DNA from: Hylemonella sp. | Lineage (GTDB): Bacteria > Pseudomonadota > Gammaproteobacteria > Burkholderiales > Burkholderiaceae_C | Length of the DNA stretch: 64,000 nt | Direction of reading: 5' to 3' | Assembly: GCA_030680575.1 (NCBI GenBank) | Contig: JAUXVI010000030.1 | Location: forward strand, 62,001 to 126,000 | Shown: positions 1 through 64,000 of the stretch, in pieces | Layout: every line of letters starts with the position of its first letter | Numbering within the stretch: the first letter of the stretch is position 1 | Program-made: the position numbers and the translations under genes | The notes under the pieces: model-generated | Told to the model about the DNA's origin: nothing | The model's input: the letters and a program-made list of their open reading frames with translations, nothing else | Databases searched by the model: none

Positions 1-1
1 C

Positions 2-976
2 TGGGGTCAGATGAGCTATTGGGGCGCCCAGGTGATCGTGAACCTGTTTGCCGCCATTCCCTTCGTCGGTCCCGATCTGGCCCTGCTGATCCGTGGCGAT
101 TTTGTGGTGGGTGACGCAACGCTGAACCGCTTCTTCAGTTTCCACGTGATCGCCGTGCCGCTGGTGCTGCTGGGCTTGGTGGTGGCGCACCTGTTCGCGC
201 TGCATGATGTCGGCTCCAACAACCCGGATGGCATCGAGATCAAAGGCCCGAACGCCCCGAAGGATGCCCAAGGCCACCCGCTGGACGGCGTGCCTTTCCA
301 CCCCTACTACACGGTGCATGACATCTTTGGTGTCAGCGTGTTCCTGATGGTGTTCACTGCCATCATCTTCTTCGCGCCCGAGTTCGGTGGTTACTTCCTT
401 GAGTACAACAACTTCATTCCGGCCGATCCGCTGCAGACGCCTGCGCACATCGCCCCGGTCTGGTACTTCACGCCGTTCTATTCCATGCTGCGTGCCATCA
501 CCAGCGAGATGATGTATGCGCTGATTGCCTGCGTGCTGCTCGCCGCCGTTCTGGCTGCGGTCAAGCTCAAGCTGTCCTCGCTGTTCAAGGCAGTGGTGCT
601 GGGTGGTGCCGTGGTGGCAACGGCTCTGATGCTGGCGATCGATGCCAAGTTCTGGGGCGTGGTGGTGATGGGCGGTGCTGTTGTCATCCTGTTCTTCCTG
701 CCCTGGCTGGACAACAGCCCGGTCAAGTCGATCCGCTACCGTCCGGACTGGCACAAGTACATGTACGGTGTCTTTGTGTTCATGTTCATGATCCTGGGTT
801 ATTTGGGTATCCAGGCTCCCGGCGTCTGGGGTAACTTGTGGGGACAGGACATTGCCCAACGTGTTTCTCAGTTGTTCACCCTTGGCTACTTTGCCTTCTT
901 CCTCCTGATGCCGTGGTGGAGCCGTATCGGCCAACCCAAGCCCGTGCCTGACCGCGTCATCTTTGCTGCCCACTGA
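2..976 (+). CDS. petB: Cytochrome b of the bc1 complex (5' end missing)
   Basis: Membrane subunit of ubiquinol:cytochrome c reductase, carrying hemes bL and bH and the quinone sites. The reading frame is open from base 2 (W-G-Q-M-S-Y-W-G...), so the N-terminal helices lie upstream of the window. Visible are the helix D histidines in FSFHVIAVPL and VVAHLFALHD, the Qo-site loop PVWYFTPFYSMLRA (PVWY in place of the mitochondrial PEWY), and several later transmembrane helices. petC follows after 17 bases with a good ribosome site. The ATG at base 11 is internal methionine, not the start. petA would be expected just upstream. Confidence 0.96.
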   Translation, partial: WGQMSYWGAQVIVNLFAAIPFVGPDLALLIRGDFVVGDATLNRFFSFHVIAVPLVLLGLVVAHLFALHDVGSNNPDGIEIKGPNAPKDAQGHPLDGVPFHPYYTVHDIFGVSVFLMVFTAIIFFAPEFGGYFLEYNNFIPADPLQTPAHIAPVWYFTPFYSMLRAITSEMMYALIACVLLAAVLAAVKLKLSSLFKAVVLGGAVVATALMLAIDAKFWGVVVMGGAVVILFFLPWLDNSPVKSIRYRPDWHKYMYGVFVFMFMILGYLGIQAPGVWGNLWGQDIAQRVSQLFTLGYFAFFLLMPWWSRIGQPKPVPDRVIFAAH

Positions 977-993
977 GCTGGAGATAACAAAAA

Positions 994-1752
994 ATGAAGA
1001 AACTCATTCTCGGCCTGATCACGGCACTTGGTCTGCTCAGCGGTGCCCACGCTGCCAGTGGCGGTGGTATCTCCTGGGACAAGGCGCCCGTCAACACCAG
1101 CGACACGGCGTCGCTGCAAAACGGCGCCAAGCTGTTCGTCAACTATTGCCTGAGCTGCCATTCGGCCGCCTTCATGCGCTACAACCGCCTGCAGGACATC
1201 GGTTTCACCAATGAACAGATCAAGGACAACCTGCTGTTCACGACCGACAAGGTTGGCGAGACCATGAAGTCGGCCATCGATCCGAAGCAGGCCAAGGAGT
1301 GGTTTGGCGCCAACCCGCCTGATCTGACTGTGATTGCACGTTCGCGTGCCGGTCATGGCGGCACGGGTGCTGACTACCTCTACACCTTCTTGCGTACTTT
1401 CTATGTGGACGAGACCAAAGCCACCGGCTGGAACAATCTGGTCTTCCCGAGCGTTGGCATGCCGCATGCACTGTGGGAGTTGCAGGGCAAGCGCCGCCCG
1501 GTCTACGAGACTAAGCAAGAACACGGCCACGATGTGCAGGTCTTCAAGGGTTGGGAGCAGGTCACGCCGGGCACCATGACGCCGCTCCAGTATGATCAAG
1601 CCATTGGCGATCTGGTGAACTTCCTGCAATGGATGGGCGAACCGGCCCAGAACACCCGTGTTCGCGTGGGCGTCTGGGTCTTGCTGTTCCTGCTGATGTT
1701 TACCGTGATCGCTTGGCGCCTTAATGCCGCGTACTGGAAAGACGTCAAGTAA
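994..1752 (+). CDS. petC: Cytochrome c1 of the bc1 complex
   Basis: Heme-c subunit that passes electrons from the Rieske protein to soluble cytochrome c. The 252-residue protein has a cleavable signal peptide (about residues 1-20, ending AHA), one heme motif C52-L-S-C-H56, a likely Met ligand in the VGMPHALWE stretch, and a single C-terminal membrane anchor (about residues 225-247) that leaves the heme domain in the periplasm. Length and layout match bacterial cytochrome c1. It is co-transcribed with petB (17-base gap, GGAGA upstream of the ATG) and is followed by a hairpin terminator. Confidence 0.96.
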   Translation: MKKLILGLITALGLLSGAHAASGGGISWDKAPVNTSDTASLQNGAKLFVNYCLSCHSAAFMRYNRLQDIGFTNEQIKDNLLFTTDKVGETMKSAIDPKQAKEWFGANPPDLTVIARSRAGHGGTGADYLYTFLRTFYVDETKATGWNNLVFPSVGMPHALWELQGKRRPVYETKQEHGHDVQVFKGWEQVTPGTMTPLQYDQAIGDLVNFLQWMGEPAQNTRVRVGVWVLLFLLMFTVIAWRLNAAYWKDVK

Positions 1753-1769
1753 GCCGCCATCCTTAACTT

Positions 1770-1794
1770 GTTTTGCACCAGAGTGGTGCAAAAC
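1770..1794. promoter_or_regulatory. Perfect 11-bp palindrome resembling an NtrC site
   Basis: Arms GTTTTGCACCA and TGGTGCAAAAC are exact inverted repeats separated by GAG. The centre, TGCACCA-N3-TGGTGCA, resembles the enterobacterial NtrC (NR-I) binding sequence. It lies 18 bases after the petC stop and has no T-run after it, so it is a poor terminator by itself. No sigma-54 GG-N10-GC element is visible before sspA, so NtrC control is only a possibility. Confidence 0.4.
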
Positions 1795-1805
1795 TTGCTA
1801 TTTAT

Positions 1806-1841
1806 AGAGTGGGTTTGCGACAATGCAGCCCACTCTTTTAG
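1806..1841 (+). terminator. Intrinsic terminator after petC
   Basis: AGAGTGGG (1806-1813) pairs with CCCACTCT (1829-1836), with an inner TGC/GCA pairing, and is followed directly by TTTTA. This ends the petABC operon before sspA. Confidence 0.7.
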
Positions 1842-1910
1842 TTTCGACCTGACTTGAATGCAAGTTAGTCTCCGCTGAAACTAGGTTTTGATTTTTAGGA
1901 GCCTCCCACC

Positions 1911-2522
1911 ATGATGGTGCTGTATTCGGGCACGACCTGCCCTTTCTCCCACCGCTGCCGTTTCGTCCTGTTCGAAAAAGGGATGGATTTCGAGATCCGC
2001 GATGTCGATCTATACAACAAGCCGGAAGACATCAACGTCATGAACCCCTACGGCCAGGTGCCGATCCTGGTGGAGCGTGACCTGATCCTGTACGAGTCGA
2101 ACATCATCAACGAGTACATCGACGAGCGCTTCCCGCATCCGCAGCTGATGCCTGGCGACCCGGTGGACCGCGCGCGCGTGCGTCTGTTCCTGCTCAATTT
2201 CGAGAAGGAACTGTTCGTCCACGTCTCGACACTGGAGTCCCGTGCTTCCAAAGGCAATGAAAAGGCCCTGGAAAAAGCGCGCTCCCACATCCGTGACCGT
2301 CTGACGCAACTGGCCCCGGTGTTCCTGAAGAACAAGTACATGCTGGGCGAAAACTTCTCCATGCTCGATGTGGCCATTGCCCCGCTGCTGTGGCGCCTCG
2401 ACTACTACGGCATCGAACTGAGCAAGAACGCCGCGCCGCTGCTCAAGTACGCAGAGCGCATCTTCTCGCGCCCGGCCTATATTGAAGCGCTGACGCCGTC
2501 TGAAAAAGTGATGCGCAAGTAA
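1911..2522 (+). CDS. sspA: Stringent starvation protein A (GST fold)
   Basis: RNA-polymerase-associated regulator of stationary-phase and acid-stress genes in E. coli. The 203-residue protein has a glutathione-S-transferase-like N-terminal thioredoxin fold (VLYSGTTCPFSHRCR, then the cis-Pro segment GQVPILVE and the ES.II motif YESNIINEYI) and an all-helical C-terminal half. An AGGAG eight bases before the first of two ATGs sets the start. It is followed by sspB, and petBC-sspA-sspB is a common betaproteobacterial order. SspA proteins usually lack glutathione transferase activity, so an enzymatic role is not implied. Confidence 0.93.
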   Translation: MMVLYSGTTCPFSHRCRFVLFEKGMDFEIRDVDLYNKPEDINVMNPYGQVPILVERDLILYESNIINEYIDERFPHPQLMPGDPVDRARVRLFLLNFEKELFVHVSTLESRASKGNEKALEKARSHIRDRLTQLAPVFLKNKYMLGENFSMLDVAIAPLLWRLDYYGIELSKNAAPLLKYAERIFSRPAYIEALTPSEKVMRK

Positions 2523-2541
2523 GACACCTGGTCGCTGTTCC

Positions 2542-3039
2542 ATGATGAATGCTCCGAGCGCAACGTCGACCCGTCCTTACCTGATCCGTGCCCTTTACGA
2601 ATGGTGCACCGACAATGGCTTCACGCCTTATGTGGCGGTGCGGGTCGACGAGACCGTGCAGGTGCCGCGTGAGTATGTGAAGAACGGCGAGATTGTGCTC
2701 AATGTCAGCATGGATGCGACCAGTTCGCTCAAGCTGGGCAATGAGTTCATCGAGTTCAAGGCCCGTTTCGCCGGGACGGCGCGCGACATCATGGTGCCGG
2801 TCGGGCGTGTGATTGCCATCTACGCGCGTGAGAACGGTCAAGGCATGGCGTTCCCGCTGGAAGAGACCGGTGCCGACGTGGCGCAGGCGACCGAGGTTGG
2901 GGCAGAATTGCCGGCCAAACCTGAGCCTGAAGCCAAGCCGGTTCAGCTGACGCGCGTCGACTCGGAGCGCAGCAGCGATGCCCCCGAGCCTCCTCGGCCG
3001 CCGAGTGGAACTCGGCCGGCGCTCAAGCGGGTCAAGTAG
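2542..3039 (+). CDS. sspB: ClpXP adaptor, stringent starvation protein B
   Basis: Adaptor that delivers ssrA-tagged and other substrates to ClpXP. The folded substrate-binding domain spans roughly residues 8-110 (TRPYLIRALYEWCTDNGFTPYV..., NVSMDATSSLKLGNE, GTARDIMVPVGRVIAIYARENGQGM). A long, disordered Pro/Glu-rich linker then leads to the basic C-terminal tail ALKRVK, the position of the ClpX-binding tail in known SspB. It lies 19 bases after sspA and is probably co-transcribed. Two adjacent ATGs (2542, 2545) are possible starts. Confidence 0.93.
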   Translation: MMNAPSATSTRPYLIRALYEWCTDNGFTPYVAVRVDETVQVPREYVKNGEIVLNVSMDATSSLKLGNEFIEFKARFAGTARDIMVPVGRVIAIYARENGQGMAFPLEETGADVAQATEVGAELPAKPEPEAKPVQLTRVDSERSSDAPEPPRPPSGTRPALKRVK

Positions 3040-3087
3040 CGCTTTTGGACTCGTCGCGTGGCGAGACCGCGGTAGAATAAAACCCGT

Positions 3088-3163
3088 GCCGATTTAGCTC
3101 AGTTGGTAGAGCACCCGCCTTGTAAGCGGTAGGTCGTCAGTTCGAATCCGACAATCGGCACCA
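3088..3163 (+). tRNA. thrT: tRNA-Thr (anticodon UGU)
   Basis: Full cloverleaf. The acceptor stem is GCCGATT (3088-3094) with AATCGGC (3153-3159) and the CCA end is encoded. The D stem is GCTC/GAGC, the anticodon stem CCGC/GCGG, the anticodon TGT (3121-3123), and the T loop TTCGAAT. A TAGAAT -10-like box lies at 3073-3078, and a T-run (from about 3166) directly after the gene would terminate it. Confidence 0.96.
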
Positions 3164-3201
3164 TCTTTTTTTCCTCGCCTGCTCCCTTCACGCATCCGCA
3201 T

Positions 3202-3513
3202 TCAGCGATCGCGGGAAATTTGGACCTTGAGCCGAATTGAGGTAATCTCCCAACCTTTGGCACGCAACTGGGCTTCCAGTGCGGGCAGGAACTGCCGGAT
3301 CTTGGCGGCAACCGCGTTGCTGCTGACGATCAGGCACCAGACCGACCCATCGATCGGCCCGGCCTGAATGGCCGAACGCAAAGGGCCGGGGATCAATGGC
3401 TCAATGGCCTTGAGCCGTGCCGACGAATCCCGGGTCAGCTCGGTCAGTCTGGCCAGGGTGGGGGAATCCTGTGTGGCCTGTAGCAGGGTCACAGGATGGT
3501 GGCGTCGGTTCAT
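3202..3513 (-). CDS. dciA: DUF721 protein, DciA-like helicase loader
   Basis: Small protein (about 103 residues) matching the DUF721 family, whose best-known member DciA helps load replicative helicase DnaB in bacteria without DnaC. Family-like segments are SARLKAIEPLIPGPLR and DGSVWCLIVSSNAVAAKIRQFLPALEAQLRAKGWEITSIRLKV. The ATG at 3513 gives the usual N-terminus (MNRRHHPVTL) and leaves a 25-base gap to the divergent M23 peptidase gene; an upstream extension would overlap that gene. The neighbourhood dciA / M23 / secA is conserved in beta- and gammaproteobacteria. Helicase loading is family knowledge, not visible in the sequence. Confidence 0.75.
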   Translation of the reverse strand: MNRRHHPVTLLQATQDSPTLARLTELTRDSSARLKAIEPLIPGPLRSAIQAGPIDGSVWCLIVSSNAVAAKIRQFLPALEAQLRAKGWEITSIRLKVQISRDR

Positions 3514-3538
3514 GGCGTTGGGTTGAGCGGAGAGACGA

Positions 3539-4621
3539 ATGCATTTGATTATCACGGATGCCTGGCTGGCCAAGAGTCGCGCCATTTATCTGAGCGGAAC
3601 CAAGCTCCTTGCCACGGTGCTGGCGTTGTCCTTCACCTTGATGCTGGTCGCAGCCGGTCTGTACCACTGGGTTTTTCTCAAGGGTGCGCGTGAAGGCTGG
3701 CCGGTGGTTGGAACCCTGGTCAGATTGGTGATCAAGGATGAATTTGCGCAGCGCGACCGTTTCATGCGCGAAAACCTGGATGTGATGGCCAAACGTCTCG
3801 GTGAGATGCAGGCCAAGATGATGCAGCTCGAATCCCTGGGTGAGCGCGTTTCGGGTCTGGCAGGTATCAATCCCAATGACATCAAGATCAAGCCGGGCCA
3901 AGGCGGCGCACTGGTGTCGGGGCGGCCTCTGACCATGGAAGAACTGAACACGACCTTGGCTGATCTGGACCGACTGACCGATCAGCGTGCCGATCTGATG
4001 GCCGTCGTGGAGTCCCGTCTGTTTGAGCAGAAAGTTCGGACCATGATGGTGCCCACGCAGCAGCCGGTAACAGGGAGCCTTGGCTCCAGTTTCGGCTGGC
4101 GCATTGATCCGTTCACGGGACGCTCAGCGCTGCATACCGGCCTCGACTTTCAAGCCAATACGGGCACACCTATTCTGGCGGCAGCTGGCGGCGTGGTGGT
4201 GACCCAGGAGTTTCACCCCGAATACGGCAACATGATCGAAGTCGATCATGGCAAGGACCTCATGACTCGTTATGCTCACACATCAAGAGCCTATGTCAAG
4301 AAGGGCGACCTGATCAAGCGTGGACAGCGGATTGCCGATGTCGGTAGCACCGGGCGTTCGACCGGGCCGCACTTGCATTTCGAAGTACTGGTACGTGGCG
4401 TGCCGCAGGACCCGCAAAAATTCCTGACGGCCGGCCGTAATCTGCCGGTCCAGCAGCTGGCAATGGCGCCGGCTACCGTAGCGGCGCCTGCACCGCAGCC
4501 GGCGGCCGCCGTCACGCCGGCGCAGCCTACAGTGGCGCGCCCGGCGCCTGTTGCTCCGGTCGCAGCCGCACCAGCGCCGACGACTGCCCCGGCTCCCCAG
4601 CCGGGCGCGGTGCAAAGGTAG
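3539..4621 (+). CDS. Membrane-anchored M23 metallopeptidase
   Basis: Peptidoglycan hydrolase of the LytM/M23 family, anchored in the inner membrane and facing the periplasm. It has one membrane helix (about residues 21-45), a coiled-coil-like stalk (about 75-165) and an M23 domain (about 178-295) with the zinc ligands in H199-T-G-L-D203 and H278-L-H280, so it looks catalytically complete. An Ala/Pro-rich low-complexity tail fills the last 60 residues. It sits between dciA and secA, as in many betaproteobacteria. Substrate (probably stem-peptide cross-links) is inferred from the family. Confidence 0.9.
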   Translation: MHLIITDAWLAKSRAIYLSGTKLLATVLALSFTLMLVAAGLYHWVFLKGAREGWPVVGTLVRLVIKDEFAQRDRFMRENLDVMAKRLGEMQAKMMQLESLGERVSGLAGINPNDIKIKPGQGGALVSGRPLTMEELNTTLADLDRLTDQRADLMAVVESRLFEQKVRTMMVPTQQPVTGSLGSSFGWRIDPFTGRSALHTGLDFQANTGTPILAAAGGVVVTQEFHPEYGNMIEVDHGKDLMTRYAHTSRAYVKKGDLIKRGQRIADVGSTGRSTGPHLHFEVLVRGVPQDPQKFLTAGRNLPVQQLAMAPATVAAPAPQPAAAVTPAQPTVARPAPVAPVAAAPAPTTAPAPQPGAVQR

Positions 4622-4759
4622 AATCAAGGACTTGGTCTTTCCATTGCTTGGCGGGCCGCGAAAGCGGCTGGCCGGTAGGGAGCGACTCGTTTTATCTTGA
4701 TTGAAAAGGATTGCACTGTCCTGCTGACGCATCCAGGCTAGCAGGCCGGTAGGGCATTC

Positions 4760-7504
4760 ATGGTCACCAACATCCTCACCAAAATTTTTGGCAGCCGCAA
4801 CGACCGGCTGCTCAAGCAGTACCGCACCGTCGTGGCCCGCATCAATGCGCTGGAGCCGCAGTTTGAAAAACTGAACGATGACGAACTGCGCGGCAAGACC
4901 CAGGAGTTCCGCGACCGGGTTGCCAAGGGGGAAGCGCTCGATGCCTTGCTGCCGGAGGCATTTGCCGTGGTGCGCGAGGGCTCCAAGCGTGTCATGAAGA
5001 TGCGGCATTTCGATGCCCAGCTGATCGGCGGCATTGCCTTGCACCAGGGCAAGATTGCGGAAATGCGAACGGGCGAAGGCAAGACGCTGACGGCCACGCT
5101 GCCGGTCTATCTCAACGCGCTGGGCGGGCAGGGCGTGCATGTGGTGACGGTCAACGATTACCTGGCCAACCGCGATGCGCAGTGGATGGGCAAGCTCTAC
5201 AACTTCCTGGGCTTGTCAGTCGGCATCAACCTGCCGCAGATGCCGCGTGAAGACAAGCAGGCTGCCTACCAGGCCGACATCACGTACGGCACCAATAACG
5301 AATACGGCTTCGACTACCTGCGTGACAACATGGTGTACGAGGTGGCAGACCGGGTGCAGCGCGGCCTGAACTACGCCATCGTCGATGAGGTCGACTCCAT
5401 CCTGATCGACGAGGCGCGCACGCCGCTCATCATCAGTGGCCAGGCCGAGGATCACACGGCGCTGTATGTCGCCATCAACAAGGTGGTGCCCGCGCTCACA
5501 CGTCAGGAAGGTGAAGCGGACCCGCGCACCGGCGAAGGCGTGACCAAACCAGGTGACTTCACGCTGGACGAGAAAAGTCATCAGGTCTTTCTGACCGAGC
5601 AGGGCCATGAGAATGCCGAGCGCATTCTCAGTCAGGCGGGCTTGCTGCCCGAGGGCGCCAGCCTCTACGATCCGGCCAACATCTCGCTGATGCATCACCT
5701 GTATGCTGCCTTGCGAGCCAACAATCTGTACCACCGCGACCAGCATTACGTGGTGCAGAACGGCGAGATTGTCATCGTTGATGAATTTACCGGTCGTCTG
5801 ATGACGGGCCGACGCTGGAGCGATGGCTTGCACCAGGCGGTGGAAGCCAAGGAAGGCGTGGCCATCCAGGCCGAGAACCAGACACTGGCCTCCATCACCT
5901 TCCAGAACTACTTCCGCCTGTACAACAAGCTGGCCGGCATGACGGGCACGGCCGATACCGAAGCCTACGAGTTCCAGGAGATCTACGGTCTGGAAACCGT
6001 GATCATCCCGCCGAACCGCCCGAGCCGGCGTGACGACCAGCTCGACCGTGTCTACAAGACCACGCGCGAAAAGTACGAGGCGGCGATCAAGGATATCCGG
6101 GAGTGCCATGAGCGCGGCCAGCCGGTGCTGGTGGGCACGACCTCGATCGAGAATTCAGAGTACATCGCCGAACTGCTGCAGAAGGAAAAACTGCCGCACC
6201 AGGTGCTCAATGCCAAGCAGCATGCGCGAGAAGCCGACATCATTGCGCAGGCTGGCCGGCCCGGTGTGATCACGATTGCTACCAACATGGCCGGACGCGG
6301 TACCGATATCGTGCTGGGCGGCAACATCGAGAAGTCGATCGAGGCGATTGAAACCGACGCCGCTCTGGATGATTCGGCCAAGGCAAAGCAGGTGGCGGCA
6401 CTGCGTGCACAGTGGAACGAGGACCATGAGAAGGTCAAGGCACTGGGCGGTTTGCGCATCATCGCCACCGAACGCCATGAGTCGCGCCGCATTGACAACC
6501 AGCTGCGCGGCCGCTCCGGTCGGCAGGGTGATCCGGGTTCTTCACGCTTCTACCTGAGTCTGGACGATGCGCTGATGCGTATCTTCGCTGGCGATCGGGT
6601 GCGCGCCATCATGGACCGGCTCAAGATGCCCGACGGCGAGGCCATCGAAGCCGGTATCGTGACGCGCAGCATCGAAAGCGCGCAGCGCAAGGTCGAGGCA
6701 CGCAACTTCGATATCCGCAAGCAGCTGCTTGAATACGACGATGTATCCAACGACCAGCGCAAGGTGATCTACCAACAGCGCAATGCCATTCTGGATGCCG
6801 CCGACCTGTCGGCACAGATCGCCTCACTGCGTGAAGGCTGTTTCACCGACCTCGTGCACCAGCATGTGCCGCCGGAATCGGTGGAAGAGCAGTGGGATAT
6901 TGCCGGGCTGGAAAAGGTGCTGCACGACGAGTGGCAGATCGAGTTGCCCTTGCGCCAACTGGTGCAGGATGCCAGTGCCATTACCGACGAAGACATCCTT
7001 GAGAAAGTATTGGCCGCCGGCAACGTCGCATTTGACGCCAAGCTGGCCCAGATCGGGGCCGAGAACTTCACCCAGTTCGAGCGCGTCGTCTTGCTGCAAA
7101 GCATCGATACCCATTGGCGTGAGCACCTGAGCGCCTTGGATTACCTGCGTCAGGGTATCCATCTGCGCGGTTATGCGCAGAAGCAGCCCAAACAGGAATA
7201 CAAGCGCGAGGCGTTCGAGTTGTTTGGTCAGTTGCTGGATTCGGTGAAGAATGAGGTCACCCGAGTCCTGATGACGGTGCGTGTGCAGTCGGGCGAGCAG
7301 CTTGAAGAAGCCGCGGACGAACTGGAAAGCCGTGCCGAGCATATTACCAACGTGACCTATACCGCGCCGACCGAAACGGGTGATGTGGAAACCACGGTTG
7401 ATGCTGCAACGCAGGTGGCTGCCATGCCGCGCGTCGGTCGCAACGATCCCTGCCCTTGCGGTAGCGGCAAGAAATACAAGCATTGCCACGGCAAGCTGAG
7501 TTGA
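4760..7504 (+). CDS. secA: Preprotein translocase ATPase SecA
   Basis: Motor that drives unfolded preproteins through SecYEG. The 914-residue protein has the expected length, with Walker A RTGEGKTL at residues 103-110, Walker B in [16 protein letters not shown] (D209/E210), the helicase motif [15 protein letters not shown], and a C-terminal SecB/lipid-binding zinc motif [14 protein letters not shown] 138-base gap separates it from the M23 gene; I see no SecM-like leader peptide there. The frame is intact throughout. Confidence 0.99.
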
Positions 7505-7528
7505 ACCTATTGAATTCCGAGTTGCACC

Positions 7529-8767
7529 ATGCCCGTCAACCTGTCCGCTCCCAACGCTTCTGAACTTCTGCCCATCGCCGGTGTGCGCATCGGCGTGACC
7601 GAAGCCGGTGTACGCAAGGCCAACCGCAAGGATCTGACGGTGGTGCTGCTGGACGAAGGCACCTCGGTGGCCGGTGTCTTCACGCAGAACCGTTTCTGTG
7701 CCGCACCGGTTCAGATCTGCCGCGAGCACCTGGCGCAGCAGTCCGCCGGACGCGGCATTCGAGCCATGGTCATCAACACCGGCAATGCCAATGCCGGTAC
7801 CGGACAAGACGGTCTGGCGCGGGCGCGTAGCACCTGTGCCGCATTGGCCCAGCATTTGAATCTGCGCGCTGAACAAGTGTTGCCGTTTTCCACCGGCGTG
7901 ATCATGGAGCCGCTGCCGCATGAGCGTATCGAAGCCGGTCTGCCGGCGGCGCTGGCCGATGCCCGCGAGGACAACTGGTTGCGTGCTGCCGAAGGCATCA
8001 TGACAACCGACACCGTGCCCAAGGCCTTTGGCGCGCAGGTCGTGATCGGTGGCGTCACGGTGAGCGTGACTGGCATCAGCAAGGGCGCCGGCATGATCCG
8101 GCCCAATATGGCGACCATGCTCGGTTTCATGGCCACCGATGCGCGTGTCAGCCAGGCAGTCATGCAGCAGCTGGCGCGCGAGTTGGCTGAAGGGTCGTTC
8201 AACCGCGTCACGGTCGATGGCGATACCTCCACCAACGATTCCTTCGTCGTCATTGCCAGCAACAAGGCCGCGCATGCGCCGATCGAGTCGCTGGCCAGCC
8301 CCGAAGGCCAGGCCCTCAAGGCGGCCCTGCTGGGGGTGGCGCGCCAACTGGCGCAAGCCATCGTGCGCGACGGTGAAGGCGCAACCAAATTCATCGCTAT
8401 CCAGGTGCGAGGCGGCAAGACCGCTGATGAATGCCGACAGGTGGCCTATGCCATTGCACACTCACCGCTGGTGAAGACGGCGTTTTATGCCAGCGACCCG
8501 AATCTTGGCCGCATCTTGGCGGCGGTCGGTTATGCCGGCATCGCTGACCTGGACCAAAGTCGTATCGATCTGTTTCTGGACGATGTGCACGTGGCCGTGC
8601 AGGGGGGGCGCAACCCGTCTTACCGCGAGGAGGATGGCCAGCGCGTGATGAAGCAAAGCGAGATCACGGTGCGGGTGGTGCTGGGCCGCGGTCAGGCCGA
8701 GGATACGGTCTGGACCTGCGACCTCAGCCACGACTATGTGTCCATCAACGCCGATTACAGATCGTGA
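7529..8767 (+). CDS. argJ: Bifunctional ornithine acetyltransferase / N-acetylglutamate synthase
   Basis: Recycles acetyl from N-acetylornithine to glutamate in the cyclic arginine pathway. The 412-residue precursor carries the self-cleavage site [14 protein letters not shown], cut between A195 and T196 so that Thr196 becomes the nucleophile of the beta chain. The TxxxT-type and GNANAGTG segments typical of ArgJ are present. It starts 24 bases after secA. The stop codon lies inside the first bases of an intergenic repeat (GTGAAACACCCCC). argC lies elsewhere in the window at 49.9-50.9 kb. Confidence 0.97.
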
Positions 8768-8860
8768 AACACCCCCAGGCTGCGCACACTGCGTGTCGCT
8801 CCGCCACCCCCCTCCAGGGGGCGACACCAGTGGCCCGGCAAAGCCGGTTCCACGGTGTCC
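8764..8860 (+). repeat. Intergenic repeat family 1, copy A
   Basis: About 97 bases, beginning GTGAAACACCCCC and ending in GCCGGTTCCACGG. It is made of short stem-loops (CCCCC..GGGGG, CCGGCAAAGCCGG). Related copies lie at 26178 (inverted), 34764 and 38761. The first TGA of this copy is the argJ stop codon. Confidence 0.8.
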
Positions 8861-8887
8861 ACCGATGAACTTCCCCTTTGATCTCAC

Positions 8888-9763
8888 ATGAATGAGCAGT
8901 TTTTACGTCTGATCGAACGCGCCGAACAACTGATGGCGCGCATCGAGTCGATCTTGCCGCAACCGCTGGCCCAACCCGACTGGACGGCCTCCATCGCCTT
9001 TCGCTACCGCAAGCGCAGTTCGGGCCACGGTGTCATCGAGCCGGTGCGCCATGTGGGTGCGATGCATCTGGATCAGCTGAAGGAAATTGAGCAGCAGAAA
9101 GAGAAGATCCAGCGCAACACCGAGCAGTTCGTGCGCGGCTTGCCGGCCAATAACGTGCTTCTGACCGGTGCCCGCGGTACCGGCAAGTCATCCCTGATCC
9201 GTGCTTGCCTGCACACCTATGCCGCGCAGGGGTTGCGTCTGATCGAGGTCGACAAGGTCGATATGGTCGATCTGCCGGATCTCGTGGAGGTGGTATCGCA
9301 ACGACCCGAGAAGTTCATCGTATTCTGTGATGACCTGAGTTTCGAAGAGGGCGAGCCGGGCTACAAGGCGCTCAAGTCCATCCTCGACGGTTCGGTGGCC
9401 GCCACCACGCCCAATGTGCTGATTTACGTCACCAGCAACCGGCGTCATCTGTTGCCGGAGTACATGAAGGACAACCTCAGCTATGCGCCCAGTGACGATG
9501 GCGAAATCCATCCGGGCGAGGTGGTAGAGGAGAAGATCTCCCTCTCCGAGCGCTTTGGTCTGTGGGTGAGCTTCTACCCGTTCAGCCAGGACGAGTACCT
9601 GACCATCGTGGCGCAATGGCTGTCGTCCTTCAATGTTGATGCCGCCGCCATCGAGGCCGCCAAACCCGAGGCCCTGGTATGGGCGCTGGAGCACGGCTCG
9701 CGCAGCGGCCGGGTGGCCTTCCAGTTCGCCCGCGACTACGCGGGCAAGCACGCTTCGGCATGA
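8888..9763 (+). CDS. DUF815 family AAA ATP-binding protein
   Basis: Predicted P-loop ATPase of the DUF815 family, whose cellular role I do not know. Of 291 residues, the Walker A motif GARGTGKS is at 94-101, a Walker B-like IVFCDDLSFEEGE follows, then a sensor-like segment NVLIYVTSNRRHLLPE. The fold resembles the AAA modules of helicase loaders. The following Nudix gene overlaps its stop by four bases (ATGA), so the two are translated as a pair. The gene order argJ / DUF815 / mutT is common in Burkholderiales. Confidence 0.88.
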   Translation: MNEQFLRLIERAEQLMARIESILPQPLAQPDWTASIAFRYRKRSSGHGVIEPVRHVGAMHLDQLKEIEQQKEKIQRNTEQFVRGLPANNVLLTGARGTGKSSLIRACLHTYAAQGLRLIEVDKVDMVDLPDLVEVVSQRPEKFIVFCDDLSFEEGEPGYKALKSILDGSVAATTPNVLIYVTSNRRHLLPEYMKDNLSYAPSDDGEIHPGEVVEEKISLSERFGLWVSFYPFSQDEYLTIVAQWLSSFNVDAAAIEAAKPEALVWALEHGSRSGRVAFQFARDYAGKHASA

Positions 9764-10251
9764 CAAAACAGCCGTTGATGGCTGATGCCGACCGCCCTCG
9801 CGAAGGGGGCGCAGATCGGCCGGTGACAGAAGTCGCTGTTGGCGTGCTGATCCAGCCCGACGGCAGTTTTCTTCTGACGTCGCGACCCCAGGGCAAGGTC
9901 TATGAGGGCTACTGGGAGTTCCCGGGCGGCAAACTGGAAGCTGGTGAAACGGTGGACCAGGCCTTGCGGCGTGAACTGGAGGAAGAGCTCGGCATTCACA
10001 TCGGCGCAGTGCACCCTTGGAAGTCGGAAGTCGTTGACTATCCTCATGCCTTGGTGCGGTTGAACTTCTGCAAGGTGTTCGACTGGCAAGGTGAACTGCA
10101 GATGCGCGAGAACCAGTCGTTCGCCTGGCAGCAGTTGCCGGTGCAGGTGGTACCCGTACTACCCGGGACGGTGCCGCTGTTGCAATGGCTGGCCGAGGAA
10201 CGAGGTTTCCAGGGCGCTACACATTCGATAGCGGGTGGCGCAGATAAATAA
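9760..10251 (+). CDS. mutT: Nudix hydrolase, MutT-type
   Basis: Probable 8-oxo-dGTP pyrophosphatase that cleanses the nucleotide pool. The 163-residue protein carries a complete Nudix box (GGKLEAGETVDQALRRELEE followed by ELGI), preceded by GYWEFP as in MutT. The ATG overlaps the stop of the DUF815 gene (ATGA); an in-frame upstream extension would lie wholly inside that gene and is rejected. Substrate specificity cannot be read from the sequence alone. Confidence 0.9.
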   Translation: MTKQPLMADADRPREGGADRPVTEVAVGVLIQPDGSFLLTSRPQGKVYEGYWEFPGGKLEAGETVDQALRRELEEELGIHIGAVHPWKSEVVDYPHALVRLNFCKVFDWQGELQMRENQSFAWQQLPVQVVPVLPGTVPLLQWLAEERGFQGATHSIAGGADK

Positions 10252-10600
10252 AGGTCTCAGCGTGTTGTTGCAGTAGGTGGTTTATCCGCGTCGGAATTGG
10301 GGCTTGCCTTCCTGCAAGATCAGATACAGGAGTTGGTCCCTCAACTGGCGTTTGTGCAGCGTGTGTCCAATCCGCCCGTATTTGCTGGCGTATCCGCTGA
10401 GCGTTCGCTCAAGGTACTGGTTTACAAAGCGCCTGATTGACACGACAGTTGCAGTCACCCGTCCATGCCGCATGCAAGTTTTCCCAGGGGAGACGGAGGC
10501 TTGGCTCCGAGCCAGGATGCCAGCCACCAAGCGATGTTCTCTGTGACACGCTGAATCCATTGCGCCGACGAGGAAGATAATCTCCATAAGGAATGGAAGT
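10252..10600. other. 349-base gap without a supported gene
   Basis: No recognisable gene. The stretch is noticeably less GC-rich than its neighbours. The minus strand is open for about 100 codons ending at 10282 (peptide ending LILQEGKPQFRRG), but I recognise no family, and the start is unclear. It could be a decayed gene or a spacer. No strong promoter for the next gene is visible apart from a GATAAT at 10576-10581. Confidence 0.4.
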
Positions 10601-11737
10601 ATGAACACCCCCAAACGCATCACCATCATTGGCGCCGGCTTCGGTGCCCTGTCCACCGTACGCGAGATCCGACAGCGCGACAAGACCGTTGACATCACCC
10701 TGATCGCGCCACGCGCTGAATTGCACTACCTGCCGGGCATCATCTGGATTCCGTGCGGTCTGCGCACGCGCGAGCAGTTGGTGGTGCCACTCGCCAATTT
10801 CTTCACGCGCATGAAGGTGCGCCATCTTGCCGCCGAGGTGACCGGTCTGCGCGAAGGCGGCCGCGTGGTGGACACCACGGCGGGCGAGGTGCAGAACGAC
10901 GCGCTGGTGATTGCCAGCGGTGGGCGTTTCATCAAGAAGCTGCCGGGCATCGAGCACGCGATCACGCCGTGTGAGGGCATCGCTGCGGCGGAACAGATTC
11001 GCGACCGCCTGCGATCCATGCAGGGCGGCACCATTGCCGTTGGCTTTGCGGGCAATCCGAACGAGCCCAGTGCTGTGCGCGGCGGGCCGATGTTCGAGTT
11101 CCTGTTCGGCATTGACGAACAACTCAAACGCGAGGGGCGCCGTGACAAGTTCGAGCTGGTGTTCTTCAACCCCTCGAAGGAGCCGGGCAACCGCCTCGGC
11201 CCCAAGGCTGTGCAGCACCTGCTGGACGAGATGGCCCGACGCAACATCCGCACCCACCTGGGCCACAAGATGGTGCGCTTCGAGGCGGACAAGGTGGTCA
11301 CCGAAGGCGGCGAGTTTGCTGCCAACCTGATCCTCTTCATGCCCGGCATGACCGGCAACCTGTGGTTTGACCAGACTGAGCTGACGCGCTCGCCCGGCGG
11401 CCTGCTCAAGGCGGACGCGTTATGCCGCGTCGAAGATGCACAGCACGTCTATGTGGTGGGCGACTCCGGCAGCTTCCCCGGCCCCGACTGGATGCCCAAG
11501 CAAGCGCACATGGCCGACCTGCAGGCCGCTGCTGCGGCGCAAAACGTGCTGGCAGGGTTGCGGGGCCAGACGCCAGATGCCACCTTCAAGGTGGAACTCA
11601 TCTGCATCATCGACGCCATCAGCCAAGGTACGCTGGTGTGGCGTACGCCGGTGCGCAACTTCATTCTGCCGCCCAGTCGTCTGTTCCACTGGGCCAAGCG
11701 CTGGTTTGAAGGCGTCTATCTGAAGCAGTACCGCTGA
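10601..11737 (+). CDS. Sulfide:quinone oxidoreductase-like FAD flavoprotein
   Basis: Flavoprotein of the SQR/flavocytochrome c family, probably peripheral on the inner membrane and reducing quinone. The FAD-binding GAGFGALST lies at residues 11-19, a second dinucleotide-fold segment (GGTIAVGFAGNP) at 142-153 and the C-terminal FAD motif VYVVGDSGSFPG at 283-294. Cysteines are at 52, 124, 275 and 335; Cys124 and Cys335 fit two of the three catalytic cysteines of classical SQR, but the middle one (near residue 155-160) is absent. Substrate is therefore uncertain: sulfide, a related thiol, or another donor. It stands alone, with a GGAA(T)GG-like ribosome site. Confidence 0.75.
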   Translation: MNTPKRITIIGAGFGALSTVREIRQRDKTVDITLIAPRAELHYLPGIIWIPCGLRTREQLVVPLANFFTRMKVRHLAAEVTGLREGGRVVDTTAGEVQNDALVIASGGRFIKKLPGIEHAITPCEGIAAAEQIRDRLRSMQGGTIAVGFAGNPNEPSAVRGGPMFEFLFGIDEQLKREGRRDKFELVFFNPSKEPGNRLGPKAVQHLLDEMARRNIRTHLGHKMVRFEADKVVTEGGEFAANLILFMPGMTGNLWFDQTELTRSPGGLLKADALCRVEDAQHVYVVGDSGSFPGPDWMPKQAHMADLQAAAAAQNVLAGLRGQTPDATFKVELICIIDAISQGTLVWRTPVRNFILPPSRLFHWAKRWFEGVYLKQYR

Positions 11738-11884
11738 GCGTTGCCTCTTGTGCAGAGTCACTTCTGCCACAGGGCCGGCCATCCGTCGGGCTTCAATACA
11801 ACCAGACGATGCGCTGAATCGGCGTGGTGAGTGGGCCGGGGCTTGCGAGAGGTTTTCCCGCTAAGACCGGAGCACAATCCTCGG

Positions 11885-13075
11885 ATGAAAAACAGTTTCC
11901 TGCGAGGCGCGCTCATCCTCGGTCTGCTCTCGGCCATCGGCCCGTTCGCCATCGACATGTACCTGCCGGCGTTGCCTTCGATTGGGCAAAGTCTGGGGGC
12001 TTCCATCGGCGCTGTGCAGGCCAGTCTGATGGCCTTTTTCATCGCGCTGGGTGTCGGACAGATCATCTATGGCCCGCTGTCTGACATGGTCGGCCGCAAA
12101 CCGCCGCTGTATGCCGGTCTGGCTTTGTTCGCGATCGGCAGCGTTGGTTGTGCCCTGTCGCCCGATGTGCATGCGTTGGTGGCGATGCGTTTTGTGCAAG
12201 GCTTGGGCGCCTGCGCCTGTTCGGTGGTGCCGCGCGCGGTAGTGCGCGATCTGCATACCGGGCATGACGCGGTACGTCTGATGTCGCTGCTCATGCTGGT
12301 GTTCAGCGTGTCGCCTATCCTGGCACCGTTGGCCGGCAGCCTGCTGATCGAGTGGAGCGGCTGGCGCAGTGCCTTCTGGGTGATGACCGCGTCTGCCCTT
12401 ATGGGCTTGGCCCTGGTGGCGTGGGGCATGACGGAAACACGTCCACGCGAACAGCGCATCCACAGCAACTGGCGGCAGGCGCTGGCCGGTTACGCTACGC
12501 TGTTGCGTGATCGCCATTTCATGGGGCTGGTGTTCATTGGCGCTTTCGGCATTTCCAGTTTCTTTGTTTACCTCGCGAACTCCTCCTTTGTACTGATCGA
12601 CCATTACGGTCTGTCGCCCCGTCAGTACAGCATCGCTTTTGCGGCCAATGCGGCCTCCTTCATTGGCATGTCGCAGCTGACCGGTCGGCTGGGGCGACGC
12701 TTCGGCTTGCTGCCCGTGGTCAAGGTGGCCGCAACGGGCTATGCGCTCTTGATGTTGCTGCTGCTGGCGTGCTATGGGCTGGGTGTTGACCGGCTGGAAC
12801 TCTTGCTGGCCCTGCTGTTTGGCGGCTATGGATTCCTTGGCTTGGTGATGCCCACCACGGCTGTTCTGGCATTGGAGGAGCACGGCCCCATTGCCGGCAC
12901 GGCCTCGGCCTTGATGGGCACACTGCAGTTCCTCACCGGGGCCGTGGTGATGGCACTCGTCGGTCTGTTTGTTGATGGCAGCGCGTTGCCGATGGTGACA
13001 GGCATCGCCATCTCTGCACTGCTGGCGTTTGTGCTGGTGCGCGTGACACTGGGAGCTTCTCGCCCCAGCTTCTAG
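11885..13075 (+). CDS. Bcr/CflA-family drug efflux MFS transporter
   Basis: Twelve-helix major-facilitator drug/proton antiporter of about 396 residues. Diagnostic segments are the first-helix GPFAIDMYLPALPSIG, the loop 2-3 motif GPLSDMVGRKPPLYAG, and motif C-like LVFSVSPILAPLAGS in helix 5, all typical of the Bcr/CflA group (bicyclomycin/chloramphenicol/sulfonamide). The ATG at 11885 begins MKNSFLRGALILG, the usual N-terminus. It converges on the purine permease with a 7-base gap. Actual substrate unknown. Confidence 0.9.
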   Translation: MKNSFLRGALILGLLSAIGPFAIDMYLPALPSIGQSLGASIGAVQASLMAFFIALGVGQIIYGPLSDMVGRKPPLYAGLALFAIGSVGCALSPDVHALVAMRFVQGLGACACSVVPRAVVRDLHTGHDAVRLMSLLMLVFSVSPILAPLAGSLLIEWSGWRSAFWVMTASALMGLALVAWGMTETRPREQRIHSNWRQALAGYATLLRDRHFMGLVFIGAFGISSFFVYLANSSFVLIDHYGLSPRQYSIAFAANAASFIGMSQLTGRLGRRFGLLPVVKVAATGYALLMLLLLACYGLGVDRLELLLALLFGGYGFLGLVMPTTAVLALEEHGPIAGTASALMGTLQFLTGAVVMALVGLFVDGSALPMVTGIAISALLAFVLVRVTLGASRPSF

Positions 13076-13082
13076 AGACGGT

Positions 13083-14372
13083 CTAGAGAAACGCAAACTT
13101 CAAAACGAACACCACCGCAATCACCGCCACCGTCGGTGGCAGCTCCTTCACGCGGCCGGCCAGCAGCTTAATGGCGGCGTAGGAGATGAAGCCAAACGCA
13201 ATGCCGTGGGCAATGGAGAACGTGAAGGGCATGGTGATGGCGGTGATGGCGGCAGGGGCGGCTTCGGTCAGATCGTCCCATTCGATTTCGGCCAGGCCAC
13301 GCAACATCAGCACGGCCACGTAGCACAGGGCCGGTGCGGTGGCGAAGGCGGGCACGGTACCAGCCAGTGGTGCGAACACCAGTGCGACGAGGAACAACAC
13401 CGCCACGGTGACGGCCGTCAGCCCGGTGCGGCCACCGGCTGCCGTGCCGGCAGCAGACTCGATGTAGGCCGTGGTGGACGAGGTGCCGAGCGCAGCACCA
13501 GCGGTAATGGCGGTGGAATCGGCCAGCAGCGCCTTCTTAAGGTTCGGCAGCTTGCCATCTTTGTCGAGCAGGCCGGCGCGGTGGGCCACGCCGATGAGCG
13601 TGCCGGACGCGTCGAACAATTCGACCAGGAAGAAGGTCATGATGACGGTCAACAAGCCGGCGTTGAGGGCGCCCGCAATGTCCATCTGCAGGAAGGTCGG
13701 CGCGATCGAGGGTGGCGCAGCAACGATGCCGTTGAAGGGCGTCAGCCCCATCGCGATGGAAGTCACAGTCACGGCCAGGATGCTGATGATGATGGCGCCA
13801 GGCACTTTGCGCCACGCCAGTGCCACGATCAGCAGAAAACCGAGCGCCGCCAGCACCGGGGCCGGCTGGTGCAGGTTGCCCAGGGTGACGAGGGTGGAGG
13901 GATGCGCGACGATCAGCCCGGCGTTCTTCAGTCCGATGATGGCCAGGAAGAGGCCGATGCCGGCCGAGATGGCGAACTTGAGCGAACGCGGAATGGCGTT
14001 GACGATCGCCTCGCGGACCCTGAACAGGCTCACCAGGATGAACAGCAGGCCCGAGATGAACACGGCGCCGAGCGCGGCCTGCCAGGTGAAGCCCATGCCC
14101 TTGACCACGGCAAACGCGAAGTAGGCATTCAGGCCCATGCCGGGGGCCAAGGCGATCGGGTAGTTGGCGTACAGGCCCATGATGGCCGAGCCGATGGCGG
14201 CGGCCAGACAGGTGGCCACGAACACGGAGTCTTTCGGCATGCCAGCGGCGGACAGGATGTCCGGGTTGACGAAGATGATGTAGGCCATCGTCAAAAAGGT
14301 GGTCAATCCGGCCAGCAGTTCGGTCTTGACGGTCGTGCCGTGTGCCGAGAGCTGGAAGTAGCGTTCCAACAT
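13083..14372 (-). CDS. NCS2 family purine permease, AzgA-like
   Basis: Proton-coupled nucleobase importer of the AzgA branch (adenine/guanine/hypoxanthine). The 429-residue polytopic protein begins MLERYFQLSAHGTTVKTELLAGLTTFLTMAYIIF-like as in that group and has the conserved TM3 segment PIALAPGMGLNAYFAF and TM10 segment TAGAALGTSSTTAYIESAAG. A strong AGGAG lies just upstream of the ATG. It appears to be a single-gene unit. Which purine it prefers cannot be told. Confidence 0.92.
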   Translation of the reverse strand: MLERYFQLSAHGTTVKTELLAGLTTFLTMAYIIFVNPDILSAAGMPKDSVFVATCLAAAIGSAIMGLYANYPIALAPGMGLNAYFAFAVVKGMGFTWQAALGAVFISGLLFILVSLFRVREAIVNAIPRSLKFAISAGIGLFLAIIGLKNAGLIVAHPSTLVTLGNLHQPAPVLAALGFLLIVALAWRKVPGAIIISILAVTVTSIAMGLTPFNGIVAAPPSIAPTFLQMDIAGALNAGLLTVIMTFFLVELFDASGTLIGVAHRAGLLDKDGKLPNLKKALLADSTAITAGAALGTSSTTAYIESAAGTAAGGRTGLTAVTVAVLFLVALVFAPLAGTVPAFATAPALCYVAVLMLRGLAEIEWDDLTEAAPAAITAITMPFTFSIAHGIAFGFISYAAIKLLAGRVKELPPTVAVIAVVFVLKFAFL

Positions 14373-14459
14373 GCGGTTCTCCTTGGTAGGGCGCTGCGGA
14401 TTCTACGTGCCGCACCAGAGGCCGGCGCTTGACCGCCGGCGCGCTGATCTGGAGGGCGC

Positions 14460-15667
<1,208 letters not shown>

Positions 15668-15668
<1 letters not shown>

Positions 15669-16405
15669 CAGTGAGGCTCCATGACAGGCGTGCCCTGCTG
15701 ATTCAGACGGTCGCTGGCCACCATGCCATCGACAAAGCGCACGATGCGCTTGGCGAAGGCGGCCATGTCGGCCTCATGCGTGACCATCAACACCGTTATG
15801 CCGCGCTCCTGGTTCAGACCTGTCAGCAGTTCCATGATTTCGCGGCTGCGTGCGGTGTCGAGGTTGCCGGTCGGTTCGTCAGCCAGCAGCACGGCGGGTT
15901 CGGTCACGATGGCGCGGGCAATCGCCACGCGTTGCTGCTGCCCGCCGGACAGTTCGGCCGGAGTGTGGTGTTCCCAGCCTTGGAGGCCAACCGATGCCAG
16001 CGCTTGTCGTGCGGCAGCGGCGCGCGCGGCGGCCGGTTCGCCGCGGTAGATCAGCGGCAGTTCCACATTTTCCTGGGCCGAGGTGCGTGCCAGCAGGTTG
16101 AAGCCCTGAAAGACGAAGCCGAAGTAGCGCCGCCGCAGTCGGGCCCGCTGGTCGCGCGTGAGCGACTCCACCGGCATCCCCTGGAACAGGTACTGTCCAG
16201 CACTCGGCGTATCAAGGCAGCCCAGGATGTTCATGGCGGTGGACTTGCCGGAGCCACTGGGGCCCATGATGGCGACGAACTCGCCCTGGTGGATGTTCAG
16301 GTCCACGCCCTTGAGGGCCTGGAGGGCGGTGGCGCCTTCGCCATAGACCCTGGTGATGCCACGCAGCTGGATCAGCGGCGAGGCGTCGTCGTGTGCTTCG
16401 CTCAT
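15668..16405 (-). CDS. MacB-like ABC transporter ATP-binding protein
   Basis: Cytoplasmic ATPase of the LolD/MacB group, 245 residues. Walker A GPSGSGKST (residues about 50-58), Q-loop FVFQGFNLL, signature LSGGQQQRVAIARAI, Walker B VLLADEPTGNLD and the H-loop VTHEAD are all intact. Overlaps the adaptor gene by four bases (ATGA) and the permease by one, so the operon is translationally coupled. It powers mechanotransmission rather than direct transport in this family. Confidence 0.94.
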
Positions 16406-17712
16406 GGGGCGGCTCCGGCGGCGCGCTGGTCGGTGATGACGGCCATGCCCTCCTGCAGGCTGCTGCTCTCGACTTCGGTTACGCGGCCATCGCTGATGCC
16501 GGTGGTGACGGTCATCGGAACGGCCTGCCCCTCCTGCAGTACCCAGATTTGCTTGGGCCCTTGGCTGACCTGGTTGCCGCCCGCCTTGCGGGTGCCGCTG
16601 GCCGGCGGGCGCGGCATGAGTTTGGACACCAGGCTACCTCCGCTGGCGGCGGCTGGCGAATTGCCGTTGGTGGGTGCAAAGCGCAAGGCCGTATTGGGTA
16701 CCAGCAGCACGTTGCTGCGCTCGGTGGCCACGATGGTGGCGGCGGCCGTCATGCCCGGTCGCAGGCTGAGGTCTTCATTGTTGACGTCGAGGTAGGTCAC
16801 GTAGGTCACCACGTTGTCGGTCTTGGTGGAGCCGTAGGCCACGCGAACGATCTGGGCCGGGTAGGGCCGCGAGGGGTAGCTGCTGACGGTGAAGCTGGCC
16901 TTCTGACCGGCCTTGACGGCGCCGACGTCGGCTTCATCCACATTGACCTCAAGGCGCAACTTTTGCAAATCTTCGGCAATGGTGAACAGCGTGACGGCCT
17001 GCAGCGATGCCGCCACGGCGTTGCCCGGTTCGACCGAGCGTGACAGCACCATGCCGTCGATGGGCGAACGGATCGACGCTTTGGACAGGTTGGTCTCGTC
17101 AGTGGACAGGGCGGCACGTGCTTCGGCCACATTGGCGCGGGCGCTGGTCTCACCGGCCAGGGCACGGTCCACATTGGCGCGAGCGGTGTCGAGTTCTGAG
17201 GCCGATGGCACTTTGCCGCCGGACAGGCGCGACACTTCTTCCAGCCGGATCAGGTTGGCCTGCGCTTCCTTGGCGGTCGCGCTGCTCTGCGCCAGCTGTG
17301 CCTGCACCGCCGCCAGGCCGGCGCGCGAACGCAGCACCTGGTCTGACAGTTTGGCCGTGTCCAGCACCACCAGCACCTGCCCCTTCTTGACGCGGTCATT
17401 CACATCGACCAAGACCTGCTTGACCGTGCCGGACAACTCGCTGCCGATGTTGACCGAACGGGTCGGCTGCAGCGTGCCATTGGCTGCCACCGTGAGTGTG
17501 AGGTTGCCCTTGCGTACCGCTTCGGTGACGTAGATCTGGCCTGTACGCTGCGTTGTGCTGCGTTGCCAGAAATAGATGCCGCCAGCCAGCACAAGCAGTG
17601 CCAACAGACCGAGCCAGAGCACCGGCCGTTGCCACCAGAGGCGCGTCGAGTCATCACCCAGCAAGGTTTTCAGATCGAAGGTGGGACGGGAGGAGGCATC
17701 GGAGGTTTTCAT
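16402..17712 (-). CDS. MacA-like periplasmic adaptor (HlyD family)
   Basis: Membrane-fusion protein bridging the inner-membrane MacB-like pump and the outer-membrane channel. One N-terminal anchor helix (WLGLLALLVLAGGIYFW), then lipoyl halves (SGTVKQVLVDVNDRVKKGQVLVVL and SIRSPIDGMVLSR...), a coiled-coil hairpin with many Ala/Glu between them, and beta-barrel and membrane-proximal domains. The ATG at 17712 is chosen; a TTG at 17760 would add 16 residues and touch the upstream gene's stop. A Ser/Gly/Pro-rich insertion (around GNSPAAASGGSL) lies before the last domain. Confidence 0.9.
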   Translation of the reverse strand: MKTSDASSRPTFDLKTLLGDDSTRLWWQRPVLWLGLLALLVLAGGIYFWQRSTTQRTGQIYVTEAVRKGNLTLTVAANGTLQPTRSVNIGSELSGTVKQVLVDVNDRVKKGQVLVVLDTAKLSDQVLRSRAGLAAVQAQLAQSSATAKEAQANLIRLEEVSRLSGGKVPSASELDTARANVDRALAGETSARANVAEARAALSTDETNLSKASIRSPIDGMVLSRSVEPGNAVAASLQAVTLFTIAEDLQKLRLEVNVDEADVGAVKAGQKASFTVSSYPSRPYPAQIVRVAYGSTKTDNVVTYVTYLDVNNEDLSLRPGMTAAATIVATERSNVLLVPNTALRFAPTNGNSPAAASGGSLVSKLMPRPPASGTRKAGGNQVSQGPKQIWVLQEGQAVPMTVTTGISDGRVTEVESSSLQEGMAVITDQRAAGAAP

Positions 17713-17756
17713 GGCGGCAGTGGAAATCTTGAGGACGGGTGCGGGTGGGCGATGTG

Positions 17757-19190
17757 TCAAGGCTGAGCGCTTAGGTTGTCGGGTGTCCAGCCGCCTCCCA
17801 GCGCTTTGTAGAGTCGCACATGGTCGGCGCTCAAGGTCGTGCGGGTGCTTGCCAGGTTGTCCTGGGTGGTCAGCAGGGTGCGCTGGGTTTCGAGCACGGA
17901 GCGGAAATCGATCAGGCCGCTGGCGTAGCGATGTCGTGCCAGCAATTCGGCATTGGTCGCGGCATCGGCGGCCGCTTGCAGTCGGGCCACGCGTTCGCGG
18001 TTGCCCTGGAGCGCGACCAGGGCGTTCTCCACATCCTGCAGGGCTGACAGCACAGTGGCTTCGTAGCTGACACGCGCCTGTTCCAGCGCCGCCGTTTGTG
18101 CGCGCACCTGCGCTTTGGCGGCGCCGGCATCGAACAACGGCCCGGTGACGCTGGCCAGCAGCGTGCGCACGAGTCCGGTGGGGCCAGTGAGGTCTTCCAG
18201 GCGTGCCGCGCTCAGACCCAGTGAACCGCTGAGCTTGAAGCTGGGGTAGCGTGCCGCGTCTGCCTGCGCCACGCGTGCCAGGGCGGCGCTAATGCGCTGC
18301 TCGGCCGTGCGCACGTCCGGACGCTGACGCAGGGTGTCTGCGGGGAAAGCCACCGCCAGGTTCTGCGCGGCCTGCGGGACGGCGGCTGCGGTATCGAGTG
18401 TGCGTTGCAGCGTGCCGGGTGCCTGGCCGGTCAAGACGGCCAGCAGGTTCATGTTCTGGCGGATGCTGATATCCAGCGTCGGAATCTGGGCACGGGTTTG
18501 TTCCGCCGCCGTGATGGCCTGCTCCAGATCCAGTGATGAGGCCAGGCCGGCCTGATGGCGCCAGGTGGTGATTTGCAGCGTTTCGTTCTGGGTGGCAAGG
18601 TTGTTGCGCGCAATGGCCAGGCGCGACTGCAGTCCGCGCAACTCGATATAGCTGACAGCCACTTCGGCCGCCATCGACACGCGGATCTGGGCCAGGTTGG
18701 CGGCGGCGGCTTCGGCATCGGCTTCGGTGGCGGTCAGGGCGCTGCGCCGGGCACCAAACACATCGGGCTCCCAGCTGGCGTCAAAGCCGGCTTTGTAGGT
18801 GTCGCTGGTGGTATTGGTGTTGACCGTGTTGCTGCCCTGGGCCGAGGCGGAGGCGCTGACGGTCGGCAGGCGGTTGGCCGCCGCCACGTCACGCAATGCA
18901 CGAGCCTGCTGTAGCGCAAATTGGGCGTTGCGGATGTTGGTGTTGGCCTGCAGGGCCAGGGTGACCAGTTCGGTTAGTTGCGGGTCGTTGAAGTTGTTCC
19001 ACCACATGGCCAGGGTGCCTGCGGGTTGCCCCGGCAGCGCCGCGTCGGTGGGGATAGACCAGTCACTCGGGGTTGGCGTGGCCGGCAGTCGGCCTGCGGG
19101 TTGGATCCCGCTGGCGCAACCGGCTACCAGCAGGACAGCCGTGAGGAGGGTGACCGAGGTCAAGCGTGGCGTAAGCAAATGATGATTCAT
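17757..19190 (-). CDS. Outer-membrane efflux lipoprotein (NodT/OprM type)
   Basis: TolC-like channel of the tripartite pump. The 477-residue precursor has a lipoprotein signal with lipobox LVAGC near residue 25 and the duplicated OEP repeats characteristic of NodT-family proteins, including LAVAFPADTLRQRPDVRTAEQRI. First gene of the operon outer-membrane channel, adaptor, ATPase, permease, so the full MacAB-TolC-like apparatus is encoded together. Substrate could be a macrolide-like compound, siderophore or lipopeptide; sequence does not tell. Confidence 0.93.
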   Translation of the reverse strand: MNHHLLTPRLTSVTLLTAVLLVAGCASGIQPAGRLPATPTPSDWSIPTDAALPGQPAGTLAMWWNNFNDPQLTELVTLALQANTNIRNAQFALQQARALRDVAAANRLPTVSASASAQGSNTVNTNTTSDTYKAGFDASWEPDVFGARRSALTATEADAEAAAANLAQIRVSMAAEVAVSYIELRGLQSRLAIARNNLATQNETLQITTWRHQAGLASSLDLEQAITAAEQTRAQIPTLDISIRQNMNLLAVLTGQAPGTLQRTLDTAAAVPQAAQNLAVAFPADTLRQRPDVRTAEQRISAALARVAQADAARYPSFKLSGSLGLSAARLEDLTGPTGLVRTLLASVTGPLFDAGAAKAQVRAQTAALEQARVSYEATVLSALQDVENALVALQGNRERVARLQAAADAATNAELLARHRYASGLIDFRSVLETQRTLLTTQDNLASTRTTLSADHVRLYKALGGGWTPDNLSAQP

Positions 19191-19302
19191 GAAACCGGTT
19201 CACTCCCTGGAGACAAGAGAGTCCTGTACTGATTCTGTGCTTATTGTGTGCAAGCCAGTTGGCTCAACAGCAACGCTTGGATGAAGTTTAGGTAAAGCCG
19301 GC

Positions 19303-19632
19303 TTAGCCGGCGTGGCTTTCTGGCGCGGTGGCTTTTCTGGGCTTGCCGGCGCGCAGCCGTTGGGGCAGTTGTGTGGGTGGGCTGTTTTGCGCGGCGGTGA
19401 TGGCGGATGGGTACAGGTTCTGCAGCCATTCGCTGCGTTCCAGCGCCAGGGTGACGCCCGCCAAGGTGCGCAAGGTGGCGCCGCTGCCGGCTTCCAGACG
19501 CTTGAGCGCGCCCAAGGCGATGCCGGCCTGACGCGCCAGTTCACTTTGTGACTGGTTGCGTGCCAGCCGGAGGGCGCGCACCTGCAAGCCGATACCGGTC
19601 TGCAGTTGCCTTACAAGGTCGGACGTGTTCAT
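19303..19632 (-). CDS. XRE-family helix-turn-helix regulator, HipB-like, without HipA
   Basis: Small DNA-binding protein of 109 residues. An HTH_XRE fold covers about residues 12-70 (GLQVRALRLARNQSQSELARQAGIALGALKRLEAG, then TLRTLAGVTLALERSEWLQ). This resembles the regulators paired with HipA-type toxins, but no hipA follows; the tail is short and basic. Downstream on the same strand is the MacAB-like operon after 112 bases, so it may regulate that pump, itself, or the divergent gene. The stop TAA forms the loop of a GCCGGC/GCCGGC hairpin. Confidence 0.8.
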   Translation of the reverse strand: MNTSDLVRQLQTGIGLQVRALRLARNQSQSELARQAGIALGALKRLEAGSGATLRTLAGVTLALERSEWLQNLYPSAITAAQNSPPTQLPQRLRAGKPRKATAPESHAG

Positions 19633-19731
19633 AACAGTCTTAATTTTGTCCGAAGTTGATGGTCCTGCGTTTTATGGCCAAAAATAGGGCTGTTGAGCGT
19701 CAAATATTTGTCAAAAAATGAAAAATAGGCC

Positions 19732-19758
19732 TAAATAACCCGCTAAATCTGCCGTTAA
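19732..19758 (+). promoter_or_regulatory. Sigma-28 (FliA) promoter match
   Basis: TAAA (19732-19735), exactly 15 bases, then GCCGTTAA (19751-19758): one mismatch to the flagellar consensus TAAA-N15-GCCGATAA. Transcription would start near 19765, about 50 bases before the ATG of the unknown gene at 19815. No other strong promoter is evident there. Confidence 0.6.
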
Positions 19759-19814
19759 CACTGATACGTAACCGGATAAAAGCCTCCGCCGTCGGGCGAA
19801 AACGATTGACCAAA

Positions 19815-20342
19815 ATGCAATTACCTACTGTTGAGCGAACTCCAAATCTGCGGCCCGCCGGCGCAGAAATGGCTGTGCCTGCCGCAGCCAAGGTGATCCC
19901 CGTGGCACCGGTCAACCCGTCTGCACAGGTGCAGGCAACGGCCAGCGTGGTGAACGACATCAATCCGGAAGTCTTGGCCAAGGCTTCGGCTGAGTCGGTC
20001 ACGCAGCCGAGCGCTTCTGATCCGCTGCAAGGCGGCTCCAAGGCCGACAACAGCAGCAAGGACTGGACCCAAGCGGCCGCCAAGCCGAAAGAGGTGGAGG
20101 AAGAGCCCAAGGAGCCGATCTCCAAGATGCTGATCGAGCATGTGCAGACGCTGTGGATGATGAGTGCCAAAGCGGTCGAGCTTTGGTACACCGCCCAGCA
20201 GGCGAAGAACCAGGATGCCAATCATCTGCAGAACATGGCGCAGACCCGCAATCAGAATCCCAGTGCCATACCCGGCGTGCTTGCCAAGGAAGTGCTGACT
20301 TACTCGCCCAGCAAGATCAACAAGACCGGAAAAGCGGAGTGA
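19815..20342 (+). CDS. Conserved hypothetical protein, possibly motility-linked
   Basis: I do not recognise a family. The 175-residue product has no signal peptide or membrane helix. Its first two thirds (about residues 1-100) are low-complexity Ala/Pro/Val/Ser-rich and look disordered, ending in an acidic KEVEEEPKEPISK stretch; a compact helical segment follows (ISKMLIEHVQTLWMMSAKAVELWYTAQQAKNQ). ATG at 19815 preferred over a TTG three codons upstream. The preceding sigma-28-type promoter suggests co-expression with late flagellar or chemotaxis genes, which is inference only. Confidence 0.7.
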   Translation: MQLPTVERTPNLRPAGAEMAVPAAAKVIPVAPVNPSAQVQATASVVNDINPEVLAKASAESVTQPSASDPLQGGSKADNSSKDWTQAAAKPKEVEEEPKEPISKMLIEHVQTLWMMSAKAVELWYTAQQAKNQDANHLQNMAQTRNQNPSAIPGVLAKEVLTYSPSKINKTGKAE

Positions 20343-20392
20343 GCCGCCAGGGCTGATGGCAAGGGCAGGGCTGACATGCCCTAACATTGGGT

Positions 20393-21097
20393 ATGCATAA
20401 GACAGCCCTCGTTTTGTTTTCCGGTGGACAGGATTCCACCACCTGCCTGGCGCATGCCCTCAAGGCCTACGAACGCGTCGAAACCATTGCCTTCGATTAC
20501 CGCCAGCGGCACCACATCGAGCTCGAATCACGCATCAAGGTCCTGAGCGAAATCCGCCGCCAGTTTCCGCACTGGGCGGACAAGTTGGGCGAGGACCACT
20601 TGCTCGACCTGGAAGTGCTCGGGCATGTGAGCGAGACCTCATTGACGCGCGAAACCGCTTTCAAGATGGAGGCCAGCGGTCTGCCCAATACCTTCGTGCC
20701 GGGGCGCAATCTCCTGTTTCTGACGCTGGCGGCGGCCGTGGCCTACCGGCGTGGGCTGGAGGTGATCGTCACCGGCGTGTGCGAGACCGATTTCTCGGGC
20801 TACCCGGACTGCCGCGATGACACCATGAAGGCGATGCAGCTGGCGCTGTCGCTTGGTATGGACAAACGCTTCCTGATCGAGACGCCACTGATGTGGATCG
20901 ACAAGGCCGACACCTGGCGCCTGGCGGAATCACTGGGCGGCTCCGCGCTGGTGGACCTGATCATCGAGCACACCCACACCTGCTATCTGGGCGACCGTGA
21001 GCACCGCCACGCCTGGGGTTATGGCTGCGGCAGCTGCCCGGCCTGCGAGTTGCGTGCGCGCGGTTGGGAACGCTACAGAGCCGAAGTGCCAAATTAA
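20393..21097 (+). CDS. queC: 7-cyano-7-deazaguanine synthase
   Basis: Converts 7-carboxy-7-deazaguanine to preQ0 with ATP and ammonia, on the path to queuosine in tRNA. The 234-residue protein shows the PP-loop ATP motif SGGQDSTT at about residues 10-17, the conserved [11 protein letters not shown] and [15 protein letters not shown] segments, and a C-terminal zinc cluster (HTCYLGD and CGSCPAC). The ATG at 20393 gives the usual [12 protein letters not shown] start; a TTG two codons upstream is unnecessary. No preQ1 riboswitch is apparent in the 50-base leader. Confidence 0.96.
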
Positions 21098-21156
21098 CGC
21101 CAGAGCCCTGGCGATAGAAGGCCTCAGACCGCGGAACGCCGCGGAGCCTGGGGGCG

Positions 21157-22929
21157 CTACGTCTGTGTCAACTGGAACAGCGCCACGTCCTCGTCGACGC
21201 GCTTCTCCAGTTGCCAGGTGCGGCTGTGGTAGGTTGCCACCGTGTGCCGGTGTGCTATCGAAATAAGAGCGCCTTTCCCTTCCTTGACAAGGTCTAGCAG
21301 CCGTTTGTACAAGGCTTTTTCGGCCTCTTCGTCCAGTGCGCTGGTGGCTTCGTCGGCAAAGATCCAGGACGGTTTCTTGAGGAACACGCGCGCCAGTGCC
21401 AGGCGTTGCTGCTCACCGCCCGAGAGTTTCTGGCCCCAGGCATCCACCACATCGAGCTGGTCCACCAGGTGCGGCAGCAGCGCATCACACAAGGCCTGCT
21501 TGAGCGTTGCTTCATCGTAGCTCTCGGCCGGTTCCGGGTAGGCCAGCGCATCGCGCAAGCTGGCGTTCGGAAAGTAGGGCCGCTGTGGAATGAACATGCT
21601 TGATTCCGGCAGTTGAACCCGGCCCGAGGCCAGTGGCCAGATGCCGGCCAGGGCACGGAACAGGGTGGACTTGCCGCTGCCGGAGGGCCCGCTGAGCAGC
21701 ACGCTGTCGCCAGGCTGGGCATTCAATTCCGTGTGGGCCAGCAGACGGCTGCCGGTGGGCAGGTCGAGCGACAGGTCGTTTGCGGTCACGCCGGAACTGC
21801 TCGTGGCGCCGGTGCGTTGGAGTTGCAGATCGGCTTTCTGGTTGGCCACCTGAATGGCCGCTTCGAAATGGGTCAGGCGGTCGGTGGTGGCGCGCCAGGC
21901 GGCCAGGCCGTCGTAGTTGTCGATGAACCAGGAAAGCGCGTCCTGCACACGACCGAAGGCAGAGGCGATCTGAATCATGGTGCCGAGCTGGATGGCACCA
22001 CTGAAGAAGCGCGGTGCCGCCACAATGAAGGGGAACACGGTGGAGGCCTGGCTGAAGGTGGCCGTGAACATGGTCAGGCGCTTTTGCGCGTCGATCAACT
22101 GCAGGTAGTTGGCCAGCACATGGCCAAAGCGCAGGTCGAGCTGTTTCAGTTCGACCTTCTCGCCGCGGTCCAGTGCGATGGCTTCGCTGTATTCGCGCAC
22201 GCGCACCAGGTTGTGGCGGAAGTCGGCTTCGCGCCGCTGCTGCTGATAGTTCAGCGGAATCAGTGGCCGGCCGACGTAGTGAGTGATCACGCTGCCGACG
22301 ATGCAGTAGAGGATGGCCACCCACAGCATGAAGCCGGGGATGTCGAATTCGGTGCCACCGAATGAGAAGCTGAAGGCGCCGCTGAGGGACCAGAGGATGC
22401 TGACAAAGCTCAGCAGCGTGACCAGTGCGTTGAGCAGGCCCATGCTCAAGCCCACGGTACTGGTGGTGAAGAGCTTGAGGTCTTCCTGGATGCGCTGGTC
22501 CGGGTTGTCGGGCGACTGGTCGGCCGCCAGCGCGGCGTAGCGTGTGAGCTCCAGGTGGTAGTAGACCTGGTTGTCCAGCCAGCGTTGCAGGTAGTGGCGC
22601 GTCATCCAGGCGCGCCAGCGCATTTCCAGCTGCTGCGTCAGGTAGAAACGGTAGACCGCAATCACGATGTAGATGAAGGCCAGGATGGTGTAGCGCAGCA
22701 ACTGCTCCAGGAAGACCGGGTAGTTCTTCTCCTGCAGCGCGTCGTAGAAGAAGCGGTTCCACTCGTTGAACAGCACCAGGGTGTAGACGAAGCCGAGGTT
22801 GAGCGCAATGATGGCCGCGAGCAGCGCACGTGCTTTCCACTTTTCTTCCGACTGGAAGTAGGGCACGGCCAGGGCCCAGGCGCTGCGGATGAAGGCCTTG
22901 AAGTCGGCCAGTTTGGTGATCAGGGACAT
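21157..22929 (-). CDS. SbmA/BacA-like ABC transporter (fused TM and ATPase)
   Basis: Half-transporter of the ABCD/YddA type. An SbmA/BacA-like membrane domain (about residues 1-345; NEWNRFFYDALQEKNYPVF, and LNPQ-region SPDNPDQRIQEDLK, GRPLIPLNY) is fused to an ABC ATPase with Walker A GPSGSGKST, signature LSGGEQQRLALARVFL and Walker B WIFADEATSALD. SbmA relatives import peptides and other small molecules, and human relatives move acyl-CoA or B12; the substrate here is unknown. It follows the 5'-nucleotidase gene after 18 bases and may be co-transcribed with it. Confidence 0.9.
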   Translation of the reverse strand: MSLITKLADFKAFIRSAWALAVPYFQSEEKWKARALLAAIIALNLGFVYTLVLFNEWNRFFYDALQEKNYPVFLEQLLRYTILAFIYIVIAVYRFYLTQQLEMRWRAWMTRHYLQRWLDNQVYYHLELTRYAALAADQSPDNPDQRIQEDLKLFTTSTVGLSMGLLNALVTLLSFVSILWSLSGAFSFSFGGTEFDIPGFMLWVAILYCIVGSVITHYVGRPLIPLNYQQQRREADFRHNLVRVREYSEAIALDRGEKVELKQLDLRFGHVLANYLQLIDAQKRLTMFTATFSQASTVFPFIVAAPRFFSGAIQLGTMIQIASAFGRVQDALSWFIDNYDGLAAWRATTDRLTHFEAAIQVANQKADLQLQRTGATSSSGVTANDLSLDLPTGSRLLAHTELNAQPGDSVLLSGPSGSGKSTLFRALAGIWPLASGRVQLPESSMFIPQRPYFPNASLRDALAYPEPAESYDEATLKQALCDALLPHLVDQLDVVDAWGQKLSGGEQQRLALARVFLKKPSWIFADEATSALDEEAEKALYKRLLDLVKEGKGALISIAHRHTVATYHSRTWQLEKRVDEDVALFQLTQT

Positions 22930-22947
22930 GATGAACTTGCGGACCTG

Positions 22948-23856
22948 TTAAGGGTTGGAGACACCGCTGGCGACATGGCCCGAAGGCACGTGTTGCGCTG
23001 CGGACTCGATGTGGCCGGTCTGGTCGTCGAAGAAGAAATCGGGTTCGAACTCACGCAGGAATTCGCCCTTGGGCAAGCCACCGAGGAACATGGCTTCATC
23101 AATCTCTATGTTCCACTCCATCAACGTGCGGATGGCGCGTTCGTGCGCCGGCGCGCTGCGCGCCGTGACCAGGGCGGTGCGGATGCGCATGCTGGGCGTG
23201 CCTTCCTGCTGCAGCCGGTGCAGTGCGGCCAGCAGCGGCTTGAAGGGGCCGGCCGACAACGGCTGCAGCGCCTTGTCGCGTTCGTGTTTCTGGAAAGCGC
23301 TCAGGCCCTGGGCCTGAAAGACGCGTTCAGCCTCGTCGGAAAACAGCACGGCGTCGCCGTCGAAGGCAATCCGCACTTCATGCGGGTGCGCATCGCTGGC
23401 CAGCGCCGACTGCGGGTAGACCTGCGCGGCCGGCACGCCGGCATCGAGCGCGGCGCGCACATCGCTCAGGTGGGTGGAGAGAAACAGGTTGGCGTGCAGT
23501 GGCTTGAGGTAGCGCCAGGGTGACTGGCCGCGCGTGAAGCTGCCACGCTCGATCGGCAGGCCGTAGTGCTGGGCCGAGCGGAACACGCGCATGCCCGAGA
23601 CCGGGTCGTTGCGCGAGAGGATTACCACCTCGACGCGCTGGGCGGTGACATCGTTGAAGGCCAGCAGCTTCTTGATCATGGAAAAAGCGACACCCGGCTT
23701 GGCGGGCTCCTCCAGCTTGTCGAGCTGCAGTTTCATGTAGGCGCGGTCCTTGTGCGGACCTTGCCCGTGTTCAAACACCTTGTTCTCTTCCTCGAAGTCG
23801 AACAAGGCGCGTGATGAAATCGCGACGACGAGTTTGCCGTCCAATGATGCGCCCAT
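22948..23856 (-). CDS. 5'-nucleotidase (cytosolic NT5C1-like family)
   Basis: HAD-superfamily nucleoside monophosphatase related to cytosolic 5'-nucleotidase I; 302 residues. Family segments include LVVAISSRALFDFEEEN (the first Asp of HAD enzymes lies in the F-D-F position), VEVVILSRNDPVSGMRVF, VRIAFDGDAVLFSDEAERVF and PDFFFDDQTGHIE. Probably dephosphorylates AMP/IMP-type nucleotides in the cytoplasm. ATG at 23856; a ribosome site is weak. Confidence 0.87.
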   Translation of the reverse strand: MGASLDGKLVVAISSRALFDFEEENKVFEHGQGPHKDRAYMKLQLDKLEEPAKPGVAFSMIKKLLAFNDVTAQRVEVVILSRNDPVSGMRVFRSAQHYGLPIERGSFTRGQSPWRYLKPLHANLFLSTHLSDVRAALDAGVPAAQVYPQSALASDAHPHEVRIAFDGDAVLFSDEAERVFQAQGLSAFQKHERDKALQPLSAGPFKPLLAALHRLQQEGTPSMRIRTALVTARSAPAHERAIRTLMEWNIEIDEAMFLGGLPKGEFLREFEPDFFFDDQTGHIESAAQHVPSGHVASGVSNP

Positions 23857-23901
23857 GGTGTCTGCCTCTTGTCTCTCTTGTTGTTTGTCCTGTGCCGGTG
23901 G

Positions 23902-24456
23902 TCAGCCGAGCCAGCGCCCCAGCAGTTCTACATCCTCCGGGAACAGCTGGCCTTTTTCAGCCTGCAGCAGTCTGCCGTCGCGTCCGCGCACCAGGGTGAT
24001 GGGCAAGCCTTTCGGTTTGGGCAGCACGCGCTGGATGGCCGGTGTGACGAAACCGGCCGGGAAGGTATAGCCCTTTTTCTGCAGGTAGGCCAGCGCGTCC
24101 TCGCGCTTGCGGTCGATCGATAGCGTCAGCATCTGAAGGCCGCGCTGGCGCTGGCTGAGCCAGAGTTTCTGCATCTCAGGGCTTTGCAGCGCACAGAACG
24201 GGCAGTCGCTGGCCCACCAGTAGATCACCAACACCTGGCCTTCGGCCTGGGACGGACGGAATAGCGTGCCGTCGAACAGCGGCACTTCCGGCAAGGGCAG
24301 CGGGGTGCCGAGGGCGGGCATGGCCGGTGCCTTGGCCTCCAGGGCAGCAGGTGATGGTACGGGGGACTGCGCCAGCGCGGTGCTTGACTGGCCCAGAGCG
24401 ACGGCGCCGGTCAGCACCGAGGCACTGCTCAGAAAGTGTCTGCGGTCAAGGTTCAT
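23902..24456 (-). CDS. Exported TlpA-like thioredoxin-fold protein
   Basis: Periplasmic thiol-disulfide protein of 184 residues. The N-terminus MNLDRRHFLSSASVLTGAVA carries a twin-arginine motif (D-R-R-H-F-L), suggesting Tat export of a folded protein, with cleavage near ALAQ. The redox motif is C85-P-F-C88 in YWWASDCPFCALQSPEM, followed by LSIDRKREDALAYLQKKGYTFPAGF and the cis-Pro segment KGLPITLV. TlpA relatives reduce cytochrome c heme cysteines or copper-site cysteines; partner unknown. It is followed on the minus strand by the nucleotidase gene after 45 bases. Confidence 0.87.
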   Translation of the reverse strand: MNLDRRHFLSSASVLTGAVALGQSSTALAQSPVPSPAALEAKAPAMPALGTPLPLPEVPLFDGTLFRPSQAEGQVLVIYWWASDCPFCALQSPEMQKLWLSQRQRGLQMLTLSIDRKREDALAYLQKKGYTFPAGFVTPAIQRVLPKPKGLPITLVRGRDGRLLQAEKGQLFPEDVELLGRWLG

Positions 24457-24480
24457 GGCTTTGATCTTAGCGCCTGCACA

Positions 24481-25302
24481 TCAGGGTCGTATGGCGGGTG
24501 TGTGACGCGCCAGCACCTCGCCGGCTGCCACGGCCACGGTCTCGCCTTCGGCTAGCGGCTGCCAGGCCTCTTCACTCAGCGGCACACTGGCCAGTAGCAC
24601 GACCTGCTGGAAGCCGCCGTCGACGCACACGCCGTGCGCCTGCAACGGCTGGTTTTCAGCATGGCATGTGCGTGCCAGCAGGTATAGGCCCGGCGGCTCG
24701 ACGCGGTGACCGGCCTGGATGCGCCGGTGGCCGTGCGCGAACAGCGCATCGCCATCGGCATAGAGGAAGTTGGCTGGCCCGAGCTTCCGCAGTTCGGCGG
24801 CAAAGTTCGCCACCACGGCCAGCTGGGTTTGCACCGATGGCGGCGGCGCGGCGGGTTGCCAGAGTGCCTGCAGCCGCGCCAGCAGGGCGCAAAAGGCATG
24901 CTCGGAATCGGTTTCGCCCACGGGGTGGTAGGGGCCGAGCGCGAAGTGCGGTGATTGCGCAATGTCCGAGAGCGTGCCGTTGTGGGCGAACACGTGGCTG
25001 CGGCCGGCCAGTTCACGCAGGAAGGGCTGGGTGTTGGCCAGCGTGATGGCGCCCTGCGTGGCATGGCGGATGTGCGAGATGGCCAGGGTGGTGGGCGGCC
25101 CTTGCGTTTCGAGCAGCTGCACCAGCGGGTTGTTGCTGGCGGGGAGCGGTTCGCGGTACAGGGCCACATCGCGTCCCTGGTAGAAGGCGACGCCCCAGCC
25201 GTCGCGCGCGCTGTGGCCGGGGCTGCTGCGTTCGGCCAACGCCTGCAGCGAGAAGTTCAACCGGGTAGCGTGCCGGCTGGAGATGGCAAGAAGTTCGCAC
25301 AT
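24481..25302 (-). CDS. Class II glutamine amidotransferase, YafJ-like
   Basis: N-terminal-nucleophile glutaminase fold of 273 residues. Met1 is followed by Cys2 (MCELLAISS), the expected catalytic nucleophile; other family segments are DGWGVAFYQGRDVALYREP, SHIRHATQGAITLANTQPF, FAHNGTLSD and PVGETDSEHAFCALL. The start at 25302 is fixed by this catalytic cysteine; a longer reading frame upstream has no family-like sequence. The reaction partner is unknown; only the glutaminase domain is present. Divergent from the FNR-like regulator with a 109-base spacer. Confidence 0.9.
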   Translation of the reverse strand: MCELLAISSRHATRLNFSLQALAERSSPGHSARDGWGVAFYQGRDVALYREPLPASNNPLVQLLETQGPPTTLAISHIRHATQGAITLANTQPFLRELAGRSHVFAHNGTLSDIAQSPHFALGPYHPVGETDSEHAFCALLARLQALWQPAAPPPSVQTQLAVVANFAAELRKLGPANFLYADGDALFAHGHRRIQAGHRVEPPGLYLLARTCHAENQPLQAHGVCVDGGFQQVVLLASVPLSEEAWQPLAEGETVAVAAGEVLARHTPAIRP

Positions 25303-25370
25303 GGTCCCCCCATGACTGGCTCTGGCACGGATGTCCGGGTATGGCGCTGGATTATTCAGCCCACTATACA

Positions 25371-25390
25371 CTGCGGGGTATATCCCGCAG
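25371..25390 (+). promoter_or_regulatory. Palindrome just upstream of the FNR-like gene
   Basis: CTGCGGG-GTATAT-CCCGCAG, perfect 7-bp arms, overlapping the expected transcription start (TATACA -10-like box at 25365-25370) and ending 21 bases before the ATG. Could be an operator or a leader hairpin. Confidence 0.4.
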
Positions 25391-25411
25391 GGCACGACGA
25401 TTGAAGCAGCC

Positions 25412-26119
25412 ATGATCCCGATCAAGACAGACTCCGCCTGGCGCGGCACCTCGGACTGCCGCAATTGCGGCATCCGTGACATGGTGCTGTTTGCCGATCT
25501 CAATGAACAGGATTTCGGCATGATCCATGCGCCGATCGACGACCTGGAATTCCGTCCGGGGGCCACCCTCTACGCCGAAGGCAATCGTGCCGCAGGCATC
25601 TTCACGCTACGCACCGGCATGATCAAGCTGGTGCGGGTGACGGCCGATGGGCGCCAGCGCATTGTGCGCGTGCTGCGTCCCGGCGATGTAGCCGGTCTGG
25701 AGGCGCTGGGCAGTCCGCACTATGACTGCGAAGCGGTGGCGCTGACCGACGTGTCGGTGTGCCGTATTCCGTTGGAGGTGATCCATACCCTGGGCGCCAG
25801 CAGTCCGCGCTTGCACCTGCGCCTGATGCAGAAGTGGCAGCAAGCCCTGAAGGACGCCGACGACTGGCTGGCCGACCTCAACTTCGGCACGGCGCGGCAG
25901 CGGGTGTCGAACTTCATTCTGAAAATGCGCAGCCCGGCGGATGGGCGCACGGTGACGCTGTTTGCGCGCGATGACATGGGAGCGATGCTCGACCTCCAAC
26001 TCGAGACCGTGAGCCGTGAGGTCAGCCGTCTGGTGCGCGAGGAAGTGATCGAGCCACTGGACAAGCTGGGCCGCATTTACCACCTGCGCGAGCCGGAGCG
26101 CCTGCTGGAAGCCGCCTGA
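25412..26119 (+). CDS. Crp/Fnr-family regulator with incomplete FeS ligand set
   Basis: Transcription factor of 235 residues with a cyclic-nucleotide-binding-like sensor (about 25-150) and a Crp-type winged helix (about 165-225). The recognition helix LETVSREVSRL keeps the E, S and R that let FNR read TTGAT half-sites. The N-terminal cysteines C16-R-N-C19 match the first two FNR ligands, and C106 or C117 could be the distal one, but the third FNR cysteine position is occupied by a non-cysteine. Oxygen sensing through a [4Fe-4S] cluster is therefore doubtful. The ATG at 25412 gives the family N-terminus. Confidence 0.88.
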   Translation: MIPIKTDSAWRGTSDCRNCGIRDMVLFADLNEQDFGMIHAPIDDLEFRPGATLYAEGNRAAGIFTLRTGMIKLVRVTADGRQRIVRVLRPGDVAGLEALGSPHYDCEAVALTDVSVCRIPLEVIHTLGASSPRLHLRLMQKWQQALKDADDWLADLNFGTARQRVSNFILKMRSPADGRTVTLFARDDMGAMLDLQLETVSREVSRLVREEVIEPLDKLGRIYHLREPERLLEAA

Positions 26120-26177
26120 ACCTTGGTCTCTTCGCTTCGCGCGTTCAGGCGACCTGTGACGCATGAAGCGATCAACC

Positions 26178-26275
26178 GGGGAACGCCGTGGAACCGGCTT
26201 TGCCGGTCCACTGGCATTGCCCCCTCAAGGGGGTGGCGTAGCGACACGGAGTGCGCGAAGCCTGGGGGTGTTTCA
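26178..26275 (-). repeat. Intergenic repeat family 1, copy B (inverted)
   Basis: Read on the minus strand it begins GAAACACCCCCAGGC two bases after the cbbO stop (TGA, 26278-26280) and ends in GCCGGTTCCACGGCG, closely matching copy A, including the CCCCC..GGGGG and CCGGCAAAGCCGG stems. It separates the convergent FNR-like gene and cbbO. Confidence 0.8.
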
Positions 26276-26277
26276 TT

Positions 26278-28542
26278 TCACCGCGTCAGCGCCATGAACA
26301 GCCGGGGCAGTTGCTCCGGCAGGCGCTCGATGCGGTCGATCACGGTGTACTGGCGGCCGAAGATGTCGCGCACATAGCTGTCGGCCTGCGGGTCGAGGCT
26401 GATGCAGTAGCTGAACAGGCCTTGCTGGTCGAGCTCCTGCACCGCCTGGCGCGCATCCTCGATCAGCAACCGCTCATCCGTCACATCCACATCGGCCGGT
26501 TGGCCGTCGGTCAGCACCAGCAGCAGCTTCTTGTCCGCCTGCTGGGCGCCGAGGTAGTGGGCGGCGTGGCGCATGGCCGCACCCATGCGGGTGGACCAGC
26601 CGGCCTGCATGGCGGCCAGCCGTGCCTTGACCGTTTCATCCCAGTGTTCCTCGAAACCCTTGATGTGCAGGTAGCGCACCTCGTGTCGGCTGTTGGAATG
26701 AAAGCCGGCAATGGCAAAGCGGTCCCCCAGTTCTTCGATGGCCCAGCCCAGCAGCGAGACCGCTTGTCGGCTCAGCTGCAGAACCGTCTGGTCGGAGCCG
26801 GCAACCGGTTCATTGAGCGATTCCGACAGGTCGAGCAGCAGCGTGACGGCGATGCTACGGCCGTCGCTGCGATGGCTCATGTTGATGCGCGTATCCGGCG
26901 TCTGGCCGGCACGCCAGTCGATCAGCGAGCGCAGCGCAACGTCGAGGTCGAGCTCGCTGCCTTCTTCCTGGTAGCGCACGCGCACCTTGTCCTGCGGCTT
27001 GAGCAGGTCCAGCAGGCGCTTGAGCTGCTTGGCCAGCGCGCTGTGCTGCAGCAGCAACTGGTCAATGTCGGCCGGGTTGCCGGCCGGGTGCAGCCGCTCG
27101 TACAGGCTGACCCAGTCCGGCCGGTAGGTCTGGCTCTGGTAATCCCACTCCGGGTAATGGCGCGGCGGCAGTGCCTGCACCTCGTCGGTGGACGAGCTGG
27201 GCGGCGGCTCGAACTGCTCTTCGTCGTCGCTGAGTTCGTGGAAGCGCCACAGGTGCCGGTTGTCGTCGCGGTAGCTGACCTCGGTGTTGTCGAAATAGGT
27301 CTTGGCCAGCTGGTCGCTCTGGCGCCGGGTGCGTGCCACCCAGGCCAGGGCCAGCTGCGCCATGTCCGCCGTGCTGCTTTCGTTTTGCGCCAGCAACGCA
27401 TGGAAGCGTTGCACGAAGTCGTTGAGGGGGCCGTCCGTGTAGCCATGCGCCGGATCGAGCACGGCGCGTGAGAACAGGGCCAGGCGATGACGCAGGCAGG
27501 CCTGCGTGGCCGGATCGCATTCGCCTTCCTCTGGCCTGGGGTGCAAGGCGAGAAACAGGCGGCGCAGGCCGGGGTACAGGCGCAGCGCCAGCGTCTCGAC
27601 GCGGGCATCCTCGAAGCACTCGATCGCCAGGCGTTGCAGCGGGCTGTAGTTGTCAGCGAACTGCGGCGTACTCCAGCGCCGGTGCGCCGCCATGTGCGCC
27701 AGCGCGGCGCGGTAGCGGTCGATGCCGGCGACGCCATGCAGCGTGTCATACACATCGGGCAGGCGGATGCCCTGCGCGTCGTAATAGGGCATGGGTCGGC
27801 GCTGCGTGTCCAAGACCGTGCTGTAGGGCACCAGCAGATCGTCGTCCTGCCACAGGGCGCGCAGGTACAGCTCAAGCTGGCGCGTGTGATCCAGCAGCAG
27901 CGTGCCATGGCGCTCGCGCTGCAGCACGGCACGGCTGTCGGGCGACTGCAGGCTGAAGTACTCGATCTGGCGCGGCGGGTGATGGCCGTGGTTGCGCACG
28001 CCGTAGTCGGTCCAATGGCGTAGGCCGCCGAGCGACAGCTGGGCCAACAGTTGCGGCGCCTGCTGAAAGAACACCGGCAGGCCGGGGCTGGCATAGGTCT
28101 TGTGGATGCCATGGATCGAGCCCGAGGTGCGCTCCATCAGGTCCAGGCTGAGGTCGAGGTAGTGCTGCAGCTGGTCTTGCGTGGGCAGGCGGCGCGCGAC
28201 GGCGGCCAGCGACTGCAGGAAGGGCGTGATGGCCTTGCCGTTGGGTGACTTCCACAGCGCGCGCACCGTGGCCATGACGGGCGCCAGGGCGCCTTCGCCG
28301 AGCAGGCGCGCGATCTGCGGCCACTCCTGCAGAAAGATCAGCAGCGGTTCCGGACCGCGCCCCATCTTGCCCAGGAAGCGTCCCTGTTCCAGGTAGGCCT
28401 GCAAGCCGGCCGGGCTGAGGGACGCCTGCGCTTCGGCCAGGCAGTCGGGCAGGACGTCATCCACCTGGGCAAAACCGCAGTCGAGCAGTGCGCGCCAGGC
28501 GGGCAGAGCATCGGCTGGCGACGCGGCATCAGGCGCAGACAC
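26278..28542 (-). CDS. cbbO: RuBisCO activation protein CbbO (VWA domain)
   Basis: Adaptor half of the CbbQO RuBisCO activase: it binds RuBisCO and works with the AAA ring CbbQ to release inhibitory sugar phosphates. The protein has about 754 residues with a large N-terminal region and a C-terminal von Willebrand A domain whose MIDAS begins LLLDLSESLNE (DxSxS). An acidic patch (DDEEQFEPPPSSS) marks the linker. I choose the GTG at 28542, eight bases after the cbbQ stop and preceded by GAGG; the open frame upstream overlaps cbbQ. Third gene of cbbM-cbbQ-cbbO. Confidence 0.93.
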   Translation of the reverse strand: MSAPDAASPADALPAWRALLDCGFAQVDDVLPDCLAEAQASLSPAGLQAYLEQGRFLGKMGRGPEPLLIFLQEWPQIARLLGEGALAPVMATVRALWKSPNGKAITPFLQSLAAVARRLPTQDQLQHYLDLSLDLMERTSGSIHGIHKTYASPGLPVFFQQAPQLLAQLSLGGLRHWTDYGVRNHGHHPPRQIEYFSLQSPDSRAVLQRERHGTLLLDHTRQLELYLRALWQDDDLLVPYSTVLDTQRRPMPYYDAQGIRLPDVYDTLHGVAGIDRYRAALAHMAAHRRWSTPQFADNYSPLQRLAIECFEDARVETLALRLYPGLRRLFLALHPRPEEGECDPATQACLRHRLALFSRAVLDPAHGYTDGPLNDFVQRFHALLAQNESSTADMAQLALAWVARTRRQSDQLAKTYFDNTEVSYRDDNRHLWRFHELSDDEEQFEPPPSSSTDEVQALPPRHYPEWDYQSQTYRPDWVSLYERLHPAGNPADIDQLLLQHSALAKQLKRLLDLLKPQDKVRVRYQEEGSELDLDVALRSLIDWRAGQTPDTRINMSHRSDGRSIAVTLLLDLSESLNEPVAGSDQTVLQLSRQAVSLLGWAIEELGDRFAIAGFHSNSRHEVRYLHIKGFEEHWDETVKARLAAMQAGWSTRMGAAMRHAAHYLGAQQADKKLLLVLTDGQPADVDVTDERLLIEDARQAVQELDQQGLFSYCISLDPQADSYVRDIFGRQYTVIDRIERLPEQLPRLFMALTR

Positions 28543-28550
28543 AGGAGGCC

Positions 28551-29354
28551 TCAGGCGAAGACGGCCTCGATGGCGTGATCGAGCGTGGCGCGGATGTCGG
28601 CGTCGTCGGTCAAGGGGCGCACCAGCGCCATGCGGCAAGCCGACACCGGGGCCACGCCGCCCTGGATCAAGGTGGCGGCATAGACCAGCAACCGGGTCGA
28701 GATGCCTTCCAGCAGGCCGTGGCCCTTGAGCTGGCGCGCGGCCGTCGCGACTTGCACCAGCCGCTGTGCCGTGACCGCATCGACGCCGGTCTCGGCGGCC
28801 ACGATGCTCGCTTCCAAACCGGCTTCGGGGTAGTCGAAGTCGAAGCCGACGAAGCGCTGCCGCGTCGAGGGCTTGAGGTCTTTCATCAGGCTCTGGTAAC
28901 CCGGGTTGTAGGAGATCACCAACTGGAAGTCCGGGTGCGCGGAGATCAGCTCGCCCTTCTTGTCCAGCGGCAACTGGCGGCGGTGGTCGGTCAGCGGGTG
29001 GATCACCACCGTGGTGTCCTGGCGTGCCTCTACCACCTCGTCGAGGTAGCAGATGGCGCCGATGCGAGCTGCCGTGGTCAGCGGGCCGTCGAGCCAGCGC
29101 GTGCCGTTGGCATCGAGCAGGTAGCGCCCGACCAAGTCGGAGGCCGTCATGTCCTCGTTGCAGGCCACGGTGATGAGCGGCTTGCCCAGTTTCCAGGCCA
29201 TGTACTCGATGAAGCGCGACTTGCCGCAGCCGGTCGGCCCCTTGACCATGACCGGCAGCCGGGCCCGGTAGGCCGCTTCGTACAGGGCGACTTCGTCACC
29301 CTGGGACTGGTAATAGGGCTCCTGCAGGACCCGGTAGGCGGCAAGGTCGCTCAT
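28551..29354 (-). CDS. cbbQ: RuBisCO activase AAA+ subunit CbbQ
   Basis: MoxR-type AAA+ ATPase of 267 residues, forming the motor of the CbbQO activase. It shows Walker [10 protein letters not shown] (residues about 36-44), Walker [10 protein letters not shown], and sensor 1 LVISYNPGY. Located 12 bases after cbbM and followed by cbbO, the arrangement that defines the Q2O2-type activase associated with form II RuBisCO in chemolithoautotrophs. Confidence 0.96.
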
Positions 29355-29366
29355 GGCTCGGCCGGC

Positions 29367-30746
29367 TTATTTGTGCACGCCGAGCTTTTCGCGCCAGCCC
29401 GGGTAGAGCTTGTCGGCGTCGCCCGGGAAGGAGGCAAAGGCGCGCGCGAATTCGGGGTGTTCACGGGCGTAGGCGATCGGGTCGGCGCCGCTCTTCCAGC
29501 ACTCGTAGGCCTGGCGCAGCGACTTGGCACCGGCAGCCGGCGAGTCGATGTGGCCGTAGGCGCCGCCGCCGGCGGTGTTGATGACGTTGCCGTGGCCCAG
29601 GTTCTCGAAGAAACCGGGCAGGCGCAGCGCGTTCATGCCGCCGGAGATGATGGGCGTGGTCGGCTTCATGCCGTACCACTCCTGGTGGTAGGCCGGGCCG
29701 GTGTAGCTGTCGCGCTCGATGATGTAGGCGATGGCGCGGTCGTCCTTCTCGCCTTCCATCTTGCCGTAGCCCATGGTGCCGACGTGGATGCCGGAGGCAC
29801 CCTGCAGGCGGCTCATCTTGGCCAGTACATAGGCGGTGTAGCCGCGCTTGGATTGCGGGCTGGTGACGGCGCCGTGGCCGGCACGGTGGTAGTGCAGGTA
29901 CTGGTTGGCGAAGTGACGCCGTGCCGTGGTGATCATGCCAGGGCCGCCGACGTAGCCGTCCACCAGGAAGGCCACCTTGTCGGCATCGGGGCCGAAGGTT
30001 TCCAGGATGTACTCGCCGCGCGCGATCATCTCGTAATGGTCGTCGGCTGTGATGTTGGCGGAAAAGATCTTGGCTTCGCCGGTCTCGTCCATGGCGCGTT
30101 TCATGGCGTCATAGACCAGCGGCATGACCTTCTTCATCGGTGCGAACACCTGGTTGCCCTGCGGCTCGTCGTTCTTGATGAAGTCACCGCCGAGCCAGAA
30201 CTCATAGGCCGCCTGGGCAAAGGGCTCCGGGCGCAGGCCCAACTTGGGCTTGATGATGGTGCCGGCAATGTAGCCGCCGTTCTGGAGAGGGCGGCCGAGG
30301 ATGCGCCACAGGTCGCTGATGTCCTTGGCCGGGCCGTCGAACAGCTCGATGGCACGTTTCGGAACATAGAAGTCGTACATCTTGGCGTACTCGATGTCGC
30401 CCATGCCCTGGTTGTTGCCGATGGCCAGCGTCAGGAAGGAGACGATCATCATGCGGCCGTCGGTGATGTTGCGGTCGAACAGCTCCAGCGGGTAGGCGAT
30501 GCGCATGTCCTCCTTGGCTTCGTCGATCAGGTAGACCAGCGCGTCGACGCCGCGTGTGAAGTCGTCGGTGGTGCTGACCTCGACGTTGGTGCCGGTAGAG
30601 GATTCGGCCGCAAAGTGGGCGGCGGCTTCCAGGTAGCCATGGCCCGACTTGGGCTTCATCTTGTAGGCCACCAGGATGTGCCGGCCGCCTTCGATCAGGG
30701 CGGCTTCCTGCAGGCTGAGGTCGGCGTAGCGGTTGGACTGGTCCAT
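29367..30746 (-). CDS. cbbM: Form II ribulose-1,5-bisphosphate carboxylase/oxygenase
   Basis: Carboxylates RuBP to two 3-phosphoglycerates; form II enzymes have only large subunits, usually dimers. The 459-residue sequence is complete and numbers like the Rhodospirillum rubrum enzyme: K166 in IIKPKLG, carbamylated K191 with Mg ligands D193 and E194 in [14 protein letters not shown]287 in YHRAGHGA and loop-6 K329 in [11 protein letters not shown] strong AGGAG precedes the ATG. No form I genes (cbbL/cbbS) or carboxysome genes occur in the window, which points to low-oxygen or high-CO2 growth. Confidence 0.99.
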
Positions 30747-30838
30747 CTCGGGTTCTCCTGTTGAAGGTTGTCACCCGCCAGCCAGCGCATCTGCGATCAG
30801 CCCATCGGGTAATGGGCCTGACTGTACCGAGAGCTAGT

Positions 30839-30893
30839 CATAAGTAATATTCATTTTTTATCTGATTAAAATCAGAATATTCTTATGAATAAG
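30839..30893 (-). promoter_or_regulatory. cbbM promoter region with CbbR-type palindromes
   Basis: AT-rich stretch between cbbR and cbbM. It holds TCTGAT-TAAA-ATCAGA (30861-30876), the palindrome CTTATGAATAAG (30882-30893), and a near-matching CATAAG...ATATTC arm at 30839. The motif ATCTGATTAAA-N7-TATTCT (30860-30883) recurs as ATCAGATTAAA-N8-TATTCT at 31821-31845 on the other side of cbbR. A further hairpin (GCCCAT/ATGGGC, 30800-30817) lies in the cbbM leader. Confidence 0.65.
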
Positions 30894-30895
30894 GA

Positions 30896-31807
30896 TCAAG
30901 CCCAGGAGTCGATCAGCGGGCCGCCCTGTTCGATCAGGAATTCCTTGAAGGATTTGGCCGCCGGTGAGAGCTTTTTCTGCGTCAGGTGGGTGACGTACCA
31001 CTTGCCCATGATGGGCATGCCGCCGATGTCGACCAGCGCGATGTGGCCGCCGGCCAGTTCGTGGCGCACGGTGCGCAACGACAGGAAACTCAGGCCCATG
31101 CCGGCCATCACCGCCTGCTTGATGGTCTCATTGCTGGGCATTTCCATCGCCACTTTCAACGGCAGGTCGTGCTGGGCAAAGAGCCGCTCCATGGCGGCGC
31201 GCGTGCCCGAGCCCTGCTCGCGCACCACGAACTCGTAGTCCTTGACGGCGTCGATGGCCAGGCGCTTGCGGCGCGCCAGCGGGTGGTCGGGGGCGCAGAC
31301 GATGCCCAGCGGGTTGGTGGCAAAGGGGGTGGCTTCGCAATCGAGCGTGTTGGGCGCGCGGCCCATGATGACCAGGTCGATCTCGCTGCGCGAGAGCATG
31401 CCCAGGATGTTCTCCCGGTTGTCGATGCGCAACTTGACCTCGATGCCCGGCAACAGCTGGGCGAAGCGCACCAGCAGCATGGGTACGAAGTACTTGGCGG
31501 TGCTGACCACGGCCAGGTCGATGCGGCCCTTTTTCATGCCGACGTGCTCAGCCATGCTGGCTTCCAGGTCCTTGAGCCGGGAGACGGCGGCAATGGCATG
31601 GCTGAGGAATTCGTGGCCGGCGTGGGTGAGCTGGATGTTGCGCCCGACCGGCTCGATCAACGACAGGCCGAAGGCTTCCTCAAGCTGGCGGATCTGCATC
31701 GAAACCGCCGGCTGCGTGACGAACAGGCGCTCCGCGGCCTTGGAAACCGATTTCTCGCGCGCGACCTCGATGAAGGTCTGCAGCTGCTTGAGGGTGTAAT
31801 TACGCAT
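30896..31807 (-). CDS. cbbR: LysR-type regulator of the Calvin-cycle genes
   Basis: Activator of cbb operons that senses metabolites such as RuBP or NADPH in relatives. The 303-residue protein has a LysR helix-turn-helix (residues about 4-63; FIEVAREKSVSKAAERLFVTQPAVSMQIRQLEE) and a periplasmic-binding-protein-like effector domain. It lies between the two cbb transcription units: upstream of cbbM on the same strand, and divergent from cbbY. The usual arrangement is divergence from the RuBisCO gene, so the tandem placement is slightly unusual. It may autoregulate through the motif at 31821. Confidence 0.93.
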   Translation of the reverse strand: MRNYTLKQLQTFIEVAREKSVSKAAERLFVTQPAVSMQIRQLEEAFGLSLIEPVGRNIQLTHAGHEFLSHAIAAVSRLKDLEASMAEHVGMKKGRIDLAVVSTAKYFVPMLLVRFAQLLPGIEVKLRIDNRENILGMLSRSEIDLVIMGRAPNTLDCEATPFATNPLGIVCAPDHPLARRKRLAIDAVKDYEFVVREQGSGTRAAMERLFAQHDLPLKVAMEMPSNETIKQAVMAGMGLSFLSLRTVRHELAGGHIALVDIGGMPIMGKWYVTHLTQKKLSPAAKSFKEFLIEQGGPLIDSWA

Positions 31808-31820
31808 GGCAATTATTTCA

Positions 31821-31845
31821 ATCAGATTAAACTGATGATTATTCT
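31821..31845. promoter_or_regulatory. CbbR-type site between cbbR and cbbY
   Basis: ATCAG-ATTAAA-CTGAT (31821-31836) is an inverted repeat, and with TATTCT at 31840-31845 it repeats the motif seen upstream of cbbM with one substitution and one base of spacing difference. It lies 14 bases upstream of the cbbR start, and could control cbbR and the cbbY operon together. Confidence 0.6.
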
Positions 31846-31953
31846 AACAAATGTGATTTGAGATTATGTGTCAGGCGGGTTACAGTAATTTCGTCCTCAC
31901 TTATTTAAGTGAAGCAAATGCTCTCAATCCCTTCCCTCAGCAAGGAGTCGTCT

Positions 31954-32697
31954 ATGTTGCGCGCCCTGATTTTTGATGTGGATGGCACCTTGGCCGACAC
32001 CGAGAGCGCCCATTGTGCGGCGTTCAACCATGCTTTTGGCGAATTGGGCCTGGGCTGGCACTGGGACGAGACGCTCTACACCGAACTGCTGGAGATCTCT
32101 GGCGGCAAGGAACGTATCCTGCACTACTGGAAACGCGTCAACCCGGACATGACGGCGCTGAATGGTCACGCCGTGCAGGACACGGTGGCCCGCATCCACG
32201 AACTCAAGACGGCGCATTACGAGGCGGCCGTGTCCAGCGGTGAGGTGGCCTTGCGCCCGGGTGTGCTGGCGCTGATCGACGAGGCCCTGGCCGGGGGCTT
32301 GCAGCTGGCGATTGCCACCACCACGTCGCCGGTCAACATTGCTGCCCTGCTGCGCCAGGCCATGGGCCCGGCTTGGCGCCACAACTTCTCGGCCATCGGC
32401 GACGCGTCCAGTGCGCCGATCAAGAAGCCGCATCCGCAGGTCTACCTGCAGATGCTGGAGGCCCTCAAGCTCGATGCGCGCGATTTCCTGGCCTTTGAAG
32501 ACTCGGGCAATGGCCTGAAGGCGGCCACGCTGGCCGGCCTGGCCACCATCATCACGCCCACGCAGTACACCCGGCACCATGACTTCAGCCGTGCGTTGCA
32601 CGTGCTGCCGGATCTGGGCGAAACCCGGCTGGCCGATCTGGCGCTGTGGCACACCACCCACTGGGCCGGCGAGCGGCTGCTGGCCGGGGAGCAGTGA
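31954..32697 (+). CDS. cbbY: Xylulose-1,5-bisphosphate phosphatase, HAD family
   Basis: CbbY removes xylulose-1,5-bisphosphate, a misfire product that inhibits RuBisCO. The 247-residue HAD hydrolase shows nucleophile motif DVDGTLADTE (residues about 8-17), motif II ATTTSPVN, motif III lysine in APIKKPHPQVY and motif IV AFEDSGNG. AAGGAG eight bases before the ATG at 31954 decides the start over an in-frame GTG at 31909. First gene of the plus-strand cbb operon. Confidence 0.94.
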   Translation: MLRALIFDVDGTLADTESAHCAAFNHAFGELGLGWHWDETLYTELLEISGGKERILHYWKRVNPDMTALNGHAVQDTVARIHELKTAHYEAAVSSGEVALRPGVLALIDEALAGGLQLAIATTTSPVNIAALLRQAMGPAWRHNFSAIGDASSAPIKKPHPQVYLQMLEALKLDARDFLAFEDSGNGLKAATLAGLATIITPTQYTRHHDFSRALHVLPDLGETRLADLALWHTTHWAGERLLAGEQ

Positions 32698-32736
32698 TGG
32701 GGTCTTTTGTTAAAACAGTATGAATCGATCTTGACC

Positions 32737-33831
32737 ATGCCCTTGTCCAAACGCTCCACCCTGACGCAGTTCCTGATCGAGGAACGGCGCCGTTTTCCTG
32801 AAGCCCGCGGTGACTTCAACGCGCTGATCCTCGACGTCGCCATGGCCTGCAAGGCCATTGCCCGCGCCGTGGCCTTCGGCGAGCTCGGCGGCATGCTGGG
32901 CAACCATGACGAGGCGGCCGGCGGTGCCGTGAACGTGCAGGGCGAGACACAGAAAAAGCTCGATGTGCACAGCAATGACGTGTTCATCCGCATGAACGAG
33001 CAGGGCGGCTATCTGGCGGGCATGGCCTCCGAAGAGATGGAGCTGCCGTACCAGATTCCAGCCCCGAACCCGCGCGGCAAGTACCTGCTGGTGTTCGATC
33101 CGCTCGACGGCTCCAGCAACATCGACGTCAACGTCTCGGTCGGCAGCATCTTCTCCATCCTGCGTGCGCCGAAGGCGGTGGTGGACTCGGGGCGCGACGT
33201 GACCGAGGCCGATTTCCTGCAGCCCGGCACCCAGCAGGTGGCGGCCGGTTATGCGCTCTACGGCCCGACCACCATGCTGGTGCTGACGGTCGGCAACGGT
33301 GTCAGCGCCTTCACGCTCGATCCGAACCTGGGCGAGTTCATGCTGACGCACGCGAAGATGCAGATCCCGGCCGACACGCACGAGTTCGCCATCAACGCCT
33401 CCAACAGCCGCTTCTGGGAGCCGCCGATCAAGCGTTACGTGGACGAGTGCCTGGCCGGCCGTCCCGGCCCGCGAGGTAAGGATTTCAACATGCGCTGGAT
33501 TGCCTCCATGGTGGCCGAGGCGCACCGCATTCTGATGCGCGGCGGCGTCTTCATGTACCCGCGCGACACCAAGGATCTGGCCAAGCACGGGCGCCTGCGC
33601 CTGCTGTACGAAGCCAATCCGGTGGCCATGATCATGGAGCAGGCCGGCGGCCGTGCCAGCACCGGGCGCCAGCCTATGCTGGGTGTGCAGCCGAGCTCGC
33701 TGCACCAGCGCATCGGCCTGGTGTTCGGTTCGAAAAACGAGGTCGAGCGCATCGAGCGCTACCACACCGAACCGGTGACAAGCGAGCCTGACAACCCGCT
33801 GTTTGCGCAGCGCGGCCTGTTCCGCTTCTGA
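32737..33831 (+). CDS. cbbF: Class I fructose-1,6-bisphosphatase
   Basis: Calvin-cycle phosphatase acting on fructose-1,6- (and often sedoheptulose-1,7-) bisphosphate. The 364-residue protein carries the class I signature [23 protein letters not shown] and the later RYVDECLAG...[16 protein letters not shown] substrate segment. The ATG at 32737 is preferred to an in-frame TTG at 32707. It lies 39 bases after cbbY. I see no Cys-rich redox loop as in chloroplast enzymes. Confidence 0.96.
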
Positions 33832-33882
33832 GGCGCTCGGCGCGAGCGCGGCGACAAGATTTTCAATTCCTAGGAGACCTCC

Positions 33883-34767
33883 GTGTCTGAACGTCATCCC
33901 ATCATCGCGATCACCGGCTCGTCCGGTGCCGGCACGTCCACCGTGACGCGCACCTTTGCCAATATCTTCCGGCGCGAAGGCGTCACGGCCGCCATCATCG
34001 AGGGCGACAGCTTCCACCGCTACGACCGCCAGGAGATGAAGCGCAAGGCGGCCGAGGCCGAGAAGACCGGCAACAAGCACTTCAGCCACTTCGGCTCCGA
34101 CAACAACCTGTTCGGCGAGCTCGAGAACCTGTTCGCCACCTACGCCAAGTCCGGCACTGGCCGCGCCCGCAAGTACCTGCACAACGACGAGGAGGCGGCG
34201 CCTTACAAACAGGAGCCGGGCACCTTCACGCCCTGGGAAGATCTGCCGGCCGATACCGACATGCTGTTCTACGAAGGCCTGCACGGTGCTGTGGTCACGC
34301 CTGAGCACAACATTGCGCAGCACCCGGACCTGCGCATCGGCGTGGTGCCGGTGATCAACCTGGAGTGGATCCAGAAACTCTGGCGCGACAAGCACCAGCG
34401 CGGCTACAGCACCGAGGCGGTGACCGACACCATCCTGCGCCGCATGCCCGACTACGTGAACTACATCGTGCCGCAGTTTGCCCACACCCATGTGAATTTC
34501 CAGCGCGTGCCGATGGTGGATACCTCCAACCCCTTCATCTCGCGAGACATCCCGTCGGCCGACGAAAGCATGGTGGTGATCCGCTTTGCCCAGCCCAAGG
34601 GCATCGACTTCCAGTACCTGCTCAACATGGTCCACGACAGTTTCATGTCGCGCGCCAACACCATCGTGGTGCCGGGCGGCAAGATGGAACTGGCCATGCA
34701 GCTGATCTTCACGCCCTTTGTCTGGCGCATGATGGAACGGCGCAAGCGGGCGCTGGGGAGCTTGTGA
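33883..34767 (+). CDS. cbbP: Phosphoribulokinase (proteobacterial type)
   Basis: Makes RuBP from ribulose-5-phosphate and ATP, supplying the RuBisCO substrate. The 294-residue protein has the P-loop GSSGAGTST, the catalytic-base region IEGDSFHRYDRQEMK and the conserved LFYEGLHGAVV. It starts at GTG (33883) behind TAGGAG. The short length places it with the octameric, allosterically regulated bacterial PRKs rather than plant-type ones. Its stop codon falls inside repeat copy C. Confidence 0.97.
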   Translation: MSERHPIIAITGSSGAGTSTVTRTFANIFRREGVTAAIIEGDSFHRYDRQEMKRKAAEAEKTGNKHFSHFGSDNNLFGELENLFATYAKSGTGRARKYLHNDEEAAPYKQEPGTFTPWEDLPADTDMLFYEGLHGAVVTPEHNIAQHPDLRIGVVPVINLEWIQKLWRDKHQRGYSTEAVTDTILRRMPDYVNYIVPQFAHTHVNFQRVPMVDTSNPFISRDIPSADESMVVIRFAQPKGIDFQYLLNMVHDSFMSRANTIVVPGGKMELAMQLIFTPFVWRMMERRKRALGSL

Positions 34768-34850
34768 AACACCCCCGTGGCGGCTCCTGCCGCCTCCCCC
34801 CTCAAGGGGGCAACGCCAGTGGCCCGGCGGAGCCGGTTCCACGGCATTTC
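34764..34850 (+). repeat. Intergenic repeat family 1, copy C
   Basis: Begins GTGAAACACCCCC, where TGA is the cbbP stop, then GGCGGCTCCTGCCGCC, CCCCCTCAAGGGGG and CCCGGCGGAGCCGGTTCCACGG. It sits in the 136-base gap between cbbP and cbbT and, as RNA, would form three consecutive hairpins. Confidence 0.8.
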
Positions 34851-34903
34851 CCGAACAGACATTGCATGCGTCAGGTGTTCGGCTTGACGCCAGGAGCCCT
34901 TGA

Positions 34904-36958
34904 ATGAGTACCAGCGTGAATACACCGTCTCCCGAACTCGCCCGCCGCATGGCCAATGCCATCCGCATGCTGGCGGTGGATGCCGTGGAGCAGGCCAAGT
35001 CCGGCCATCCCGGCGCGCCCATGGGCATGGCCGACATCGCCGAGGTGCTGTGGAACCGGCACCTCAAGCACAACCCGGTCAACCCGCAGTGGCCCGATCG
35101 CGACCGCTTCGTGCTCTCCAACGGCCATGGTTCCATGCTGCTGTATGCGTTGCTGCACTTGACCGGCTACGACCTGCCGATGGCCGAGATCAAGCGCTTC
35201 CGTCAGCTGCACAGCAAGACGGCCGGTCACCCGGAGGTGGGTATCACGCCCGGCGTGGAAACCACCACCGGCCCGCTGGGCCAGGGCATTGCCAATGCCG
35301 TGGGCATGGCGCTGGCGGAGAAGCTGCTGGCGGCGGAGTTCAACCGCGACGACGAGGACGTCAGCTATACCATCGTCGACCACCACACCTATGCCTTCCT
35401 CGGCGATGGTTGCATGATGGAAGGCATCAGCCACGAGGCCTGTGCCCTGGCCGGCACGCTGCGCCTGTCCAAACTGATCGCCTGCTACGACGACAACGGC
35501 ATCTCGATCGACGGCCATGTCGAGGGCTGGTTCACCGACGACACGCCGGCACGTTTTGCCGCTTATGGCTGGCATGTGATTCCCAACGTCGATGGTCACA
35601 ACCCGGCCGCGCTGGACGCGGCCTTGCGGGAGGCCCGTTTGCAAGGCGCGCTGCCGCATGGCAAGCCCACGCTGATCTGCTGCAAGACCGTGATCGGCCA
35701 GGGTTCGCCCAACAAGGCCGGCACACACGACGTGCATGGTGCCTCGCTGGGCGCGGCCGAGGTGCAGGCCACGCGCGAGGAGCTGGGCTGGACGGCGCCG
35801 CCGTTCGAGATCCCGGCCGACATCGCCCAGGCCTGGGATGCCAAGGCGCGCGGTGCCGCCGCCGAGCGGGCCTGGCGCCAGCGTTTCGAGGCCTACCGTA
35901 CGCAGTACCCGCTGGAGGCGGCCGAGTTCGAGCGCCGCATGGCTGGTGATCTGCTGCCCGACTATGCCGCCCGGCTGCCCGCTTTGTTCGCGGCCGTCGC
36001 TGCCCGCGCCGACGCCGTGGCCACCCGCAAGGCGAGCCAGAACGCGCTCGACGGGCTGGCGCCGCTGGTACCCGAGTTCTTCGGCGGCAGTGCCGACCTG
36101 ACCGGCTCCAACCTGACCAATTTCAAGGACTGCGTGCGGGCCGGGCGCGATGCCTGGGGCAACCACCTGTCCTACGGCGTGCGCGAGTTCGGCATGGCGG
36201 CCATCATGAACGGCTTGGCGCTGCATGGCGGCTTCATTCCTTACGGCGGTACCTTCCTGACCTTCAGCGACTACAGCCGCAATGCCATCCGCATGGCCGC
36301 ACTGATGAAGCTGCGCGTGATCCACGTCTTCACGCACGACTCCATCGGCCTGGGTGAAGACGGCCCGACGCACCAGTCGGTCGAGCACGTGCCCTCGCTG
36401 CGCATCATCCCGGGGCTCGATGTCTGGCGCCCGGCCGACGGCCTGGAGACGGCCGTGGCCTGGGCCTGTGCCATCGAGCGCCGCGACGGCCCGACAGCGT
36501 TGGCGTTGTCGCGCCAGAATCTGCCACGCCTGGCCGACCGGCCCGAGCTGGCCGAGCGCATCCGCCGCGGCGGCTACATCCTGGCCGAGCTGGACGCACC
36601 CGAGGCCGTGATTCTGGCCACCGGTTCCGAAACCATGCTGGCGATGCAGGCGCACGAACTGCTGGCGTCCGAGGGTATCGCCACGCGCGTCGTCTCCATG
36701 CCCTGCACCAACGTGTTCGACCGCCAGCCCATGGCCTACCAAGAGGCGGTGCTGCCACTGGCCTTGCCGGCGGTGGCGGTGGAAGCTGCGCACCCCGACT
36801 TCTGGCGCAAGTACGTCGGCCGCACCGGCCGCGTGATCGGCATCGCCAGCTTCGGCGAGTCGGCACCGGCCAAGGACCTGTATGCGCACTTCGGTATCAC
36901 GGCCGAGCAGGTCGCGCAGGCGGTGCGCGAGCTCGTGCAGACGACAGCGGCTGTGTAA
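34904..36958 (+). CDS. cbbT: Transketolase
   Basis: Thiamine-diphosphate enzyme that interconverts C3-C7 sugar phosphates in RuBP regeneration. The 684-residue protein has the TPP motif [19 protein letters not shown]...N (Gly-Asp-Gly near residue 167), the transketolase signature [12 protein letters not shown] at the N-terminus, pyrimidine-domain [17 protein letters not shown] and the C-terminal domain. CAGGAG precedes the ATG. Within the plus-strand cbb operon, after repeat copy C. Confidence 0.97.
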
Positions 36959-36987
36959 GCTCGCCGGTTTTCTTTTTCGCCAACCTT

Positions 36988-37671
36988 ATGAAATCAAGCT
37001 CCCCGACGGCCTTCGATCTGGTCATGTTCGACCTCGACGGCACGCTGATCGAAACTGCGCCCGAAATCTGCGATGCGGTCAATGACACGCTGACGCACTT
37101 TGGCCTGCCGGAAGTGGCGCAGGATCAGGTGGACCGCTGGATTGGCCATGGCACACGCGAACTGCTGATCCAGGCGCTGGCCTTTGTGCGCCAGCTGCCG
37201 GTCGATGCCATTCGCACTTCCGACACGCTGCCGATGATCGCGGCCGAGTTCGACCGCCATTACCAGCGCCGCTGCGGCACACGCAGCCAGCTCTACCCGC
37301 AGGTGCGTGAAGCGCTGCAGCAGCTGCGCCAGCAGGGCGTGCGGCTGGCGGTGGTGACCAACAAGGAAGGGCGCTACACCCAGACCGTGCTGGCGGCGCA
37401 TGACCTGGTGCCGCTGTTTGACCGCGTGGTCAGCGGCGACAGCCTGCCAACCAAAAAACCCGATCCGGCCGGCATCCACAGCTGCCTGACGCAGTTCGAG
37501 GTGCGGCCTGAGCGCGCCCTGTTCGTCGGCGATTCGTCGATCGACGTCGCCACCGCGCGCAATGCCGGTGTGCCGGTCTGGGCCTTGCCCTATGGCTACA
37601 ACATGGGCCAGCCGATCGAGGCCTGTGCACCGGACCGGGTGATTGCCGACTTTTCAATGCTATTGAATTGA
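36988..37671 (+). CDS. cbbZ: Phosphoglycolate phosphatase
   Basis: Dephosphorylates 2-phosphoglycolate, the product of RuBisCO oxygenation. The 227-residue HAD phosphatase has nucleophile motif MFDLDGTLIETAPEI, motif II VVTNKEGRY, lysine motif LPTKKPDPAG and motif IV FVGDSSIDVATARNAG. It starts 29 bases after cbbT; a second Gph copy may exist elsewhere, so the cbbZ name rests on location. Its final codons and stop run into a TAGCT-type repeat element. Confidence 0.94.
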   Translation: MKSSSPTAFDLVMFDLDGTLIETAPEICDAVNDTLTHFGLPEVAQDQVDRWIGHGTRELLIQALAFVRQLPVDAIRTSDTLPMIAAEFDRHYQRRCGTRSQLYPQVREALQQLRQQGVRLAVVTNKEGRYTQTVLAAHDLVPLFDRVVSGDSLPTKKPDPAGIHSCLTQFEVRPERALFVGDSSIDVATARNAGVPVWALPYGYNMGQPIEACAPDRVIADFSMLLN

Positions 37672-37690
37672 TAGCTTTCGGCGCAATGAA
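37650..37690. repeat. TAGCT-type repeat element (family 2) at the cbbZ stop
   Basis: CTATTGAATTGATAGC followed by a GGCGC segment. The cbbZ stop TGA (37669-37671) is in this sequence. Related elements lie at 40226-40290 and 49877-49946. Confidence 0.55.
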
Positions 37691-37691
37691 T

Positions 37692-37713
37692 AAAAGGGCG
37701 AAGACCCGTTTTT
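37692..37713 (+). terminator. Weak terminator-like hairpin between cbbZ and gap
   Basis: AAAAGGG-CGAAGA-CCCGTTTTT. The stem is short, so it might only attenuate read-through into the GAPDH gene, which has its own strong ribosome site (GAGGAG). Confidence 0.35.
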
Positions 37714-37718
37714 CTTAA

Positions 37719-38760
<1,042 letters not shown>

Positions 38761-38762
<2 letters not shown>

Positions 38763-38850
38763 GGTACACCCCCGTGGCGGCTTTGCCGCCCTCCCCCTTG
38801 CAGGGGGCGCAGGCAGCAGCCCGGCCGAGCCGGTTCTGCGCCTGCCCACG
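38761..38850 (+). repeat. Intergenic repeat family 1, copy D
   Basis: Starts right after the gap stop: GGTACACCCCCGTGGCGG, then GGCGGCTTTGCCGCC, CCCCCTTGCAGGGGG and CCCGGCCGAGCCGGTTC. It is the most diverged of the four copies. Confidence 0.7.
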
Positions 38851-38854
38851 AACG

Positions 38855-38881
38855 AAAAACGCGCCTTTGGGCGCGTTTTTT
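38855..38881. terminator. Bidirectional terminator between gap and the DUF3883 gene
   Basis: AAAAACGCGCC-TTTG-GGCGCGTTTTTT: a GC stem with an A-run on one side and a T-run on the other, so it can stop transcription from both convergent genes. Confidence 0.85.
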
Positions 38882-39725
38882 ATTTAGGTGCGGCGAGGAA
38901 GGTGGCGGCCGACAACCGGCACGTATGGCCGATGGCACCAGGCAAGGTGTAGAGCCGTGGCGCTTGCCGGAACGCGAACAAGCGGTAGAGCTGGTACTGC
39001 GAGGCATGACGCTCCGAGGTCGCGACTTCGTTGCGGGTCACGAAGAAAGGCGTGTCGACGCCGTACTTCGTCGTCTTCACTTCAATCAGGCGCTCGGCGC
39101 CCGAAGCCTCAAACGAAAGAATGTCATAGCCCGCATGGTCGCCGCGCACCTTGGCCGTGTGTTCGATCTTCGCGGCCAGGGGTTCCTTGCCGGCATGGAT
39201 CAGCCGGGCGCGCTCGAAATTCAATACAAACAGTTCGCCGGCATCGCCCAAGGAGCGGTTCCGGGCTTCGCGTTCGATGTAGTTGGTGGGTAGGCGAATC
39301 GCCGGGATGGATGGTTCGGCGACCTCGTTTGTGTCTGTGCGAGGCCTGGGGCGTTCGGTCAGGACGGCAAGAATGTCTTCGACCTCCGGCACCACGATGG
39401 GACGGTCTGCATCTGAGGCTGCCAATGTGAACAAGTCCGGTGTTTTCCCGAGCCGCTCAGCCACAACCTCGGCCAAGAGCGACTGGTAGTTGAACCGAGG
39501 TTTGTAGCCGTTGATATAGGGGAAGCCGGAATCCAGCAAAGCCGCGCTGATGTTGGCGTGCTTGAACTCAATTGACGCGTCGGAGCGGCCTTGCAACAGT
39601 GGCAGGAGCGCTTGACGATGTGCCGTCTTGTTGTACGGCGTTCCAGCGAGTTCTGAGGCCAGCATCGACAGGTAGTCATCAACGATGGCTTCAACCTCGA
39701 CCCGGCTCCAGTCAGTGTTGCTCAT
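38880..39725 (-). CDS. DUF3883 protein, predicted PD-(D/E)XK-type nuclease
   Basis: The 281-residue protein has two parts. The N-terminal half (about residues 8-95) has the conserved segment YNKTAHRQALLPLL...IEFKHANISAALLDSGFPYINGYKPR, seen in stand-alone DUF3883 proteins. The C-terminal half (about 150-260) has a nuclease-like core: G-Y-D-I-L-S-F (Asp), then L-I-E-V-K-T-T (Glu-x-Lys) and FFVTRNEV, as in Mrr/NOV-type restriction-fold proteins. It may bind or cut DNA, but no partner methylase or helicase is adjacent. It lies between gap and a PPIase, with a bidirectional terminator on the gap side. Function unproven. Confidence 0.75.
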   Translation of the reverse strand: MSNTDWSRVEVEAIVDDYLSMLASELAGTPYNKTAHRQALLPLLQGRSDASIEFKHANISAALLDSGFPYINGYKPRFNYQSLLAEVVAERLGKTPDLFTLAASDADRPIVVPEVEDILAVLTERPRPRTDTNEVAEPSIPAIRLPTNYIEREARNRSLGDAGELFVLNFERARLIHAGKEPLAAKIEHTAKVRGDHAGYDILSFEASGAERLIEVKTTKYGVDTPFFVTRNEVATSERHASQYQLYRLFAFRQAPRLYTLPGAIGHTCRLSAATFLAAPK

Positions 39726-39743
39726 GACCGCCGGGGCCTGGGT

Positions 39744-40214
39744 TCAGTGGTGATGCCCGTGCGCCCCGTGCGCATGGCCATGGGTCACTTCCTCGGCGCT
39801 GGCGGCACGCACCTCCAGCACCTTGATCGCGAAGCGCAGCACCTTGCCGGCGTGCGGGTGGTTGCCGTCGAGCAGTACCTGCGGTCCCTTGATCTTCACC
39901 ACGTTGAACACCTGTTCCCGGCCGTCGTCGGTCATGCCGCGCAGCTGGCCGCCAACTTTCACGCCCGGCGGGAACTCGCTCTTGGGGATGGTGCGCACCA
40001 GGCCTTCGTCGCGCACGCCGAAGGCTTCTTCGGGTTGCAGCACGAGGTTGGTGCTGTAGCCGGCGGCTTGGCCTTCGAGCGCGGCTTCGAGTTTGGGGAA
40101 GGTGTTGCCATAGCCGCCGTGCAGGTAGGCCTGCTCACCCGATTCGAGCGGCTTGCCTTGTGCGTCGGCGACGCTGTAGCGGATGGTGACGACGGTGTCT
40201 TTGCTGATCTGCAT
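39744..40214 (-). CDS. slyD: FKBP-type peptidyl-prolyl isomerase, SlyD-like
   Basis: Prolyl isomerase/chaperone with an IF insertion and a metal-binding tail. The 156-residue protein shows the FKBP start MQISKDTVVTIRYSVADAQG, the insert-in-flap AAGYSTNLVLQPEEAFGVRDE, LVRTIPKSEFP and the NHPHAGKVLRFAIKVLEV end, and closes with a His-rich tail (HGHAHGAHGHHH) that would bind nickel or zinc. The ATG at 40214 is chosen over a TTG 15 bases upstream. Confidence 0.92.
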   Translation of the reverse strand: MQISKDTVVTIRYSVADAQGKPLESGEQAYLHGGYGNTFPKLEAALEGQAAGYSTNLVLQPEEAFGVRDEGLVRTIPKSEFPPGVKVGGQLRGMTDDGREQVFNVVKIKGPQVLLDGNHPHAGKVLRFAIKVLEVRAASAEEVTHGHAHGAHGHHH

Positions 40215-40225
40215 AAGAATATGAA

Positions 40226-40290
40226 TCAAATTGGGCTGTAGCCCTTGTTAATAAAGCGCCAGTAGCTATGCTTTTGATAGCTATCCAAGA
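40226..40290 (-). repeat. TAGCT-type repeat element (family 2) at the topB stop
   Basis: On the minus strand: GGATAGCTATCAAAAGC, ATAGCTACTGGCGC, TTATTAAC, then AAGGGCTACAGCCC. The topB stop TAG (40281-40283) is the TAG of GGATAGCTATC. It shares TAGCT, GGCGC and GGGCTACAGCCC with the element at 49877-49946. Confidence 0.6.
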
Positions 40291-43202
40291 TGCTTGCCGA
40301 CGATGCCAGCCAGCTCGAACATCGTGACCTGCGGCTTGCCGAACACCGGCAGCAGCTTGGCGTCGGCGTTGATGGCGCGCTTGTTGGTCGCGTCCTGCAG
40401 GCCGTTGGCCTTGATGTAATCCCACAGCTTCTTGACCACCTCGGTGCGTGCCACTGGTTCGTTGCCGATGACGGCCGCCAGCGCCGCGCTGGGCACCTTG
40501 CCGGCTGCCGGCTTGCGCGGCGCCTTCGGGGTGGCGCTCTTGGCCGGTGCTTTCTTCGCGGCAGCTTTTTTCGCCGGCACCTTCTTGGCGGCTGGGGCAG
40601 CTTTGGCCGTCGTCTTGGCCGAGGGCTTGCGTGGCGGGAATTTGCTGGGTGCGAACTCGAAGTTCACCTTGCCGGCTTCGGCGTCCCAGGCCAGCATGGC
40701 CTTGAAGGGGCGGCGCGTGCGCATGGAGACGAACTTGTCGAGCAGGTCGGTTTTGCCGGTGGCCAGCAGCTTTGTCATCTGCTCACGCTCGACCGGCTGT
40801 TGCAGGATGATCTGGCCGCTCTTGAAGTCACAGCTCGGCGTGGCCTGCGCCATCGTTGGCACCGATTTTTCGCAAACGTAGTTCTTGCCGTGTTCGTACA
40901 CCGCGCCGCCGCACTTGGGGCAGGCGCCGAGCGATTCCTTGGCCGAGAAGTCCACCAGCTCGCCGGTTTCCTCTGCCTTGTCGTCACCGAAGTCGAATTC
41001 GAGTTTGTAGTTCTTTGCCTCTTCGTCGAACTTGATCACCATCTCGGCCGTGAACGGCCAGCCGGCCTTGGAGCGGAAGCCGTCCAGCGGGCCGATGCGT
41101 TTGTCGCGCAGGAACTGCTCCACCTCGGCCACCTCAAAGGTGCGGCCGGCCGGCGTCTTGCCGAAGGAGAAGCCGCAGCCTTCGCTGTTGCCGTCCTTGC
41201 CGGTGCAGGCGTAACGGCGGTAGTTTTCCTTCACCACGCCGCCGCAGTTCGGGCACGGCGTGGTGAGGGTGGCGTAGTCGCCCGGCACGGTGTCGCGGTC
41301 GTATTCCTTGGCCTTCTTGACGATGTGCTCGGTCATCTCGGCGATCTCGCGCATGAATTCGTCACGCGAGAGGCGGCCGTGTTCCATCTCGGCCAGCTTG
41401 TATTCCCATTCGCCGGTCAGCTCGGGCTTGGAGAGTTCTTCCACGCCCAGGCCGCGCAACAGTGTCATGAGCTGGAAGGCCTTGGCAGTGGGGATCAGCT
41501 CGCGCCCTTCGCGCAGCATGTACTTCTCGGCGATCAGGCCTTCGATGATGCTGGAGCGGGTGGCTGGTGTGCCCAGGCCTTTTTCCTGCATGGCTTCGCG
41601 CAGCTCATCGTCTTCCACCATCTTGCCGGCGCCTTCCATGGCGCCCAGCAGCGTGGCTTCGGAGTAGCGGGCCGGCGGCCGGGTCTTCAAGGCCTTGGGG
41701 TCGACCTGTTCGGTCTGCACGCGTTCGCCCGGCTGCACCGGCACCAGCATCTTGCTGCTGCCCTCGCCCGGGGCCAGTTCGTCTTCGGCTTCCTTGCCGT
41801 AAATCGCCAGCCAGCCCGGCTTGACCAGCACCTTGCCTTCGCTCTTGAAGGCGTGGTTGGCGGCGGTCGTGATGCGCGTGGTCACCTGGTATTCGGCGCT
41901 GGGGAAAAACACCGCCATGAAGCGGCGCACCACCAGGTCGTACAGCTTCTGCTCGGCGTCACTCAGGCCGCTGGGGGCCTGCAGCGTCGGGATGATGGCA
42001 AAGTGGTCGCTGACCTTGGCGTTGTCGAAGATACGCTTGCTGGGCTTGATGTAGTTGTTGTTCAGCGCCGTGAGCGCGTGCGGCGCCAGGTGTTTCATGC
42101 CGGAGTCGGCCAGCATGCCGAAGGTGTCCTTCACCACCGGCAGGTAGTCCTCGGGCAGGTGGCGTGAATCGGTACGCGGGTAGGTCAGGGCCTTGTGGCG
42201 CTCGTACAGGCTTTGCGCCAGCGACAGCGTGGTCTTGGCAGAGAAACCGAACTTGCCGTTGGCCTCGCGCTGCAGGCTGGTCAGGTCGAACAGGGCCGGC
42301 GAGGCCTGGGTGGTGGGTTTGCTTTCCTCGGTGACGGTGGCGCTCTGGCCGCGCACGGCGTCGGCGATGGCCTGCGCTTCCCGTGCGGACCAGACGCGGT
42401 CGGCCTTCTGTTCCGGGTCGGGCTCCACGCCCTCGCTGGCCGGCGCCTTTTTCCATTTCGGGTCGAACCACTTGCCGGCGTATTCGCCGGCTTGCGCGCC
42501 GAAGCTGGCGTGCACCTCCCAGTAGTCGCGGCTGACGAACTTGCGGATTTTTTCTTCGCGTTCCACCACCACGGCCAGTGTCGGTGTCTGTACCCGGCCA
42601 ACGGTGGTGAGGAAAAAGCCGCCGTCGCGCGAGTTGAAGGCGGTCATGGCACGCGTGCCGTTGATGCCCACCAGCCAGTCGGCCTCGGAGCGGCTGCGCG
42701 CGGCGTCGGCCAGCGGCTGCATCTGCTTGTCCGTGCGCAGCGCATTGAAACCGTCGCGGATGGCCTGCGGCGTCATGCTCTGCAGCCACAGGCGGCTGAC
42801 CGGCTTGCCCAGCGGCTTGGCGCCACCGGCGTACTGCTCGATCAGGCGGAAGATCAGTTCCCCCTCGCGGCCCGCGTCGCAGGCGTTGACGATCTTGTCG
42901 ACGTCCTTGCGCTTGGCCAGTTTGACCACGGCGTTCAGGCGCGTCTTGGTCTTGTCCACCGGCTTGAGGTCGAAGTGCGGCGGGATCACGGGCAGGTGGG
43001 CAAAGCTCCACTTGCCGCGCTTGACGTCGTACTGCTCCGGCGCCTGGATCTCCACCAGGTGGCCGACCGCGCTGGAGACGACGTAGGTGTCGCTCTCGAA
43101 GTATTCGTCATGCTTCTCGAACTTGCCAGCAATCGGCGTGAGGGCGCGCACGATGTCCTGGGCGACCGAAGGTTTTTCGGCAATGACCAGTGTTTTGCTC
43201 AT
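40281..43202 (-). CDS. topB: DNA topoisomerase III with C-terminal SWIB domain
   Basis: Type IA topoisomerase that decatenates DNA and resolves recombination intermediates. About 973 residues: TOPRIM domain with D109-A-G-R-E-G-E, active-site Tyr341 in LTYPRTDSR, core domains to about 640, and two Cys4-type zinc segments (CPNCGG...CTGKDGNSEGCGF and CPKCGG...CEKS). A Lys/Ala/Pro-rich linker (about 865-905) follows, then a SWIB/MDM2-like domain (VARTEVVKKLWDYIKANGLQ...). The ATG at 43202 gives MSKTLVIAEKPS; an ATG at 43217 is also possible. Divergent from the SET gene across a Z-DNA-prone spacer. Confidence 0.95.
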   Translation of the reverse strand: MSKTLVIAEKPSVAQDIVRALTPIAGKFEKHDEYFESDTYVVSSAVGHLVEIQAPEQYDVKRGKWSFAHLPVIPPHFDLKPVDKTKTRLNAVVKLAKRKDVDKIVNACDAGREGELIFRLIEQYAGGAKPLGKPVSRLWLQSMTPQAIRDGFNALRTDKQMQPLADAARSRSEADWLVGINGTRAMTAFNSRDGGFFLTTVGRVQTPTLAVVVEREEKIRKFVSRDYWEVHASFGAQAGEYAGKWFDPKWKKAPASEGVEPDPEQKADRVWSAREAQAIADAVRGQSATVTEESKPTTQASPALFDLTSLQREANGKFGFSAKTTLSLAQSLYERHKALTYPRTDSRHLPEDYLPVVKDTFGMLADSGMKHLAPHALTALNNNYIKPSKRIFDNAKVSDHFAIIPTLQAPSGLSDAEQKLYDLVVRRFMAVFFPSAEYQVTTRITTAANHAFKSEGKVLVKPGWLAIYGKEAEDELAPGEGSSKMLVPVQPGERVQTEQVDPKALKTRPPARYSEATLLGAMEGAGKMVEDDELREAMQEKGLGTPATRSSIIEGLIAEKYMLREGRELIPTAKAFQLMTLLRGLGVEELSKPELTGEWEYKLAEMEHGRLSRDEFMREIAEMTEHIVKKAKEYDRDTVPGDYATLTTPCPNCGGVVKENYRRYACTGKDGNSEGCGFSFGKTPAGRTFEVAEVEQFLRDKRIGPLDGFRSKAGWPFTAEMVIKFDEEAKNYKLEFDFGDDKAEETGELVDFSAKESLGACPKCGGAVYEHGKNYVCEKSVPTMAQATPSCDFKSGQIILQQPVEREQMTKLLATGKTDLLDKFVSMRTRRPFKAMLAWDAEAGKVNFEFAPSKFPPRKPSAKTTAKAAPAAKKVPAKKAAAKKAPAKSATPKAPRKPAAGKVPSAALAAVIGNEPVARTEVVKKLWDYIKANGLQDATNKRAINADAKLLPVFGKPQVTMFELAGIVGKHLG

Positions 43203-43236
43203 AACGGCGTTTTTCATCTGACTACAATCCAGTTCT

Positions 43237-43281
43237 CGCGTGCGCGCATGCGCATGCACGTGAGCGCGCACACGCGCGCGC
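43237..43281. other. Alternating purine-pyrimidine tract (Z-DNA-prone)
   Basis: Bases 43237-43262 (26) and 43264-43281 (18) alternate pyrimidine and purine without exception, mostly CG and CA/TG steps, with a single phase break at 43262-43263. It fills the middle of the 112-base spacer between the divergent topB and SET genes. Such tracts flip to left-handed DNA under negative supercoiling. Confidence 0.85.
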
Positions 43282-43314
43282 CCATACGGATTCACCTTAC
43301 CAAATTTTTCAGCC

Positions 43315-43911
43315 GTGTCCAAACAAGCCCCCGCAAATCCCAGCCGCCGCATTCAGACCCGTCGCTCCGGCGTCCATGGCAAGGGGGTGTTCGCCGTGCA
43401 GGACCTCGCCGAAGGCGAGACCATCATCGAGTACGTGGGGGAGGTGATTTCCTGGGAGGAGGCGCAGCGTCGCCATCCGCACGACCCGAAGGACCCGAAC
43501 CACACCTTCTACTTCCACGTCGACGAAGACCATGTGATCGACGCCAAGCACGGCGGCAACTCCTCGCGCTGGATCAACCACTCGTGCGCCCCGAACTGCG
43601 AGGCTGACGAGGTGGAGGGCCGCGTCTTCATCAAGGCCTTGCGCAACATCAAGGCCGGCGAGGAACTGAACTACGACTACGGCCTGATCATCGACGAGCC
43701 CTACACCAAGAAGCTCAAGGCCGAGTACCCGTGCTGGTGCGGCGCCAAGAGCTGCCGCGGCACCCTGCTGGCCCCGAAGGACGACGAGCCGAAGAAGTCC
43801 AAGAAAAAAGACAAGAAAAAGAAGGACAAGGCAAAGAAAGACAAAGTGAGCAAAGCCAAGGCAGAAAAAGGCCAGGCCAAGAAATCCAAAGCCAAGGGCG
43901 ACAAGCGCTGA
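43315..43911 (+). CDS. SET-domain protein lysine methyltransferase with lysine-rich tail
   Basis: Bacterial SET protein of 198 residues, starting at GTG (43315). The SET domain (about residues 9-125) has the N-terminal GVHGKGVFAVQDLAEGE, the SAM/substrate motif NHSCAPNCE (about residues 89-97) and the YDY motif in ELNYDYGL. A post-SET-like cysteine group (CWCGAKSCRG) follows. The last 45 residues are almost all Lys/Ala/Asp/Glu, resembling histone H1-like tails, which suggests DNA or acidic-protein binding. Methylation target unknown. birA follows after 31 bases. Confidence 0.88.
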   Translation: MSKQAPANPSRRIQTRRSGVHGKGVFAVQDLAEGETIIEYVGEVISWEEAQRRHPHDPKDPNHTFYFHVDEDHVIDAKHGGNSSRWINHSCAPNCEADEVEGRVFIKALRNIKAGEELNYDYGLIIDEPYTKKLKAEYPCWCGAKSCRGTLLAPKDDEPKKSKKKDKKKKDKAKKDKVSKAKAEKGQAKKSKAKGDKR

Positions 43912-43942
43912 AGGACGCAGCCATCGTGACAAAGCCGGTGCC

Positions 43943-44785
43943 ATGAAACCCAGCGGACGCGTCTTGAAATGGCCGGCCGAGGCGATCTGGGAGGCCGTGG
44001 CACCCACCCTGCCCGGTTTCACGGTCGAGGTGCTGCCGCAAATTGATTCCACCAACACCGAGCTGATGCGCCGCGCCCGCGCCGGGCAGGCCGAACCGGT
44101 GCTGCTGGTGGCCGAAACCCAGAGCGCCGGCCGGGGTCGGCTGGGCCGGCAGTGGGACAGCGGCACGGCTGAGCAGGTTGGCGCGGCCCTGACCTTTTCC
44201 CTCGGCCTGCCGCTGCAGATGGCGGACTGGTCCGGCCTGTCGCTGGCGGTGGGTGTGAGTGTGGTGCAGAGCCTGCACCCCGACCTGCAACTCAAATGGC
44301 CCAACGACATCTGGCTGCACGACCGCAAGTTGGCCGGCATTCTGATCGAGACCGCAAACAACGCCCCCACGCTGGCCACTGCTGCCGCTGGCACCTTGGG
44401 GCAGCCCGGTGCTGCCGGTAGCGGCGCCATGCGTTACGCCGTCATCGGCGTGGGTATCAACATTGCACCGCGCACGGCCACCGGCCTGGCCACGCCGCCG
44501 GCCTGGCTGCAGGAGCTGGAACCCTGCCTCGATGCGCCCGCCGCGCTGCTGCGCGTGGCCGCACCGCTGGTGCAAGCCGTCCAGCGCTTTGAAGCGCAGG
44601 GTTTCGCGCCGTTCCGGGAGGCTTTCCTGCGACGCGATGCGCTGTCCGGCCGCTCGGTGAACCTGAGTGACGGTAGCCAAGGGCTGGCGCAGGGGGTGGA
44701 CGGCAGCGGCGCCTTGCTGGTGCATACTTCGGCGGGTCTGACCCGGGTCAACAGCTCCGAGGTCAGCGTCCGTCCCTCCACCTGA
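43943..44785 (+). CDS. birA: Biotin--[acetyl-CoA-carboxylase] ligase
   Basis: Attaches biotin to the BCCP subunit of acetyl-CoA carboxylase. The 280-residue protein has the ATP/biotin motif GRGRLGRQWDS (about residues 70-80), LKWPNDIWL and KLAGILIE. No N-terminal helix-turn-helix precedes the catalytic domain, so this is a class I ligase without repressor function. The SPOR-like gene follows after 15 bases. The usual Burkholderiales neighbour coaX is not present here. Confidence 0.93.
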   Translation: MKPSGRVLKWPAEAIWEAVAPTLPGFTVEVLPQIDSTNTELMRRARAGQAEPVLLVAETQSAGRGRLGRQWDSGTAEQVGAALTFSLGLPLQMADWSGLSLAVGVSVVQSLHPDLQLKWPNDIWLHDRKLAGILIETANNAPTLATAAAGTLGQPGAAGSGAMRYAVIGVGINIAPRTATGLATPPAWLQELEPCLDAPAALLRVAAPLVQAVQRFEAQGFAPFREAFLRRDALSGRSVNLSDGSQGLAQGVDGSGALLVHTSAGLTRVNSSEVSVRPST

Positions 44786-44800
44786 ACCCTGTTCGACCGC

Positions 44801-45457
44801 ATGCGACTTCTTGTTCTGGCGCTGGTGCTGCTCAACGGCCTCTACTACGCCTGGTCCCACGACCTGCTGCGCGACTATGGGTTTGCGCCGGCCCGACAAT
44901 CCGAGCCGCAGCGCTTGGCGCAGCAGATCCGGCCCGAGGCCATCCGCATCCTGTCGCCCGACGAAGTGCGTCAGGCAGAGCCGGTAGCTTCCGTCGCGAC
45001 CAAGGCGCCGGAGTGTCTGCAGGTCGGCTTGTTTGACGAGGCGCAGGTGCCGACGTTGCGTAAGGCGCTGGAAGACGCGCTCCCCGCGGGTTCCTGGTTG
45101 CTGGACGCGGCGATCGAGCCGGCGCGCTGGATCGTCTACATGGGGCGCTACCCGAATGCCGAGATCCTGGCGCGCAAACGCGCGGAGCTGGCCAGTCTCA
45201 ATCTGCGCTTCGAGCCGCTGATCAACCCCGAATTGGAGCCCGGCCTGTCGCTGGGGGGCTTCACGACGCAGGACGCGGCCAACGAGGCGCTGGCGGCGCT
45301 CAGCCGGCGCGGCGTGCGCACGGCGCGTGTGGTGCAGGAGCGCGCCGAGGTGCGTGGCAGCCTGCTCAAGATCCCGGCGGCCGACGAGGCTCTGCGTCTG
45401 CGGCTGGACGAGGTCAAGCCGGTGCTGGCCGGCAAGCCGCTGCGCAACTGCAAGTGA
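44801..45457 (+). CDS. Membrane-anchored SPOR-like hypothetical protein
   Basis: A 218-residue protein with an N-terminal helix (about residues 3-20; LLVLALVLLNGLYYAW) and a periplasmic part. The region about residues 70-180 (CLQVGLFDEAQVPTLRKALED..., WIVYMGRYPNAEILARKRAELASLNL..., LSLGGFTTQDAANEALAALSRRGVRTARVV) has the repeated beta-alpha pattern of SPOR-type peptidoglycan-binding domains. It lies downstream of birA, where a SPOR gene is common in Burkholderiales. Converges on the kinase gene with a 3-base gap. Confidence 0.7.
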   Translation: MRLLVLALVLLNGLYYAWSHDLLRDYGFAPARQSEPQRLAQQIRPEAIRILSPDEVRQAEPVASVATKAPECLQVGLFDEAQVPTLRKALEDALPAGSWLLDAAIEPARWIVYMGRYPNAEILARKRAELASLNLRFEPLINPELEPGLSLGGFTTQDAANEALAALSRRGVRTARVVQERAEVRGSLLKIPAADEALRLRLDEVKPVLAGKPLRNCK

Positions 45458-45460
45458 ACT

Positions 45461-46918
45461 TCAGACGTCCTGCGCCAGCTCTGGATCGTCGAGGTTGAAG
45501 CGCACATTGAAGCGCGCACCCGGTGGTAGCTGGCCCGCACGCGTCTCTTCCACGCTGATGTCGGCGTGGTGCTGGTGGGCGATTTCCTTCGCGATCGGCA
45601 GGCCCAGGCCCGAGCCATCTGCCTCCACCCCCAGGGCACGGTAGAAGGGCTGGAACATCAGTTCGCGTTCCGCTTGCGGGATGCCCGGGCCGGAATCCTC
45701 TACCTGCAGCAGGATCACCTTGCCGAAGGGGTCGGCCAGCACGCGCGCCGTGATGACACCGGGTTTCTCCGCGCTGGAGGGCGTGTAGTTGATGGCGTTG
45801 TCGAGCAGGTTGCGCACCAGTTCCTTGAGCAGAGTCGGATTGCCTTCCAGCGTGATGCCGGGTGTGCCAGGCTGGGCCCCTTCGTAGCCGAGGTCAATGT
45901 GCTTGTCCATGGCGCGCGGCACGCAGTCCCGCACCACGTCCATGGTCAGGCGTGCCAGGTCGCAGCTCTGGCGGCTGATGGCGGTGTTGCCGCCTTCGGC
46001 GCGGGCCAGGGCCAGCAGCTGGTTGACGGTGTGGGTGGCGCGGATGCTGGAGCGGCCGATCTGGCGCAGCGACTGCTTGAGCTCCTCTGCATTGGTGCCT
46101 TCGCGCTGGGCCAGGTCAGCCTGCATGCGCAGACCGGCCAGCGGCGTCTTGAGCTGGTGCGCCGCATCGGCCAGGAAACGCTTTTGCGTGGCGATCGAAT
46201 CCTTCAGCCGCAGCAGCAGGTCGTTCACCGAGGCCACCAGCGGGGCCACTTCCAGCGGCACGGTCTGGGCGTCCAGCGGGCTGAGGTCGTCCGGCTTGCG
46301 GGCGCGGATGCGTTCTTCCAGCCGATGCAGCGGCTTGATGGCCTGCACCAGCGCCAGCCAGACCAGCAGCACCGCCAATGGCAGGGTGACGAACTGCGGC
46401 AGCATGACGCCCTTGATGATTTCGGCGGCCAGCACCGAGCGCTTGTCCAGCGTCTCGGCCACCTGCACCAGGGCCATCTTGCTGCCCGGCAGGTTGAGCG
46501 GTACCCACATGTAGGCGACCTTGATGTCCAGACCGTGGAACTCGTCGTCACGCAAACGGACTTCACCCGGCACCACCGGGGTATCTTCCGGCGGCAGCGG
46601 GAAGTCGCGTTCGCCGCTGAGGTATTCGCCGCGCGCCCCGAGCACCTGGTAGTAGACGGTGTCGGCATCATCGGCGCGCAGCAGTTCACGCGCCGGCAGC
46701 GGCAGGTTGAACTGCACGTGCTGCTGCTTGACCGTGATCAGCTGGGCCAGGGCATTGACGTTGTACTCCAGCGCGCGGTCGAACGGTTTGCCGGCAATGC
46801 TTTGTGCCACCAGCCAGGTCAGCACCAGGCTGATCGGCCACAGCAGCAGCAGCGGCGTGAGCATCCAGTCAAGGATTTCGCCAAACAGCGAGCGCTGCTC
46901 ACGCTGGAAAAGTTTCAC
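45461..46918 (-). CDS. Sensor histidine kinase, TctE-like
   Basis: Inner-membrane kinase of 485 residues. Two membrane helices (about 20-43 and 172-193) bracket a periplasmic sensor; a HAMP-like linker and the dimerisation box FLADAAHQLKTPLAGLRMQ (phospho-His) follow, then ATPase motifs N (LVRNLLDNAINYT), G1 (VEDSGPGIP) and G2 (GSGLGLPIAK). Encoded 39 bases after the response regulator. TctE relatives sense tricarboxylates, but the ligand here is unknown. Confidence 0.93.
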   Translation of the reverse strand: MKLFQREQRSLFGEILDWMLTPLLLLWPISLVLTWLVAQSIAGKPFDRALEYNVNALAQLITVKQQHVQFNLPLPARELLRADDADTVYYQVLGARGEYLSGERDFPLPPEDTPVVPGEVRLRDDEFHGLDIKVAYMWVPLNLPGSKMALVQVAETLDKRSVLAAEIIKGVMLPQFVTLPLAVLLVWLALVQAIKPLHRLEERIRARKPDDLSPLDAQTVPLEVAPLVASVNDLLLRLKDSIATQKRFLADAAHQLKTPLAGLRMQADLAQREGTNAEELKQSLRQIGRSSIRATHTVNQLLALARAEGGNTAISRQSCDLARLTMDVVRDCVPRAMDKHIDLGYEGAQPGTPGITLEGNPTLLKELVRNLLDNAINYTPSSAEKPGVITARVLADPFGKVILLQVEDSGPGIPQAERELMFQPFYRALGVEADGSGLGLPIAKEIAHQHHADISVEETRAGQLPPGARFNVRFNLDDPELAQDV

Positions 46919-46957
46919 GTTGAAGGCGTCGGGTTGGGGCGGGCGTCGCCTGAATGC

Positions 46958-47635
46958 TCAGGCGTGCGGAATCTTTTCAAGGCAGTAACCGAGGCCGCGC
47001 ACGGTGGCGATGCGGATCGGGCCTTTTTCGATCTTCTTGCGCAGGCGGTGGATGTAGACCTCGATCGCGTTGTTGCTCACCTCCTCGCCCCACTCGCACA
47101 GGCGCTCGACCAGCTGGTCCTTGCTGACCAGGCGGCCGGTGCGTTGCAACAGCACTTCGAGCAGGCCGAGCTCGCGTGCCGACAGCTCGACCATCTTGCC
47201 GTCGATGGTGGCGACGCGACCGGCCTGGTCGTAGACCAGCGGGCCGTGCTTGATGCTGCTGCTGGCGCCGCCCATGCCGCGGCGCACCAGGGCGCGCACG
47301 CGCGCCTCCAGCTCCTGCAGGCTGAAGGGTTTGGCCATGTAGTCGTCGGCGCCATAGTCCAGGCCCTTGACGCGTTCTTCCACGCTGTCGGCGGCGGTCA
47401 GGATCAGCACCGGCAGGGCAGAGCCGCGGGCACGCAGTTTCTTCAGCACCTCCAGGCCGTGCATCTTGGGCAGACCCAGATCCAGGATCAGCAGATCGAA
47501 TTCGGTGTTGGTCATCAGGGCCGCATCGGCCTCGGAGCCGCTGGCGACATGGTTGACGGCGGCGCCGGAGCTGCGCAGGGTGCGCAACAGACCATCGGCC
47601 AACACCTGGTCGTCCTCGGCAATCAGAATTCGCAT
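46958..47635 (-). CDS. OmpR/PhoB-type response regulator
   Basis: A 225-residue regulator partnered with the downstream kinase. The receiver domain begins MRILIAEDDQVLADGL, with phospho-Asp51 in LLILDLGLPKMHG, Thr in ILTAAD and Lys in YMAKPF. The C-terminal OmpR winged helix carries SARELGLLEVLLQRTGRLVSKDQLVERL and the EVYIHRLRKKIE recognition helix. The ATG at 47635 has GGAG eight bases upstream; a longer frame lacks family similarity. Confidence 0.95.
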   Translation of the reverse strand: MRILIAEDDQVLADGLLRTLRSSGAAVNHVASGSEADAALMTNTEFDLLILDLGLPKMHGLEVLKKLRARGSALPVLILTAADSVEERVKGLDYGADDYMAKPFSLQELEARVRALVRRGMGGASSSIKHGPLVYDQAGRVATIDGKMVELSARELGLLEVLLQRTGRLVSKDQLVERLCEWGEEVSNNAIEVYIHRLRKKIEKGPIRIATVRGLGYCLEKIPHA

Positions 47636-47713
47636 GCTTGTCTCCTTATTGACGGTCGACGTGAGCCGTCTCCGTCTTTGTGACAATTTTAGGCGCTGGC
47701 GTCTTGGCCTGCC

Positions 47714-48199
47714 TCAGGCAGCATAGGCTTCCAGGCCGAGTGCGATCACGGCGGCCACCTCTTCGCCTACCGTCTGCTTGAGTTCCGTCTCTGCCTGAAC
47801 CACGGCCTGCTCGAAGGCCGAGAGCCAGGCCAGGCCGGCCGCGGTGAAGCAGACCCGCTTGGCGCGGCCGTCGCGCGCATCGACCGCCCGTGTCACCAGA
47901 CCCCAGGCCTCGCATTGGTCGACCAGCTTGCCCATGGCCTGCTTGCTCATCCCTGCCGCTGCTGCCAGTTCCTGGAGTCGCGAGCCTTCCAGCGCCAGAT
48001 GGCGCGTGATATGGATGTGGGCAGCGCTGACCTGGCCGCGCGCGGCCAGGTTGGACAGGGCCAGCGGTACCTCGGCGTTGTGCGCCATCAGATGCAGCAC
48101 GCGGGCGTCGAAACGGCGCATGGCGTGGCCGAGCAGCCGTCCCAGATGGGTCTGGCGCCAGCCGGCATCGGCGGGCTTGTGCAGGGGGCTCTGGGTCAT
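47714..48199 (-). CDS. MarR-family regulator
   Basis: Winged-helix repressor of 161 residues, acting as a dimer. The MarR core shows LSNLAARGQVSAAHIHITRHLALEGSRLQELAAAAGMSKQAMGKLVDQCEAWGLVTRAVDARDGRAKRV, with HTH and wing in order, split here by small gaps. ATG at 48199 is used. It is divergent from recA; the 141-base spacer contains an inverted repeat AGTAAACC/GGTTTACT that is a natural candidate for its operator. Ligand unknown. Confidence 0.88.
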   Translation of the reverse strand: MTQSPLHKPADAGWRQTHLGRLLGHAMRRFDARVLHLMAHNAEVPLALSNLAARGQVSAAHIHITRHLALEGSRLQELAAAAGMSKQAMGKLVDQCEAWGLVTRAVDARDGRAKRVCFTAAGLAWLSAFEQAVVQAETELKQTVGEEVAAVIALGLEAYAA

Positions 48200-48207
48200 T
48201 GGCAAAT

Positions 48208-48240
48208 AGTAAACCAAGATGACTAAAAAATGGGTTTACT
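48208..48240. promoter_or_regulatory. Inverted repeat, likely MarR operator
   Basis: AGTAAACC (48208-48215) and GGTTTACT (48233-48240), perfect 8-bp arms with 17 bases between, beginning nine bases upstream of the MarR ATG. AGTAAAC appears once more at 48257-48263, on the recA side. Confidence 0.55.
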
Positions 48241-48254
48241 CGCATCTATCGACC

Positions 48255-48281
48255 ACAGTAAACTACTGTTCAAGCATCCAG
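48255..48281 (+). promoter_or_regulatory. LexA-like box upstream of recA
   Basis: CTGT-TCAAGCAT-CCAG (48266-48281) matches the SOS consensus CTGT-N8-ACAG except for one base. It overlaps the palindrome ACAGTA-AAC-TACTGT (48255-48269). Position, 60 bases before the recA ATG, suits LexA repression. Confidence 0.55.
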
Positions 48282-48340
48282 CCTGTGATTAAAACCACTG
48301 GATGAAAGCAGCCACCCAACCGAACTTCAAGGAGATTTCC

Positions 48341-49399
<1,059 letters not shown>

Positions 49400-49416
49400 G
49401 CCAAGTTGTTCCGCTC

Positions 49417-49875
49417 ATGGCATTTGAGCAACCCTCACTCAAGGGGCGGGCGCTGCGCTTGTTGAGCACCCGCGAGCATTCGCGGCTGGAACTGGAGCGC
49501 AAGCTGGCCCGGTTCGAGCAGACGCCGGGCGAGTTGACGCAGGCGCTCGATGAACTGCAGGCCAAGGGTTTCATCAGCGAACAGCGTGTGATGGAGTCCG
49601 TGCTGCATCGGCGCGCCGCCAAACTGGGCGCCACGCGCATCCGTCAGGAACTGCAGGCCAAGGGGCTGGACCGGGCGCTGGTCGAGCAGGCGCTGGCCGG
49701 ACTCAAGGACAGTGAGTTGGCGCGGGCGCGCGAGGTCTGGCGCCGGAAGTACGACGCAGCCCCCGCCAGTCCGGCAGAGCGGGCGCGGCAGCAGCGTTTT
49801 TTGCTGACCCGCGGTTTCTCCGCCGAGGTGGTGCGCCGGGTGCTGGTGGGCACCGGCGCGCAGGATGATGAATGA
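49417..49875 (+). CDS. recX: RecA regulator RecX
   Basis: Inhibits or modulates RecA filaments; 152 residues built from three-helix repeats: LKGRALRLLSTREHSRLELERKL, ALDELQAKGFISEQRVMESVLHRRAAKLGATRIRQELQAKG, and the C-terminal RARQQRFLLTRGFSAEVVRRVL. Translated from the recA operon. A 17-bp perfect hairpin starts two bases after the stop. Confidence 0.92.
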   Translation: MAFEQPSLKGRALRLLSTREHSRLELERKLARFEQTPGELTQALDELQAKGFISEQRVMESVLHRRAAKLGATRIRQELQAKGLDRALVEQALAGLKDSELARAREVWRRKYDAAPASPAERARQQRFLLTRGFSAEVVRRVLVGTGAQDDE

Positions 49876-49876
49876 A

Positions 49877-49946
49877 AATAGCTGTTGGCGCCGTCAAATC
49901 GGCGCCAACAGCTATTAAAAAGATAGCAAGACGGGGCTACAGCCCC
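49877..49946. repeat. Family 2 repeat element and terminator hairpin after recX
   Basis: AATAGCTGTTGGCGCCG (49877-49893) pairs perfectly with 49900-49916 over 17 bp around TCAAAT, then AAAAAG, GATAGC and GGGGCTACAGCCCC (which also encodes the end of argC). The A/T flanks make it a plausible bidirectional terminator for recX and argC. It shares TAGCT, GGCGC and GGGCTACAGCCC with the element beside topB. Confidence 0.75.
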
Positions 49947-50875
49947 AGCATCAGCTTGAGGTTCTGCACCGCAGCGCCGCTGGCGCCCTTGCCCAGGTTG
50001 TCCAGGCGGGCCACCAGCACGGCATGGCGGAAGCCGTCATCGGCACCGTGGTTGGCATAAACACGCAACTCCATCTTGTTGGTATCGGCCAGGGCCACGG
50101 CGTCGAGCTTGCCGTCCGCCGTGGCGGGCTCCACCGTCACCCATTCGCTGCCGGCGTAGTGCCGCGCCAGGGCGTCATGCAAATCCTGCGCGCTCGGTTG
50201 GCCCGGCAACGTGTCCAGGTGCAGTGGCAGTTGCACCAGCATGCCCTGGCGGAAGTTGGCCACCGAGGGGATGAACAGCGGGCGGCGTGTCAGCCCGGTG
50301 TATTTCATGATCTCCGGCAGATGCTTGTGCTTCAGGCTCAGGGCGTAAAGCTCGAAGGGCGGCGCACTGCCGGCCTCATACGCCTCGATCATGCTGCGCC
50401 CGCCGCCCGAGTAACCGCTGACCGAGGGCAGCGCGAGCGGGTAATCCTTCGGGATCAGGCCAGCATCGACCAAGGGGCGGATCAAGGCGATGGCGCCCGT
50501 GGCATAACAGCCGGGGTTGGCAACACGGCGCGACTGCATCACCGCCTCGCGCTGGCCGGCGGCCAGCTCGGGGAACCCAAAGACCCAGTCGGGGTGGGTG
50601 CGGTGGGCGGTGGAGGCGTCGATCACCTTCGGGCCGGGCTGGCCGCTGGTCGCCAGGCTGTCGATCATGGCGACCGACTCGATAGCGGCTTCGTCATGCA
50701 GGCACAGCACCACCAGATCCACCTGGGCCATCAAGGCGCGCTTGGCGGCGGGATCCTTGCGCACCTCAGGGGCGATGCTGACGAGTTCAATCTCGGGCAT
50801 GGCCTGCAGTCGCTCGCGGATTTGCAGGCCGGTGGTGCCGGCCTCGCCGTCAATGAAAACCTTGTGTTGGATCAT
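49937..50875 (-). CDS. argC: N-acetyl-gamma-glutamyl-phosphate reductase, type 2
   Basis: Third step of arginine synthesis (NADPH). The 312-residue length and sequence ([37 protein letters not shown], catalytic Cys in [18 protein letters not shown]) mark the short type 2 family. The ATG at 50875 begins [10 protein letters not shown]; the 21-codon extension upstream is not family-like. It functions with ArgJ encoded 42 kb away. Confidence 0.95.
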
Positions 50876-51025
50876 GGTGGATAGGGGGCGGGGTATGCCC
50901 GTCCGATGTAAGTTTTTGTGCGCAGCAACATGATACATTCCAAGGCTGTGCTGAACCCAGCACCCGATGCGGAATAAACCAGTTCAGCAACGGGATAAAA
51001 ACTTTCATTTCCTGAGAGAGCCCTC

Positions 51026-52186
<1,161 letters not shown>

Positions 52187-52201
52187 GCCCGGAGAACAAG
52201 C

Positions 52202-53095
52202 ATGTCGATCTACATCAACAAAGACACCAAAGTCATCACCCAGGGCATCACCGGCAAGACCGGCCAGTTCCACACTGAAAAGTGCCAGGAATACGCCAAC
52301 GGCAAGAACTGCTTCGTCGCCGGCGTGAACCCCAAGAAGGCGGGCGAGTCCATCTTCAACATCCCGATCTACGCCTCCGTCAAGGAAGCCGCCAAGCAGA
52401 CCGGCGCCACCGTGAGCGTGATCTACGTGCCGCCGGCCGGTGCCGCCGACGCGATCTGGGAAGCCGTTGAGGCCGATCTGGATCTGGCCATCTGCATTAC
52501 CGAAGGCATCCCGGTGCGCGACATGCTGATGGTGCGCAACAAGATGAAGGCCAAGGAAGCCGCTGGCGGCAAGAAAACCCTGCTGCTGGGCCCCAACTGC
52601 CCCGGTCTGATCACGCCCGACGAGATCAAGATCGGCATCATGCCCGGCCACATCCACCGCAAGGGCCGCATTGGTGTGGTGAGCCGTTCCGGCACGCTGA
52701 CCTACGAAGCCGTGGCCATGCTGACCGAAGTGGGTCTGGGCCAGTCGACGGCTGTGGGCATTGGCGGCGACCCGATCAATGGTCTCAAGCACATCGACGT
52801 CATGCAGGCTTTCAACGACGATCCGGACACCGATGCCGTCATCATGATTGGCGAAATCGGCGGTCCCGATGAAGCCGAAGCAGCACGCTGGTGCAAGGCC
52901 AACATGAAGAAGCCCGTGGTCGGCTTCATCGCTGGCGTGACGGCGCCTGCTGGCAAACGCATGGGCCACGCCGGTGCGCTGATTGCCGGTGGTGCCGACA
53001 CGGCGGATGCCAAGCTGGCCGTCATGGAAGAATGCGGCTTCATCGTGACGCGCAATCCGTCCGAACTGGGCAAGCTGCTCAAGGCGCAGCTGTAA
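52202..53095 (+). CDS. sucD: Succinyl-CoA ligase alpha subunit
   Basis: CoA-binding and phosphohistidine subunit, 297 residues. The CoA-binding Rossmann start [24 protein letters not shown], the LGPNCPGLI segment and the active-site His in [14 protein letters not shown] are present. GGAG precedes the ATG. It ends the sucCD operon, with an intrinsic terminator after it. Confidence 0.98.
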
Positions 53096-53103
53096 GCTGA
53101 CGC

Positions 53104-53140
53104 CAATACCGTCCTGCTTGCAGGGCGGTATTGCGGTTTT
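53104..53140 (+). terminator. Intrinsic terminator after sucCD
   Basis: CAATACCG pairs with CGGTATTG around an inner CCTGC/GCAGG stem, then CGGTTTT. A strong hairpin nine bases after the sucD stop. Confidence 0.8.
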
Positions 53141-53149
53141 CCACAATAT

Positions 53150-53216
53150 CAAGCCTGATCGTCCGCTCGGACAATCAGGCTTGCTCATTTATAACCTTGA
53201 TGCCTTAACCGGCATC
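53150..53216 (+). promoter_or_regulatory. Two leader hairpins before the TerC-family gene
   Basis: Hairpin 1: CAAGCCTGAT (53150-53159) pairs with ATCAGGCTTG (53174-53183), continuing inside as GTCCG/CGGAC, a total of 15 pairs with two single-base interruptions. Hairpin 2: GATGCC-TTAACC-GGCATC (53199-53216), ending 16 bases before the GTG. Neither has a long U-run. I do not see the conserved core of the yybP-ykoY manganese riboswitch often found before TerC-type genes. Confidence 0.45.
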
Positions 53217-53232
53217 TTTACAAGAGAACGCT

Positions 53233-53937
53233 GTGGAAGAATTTCTCACTGCCCATTTCTGGCTCGCTGTCGGCCAGATCATCCTGATCGACATCCTGCT
53301 CGGCGGCGACAACGCCGTTGTCATTGCCCTGGCCTGCCGCCAGTTGCCGGCGCAGCAACGCACCAAAGGCATTCTCTGGGGCACTGCGGGTGCGATCGTG
53401 CTTCGGGTCATTCTCATTGCCTTCGCCCTGACCTTGTTGCAAGTGCCTTTCCTCAAACTGGTTGGCGCGGCGCTGCTGGTGTGGATCGGCATCAAGCTGC
53501 TGGTGCCGGAGGACGAAGATGCGCACGGCAATATTCAGGCGAGTGACAAGCTCTGGGGTGCCGTCAAGACCGTGATCGTGGCGGATCTGGTGATGAGTGT
53601 CGATAACGTCATTGCGATCGCCGGTGCAGCCCAGGGTGCGGGCGAACAGCATCAAATGGCGCTGGTGGTCTTCGGCCTGCTGGTCAGCATTCCCATCATC
53701 GTGTGGGGTAGCCAGTTGGTGCTCAAGTTGATGGACCGGTTCCCTTTCATCATCACCTTGGGCGGCATGTTGCTGGGATGGATTGCCGGCACCATGGCGC
53801 ATACCGACCCAGGTGTCGTGGATTACCTGCCGCAGGGCAAAGTCTGGAACTATGGCTTTGGCATTGCCGGGGCGCTGCTCGTGCTGGCCGCAGGCAAGTT
53901 CATGCAAAGAGGCCAGCCGCCGTCGGAAGCCTCCTGA
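53233..53937 (+). CDS. TerC-family integral membrane protein
   Basis: Polytopic protein of 234 residues (about seven helices) in the TerC/Alx/YkoY family, members of which export Mn2+ or support metal and tellurite resistance. The two acidic membrane motifs ILIDILLGGDNAVVIALA and VIVADLVMSVDNVIAIAGAA, with conserved Asp/Asn pairs, are diagnostic. It starts at GTG (53233) behind AAGAGA. Leader hairpins suggest post-transcriptional control. Metal specificity is inferred from the family. Confidence 0.9.
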   Translation: MEEFLTAHFWLAVGQIILIDILLGGDNAVVIALACRQLPAQQRTKGILWGTAGAIVLRVILIAFALTLLQVPFLKLVGAALLVWIGIKLLVPEDEDAHGNIQASDKLWGAVKTVIVADLVMSVDNVIAIAGAAQGAGEQHQMALVVFGLLVSIPIIVWGSQLVLKLMDRFPFIITLGGMLLGWIAGTMAHTDPGVVDYLPQGKVWNYGFGIAGALLVLAAGKFMQRGQPPSEAS

Positions 53938-53964
53938 TGGCGTGAATGTCTCTTTCTTCTGATG

Positions 53965-53987
53965 GGCCCGCTTTGCGGGCCTATTTT
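53965..53987 (+). terminator. Intrinsic terminator after the TerC-family gene
   Basis: GGCCCGC-TTT-GCGGGCC followed by TATTTTG. Compact and strong. Confidence 0.85.
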
Positions 53988-54163
53988 GTCTGAGACGTTG
54001 TCAGTTCAACGTGGCACGATGGCGGACACGCCACGGTGAGGAGCACCCTGCGGATCTGAGTGGAAAGCAACAGGCTTTGAAAACAGGGCGGACGACTCCA
54101 GAATCACGTGACGCATGAGTTTCTTCGCCCGCCTTCGGCGGCACTGCATACCAACACGCAACA

Positions 54164-54949
54164 ATGATTTACAAGTATTGCACGGAGACGAATACCGGTT
54201 TGACCCGGCAAAACAATGAGGACGCAGTGGCGTTTGACGAGTCCACAGGGCTCGTGGTTCTGGCTGACGGCATGGGGGGCTACAACGCTGGCGAGGTAGC
54301 CAGCAACATGGCAACGGCACAGATCAAGGCGGAGTTAGGGCGTTGGTTGGCGCAGGCCGGAGGGCAGGCCGGACCGCGGGATATTCGTCGCGCCATGGAA
54401 ATATGTGTCGATAATGCCAATGAGGCCATATTTAATGCGGCCAGAACCCATGCCGCATATGCAGGTATGGGCACCACGCTGGTCGTGGGGGTGTTTCAAG
54501 GCCATGCTTTGCTGGTGGGGCATATCGGTGATTCCCGTTGTTATCGTTTCCGCCGGGGCGCACTGGTGCAGGTGACCCGGGATCATTCGCTGCTGCAGGA
54601 GCAGGTCGATGCGGGCCTGCTGACCCCACAGCAGGCGGCGGTGTCTGTGAACAAGAATCTGGTCACACGTGCCTTGGGCGTTGAAAATGCAGTGCAGCTG
54701 GAGCTCACGGAATGTCAGGTGGAAGATGGCGACCTGTATCTCCTGTGTTCTGATGGGCTGTCCGACATGGTGAGCGATGCCGCGATGGCAGAGGTGCTGG
54801 CGCAGCAGACGTCGTTGTCGCAGCGGGCGAAGGATCTGGTCCGTGTGGCCAACGAACAGGGTGGACGTGACAACATTACGGTGCTGCTGGCCCAGGCGGA
54901 GGCAGCGCCGCCAACACGGGGGTTGATCTCCCGATGGCTGGGAAAATAG
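54164..54949 (+). CDS. PP2C-type serine/threonine phosphatase
   Basis: Metal-dependent protein phosphatase of 261 residues, soluble. Family motifs in order: RQNNEDAVAFD (metal Asp), VVLADGMGGYNAGEVAS, GMGTTLVVGV, VGHIGDSRCYRFR, LLCSDGLSDMVSD and GRDNITVLLAQ (metal Asp), so it looks active. The next gene encodes an FHA phospho-Thr reader; no Ser/Thr kinase lies in the window. The 226-base region upstream holds a terminator and no recognisable promoter. First gene of the apparent PP2C-FHA-PilB unit. Confidence 0.93.
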   Translation: MIYKYCTETNTGLTRQNNEDAVAFDESTGLVVLADGMGGYNAGEVASNMATAQIKAELGRWLAQAGGQAGPRDIRRAMEICVDNANEAIFNAARTHAAYAGMGTTLVVGVFQGHALLVGHIGDSRCYRFRRGALVQVTRDHSLLQEQVDAGLLTPQQAAVSVNKNLVTRALGVENAVQLELTECQVEDGDLYLLCSDGLSDMVSDAAMAEVLAQQTSLSQRAKDLVRVANEQGGRDNITVLLAQAEAAPPTRGLISRWLGK

Positions 54950-54991
54950 CAGGGTGGGTATATCGATGATGCGCAACAGGAGGAGTCGGGC

Positions 54992-55636
54992 ATGCCGAAA
55001 ATGATCGTTTCGATCGACGGTGTTGTCATCAAGGAAGTCCAGGTCACCAAGGAGCGAACCACCTTGGGCCGGCGCCCCTACAACGATGTCGTGATTGACA
55101 ACCTGGCGGTGAGTGGTGAGCATGCTGCGGTACAAATGACCGGTGAAGAGGTTTTTCTGGAAGATCTCAACAGCACCAATGGCACGTATGTCAACGGCAA
55201 GGCCGTCAAGCGCCAACAGCTTTTCAATGGCGACACCATTGAGGTCGGCAAGTACAAGATCCAGTTCGTGAGCGAGCCTGAAGGCGAGCGGTTCGACAAG
55301 ACCATGGTGTTCAAGCCGGGTATGGTGGTGCCGACAGCTGCAACGGCCGCCGCCGAGCGGGCGGCGACGGGCGAGTTGCAGGGCTGTATCAGGGTCTTGT
55401 CGGGCGCTGCATCTGGCCGTGAGGTGCCGCTGACCAAGGTGGTCACCACGGTGGGCAAGCCCGGCGTGGCTGTGGCGGCCATCACCCGGCGGCAGCACGG
55501 TTTTGTGGTCGCTCGGGTGGAGGGGGCCAACAACCCTTTGCTCAACGGCACCCCGATTGGGGATGAGCCGCTGGCGCTCAAGAGCGGCGACCTGATTGAA
55601 CTGGCCGGCACGCAAATGCAGTTTATCCAGACCTGA
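54992..55636 (+). CDS. FHA-domain protein
   Basis: Phosphothreonine-binding protein of 214 residues. The N-terminal FHA domain (about residues 20-95) has TTLGRRPYNDVVIDNLAVSGEHAAV and the loop LNSTNGTYVNG, including the key Arg, Ser and Asn residues. A second, degenerate FHA-like repeat (about 135-212; REVPLTKVVTTVGKPG..., NPLLNGTPIGDEPLALKSGDLIELAGTQMQF) follows a short linker. AGGAGG precedes the ATG by eight bases. Likely an adaptor bringing phosphoproteins to the pilus ATPase encoded next. Confidence 0.9.
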   Translation: MPKMIVSIDGVVIKEVQVTKERTTLGRRPYNDVVIDNLAVSGEHAAVQMTGEEVFLEDLNSTNGTYVNGKAVKRQQLFNGDTIEVGKYKIQFVSEPEGERFDKTMVFKPGMVVPTAATAAAERAATGELQGCIRVLSGAASGREVPLTKVVTTVGKPGVAVAAITRRQHGFVVARVEGANNPLLNGTPIGDEPLALKSGDLIELAGTQMQFIQT

Positions 55637-55678
55637 CCGTCTGTTTCCCGGCCTGGCGAGATGGCAGGAGTTTGATTT

Positions 55679-58099
55679 ATGAGTGCAGTCATGAGACCTT
55701 CAGCATCGGACAAGACCTCCGAGCAGGCTTTCTTCGAGTCGCAGAAACTGCCGCCCGACAAGCGCGGGGTCACGTTCGAAGTGCTTTTTTACCGGCAGCT
55801 GCAGCAGGTCACGGCCCGCATTCATGAAACCGAAAACATCGAGCAGATCATGCTGGAGGTCAGCCAGGACATCTGCAAGCTGCTCAATGCCGACCGACTG
55901 ACCCTTTATGCGGTCAACGAAGATCAGAGTGCCATCGTCTCCAAGCTCAAGACCGGACTGAGCACCAGCCGCGAACTCAAGTTGCCGATCAGTCCGCAAA
56001 GTCTGGCGGGGTACGTGGCCTACAGCCGCAAGATGCTCAATCTGGCCGATGTCTATGACGACGAGGCGCTCAAGCAGATCCACCCGGCACTGACCTTCCT
56101 CAAGGAGGTCGACAAGCGTTCCGGCTACCGGACCAAGCAGATGCTGGTGGCGCCGATCATGGAGGGGGCGTCTCTGCACGGCGTGCTGCAGCTCATCAAC
56201 AACAAGAGCGATCAGACGTTTGGCGAGCTGGAGGTCGAAGGGGTGGCCCAGTTGTGCAAGACGCTGGGTACCGCGATTCGCCAGCGGATGCAAAGGTCCG
56301 ATGAGGGCCAGCGGCGCAAGACGACCAAGTACGATGGTTTGGTCGCAGACGGTGTGCTGACCGACGACGAGTTGCGGCAGTGCATCCAGGAAGCACGTGA
56401 GCAAGGCATGTCGGTCGAACATCTGCTGATGGCCAAGTACCAGCTCCAGCCAGCGCAGATCGGGCCGTCGCTGGCCAAGTTCTTTGGGGTTTCCTACGAG
56501 CCTTTCAATGCGGGACGCATCCGTTCCGAGATGCTGCATGGCTCACTCAAGCGCGAGTTTGCCGAAGGACAAGGCTGGATCCCACTGGAAGAATCCCCTG
56601 AGGGGCTGGTCATCATGTGTCTTGATCCCGAGGCCACGCGTGGCGCCCGGGTCGTGCCACAAGTGTTTTCGCGCATCAGCAAGTTCGCTTACCGGGTGAC
56701 GACGCAAACCGAGTTTGCTGAAACGTTGAATCAGGTGTTCGGCAGTGTGGACACCACGTCGATTGATCAGATGCTGGCCGATCTGTCTTCCGCGCCGCTG
56801 GATGATGAAGGCAGCAATGACGACTCGCTGGAGTCGGCGGCGGCCGACAACGAACTGGTCAAGTTCGTCAACAAGGTCATCATCGACGCCTACCACCAGA
56901 AAGCCTCGGATATCCACATCGAGCCGATGCCGGGCAAGCTCAAGACCGGCATCCGTTTCCGCATTGATGGCACGTTGATGCCCTACATCGAGGTGCCGGC
57001 GCATTTCCGCCAGGCCATGGTGACGCGCCTGAAGATCATGTGCGATCTTGACATTTCCGAGCGTCGCAAGCCGCAGGACGGCAAGATCAAGTTCAAAAAA
57101 TATGGCCCGCTGGACATTGAGCTGCGGGTGGCCACCATCCCGTCGGCCGGTGGTGTTGAAGATGTGGTCATGCGTATCCTGGCCGCGGGTGAGCCCATCC
57201 CGCTGGAAAAACTCGGCCTGACGCCGCACAACCGGGAACGGGTGGAGCAGACCGTCAGCAAGCCTTATGGTCTGTTCTACGTCTGTGGGCCGACCGGTTC
57301 CGGCAAGACCACCACGCTGCACTCCATTCTCAAGTTTCTCAACACGCCCGAAACCAAGATCTGGACGGCCGAGGACCCGGTGGAAATCACCCAGAAGGGT
57401 CTGCGCCAAGTGCAGATCAACCGCAAGGCCGGCATTGACTTTGCGTTGATCATGCGCGCCTTCCTGCGCGCCGACCCCGACATCATCATGGTCGGTGAGT
57501 CACGCGACAAGGAAACCGTGGCTATGGGTGTGGAGGCCTCGCTGACCGGCCACCTGGTGTTCTCCACCCTGCACACAAACTCGGCGCCCGAGTCGATTAC
57601 CCGTCTGCTCGACATGGGCATGGACCCTTTCAACTTTGCCGATGCGCTCCTGGGTATCCTGGCCCAGCGTCTGGCCAAGAAGCTGTGCGATTGCAAGGAG
57701 TCTTACCACCCGAACACCTCTGAGATCAACGGTTTCATTGCCGAATACGCCGAAGAGTTGCGCAATACGCCGGTCTGGAAGGCCGACTTCAGCGGTGAGG
57801 CGCAGAAGCTGTTCGAGGACTGGGTGGAGCGCTATGGTGAGAACGGCAAGCTGCGCTTTTACAAGGCGGTGGGGTGCGACAAGTGCAACAAGACCGGCTA
57901 CAAGGGGCGCCTGGGCCTGCACGAGCTGCTGATTGCCGACGACCGCATCAAGAAGCTGGTGCAGGAGCGCGCCCGGGTGGCCGAAATTTTCGCGGCAGCG
58001 GTGGAGAGTGGCATGCGCACCCTGAAGATGGATGGCATGGAGAAAATCCTGCTGGGGCTCACCGATCTCAAACAGGTCCGCTCGGTTTGCATCAAGTGA
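55679..58099 (+). CDS. GspE/PilB-family assembly ATPase with GAF domain
   Basis: Type IV pilus or type II secretion motor, 806 residues. Order of domains: GAF sensor (about 40-205; QVTARIHETENIEQIMLEVSQDICKLLNADRLTLYAV), GspE N-terminal domain (about 225-370), then the ATPase with Asp boxes, Walker A GPTGSGKTT, Walker B in ADPDIIMVGESRD, His box LVFSTLHTN, and a zinc pair (CDC... and CDKCNKTGYKG). The GAF domain at the front is not part of ordinary PilB, and suggests ligand or redox input. Starts 42 bases after the FHA gene. Confidence 0.92.
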   Translation: MSAVMRPSASDKTSEQAFFESQKLPPDKRGVTFEVLFYRQLQQVTARIHETENIEQIMLEVSQDICKLLNADRLTLYAVNEDQSAIVSKLKTGLSTSRELKLPISPQSLAGYVAYSRKMLNLADVYDDEALKQIHPALTFLKEVDKRSGYRTKQMLVAPIMEGASLHGVLQLINNKSDQTFGELEVEGVAQLCKTLGTAIRQRMQRSDEGQRRKTTKYDGLVADGVLTDDELRQCIQEAREQGMSVEHLLMAKYQLQPAQIGPSLAKFFGVSYEPFNAGRIRSEMLHGSLKREFAEGQGWIPLEESPEGLVIMCLDPEATRGARVVPQVFSRISKFAYRVTTQTEFAETLNQVFGSVDTTSIDQMLADLSSAPLDDEGSNDDSLESAAADNELVKFVNKVIIDAYHQKASDIHIEPMPGKLKTGIRFRIDGTLMPYIEVPAHFRQAMVTRLKIMCDLDISERRKPQDGKIKFKKYGPLDIELRVATIPSAGGVEDVVMRILAAGEPIPLEKLGLTPHNRERVEQTVSKPYGLFYVCGPTGSGKTTTLHSILKFLNTPETKIWTAEDPVEITQKGLRQVQINRKAGIDFALIMRAFLRADPDIIMVGESRDKETVAMGVEASLTGHLVFSTLHTNSAPESITRLLDMGMDPFNFADALLGILAQRLAKKLCDCKESYHPNTSEINGFIAEYAEELRNTPVWKADFSGEAQKLFEDWVERYGENGKLRFYKAVGCDKCNKTGYKGRLGLHELLIADDRIKKLVQERARVAEIFAAAVESGMRTLKMDGMEKILLGLTDLKQVRSVCIK

Positions 58100-58110
58100 C
58101 AGGATCGGGT

Positions 58111-58154
58111 TGACATTTTTGTCAGCAAACCCCAGGGGCATGACATTCTTGCCA
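58111..58154 (+). promoter_or_regulatory. Twin activator-like sites upstream of the pilin promoter
   Basis: TGACATTTTTGTCA (58111-58124, perfect 5-bp arms) and TGACATTCTTGCCA (58141-58154), exactly 30 bases apart, so on the same face of the helix. They contain TGTC half-sites like those described for PilR and lie 65-110 bases upstream of the sigma-54 element. Confidence 0.55.
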
Positions 58155-58218
58155 GATAAATTCTGTAGAACTGATAAAGACGTCAAGAAAAGTCAGCAAA
58201 ACAAGACGTTTACTGCTT

Positions 58219-58232
58219 GGCATGGAATCTGC
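58219..58232 (+). promoter_or_regulatory. Sigma-54 promoter of the pilin gene
   Basis: TTGGCATGGAATCTGC has GG (58219-58220), ten bases, then GC (58231-58232), close to the -24/-12 consensus TGGCACG-N4-TTGC. Transcription would start near 58244, 42 bases before the pilin ATG. Pilin genes are typically RpoN/PilR-controlled. Confidence 0.7.
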
Positions 58233-58285
58233 GACATACCAAGCTCAATGATTTTGTTGTCATGCTTTTCAGCAAGGAGTTTTAC

Positions 58286-58759
<474 letters not shown>

Positions 58760-58832
58760 TTTAAGCGTTGTCGGTATCGGAATGCGGTTGTAGGCGGGGC
58801 TTGTGAATCGCGTTAACGGCCGACGATTGGGA

Positions 58833-58858
58833 AAAGGCACCTTATAGGTGCCTTTTTT
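58833..58858 (+). terminator. Intrinsic terminator after the pilin gene
   Basis: AAAGGCACC-TTATA-GGTGCCTTTTTT: a compact stem with a run of six T, between the pilin and the first PglL-like gene; some read-through would be needed to co-express them. Confidence 0.9.
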
Positions 58859-58882
58859 GTGAGTGAGTTGAAGGTCTGTTCG

Positions 58883-60592
58883 ATGACGCTAAACAAGCCG
58901 TTGATGAAGCCTTTCTGGTTCGGGTGTTGGGTGGTGACGCTGACTTTGGGTTGGTTGTTGCCCAATCACCACGCACCCTGGTTGTCGTTTCATGCAGATG
59001 CGTGGGTTGCGTTGGCCATGTTATTGGCGGCAGCCGCTGCGATTTGGCGATCCAGCCAGTCCGTCGCGTGGCATCACATCACGGTATTGGTGGCTCTTCT
59101 CATGGGGCTGCCGTGGGTGCAATACGCCACGGGTCTGGTGCAATCAGCTGGAGTGGCATGGCTCTATTCCACTTTTTTACTTGGACTCCTGCTGGCCTTG
59201 CTGGTGGGCGCTCATTGGGAGGCAACAAATCCGGGCAGACTGGCGGATGGGCTGTTTCTGGCCGTCGGGTTGGCGGCAATTGTGTCGGTGGGGCTGCAAT
59301 TGCAGCAGTGGCTGGAGTTGGATGGGTTGTGGCTATTGAACCTTCGGGCCTCGGTGCTGCGCCCAAGCGCTAATTTAGGCCAACCCAACCAGTTGGCAAC
59401 ACTTTTGCTTTGGGGCGTTTTGGCTGCCGCCTGGGGTGTAGCGCGCGGGCGCATTAACGGATGGCCTGCTGTGCTGATGGCTGCATATCTGCTGTTTGGC
59501 ATTGCCTTGACAGGCTCACGGACTGCTTGGTTGGGTGTGGCTTTGCTGGTGGGGGCGGTCTGGCTGTGGCGGCATCTGTGGGAAAGCAAACGAATGCCTT
59601 GGGTGGTGACCGGTCTGAGCGTGTATTTTGGGGTCTCTGTGGTTGGTGTGGGGTGGTTAAGTCAGACTTCCAATGCGGGCACGGACTTGCCAGCCGCATT
59701 AGAGGGCGTCACCCGTATGAGCGGTGAAATACGTCCTTTGGCCTGGGCGGCCTTCATTGATGCAGCTTGGCAAAAGCCCTGGGGTGGGTACGGTTGGGGG
59801 CAGGTTGCGCTAGCACAAATGGCAGTCGCCACAGAACATCCCAATCTTTCATTCGTCTTTTCGTATTCCCACAACTTGTTGCTTGATCTCGTTTTGTGGT
59901 GTGGCATTCCGCTGGGTTTGTTGGTCTTTATTTCTTTGTTTGTGTGGCTGCTTCAGCGAATGCGGGCTGCCAAAGACGCGTGTGACGTGGTATTGCTGCT
60001 GTTTTTGCTGGTGGTGGGCAATCATGCTCTGCTAGAACTGCCTTTGTATTTTGGATATTTCTTGCTGCCCGTAGGGCTGGTGATGGGGATGCTCAATACA
60101 CGACTGAGTGCTCCAGTTCTTTTTTCAGTGCGGCGCTCGACCTTGATCGTGATGTGGCTGCTGGCGGCCACGCTTTTGGCGCTTATCATCCGTGATTACG
60201 CCCGTGTAGAGTCGAGTTATCGAACTCTTCGTATGGAATGGGACGGGATCGAAACAACGGAATCAGTCGCCCCTCCCGATGTACTGTTGCTAACACAGTG
60301 GCATGACTACATAAGGAGTGCACGGATTGAACCCAGGTCCAGTCTCGCCGAAGCCGACTTAGAGGGCATGCGTTATGCCATTGTTGTATCCCCGAATCTG
60401 TTGATTTTTTACAAACTTGCCAGTTCGCTTGCTCTGAACCAACAGCCGGATGCGGCAGGTGCATGGTTGCAGCGCATGTGCAAGGTGACGTCGGCGGTGA
60501 ACTGCCACCGACTGCAGAAAGTGTGGGCCAGCCAGGCAAGTCGATACCCTGATATGGCCGCCGTTGTCTGGCCTAGTGAGCAAGCGGATTAA
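58883..60592 (+). CDS. PglL/Wzy_C-type O-oligosaccharyltransferase-like protein 1
   Basis: Polytopic membrane protein of about 569 residues with a Wzy_C core and a soluble C-terminal part. Family-like motifs: LGQPNQLATLLLWG (N-Q pattern), SRTAWLGV, the large periplasmic loop with KPWGGYGWGQV and SYSHNLLLDLVLWCGIPLG (catalytic-His region), then NHALLELPLYFGYFLLP. Such enzymes transfer lipid-linked glycans to pilin Ser/Thr or to LPS. The ATG at 58883 is taken; a GTG at 58859 would overlap the terminator. Directly followed by a paralogue. Confidence 0.82.
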   Translation: MTLNKPLMKPFWFGCWVVTLTLGWLLPNHHAPWLSFHADAWVALAMLLAAAAAIWRSSQSVAWHHITVLVALLMGLPWVQYATGLVQSAGVAWLYSTFLLGLLLALLVGAHWEATNPGRLADGLFLAVGLAAIVSVGLQLQQWLELDGLWLLNLRASVLRPSANLGQPNQLATLLLWGVLAAAWGVARGRINGWPAVLMAAYLLFGIALTGSRTAWLGVALLVGAVWLWRHLWESKRMPWVVTGLSVYFGVSVVGVGWLSQTSNAGTDLPAALEGVTRMSGEIRPLAWAAFIDAAWQKPWGGYGWGQVALAQMAVATEHPNLSFVFSYSHNLLLDLVLWCGIPLGLLVFISLFVWLLQRMRAAKDACDVVLLLFLLVVGNHALLELPLYFGYFLLPVGLVMGMLNTRLSAPVLFSVRRSTLIVMWLLAATLLALIIRDYARVESSYRTLRMEWDGIETTESVAPPDVLLLTQWHDYIRSARIEPRSSLAEADLEGMRYAIVVSPNLLIFYKLASSLALNQQPDAAGAWLQRMCKVTSAVNCHRLQKVWASQASRYPDMAAVVWPSEQAD

Positions 60593-60601
60593 TCTTGCCA
60601 A

Positions 60602-62098
60602 ATGCCAGCACTGAATATCTGTTGTACGTCCAGGTGGTTACTGGCCTGCGTATTGCTTGTCCTGCCATGGCTTGATCCGTTTGCGCCTGGACCTTCGCCC
60701 GCGGTGATGCCGTGGTTGGTGACGCTGACGTGCTTGGTCTTACTCATGCTGTGGTTCACGCCATGTCAGATTGGCAACCCCGGCATTGTGGTCGTGGCTT
60801 GGCTGGTGGCTGCCAGTATCAGCTGCATCATGGGCTTGCTGCAGTATTTTGGTGTTAGCGAACAGTTCGATCCTTGGGTTAGCACCACAAATATCGGAGA
60901 AGCCTTTGCCAACTTGCGTCAGCGCAATCAGTTCGCGACACTGACAAATATCGGGTTGGTGAGCCTGCTTTGGTTAGTCATGCAGTCAGCGGGACGCCAA
61001 TCGCGACCTGCATTGAACGAGGCGGTTCAGCTGTTTGTCGCTGTCTTGCTGGTATGCGGAAACGCCGCCTCATCTTCCCGTACGGGGATGGTGGAGTTGC
61101 TGGTTTTGTGTGGGTTGGCCTGGCTTTGGGGAGGATGGCAGCAGCCGCAGGTTCGGCGCTTGTTGACAGTAGCGCTGGCAACCTATGGCTTGGCCACTGT
61201 GTGCCTGCCGCTGCTCGTCGGGTGGGATCCCTTCGGGCATGGCATGCTGGAGCGCATCCGCCACGAAGATGTCACGTGTGGCAGCCGGCTGATTCTTTGG
61301 CGCAATGTGATGCACCTGATCAGTTTGCTCCCATGGCAAGGCTGGGGCTGGAGCGAGTTGGATTACGCCCATTTCATGACGCTCTACAACGGGCCTCGCT
61401 TCTGCGAGATTCTTGGCAACGCCCACAATCTGCCGCTGCATCTAGCGGTGGAGTTGGGCCTCCCGGTCGCGGTGCTGGTGTGCGGTGCAATGGTTTGGCT
61501 GGTAGGGAGGGCCAAACCGTGGCGAGAGACTGACCCCACGCGGCAGCTCGCCTGGGGTGTGCTGGCGCTGATCGCCGTGCACAGCATGCTGGAGTATCCC
61601 TTGTGGTACGGGCCGTTTCAGATGGCCGCAGGCTTGAGCCTATGGCTGCTTTGGCGGCGCCCCCAAGCTGTGCCGCCGCCACGCATGTCCGCCGTCTTGG
61701 CCCATGGGTTGCGGGCGGTCGCTGTCGCACTGCTGCTGGCGGTGAGCTACGCCGCCTGGGACTACCACCGTGTCAGTCAGATCTACCTCGCACCGGAACA
61801 GCGAATGGCTGCCTACCGGGAAGGCACGCTGGAAAAAATCCGCGACTCATGGCTGTTCCGGGATCAGGTTCGCTTTGCGGAACTGACGTTGACACCGCTG
61901 ACGCCACAGAATGCGCAGCAATTGAATGCCATGGCACACGAACTGCTGCATTTCTCGCCCGAGGCTCGGGTGGTGGAAAAGCTGATTGAGAGTGCGCTTC
62001 TGTTGGGGCGCGACGACGAAGCGCGGGCCTTCATGCAGCGTTACCGGGCGGCCTATCCGCAGGCCTATGCTCAGTGGGTCAAGGCGCGCGCTGAGTAG
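60602..62098 (+). CDS. PglL/Wzy_C-type O-oligosaccharyltransferase-like protein 2
   Basis: A 498-residue paralogue of the preceding gene, nine bases after it. Motifs in the same order: LRQRNQFATLTNIGL, SSSRTGMVELLVL, periplasmic loop with WQGWGWSELDYAH and GNAHNLPLHLAVELGLP, then HSMLEYPLWYGPFQMAAGL, which is closer to the PglL signature than gene 1, and a helical Wzy_C_2-like C-terminal domain. Sequence divergence between the pair suggests different glycan or acceptor preference, or O-antigen ligation by one of them. Confidence 0.85.
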   Translation: MPALNICCTSRWLLACVLLVLPWLDPFAPGPSPAVMPWLVTLTCLVLLMLWFTPCQIGNPGIVVVAWLVAASISCIMGLLQYFGVSEQFDPWVSTTNIGEAFANLRQRNQFATLTNIGLVSLLWLVMQSAGRQSRPALNEAVQLFVAVLLVCGNAASSSRTGMVELLVLCGLAWLWGGWQQPQVRRLLTVALATYGLATVCLPLLVGWDPFGHGMLERIRHEDVTCGSRLILWRNVMHLISLLPWQGWGWSELDYAHFMTLYNGPRFCEILGNAHNLPLHLAVELGLPVAVLVCGAMVWLVGRAKPWRETDPTRQLAWGVLALIAVHSMLEYPLWYGPFQMAAGLSLWLLWRRPQAVPPPRMSAVLAHGLRAVAVALLLAVSYAAWDYHRVSQIYLAPEQRMAAYREGTLEKIRDSWLFRDQVRFAELTLTPLTPQNAQQLNAMAHELLHFSPEARVVEKLIESALLLGRDDEARAFMQRYRAAYPQAYAQWVKARAE

Positions 62099-62113
62099 GC
62101 CGGCGAGCCCCGT

Positions 62114-62602
62114 TCAAGCTGCGACGAAACTGCCTGATTTGCCGCCGTGTTTTTCCAGCAGGCGAACGCTGGTGATGGTCATGCCACGATCCACGGCCTT
62201 GCACATGTCGTAGATCGTGAGTAGTGCTACCTGCACGGCCGTCAAGGCTTCCATCTCGACACCGGTTGGACCCACGGTTTCAACCGTGGCCGTGCAGACG
62301 ACGTGACTGGGCTGGGCCACCGTTGCCTGGTGCAGGCTGAATGCCAGCGCTACTCGCGTGAGAGCAAGCGGATGGCACAAGGGAATCAGGTCGCTGGTTT
62401 TCTTGGCCGCCTGGATGCCGGCGATACGGGCAATGCCCAGCACGTCGCCTTTCTTGGCGGTACCGGACTCGATAATCGCCAGTGTGGCGGGAAGCATCTC
62501 GATACGGCCGCTGGCGACGGCAATACGGTGGGTGTCGGCTTTGGCGGCGACGTCCACCATATGGGCTTGGCCTTGTGCATCAAAGTGGGTCAGAGAGCTC
62601 AT
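62114..62602 (-). CDS. moaC: Cyclic pyranopterin monophosphate synthase
   Basis: Second step of molybdenum cofactor synthesis, after MoaA. The 162-residue protein shows [44 protein letters not shown], the [26 protein letters not shown] core and active-site Lys region HGGKSG. ATG at 62602. It converges on the PglL-like gene with a 15-base gap and diverges from the M48 protease gene (48 bases). Confidence 0.96.
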
Positions 62603-62650
62603 GGGCGGCTACTTTACGGAACATTCACAGAATTCGAGCATCATACGATC

Positions 62651-64000
62651 ATGTTCAGTTCCTTCTTTGTGAAAGAAGGCCCGCATGCCAGTGTGCATGT
62701 AGCCAAAGATCAACACGCGGGACGCGTTTCGAGCGGGACATCACAGCCGGCGCACACCCTTTTAATTGCCAAGCGTGCGTGGATTGCTATATTTTTTGTG
62801 GCGTTTCAGGTTGGCATGCCCATGACGGCGCATGCCCAACTGCCGGCATTGGGCGATGGCGCCGAAATGAGCGTGGCGTCCGAGCGCCGGCTGGGTGATC
62901 GCATTGCGCGTTCGCTTTACCGTGACCCGGATTATATCGATGACCCGGTGCTGGGCGAGTACGTGCAGGGCATCTGGCAGCGCTTGCTGCAAGGTGCCCG
63001 CCAGCGCGGTGAGCTCTTGCCCGAGCTGGAAGCCGGATTTGCCTGGGACGTGGCGCTCGGACGCGATCGCAGCGTCAATGCCTTTGCGTTGCCGGGGGGG
63101 TATCTCGGCGTGCATCTTGGCCTGATCGCCGTCGTCAACAGCGAGGATGAACTGGCCTCTGTGCTGGCGCACGAACTCAGCCACGTCACCCAGCGGCATA
63201 TTGCCCGCATGGTGGGGCGCCAGAGCGCGCAAGGGCCTTGGGTGATCGCTGCCATGATCCTGGGGGCATTGGCGGCCAGCTCCAATCCGCAGGCAGCCAG
63301 TGCCATGATTGCTGGCGGTCAGGCTGTGGCTGTTCAGGGGCAGCTCAACTTCTCGCGCGACATGGAGCGCGAGGCCGACCGTGTGGGCTACGGTGTCATG
63401 ACGCAAGCCGGTTTTGAGCCGCAGGGCTTCGTGAGCATGTTTGAAAAGCTGCAGCAGGCCAATCGCTTCAATGACAGTGGTGCCTTCCCCTACCTCAGAA
63501 GCCATCCTTTGACGACCGAGCGTATTGCCGACATGCAGGCGCGGCAACAGTTGCTGCCGCAGGCAGCCCCCGTGCAGTTGACGATGACGCATGCGCTGCT
63601 GGCAGCCCGGGCCCGTGTGCTGAGCAATGGGGACGTGGAGAGTCTGCGCGCAGCGGTGGCCGAGGCCTCGGGCGACCAGTTTGGCAAGTTTGCTCCGGCT
63701 CGACAGGCCGGTGTGCTGTATGCCGCGGCACTGGCGGCCTCCAATCAGCGGGACTTCTCGCTGGCAACCCGTTTGCACGGGCGCTTGCAGTCGATGGTCC
63801 AGGGACCAACACAGGCACAGCGTCTGGTGCATTTACTGGGTGCCGAACTGTTGTTGGCGACGGCCGACCCCAAGCGGGCGAGCGACTTGCTGGGCGGTAG
63901 AGCGGCGTCACCGACCAGGCGATCCGAGCTGTTCCTCTGGGCCCGTGCCATGACGCAAGCCGGCCCGGCTGCGCCAGTGACCCCGCAGCTGCGCGCATGG
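62651..64000 (+). CDS. bepA: BepA-like M48 metalloprotease with repeats (3' end missing)
   Basis: Periplasmic zinc protease/chaperone family that services outer-membrane proteins. The frame is open to the window edge (450 codons). It starts at ATG 62651, with a basic N-terminus, a hydrophobic signal (IAIFFVAFQVGMPMTAHA, about residues 46-63), the zinc motif H174-E-L-S-H178 in SVLAHELSHVTQRHIARM, the third ligand in MEREADRVGYGVM, and a TPR-like helical C-terminal part. The 45 residues before the signal are unusual, so a later start is possible. Confidence 0.9.
   Translation, partial: MFSSFFVKEGPHASVHVAKDQHAGRVSSGTSQPAHTLLIAKRAWIAIFFVAFQVGMPMTAHAQLPALGDGAEMSVASERRLGDRIARSLYRDPDYIDDPVLGEYVQGIWQRLLQGARQRGELLPELEAGFAWDVALGRDRSVNAFALPGGYLGVHLGLIAVVNSEDELASVLAHELSHVTQRHIARMVGRQSAQGPWVIAAMILGALAASSNPQAASAMIAGGQAVAVQGQLNFSRDMEREADRVGYGVMTQAGFEPQGFVSMFEKLQQANRFNDSGAFPYLRSHPLTTERIADMQARQQLLPQAAPVQLTMTHALLAARARVLSNGDVESLRAAVAEASGDQFGKFAPARQAGVLYAAALAASNQRDFSLATRLHGRLQSMVQGPTQAQRLVHLLGAELLLATADPKRASDLLGGRAASPTRRSELFLWARAMTQAGPAAPVTPQLRAW

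Follow-up and report, generated by a model that had tools for sequence, protein, structure and literature searches.

Substitution patterns suggest selection for Z-DNA-forming capacity in a divergent topB/SET-birA spacer

To our knowledge, it is a long-standing open question whether Z-DNA serves any selected function in bacteria. Peck and Wang reportedly found in 1985 that Z-forming inserts block transcription, and Ditlevson is said to have described in 2008 such a block for T7 RNA polymerase. These inserts resemble the element analysed here in that Z-forming DNA downstream of a start would slow or block the polymerase, but they belong to engineered templates, whereas our tract would be a natural element. 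Z-flipons are described as Z-DNA-forming promoter elements located mainly near eukaryotic transcription start sites. As with those elements, the DNA considered here alternates between pyrimidines and purines at starts, in our case predicted ones, and negative supercoiling generated by transcription is expected to flip it (PMC3024258). Our tract differs in being bacterial, in occupying one orthologous spacer family-wide between two facing promoter-like motifs, and in showing evolutionary evidence for selection on alternation rather than letters. Supercoiling-coupled divergent promoters are reported for the leucine operon of Salmonella and ilvYC of E. coli, where divergent genes also face a common spacer whose local supercoiling is altered by transcription (PMC10642903); at our locus the proposed coupling would have a conserved element capable of the B-Z transition as its sensor. 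The excludon concept, as presented in PMC7154746, includes long overlapping 5' UTRs. Overlapping divergent 5' ends are predicted at our locus too, but their overlap is short, made of a structural tract and predicted from motifs. Among the papers listed in searches of an open-access library we recognised none on Z-DNA in Comamonadaceae, and those naming both concern other subjects, judging by the title and the opening of the abstract.

The locus lies in a 64,000-nucleotide stretch of Hylemonella sp. DNA, here called the window. The leftward gene, topB (40281..43217, minus strand), encodes a DNA topoisomerase III with the Pfam domains Topoisom_bac, Toprim, Toprim_Crpt and a C-terminal SWIB, and its product scores above the cut-off of the NCBIfam model for this enzyme (NF011313). 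Judged by eye, the protein also has a Lys/Ala-rich tail. The start kept in relatives is the ATG at 43217, and a second in-frame ATG occurs at 43202. The rightward SET-domain protein gene (43315..43911, plus strand; PF00856, E=1e-25) encodes a product with a Lys-rich C-terminal tail. Behind it, and probably co-transcribed with it, is birA (43943..44785, plus strand), the gene for biotin--[acetyl-CoA-carboxylase] ligase (TIGR00121, above its cut-off). A SET homologue was found in 141 of 150 family genomes, and birA lies downstream of SET in the same direction in every one of the 130 family loci whose length allows a decision. The spacer at 43202-43315 extends from the annotated-type topB ATG to the SET GTG.

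Within this spacer, positions 43237..43281 (neither strand assigned) form an alternating pyrimidine-purine tract that we predict to be a Z-forming element from its 26- and 18-nt runs, its B-Z energetics and the selection on its alternation. As the preliminary description stated, 44 of the 45 bases belong to two alternating runs, one of 26 nt (43237-43262) and one of 18 nt (43264-43281), with A43263 as the sole break. When the 64 kb was simulated 100 times with a Markov model of either order, no run of at least 26 nt arose, and runs of at least 18 nt had a mean of 0.64 (first order) or 0.1 (second order) per simulated 64 kb. The alternation score of the spacer, 36, was reached by none of 5000 dinucleotide-preserving shuffles (mean 11.7, maximum 33). 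Genome-wide (3.42 Mb at 93% completeness), there is a single pyrimidine-first 26-mer and no purine-first 26-mer; pyrimidine-first 18-mers occur in five other places, and 13 purine-first 18-mer windows were counted. A long alternating run that is rare in its genome is what a Z-DNA-forming regulatory element should present. The objection foreseen at the outset, that similar tracts might be common elsewhere in relatives, mostly fails: among the 25 mapped family genomes with 26-mers, 23 have one in this spacer and 17 nowhere else, but eight carry further 26-mers outside it (58 of 145 windows). This mapping covered 25 of the 26 family genomes with matches, G054 being left out.

Comparison of the spacer among relatives, the check proposed at the outset, found the tract neither absent nor random, in close and distant ones alike. 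Distinct family loci numbered 215 (233 minus 18 with duplicate tract-plus-flank sequence), and 203 of them carry the tract; of 1221 control windows drawn from these loci, most of them coding, 9 do. It is present in 25 of 26 loci of the genus and in 120 of 130 loci of a one-per-genome family sample, and its length ranges from 16 to 73 nt across the family. The 130 loci come from the 141 genomes with a SET match, leaving out second copies, weaker best matches (G138, G093, G039, G137, G054, G166, G101, G172, G066 and G149) and G082, where the SET match is at a contig start. Ten of the 130 have no scoring tract, and in five of these (L069, L084, L124, L142 and L152) there is no run of at least 10 nt. 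Outside the family, one borderline match was the only one found upstream of SET or topB; the topB sample in this case consisted of the best 30 topB loci from 80 genomes, 28 of them outside the family.

In six genomes without SET, topB and birA are directly divergent. Among six readable genomes without SET, two, from one genus, have no tract and one has a broken tract; a partial tract persists in some. Some loci have a redoxin/thioredoxin-like gene between the tract and topB, with the tract position unchanged (the family assignment was tested in two loci, L163 and L033). We considered and rejected the idea that the tract belongs to SET alone: apparent topB-less loci have topB behind the redoxin/thioredoxin-like gene, in the same leftward direction, and the partly surviving tracts where SET is lost also contradict it. 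The tract is not specific to topB, and sits in the region common to the rightward SET-birA operon.

Substitutions in the tract spare its alternation rather than its letters. In 55 non-overlapping pairs, tract transitions occur at 0.098 per site, compared with 0.089 at four-fold degenerate sites, whereas tract transversions, at 0.026-0.034 per site compared with 0.179, are depleted 5-7 fold. The 24 gap-free pairs give 0.010-0.017 transversions in the tract against about 0.13 at four-fold sites, and the remaining intergenic sites of the same spacers show 0.109 transversions and 0.064 transitions. The test on which we rely defined the tract in one pair member only and kept three pairs with a tract-less partner; substitution tests left out L096, in which no topB was found, and L233 and L016, which are cut by contig ends. 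A first version, restricted to ungapped equal-length regions, found no difference (p about 0.13), and was spoiled at wide distances by one-base register shifts that left some pairs with 36-38 transversions but 2 transitions. In a second version the tract was defined in both members, which favoured low transversion counts. Since transitions proceed at the four-fold rate and transversions are depleted, selection acts on pyrimidine/purine alternation and not on letters, a property expected of a Z-DNA-forming regulatory element. This pattern suggests that natural selection preserves the capacity of the spacer to adopt left-handed Z-DNA.

The phase of the alternation is also kept, with an odd number of breaks in just 2 of the 110 tracts that have breaks. 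GG or CC account for 235 of 362 break steps, in tracts that are G+C-rich anyway; Table 1 of PMC3024258 gives these as the cheapest out-of-alternation dinucleotides for Z. Alignments of the tract plus 12-nt flanks contain 97 gaps, 86 of which have a length not divisible by three (1 nt in 24 gaps, 2 nt in 30, 4 nt in 10), and coding constraint on the tract was rejected on this ground. The even length of 57 of the 97 gaps, the wide length variation, the G+C richness and the 26-mers found elsewhere too in eight family genomes would all fit a mutational origin, with dinucleotide slippage or base-composition bias continually remaking a functionless alternating tract. We hold this to be very improbable. 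Tandem Repeats Finder returned 0 rows for 43000-43500 at a minimum score of 30, which also led us to reject a simple sequence repeat (phase-variation tract); moreover, the transversion depletion holds in gap-free pairs, the tract is in the identical place in 203 of 215 loci, and simulated decay at 0.18 transversions per site leaves just 20% of tracts scoring.

Promoter-like motifs face each other across the tract. On its left, TACAAT (43223..43228, plus strand) is a predicted sigma-70 -10 element for SET-birA, with a predicted start near 43235 at the left tract edge. Left of 178 of the 203 family tracts the exact hexamer is found, and for 154 of these it is 7-10 nt from the tract; of the other 25 tracts, 13 have variants such as TAGAAT, TATAAT, TAAAAT, TATACT or CACAAT, and 12 were scored further right or cut. 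The left-flank logo, anchored on TACAAT, has no clear -35. On the right, TGG-TAAGGT (43294..43302, minus strand) is a predicted extended -10 element for topB, with a predicted start near 43287 at the right tract edge. In the motif model of the 203 right flanks, the T, A and final T of TANNNT stand at 0.99 each, and in TGN the G stands at 0.97 and the T at 0.76. A promoter scan requiring a -35 (sigma-70 consensus) matched neither predicted promoter, and a terminator search at the locus found none. The median distance between the facing motifs is 55 nt (167 loci; 5-95% range 41-72). From this arrangement we infer that topB, leftward, and SET-birA, rightward, would begin transcription at the tract edges, and that both predicted transcripts would read through the tract.

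Two other readings were weighed. Facing -10-like motifs at such distances would imply overlapping 5' ends, and the two promoters could regulate each other in the manner of an excludon, by collision, occlusion or antisense RNA, with no role for the tract beyond spacing or serving RNase III as a substrate. Such regulation could act jointly with a B-Z switch; as the whole explanation we judge it very unlikely, as it leaves the kept alternation with drifting letters unexplained. The second holds that the spacer is selected as flexible or kinkable DNA, or as the site of a shape-reading architectural protein, either of which would need a pyrimidine-purine step at alternate positions but no Z-DNA. 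The alternate steps are indeed all pyrimidine-purine, and steps are kept while letters are free. TA is the most flexible step, yet it is mildly depleted in the tracts, not enriched (177 observed, 232 expected), and the variable tract length and -10 spacing are a poor fit to fixed protein geometry. We consider this account quite unlikely.

The main rival to a Z-forming role is selection at the RNA level, where the topB or SET mRNA would begin with the tract, whose alternation would allow pyrimidine-purine self-folding into a 5' hairpin controlling stability or translation. An alternating strand can self-pair, and on the SET-sense strand CA steps outnumber TG steps (1118 to 442), an asymmetry that fits this idea because plus-strand CA becomes GU-tolerant on the topB transcript. 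Gene-strand mutation bias was rejected as the cause of this excess, the four-fold skews of neither gene matching it. In the 181 tracts that are 25 nt or longer, topB-sense RNAs also fold more strongly on average than SET-sense RNAs (-23.8 vs -18.7 kcal/mol). The order of dinucleotides, however, is only a little more favourable to folding than permuted order: against alternation-preserving permutations the mean z is -0.36 (SE 0.08) in the SET sense and -0.22 (SE 0.09) in the topB sense, a small, non-zero effect. Transitions proceed at the neutral rate, though many would create A-C mismatches, and Rfam gave no match up to E=1 in 42900-43600, which also rejects identity with a known RNA family. 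RNA-level selection is, in our assessment, unlikely.

The suspected Z-proneness of the tract was borne out in a model: with published B-Z energies, no other site in the window forms Z-DNA as readily, its critical sigma being -0.038 in a 5-kb domain. Two 14-nt sites in the window (2169 and 47292) come close behind at -0.0399. Critical sigma separates sites weakly inside the window, and depends little on tract length. For the 203 family tracts the model median is -0.0394 (5-kb domain), a value that no control window reached (931 windows, sampled from one locus in three). The model thus predicts a B-Z transition at attainable negative superhelicity, as a Z-DNA-forming regulatory element should undergo. 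These values are near, not clearly below, effective in-cell superhelicity, and transcription-driven torsion would therefore be needed.

We favour, with moderate confidence, the explanation that the tract is a conserved B-Z switch placed where two divergent operons start to be transcribed. The spacer would be a conserved divergent control region in which 16-73 nt of alternating DNA separate a facing pair of sigma-70-type -10 elements; because selection keeps the alternation, the ability to pass from B to Z near sigma -0.04 would be kept. Polymerases departing both ways would leave negative supercoils that gather in the tract, and beyond a threshold the tract would flip to Z and absorb the torsion. 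Left-handed DNA would then occupy the first transcribed bases of both promoters and impede new initiation or escape for as long as the torsion persists. We infer that the Z form would arise in cells and that its effect on expression would have this direction. Counting against such a switch are the CA excess over TG on the SET-sense strand, which a pure Z requirement does not predict; the ten family-sample loci without a scoring tract and the SET-less genomes with no tract or a broken one; the lack of a -35 element found for either promoter; and the mildness of the TA depletion.

A further step, possible but doubtful, is that one B-Z switch common to two facing promoters senses the torsion that divergent transcription around it creates and throttles both topoisomerase III and SET-birA. 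Its code would have two letters, pyrimidine and purine, with transitions silent and transversions meaningful. Topoisomerase III is known more for decatenation than for supercoiling homeostasis, and a homeostatic loop through topB is therefore the weakest step. A single orthologous spacer in which transitions are free and transversions purged provides an evolutionary test of selection on DNA shape, and it is a ready-made experiment, as its letters can be changed while the alternation is either kept or broken. If the proposal is true, the DNA of this spacer would itself be the family's supercoiling sensor, adjoining a topoisomerase gene.

The spacer between topB, read leftward, and the SET-methyltransferase gene (SET), read rightward, holds an alternating pyrimidine-purine run of 26 nt at 43237-43262 and another of 18 nt at 43264-43281, separated by one base. 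The preliminary description had reported 26 and 18 alternating bases here and had called such a tract rare, and a direct run count and the following figures confirm both. In 100 Markov simulations per order, no run of at least 26 nt occurred in a simulated 64 kb, runs of at least 18 nt averaged 0.64 (first order) and 0.1 (second order) per simulated 64 kb, and in 5000 dinucleotide-preserving shuffles the spacer's own alternation score was never matched. Because neither simulations nor shuffles yield it, the two-run pattern is beyond chance. The alternating 26-mer occurs once in the 3.42-Mb source genome, with neither phase found elsewhere; pyrimidine-first 18-mers occur at five further places and purine-first 18-mers in 13 windows (counted without places), of which at least one would be the tract's own 18-nt run. 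Further long alternating runs were seen in the source genome (loci L002-L005 and other places in G000) and in family genomes G030, G044, G045, G047 and G088.

The tract is kept in relatives, among which the preliminary description had proposed to compare the spacer. Each of the 26 genomes searched in the genus has SET, and the tract scores at all but one of these loci (25 of 26). The family sample comprised 150 genomes from 126 genera, 141 of them with SET, and 120 of the 130 such loci examined carry the tract. Pooling with named loci gives 203 scoring loci out of 215 distinct ones, versus only 9 of 1221 control windows that were taken from these loci and are mostly coding. Named carriers include Ramlibacter, Polaromonas, Limnohabitans, Variovorax, Hydrogenophaga, Acidovorax, Comamonas and Curvibacter, and the family is therefore taken to be Comamonadaceae in the broad sense.

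The gene topB, whose topoisomerase III product carries a SWIB domain and a tail rich in Lys and Ala, is the leftward neighbour in 226 of 233 loci; contig ends cut several of the remaining seven. In all 130 loci long enough to tell, birA follows SET rightward. An extra leftward gene lies between tract and topB in L163, L165, L173, L182, L033, L034, L035, L040 and L044, and is redoxin/thioredoxin-like in both loci tested (L163, L033). Besides SWIB, the topB product has a Lys/Ala/Pro-rich, histone-H1-like tail, and the adjoining SET has its own Lys-rich tail (40281-43911); the two could conceivably be a methyltransferase-substrate pair.

Nine family genomes gave no SET match, and eight of these gave a topB match. 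G074 lacks a topB match, the match in G104 is cut at a contig end, and in G147 the SET gene start lies at a contig end (by eye). In all six remaining genomes birA is divergent from topB; the tract is absent from two, of one genus, and broken into runs of 11 and 10 in a third, and the other three retain runs of 17, 17+12 and 21 nt. At L269 and L270, from two genomes of one genus in which both SET and tract are lost, birA is directly divergent from topB, and TACAAT and a minus-strand -10-like motif remain (by eye).

Among 27 SET loci in 25 genomes from outside the family, none had an alternating run longer than 12 nt within 300 nt upstream or a divergent topB adjoining SET. In three of these (L255, L256 and L260), all from one other family of the order, topB is a neighbour of SET but lies downstream and convergent, without the tract. 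Of the regions upstream of 28 topB genes from outside the family, a single one reaches the threshold, marginally and through a broken run that lies 655 nt away. The pyrimidine-first 26-mer is present in 26 of the 60 family genomes, versus 6 of 58 genomes from elsewhere in the order (9 of 58 once purine-first control counts are included). Positions were mapped in 25 of those 26 family genomes: the 26-mer lies in the spacer in 23, and 87 of 145 26-mer windows fall there. Whether similar tracts are common elsewhere, a concern of the preliminary description, is mostly answered in the negative, as 17 of the 25 have no other 26-mer, but 8 do. From these counts, the spacer is the site at which long alternating runs recur, though not their sole place in every genome.

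Substitutions were compared in 55 non-overlapping pairs, with the tract delimited in one member alone and set against the aligned partner. Transitions in the tract (0.098 per site) resemble those at four-fold sites of SET (0.089). Transversions are 0.026-0.034 versus 0.179 per site (p below 1e-53, assuming independent sites and with pairs that are disjoint yet not fully phylogenetically independent), and 0.010-0.017 versus about 0.13 in the 24 pairs whose tracts align gap-free. Elsewhere in these intergenic spacers, the figures are 0.109 for transversions and 0.064 for transitions. Phase is retained, an odd number of breaks occurring in just 2 of 110 tracts having breaks. An earlier ungapped test found no difference, because distant tracts were one base out of register. 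Provided that the alignments are sound, selection almost certainly acts on alternation.

Divergent transcription had been proposed to flip the tract to Z-DNA and so set topB expression in a self-adjusting circuit. When the energies that PMC3024258 tabulates for dinucleotides and junctions (Table 1) are applied to a 5-kb domain, the tract has a predicted critical sigma (superhelicity of the B-to-Z transition) of -0.038. That makes it the easiest site across the scanned tiles, which cover the window up to its last 200 bases; two 14-nt sites come next at -0.0399. The 203 tracts have a median of -0.0394 (quartiles -0.0404 and -0.0382), a narrow spread that partly reflects how little critical sigma depends on length; 138 of them reach -0.040 or easier, versus none of 931 control windows sampled at every third locus. 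Of 362 breaks, 235 are GG or CC, which interrupt Z most cheaply in the energies tabulated in PMC3024258, although G+C-rich composition may also favour them.

A specific RNA hairpin could instead be the feature kept. Across 181 tracts, RNA folds slightly better than permutations that preserve both the alternation and the dinucleotides (mean z -0.36 in SET sense and -0.22 in topB sense), but this margin is so small that such a hairpin is unlikely to be what is kept; alternating RNA folds in any case. Over the family tracts the SET-sense strand has 1118 CA versus 442 TG steps, an excess not predicted by Z-DNA alone, and a secondary RNA-level preference possibly lies behind it. A gene-strand mutation bias was rejected as the cause, since neither gene has four-fold skews that fit it. 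The Z-DNA proposal stands as the leading hypothesis, the topB feedback circuit being a conjectural extension of it, and Z-forming capacity is somewhat more probably than otherwise the reason that alternation is selected. The survey PMC4060949 describes RY patterns as under-represented in beta-proteobacteria and proposes that B-Z transitions are in general to be avoided; it adds that previous studies under a simpler null model found the patterns over-represented in that group. A search of open-access papers found no earlier report of this element.

Promoter-like motifs flank the tract. A -10-like TACAAT lies to its left (43223-43228), recurring exactly left of 178 of 203 tracts and at 7-10 nt in 154 of those, and a motif model places a minus-strand TGN-TANNNT to its right (43302-43294), in which the first T, the A and the last T of the hexamer each reach 0.99. 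No -35 element was found for either predicted promoter. Since the two elements face each other at a median separation of 55 nt (167 loci), the predicted start sites lie at the edges of the tract, through which each of the two predicted transcripts would run. Divergent torsion might then flip the tract to Z-DNA and hold back initiation or escape at both promoters, a mechanism that we put forward tentatively and regard as possible rather than probable.
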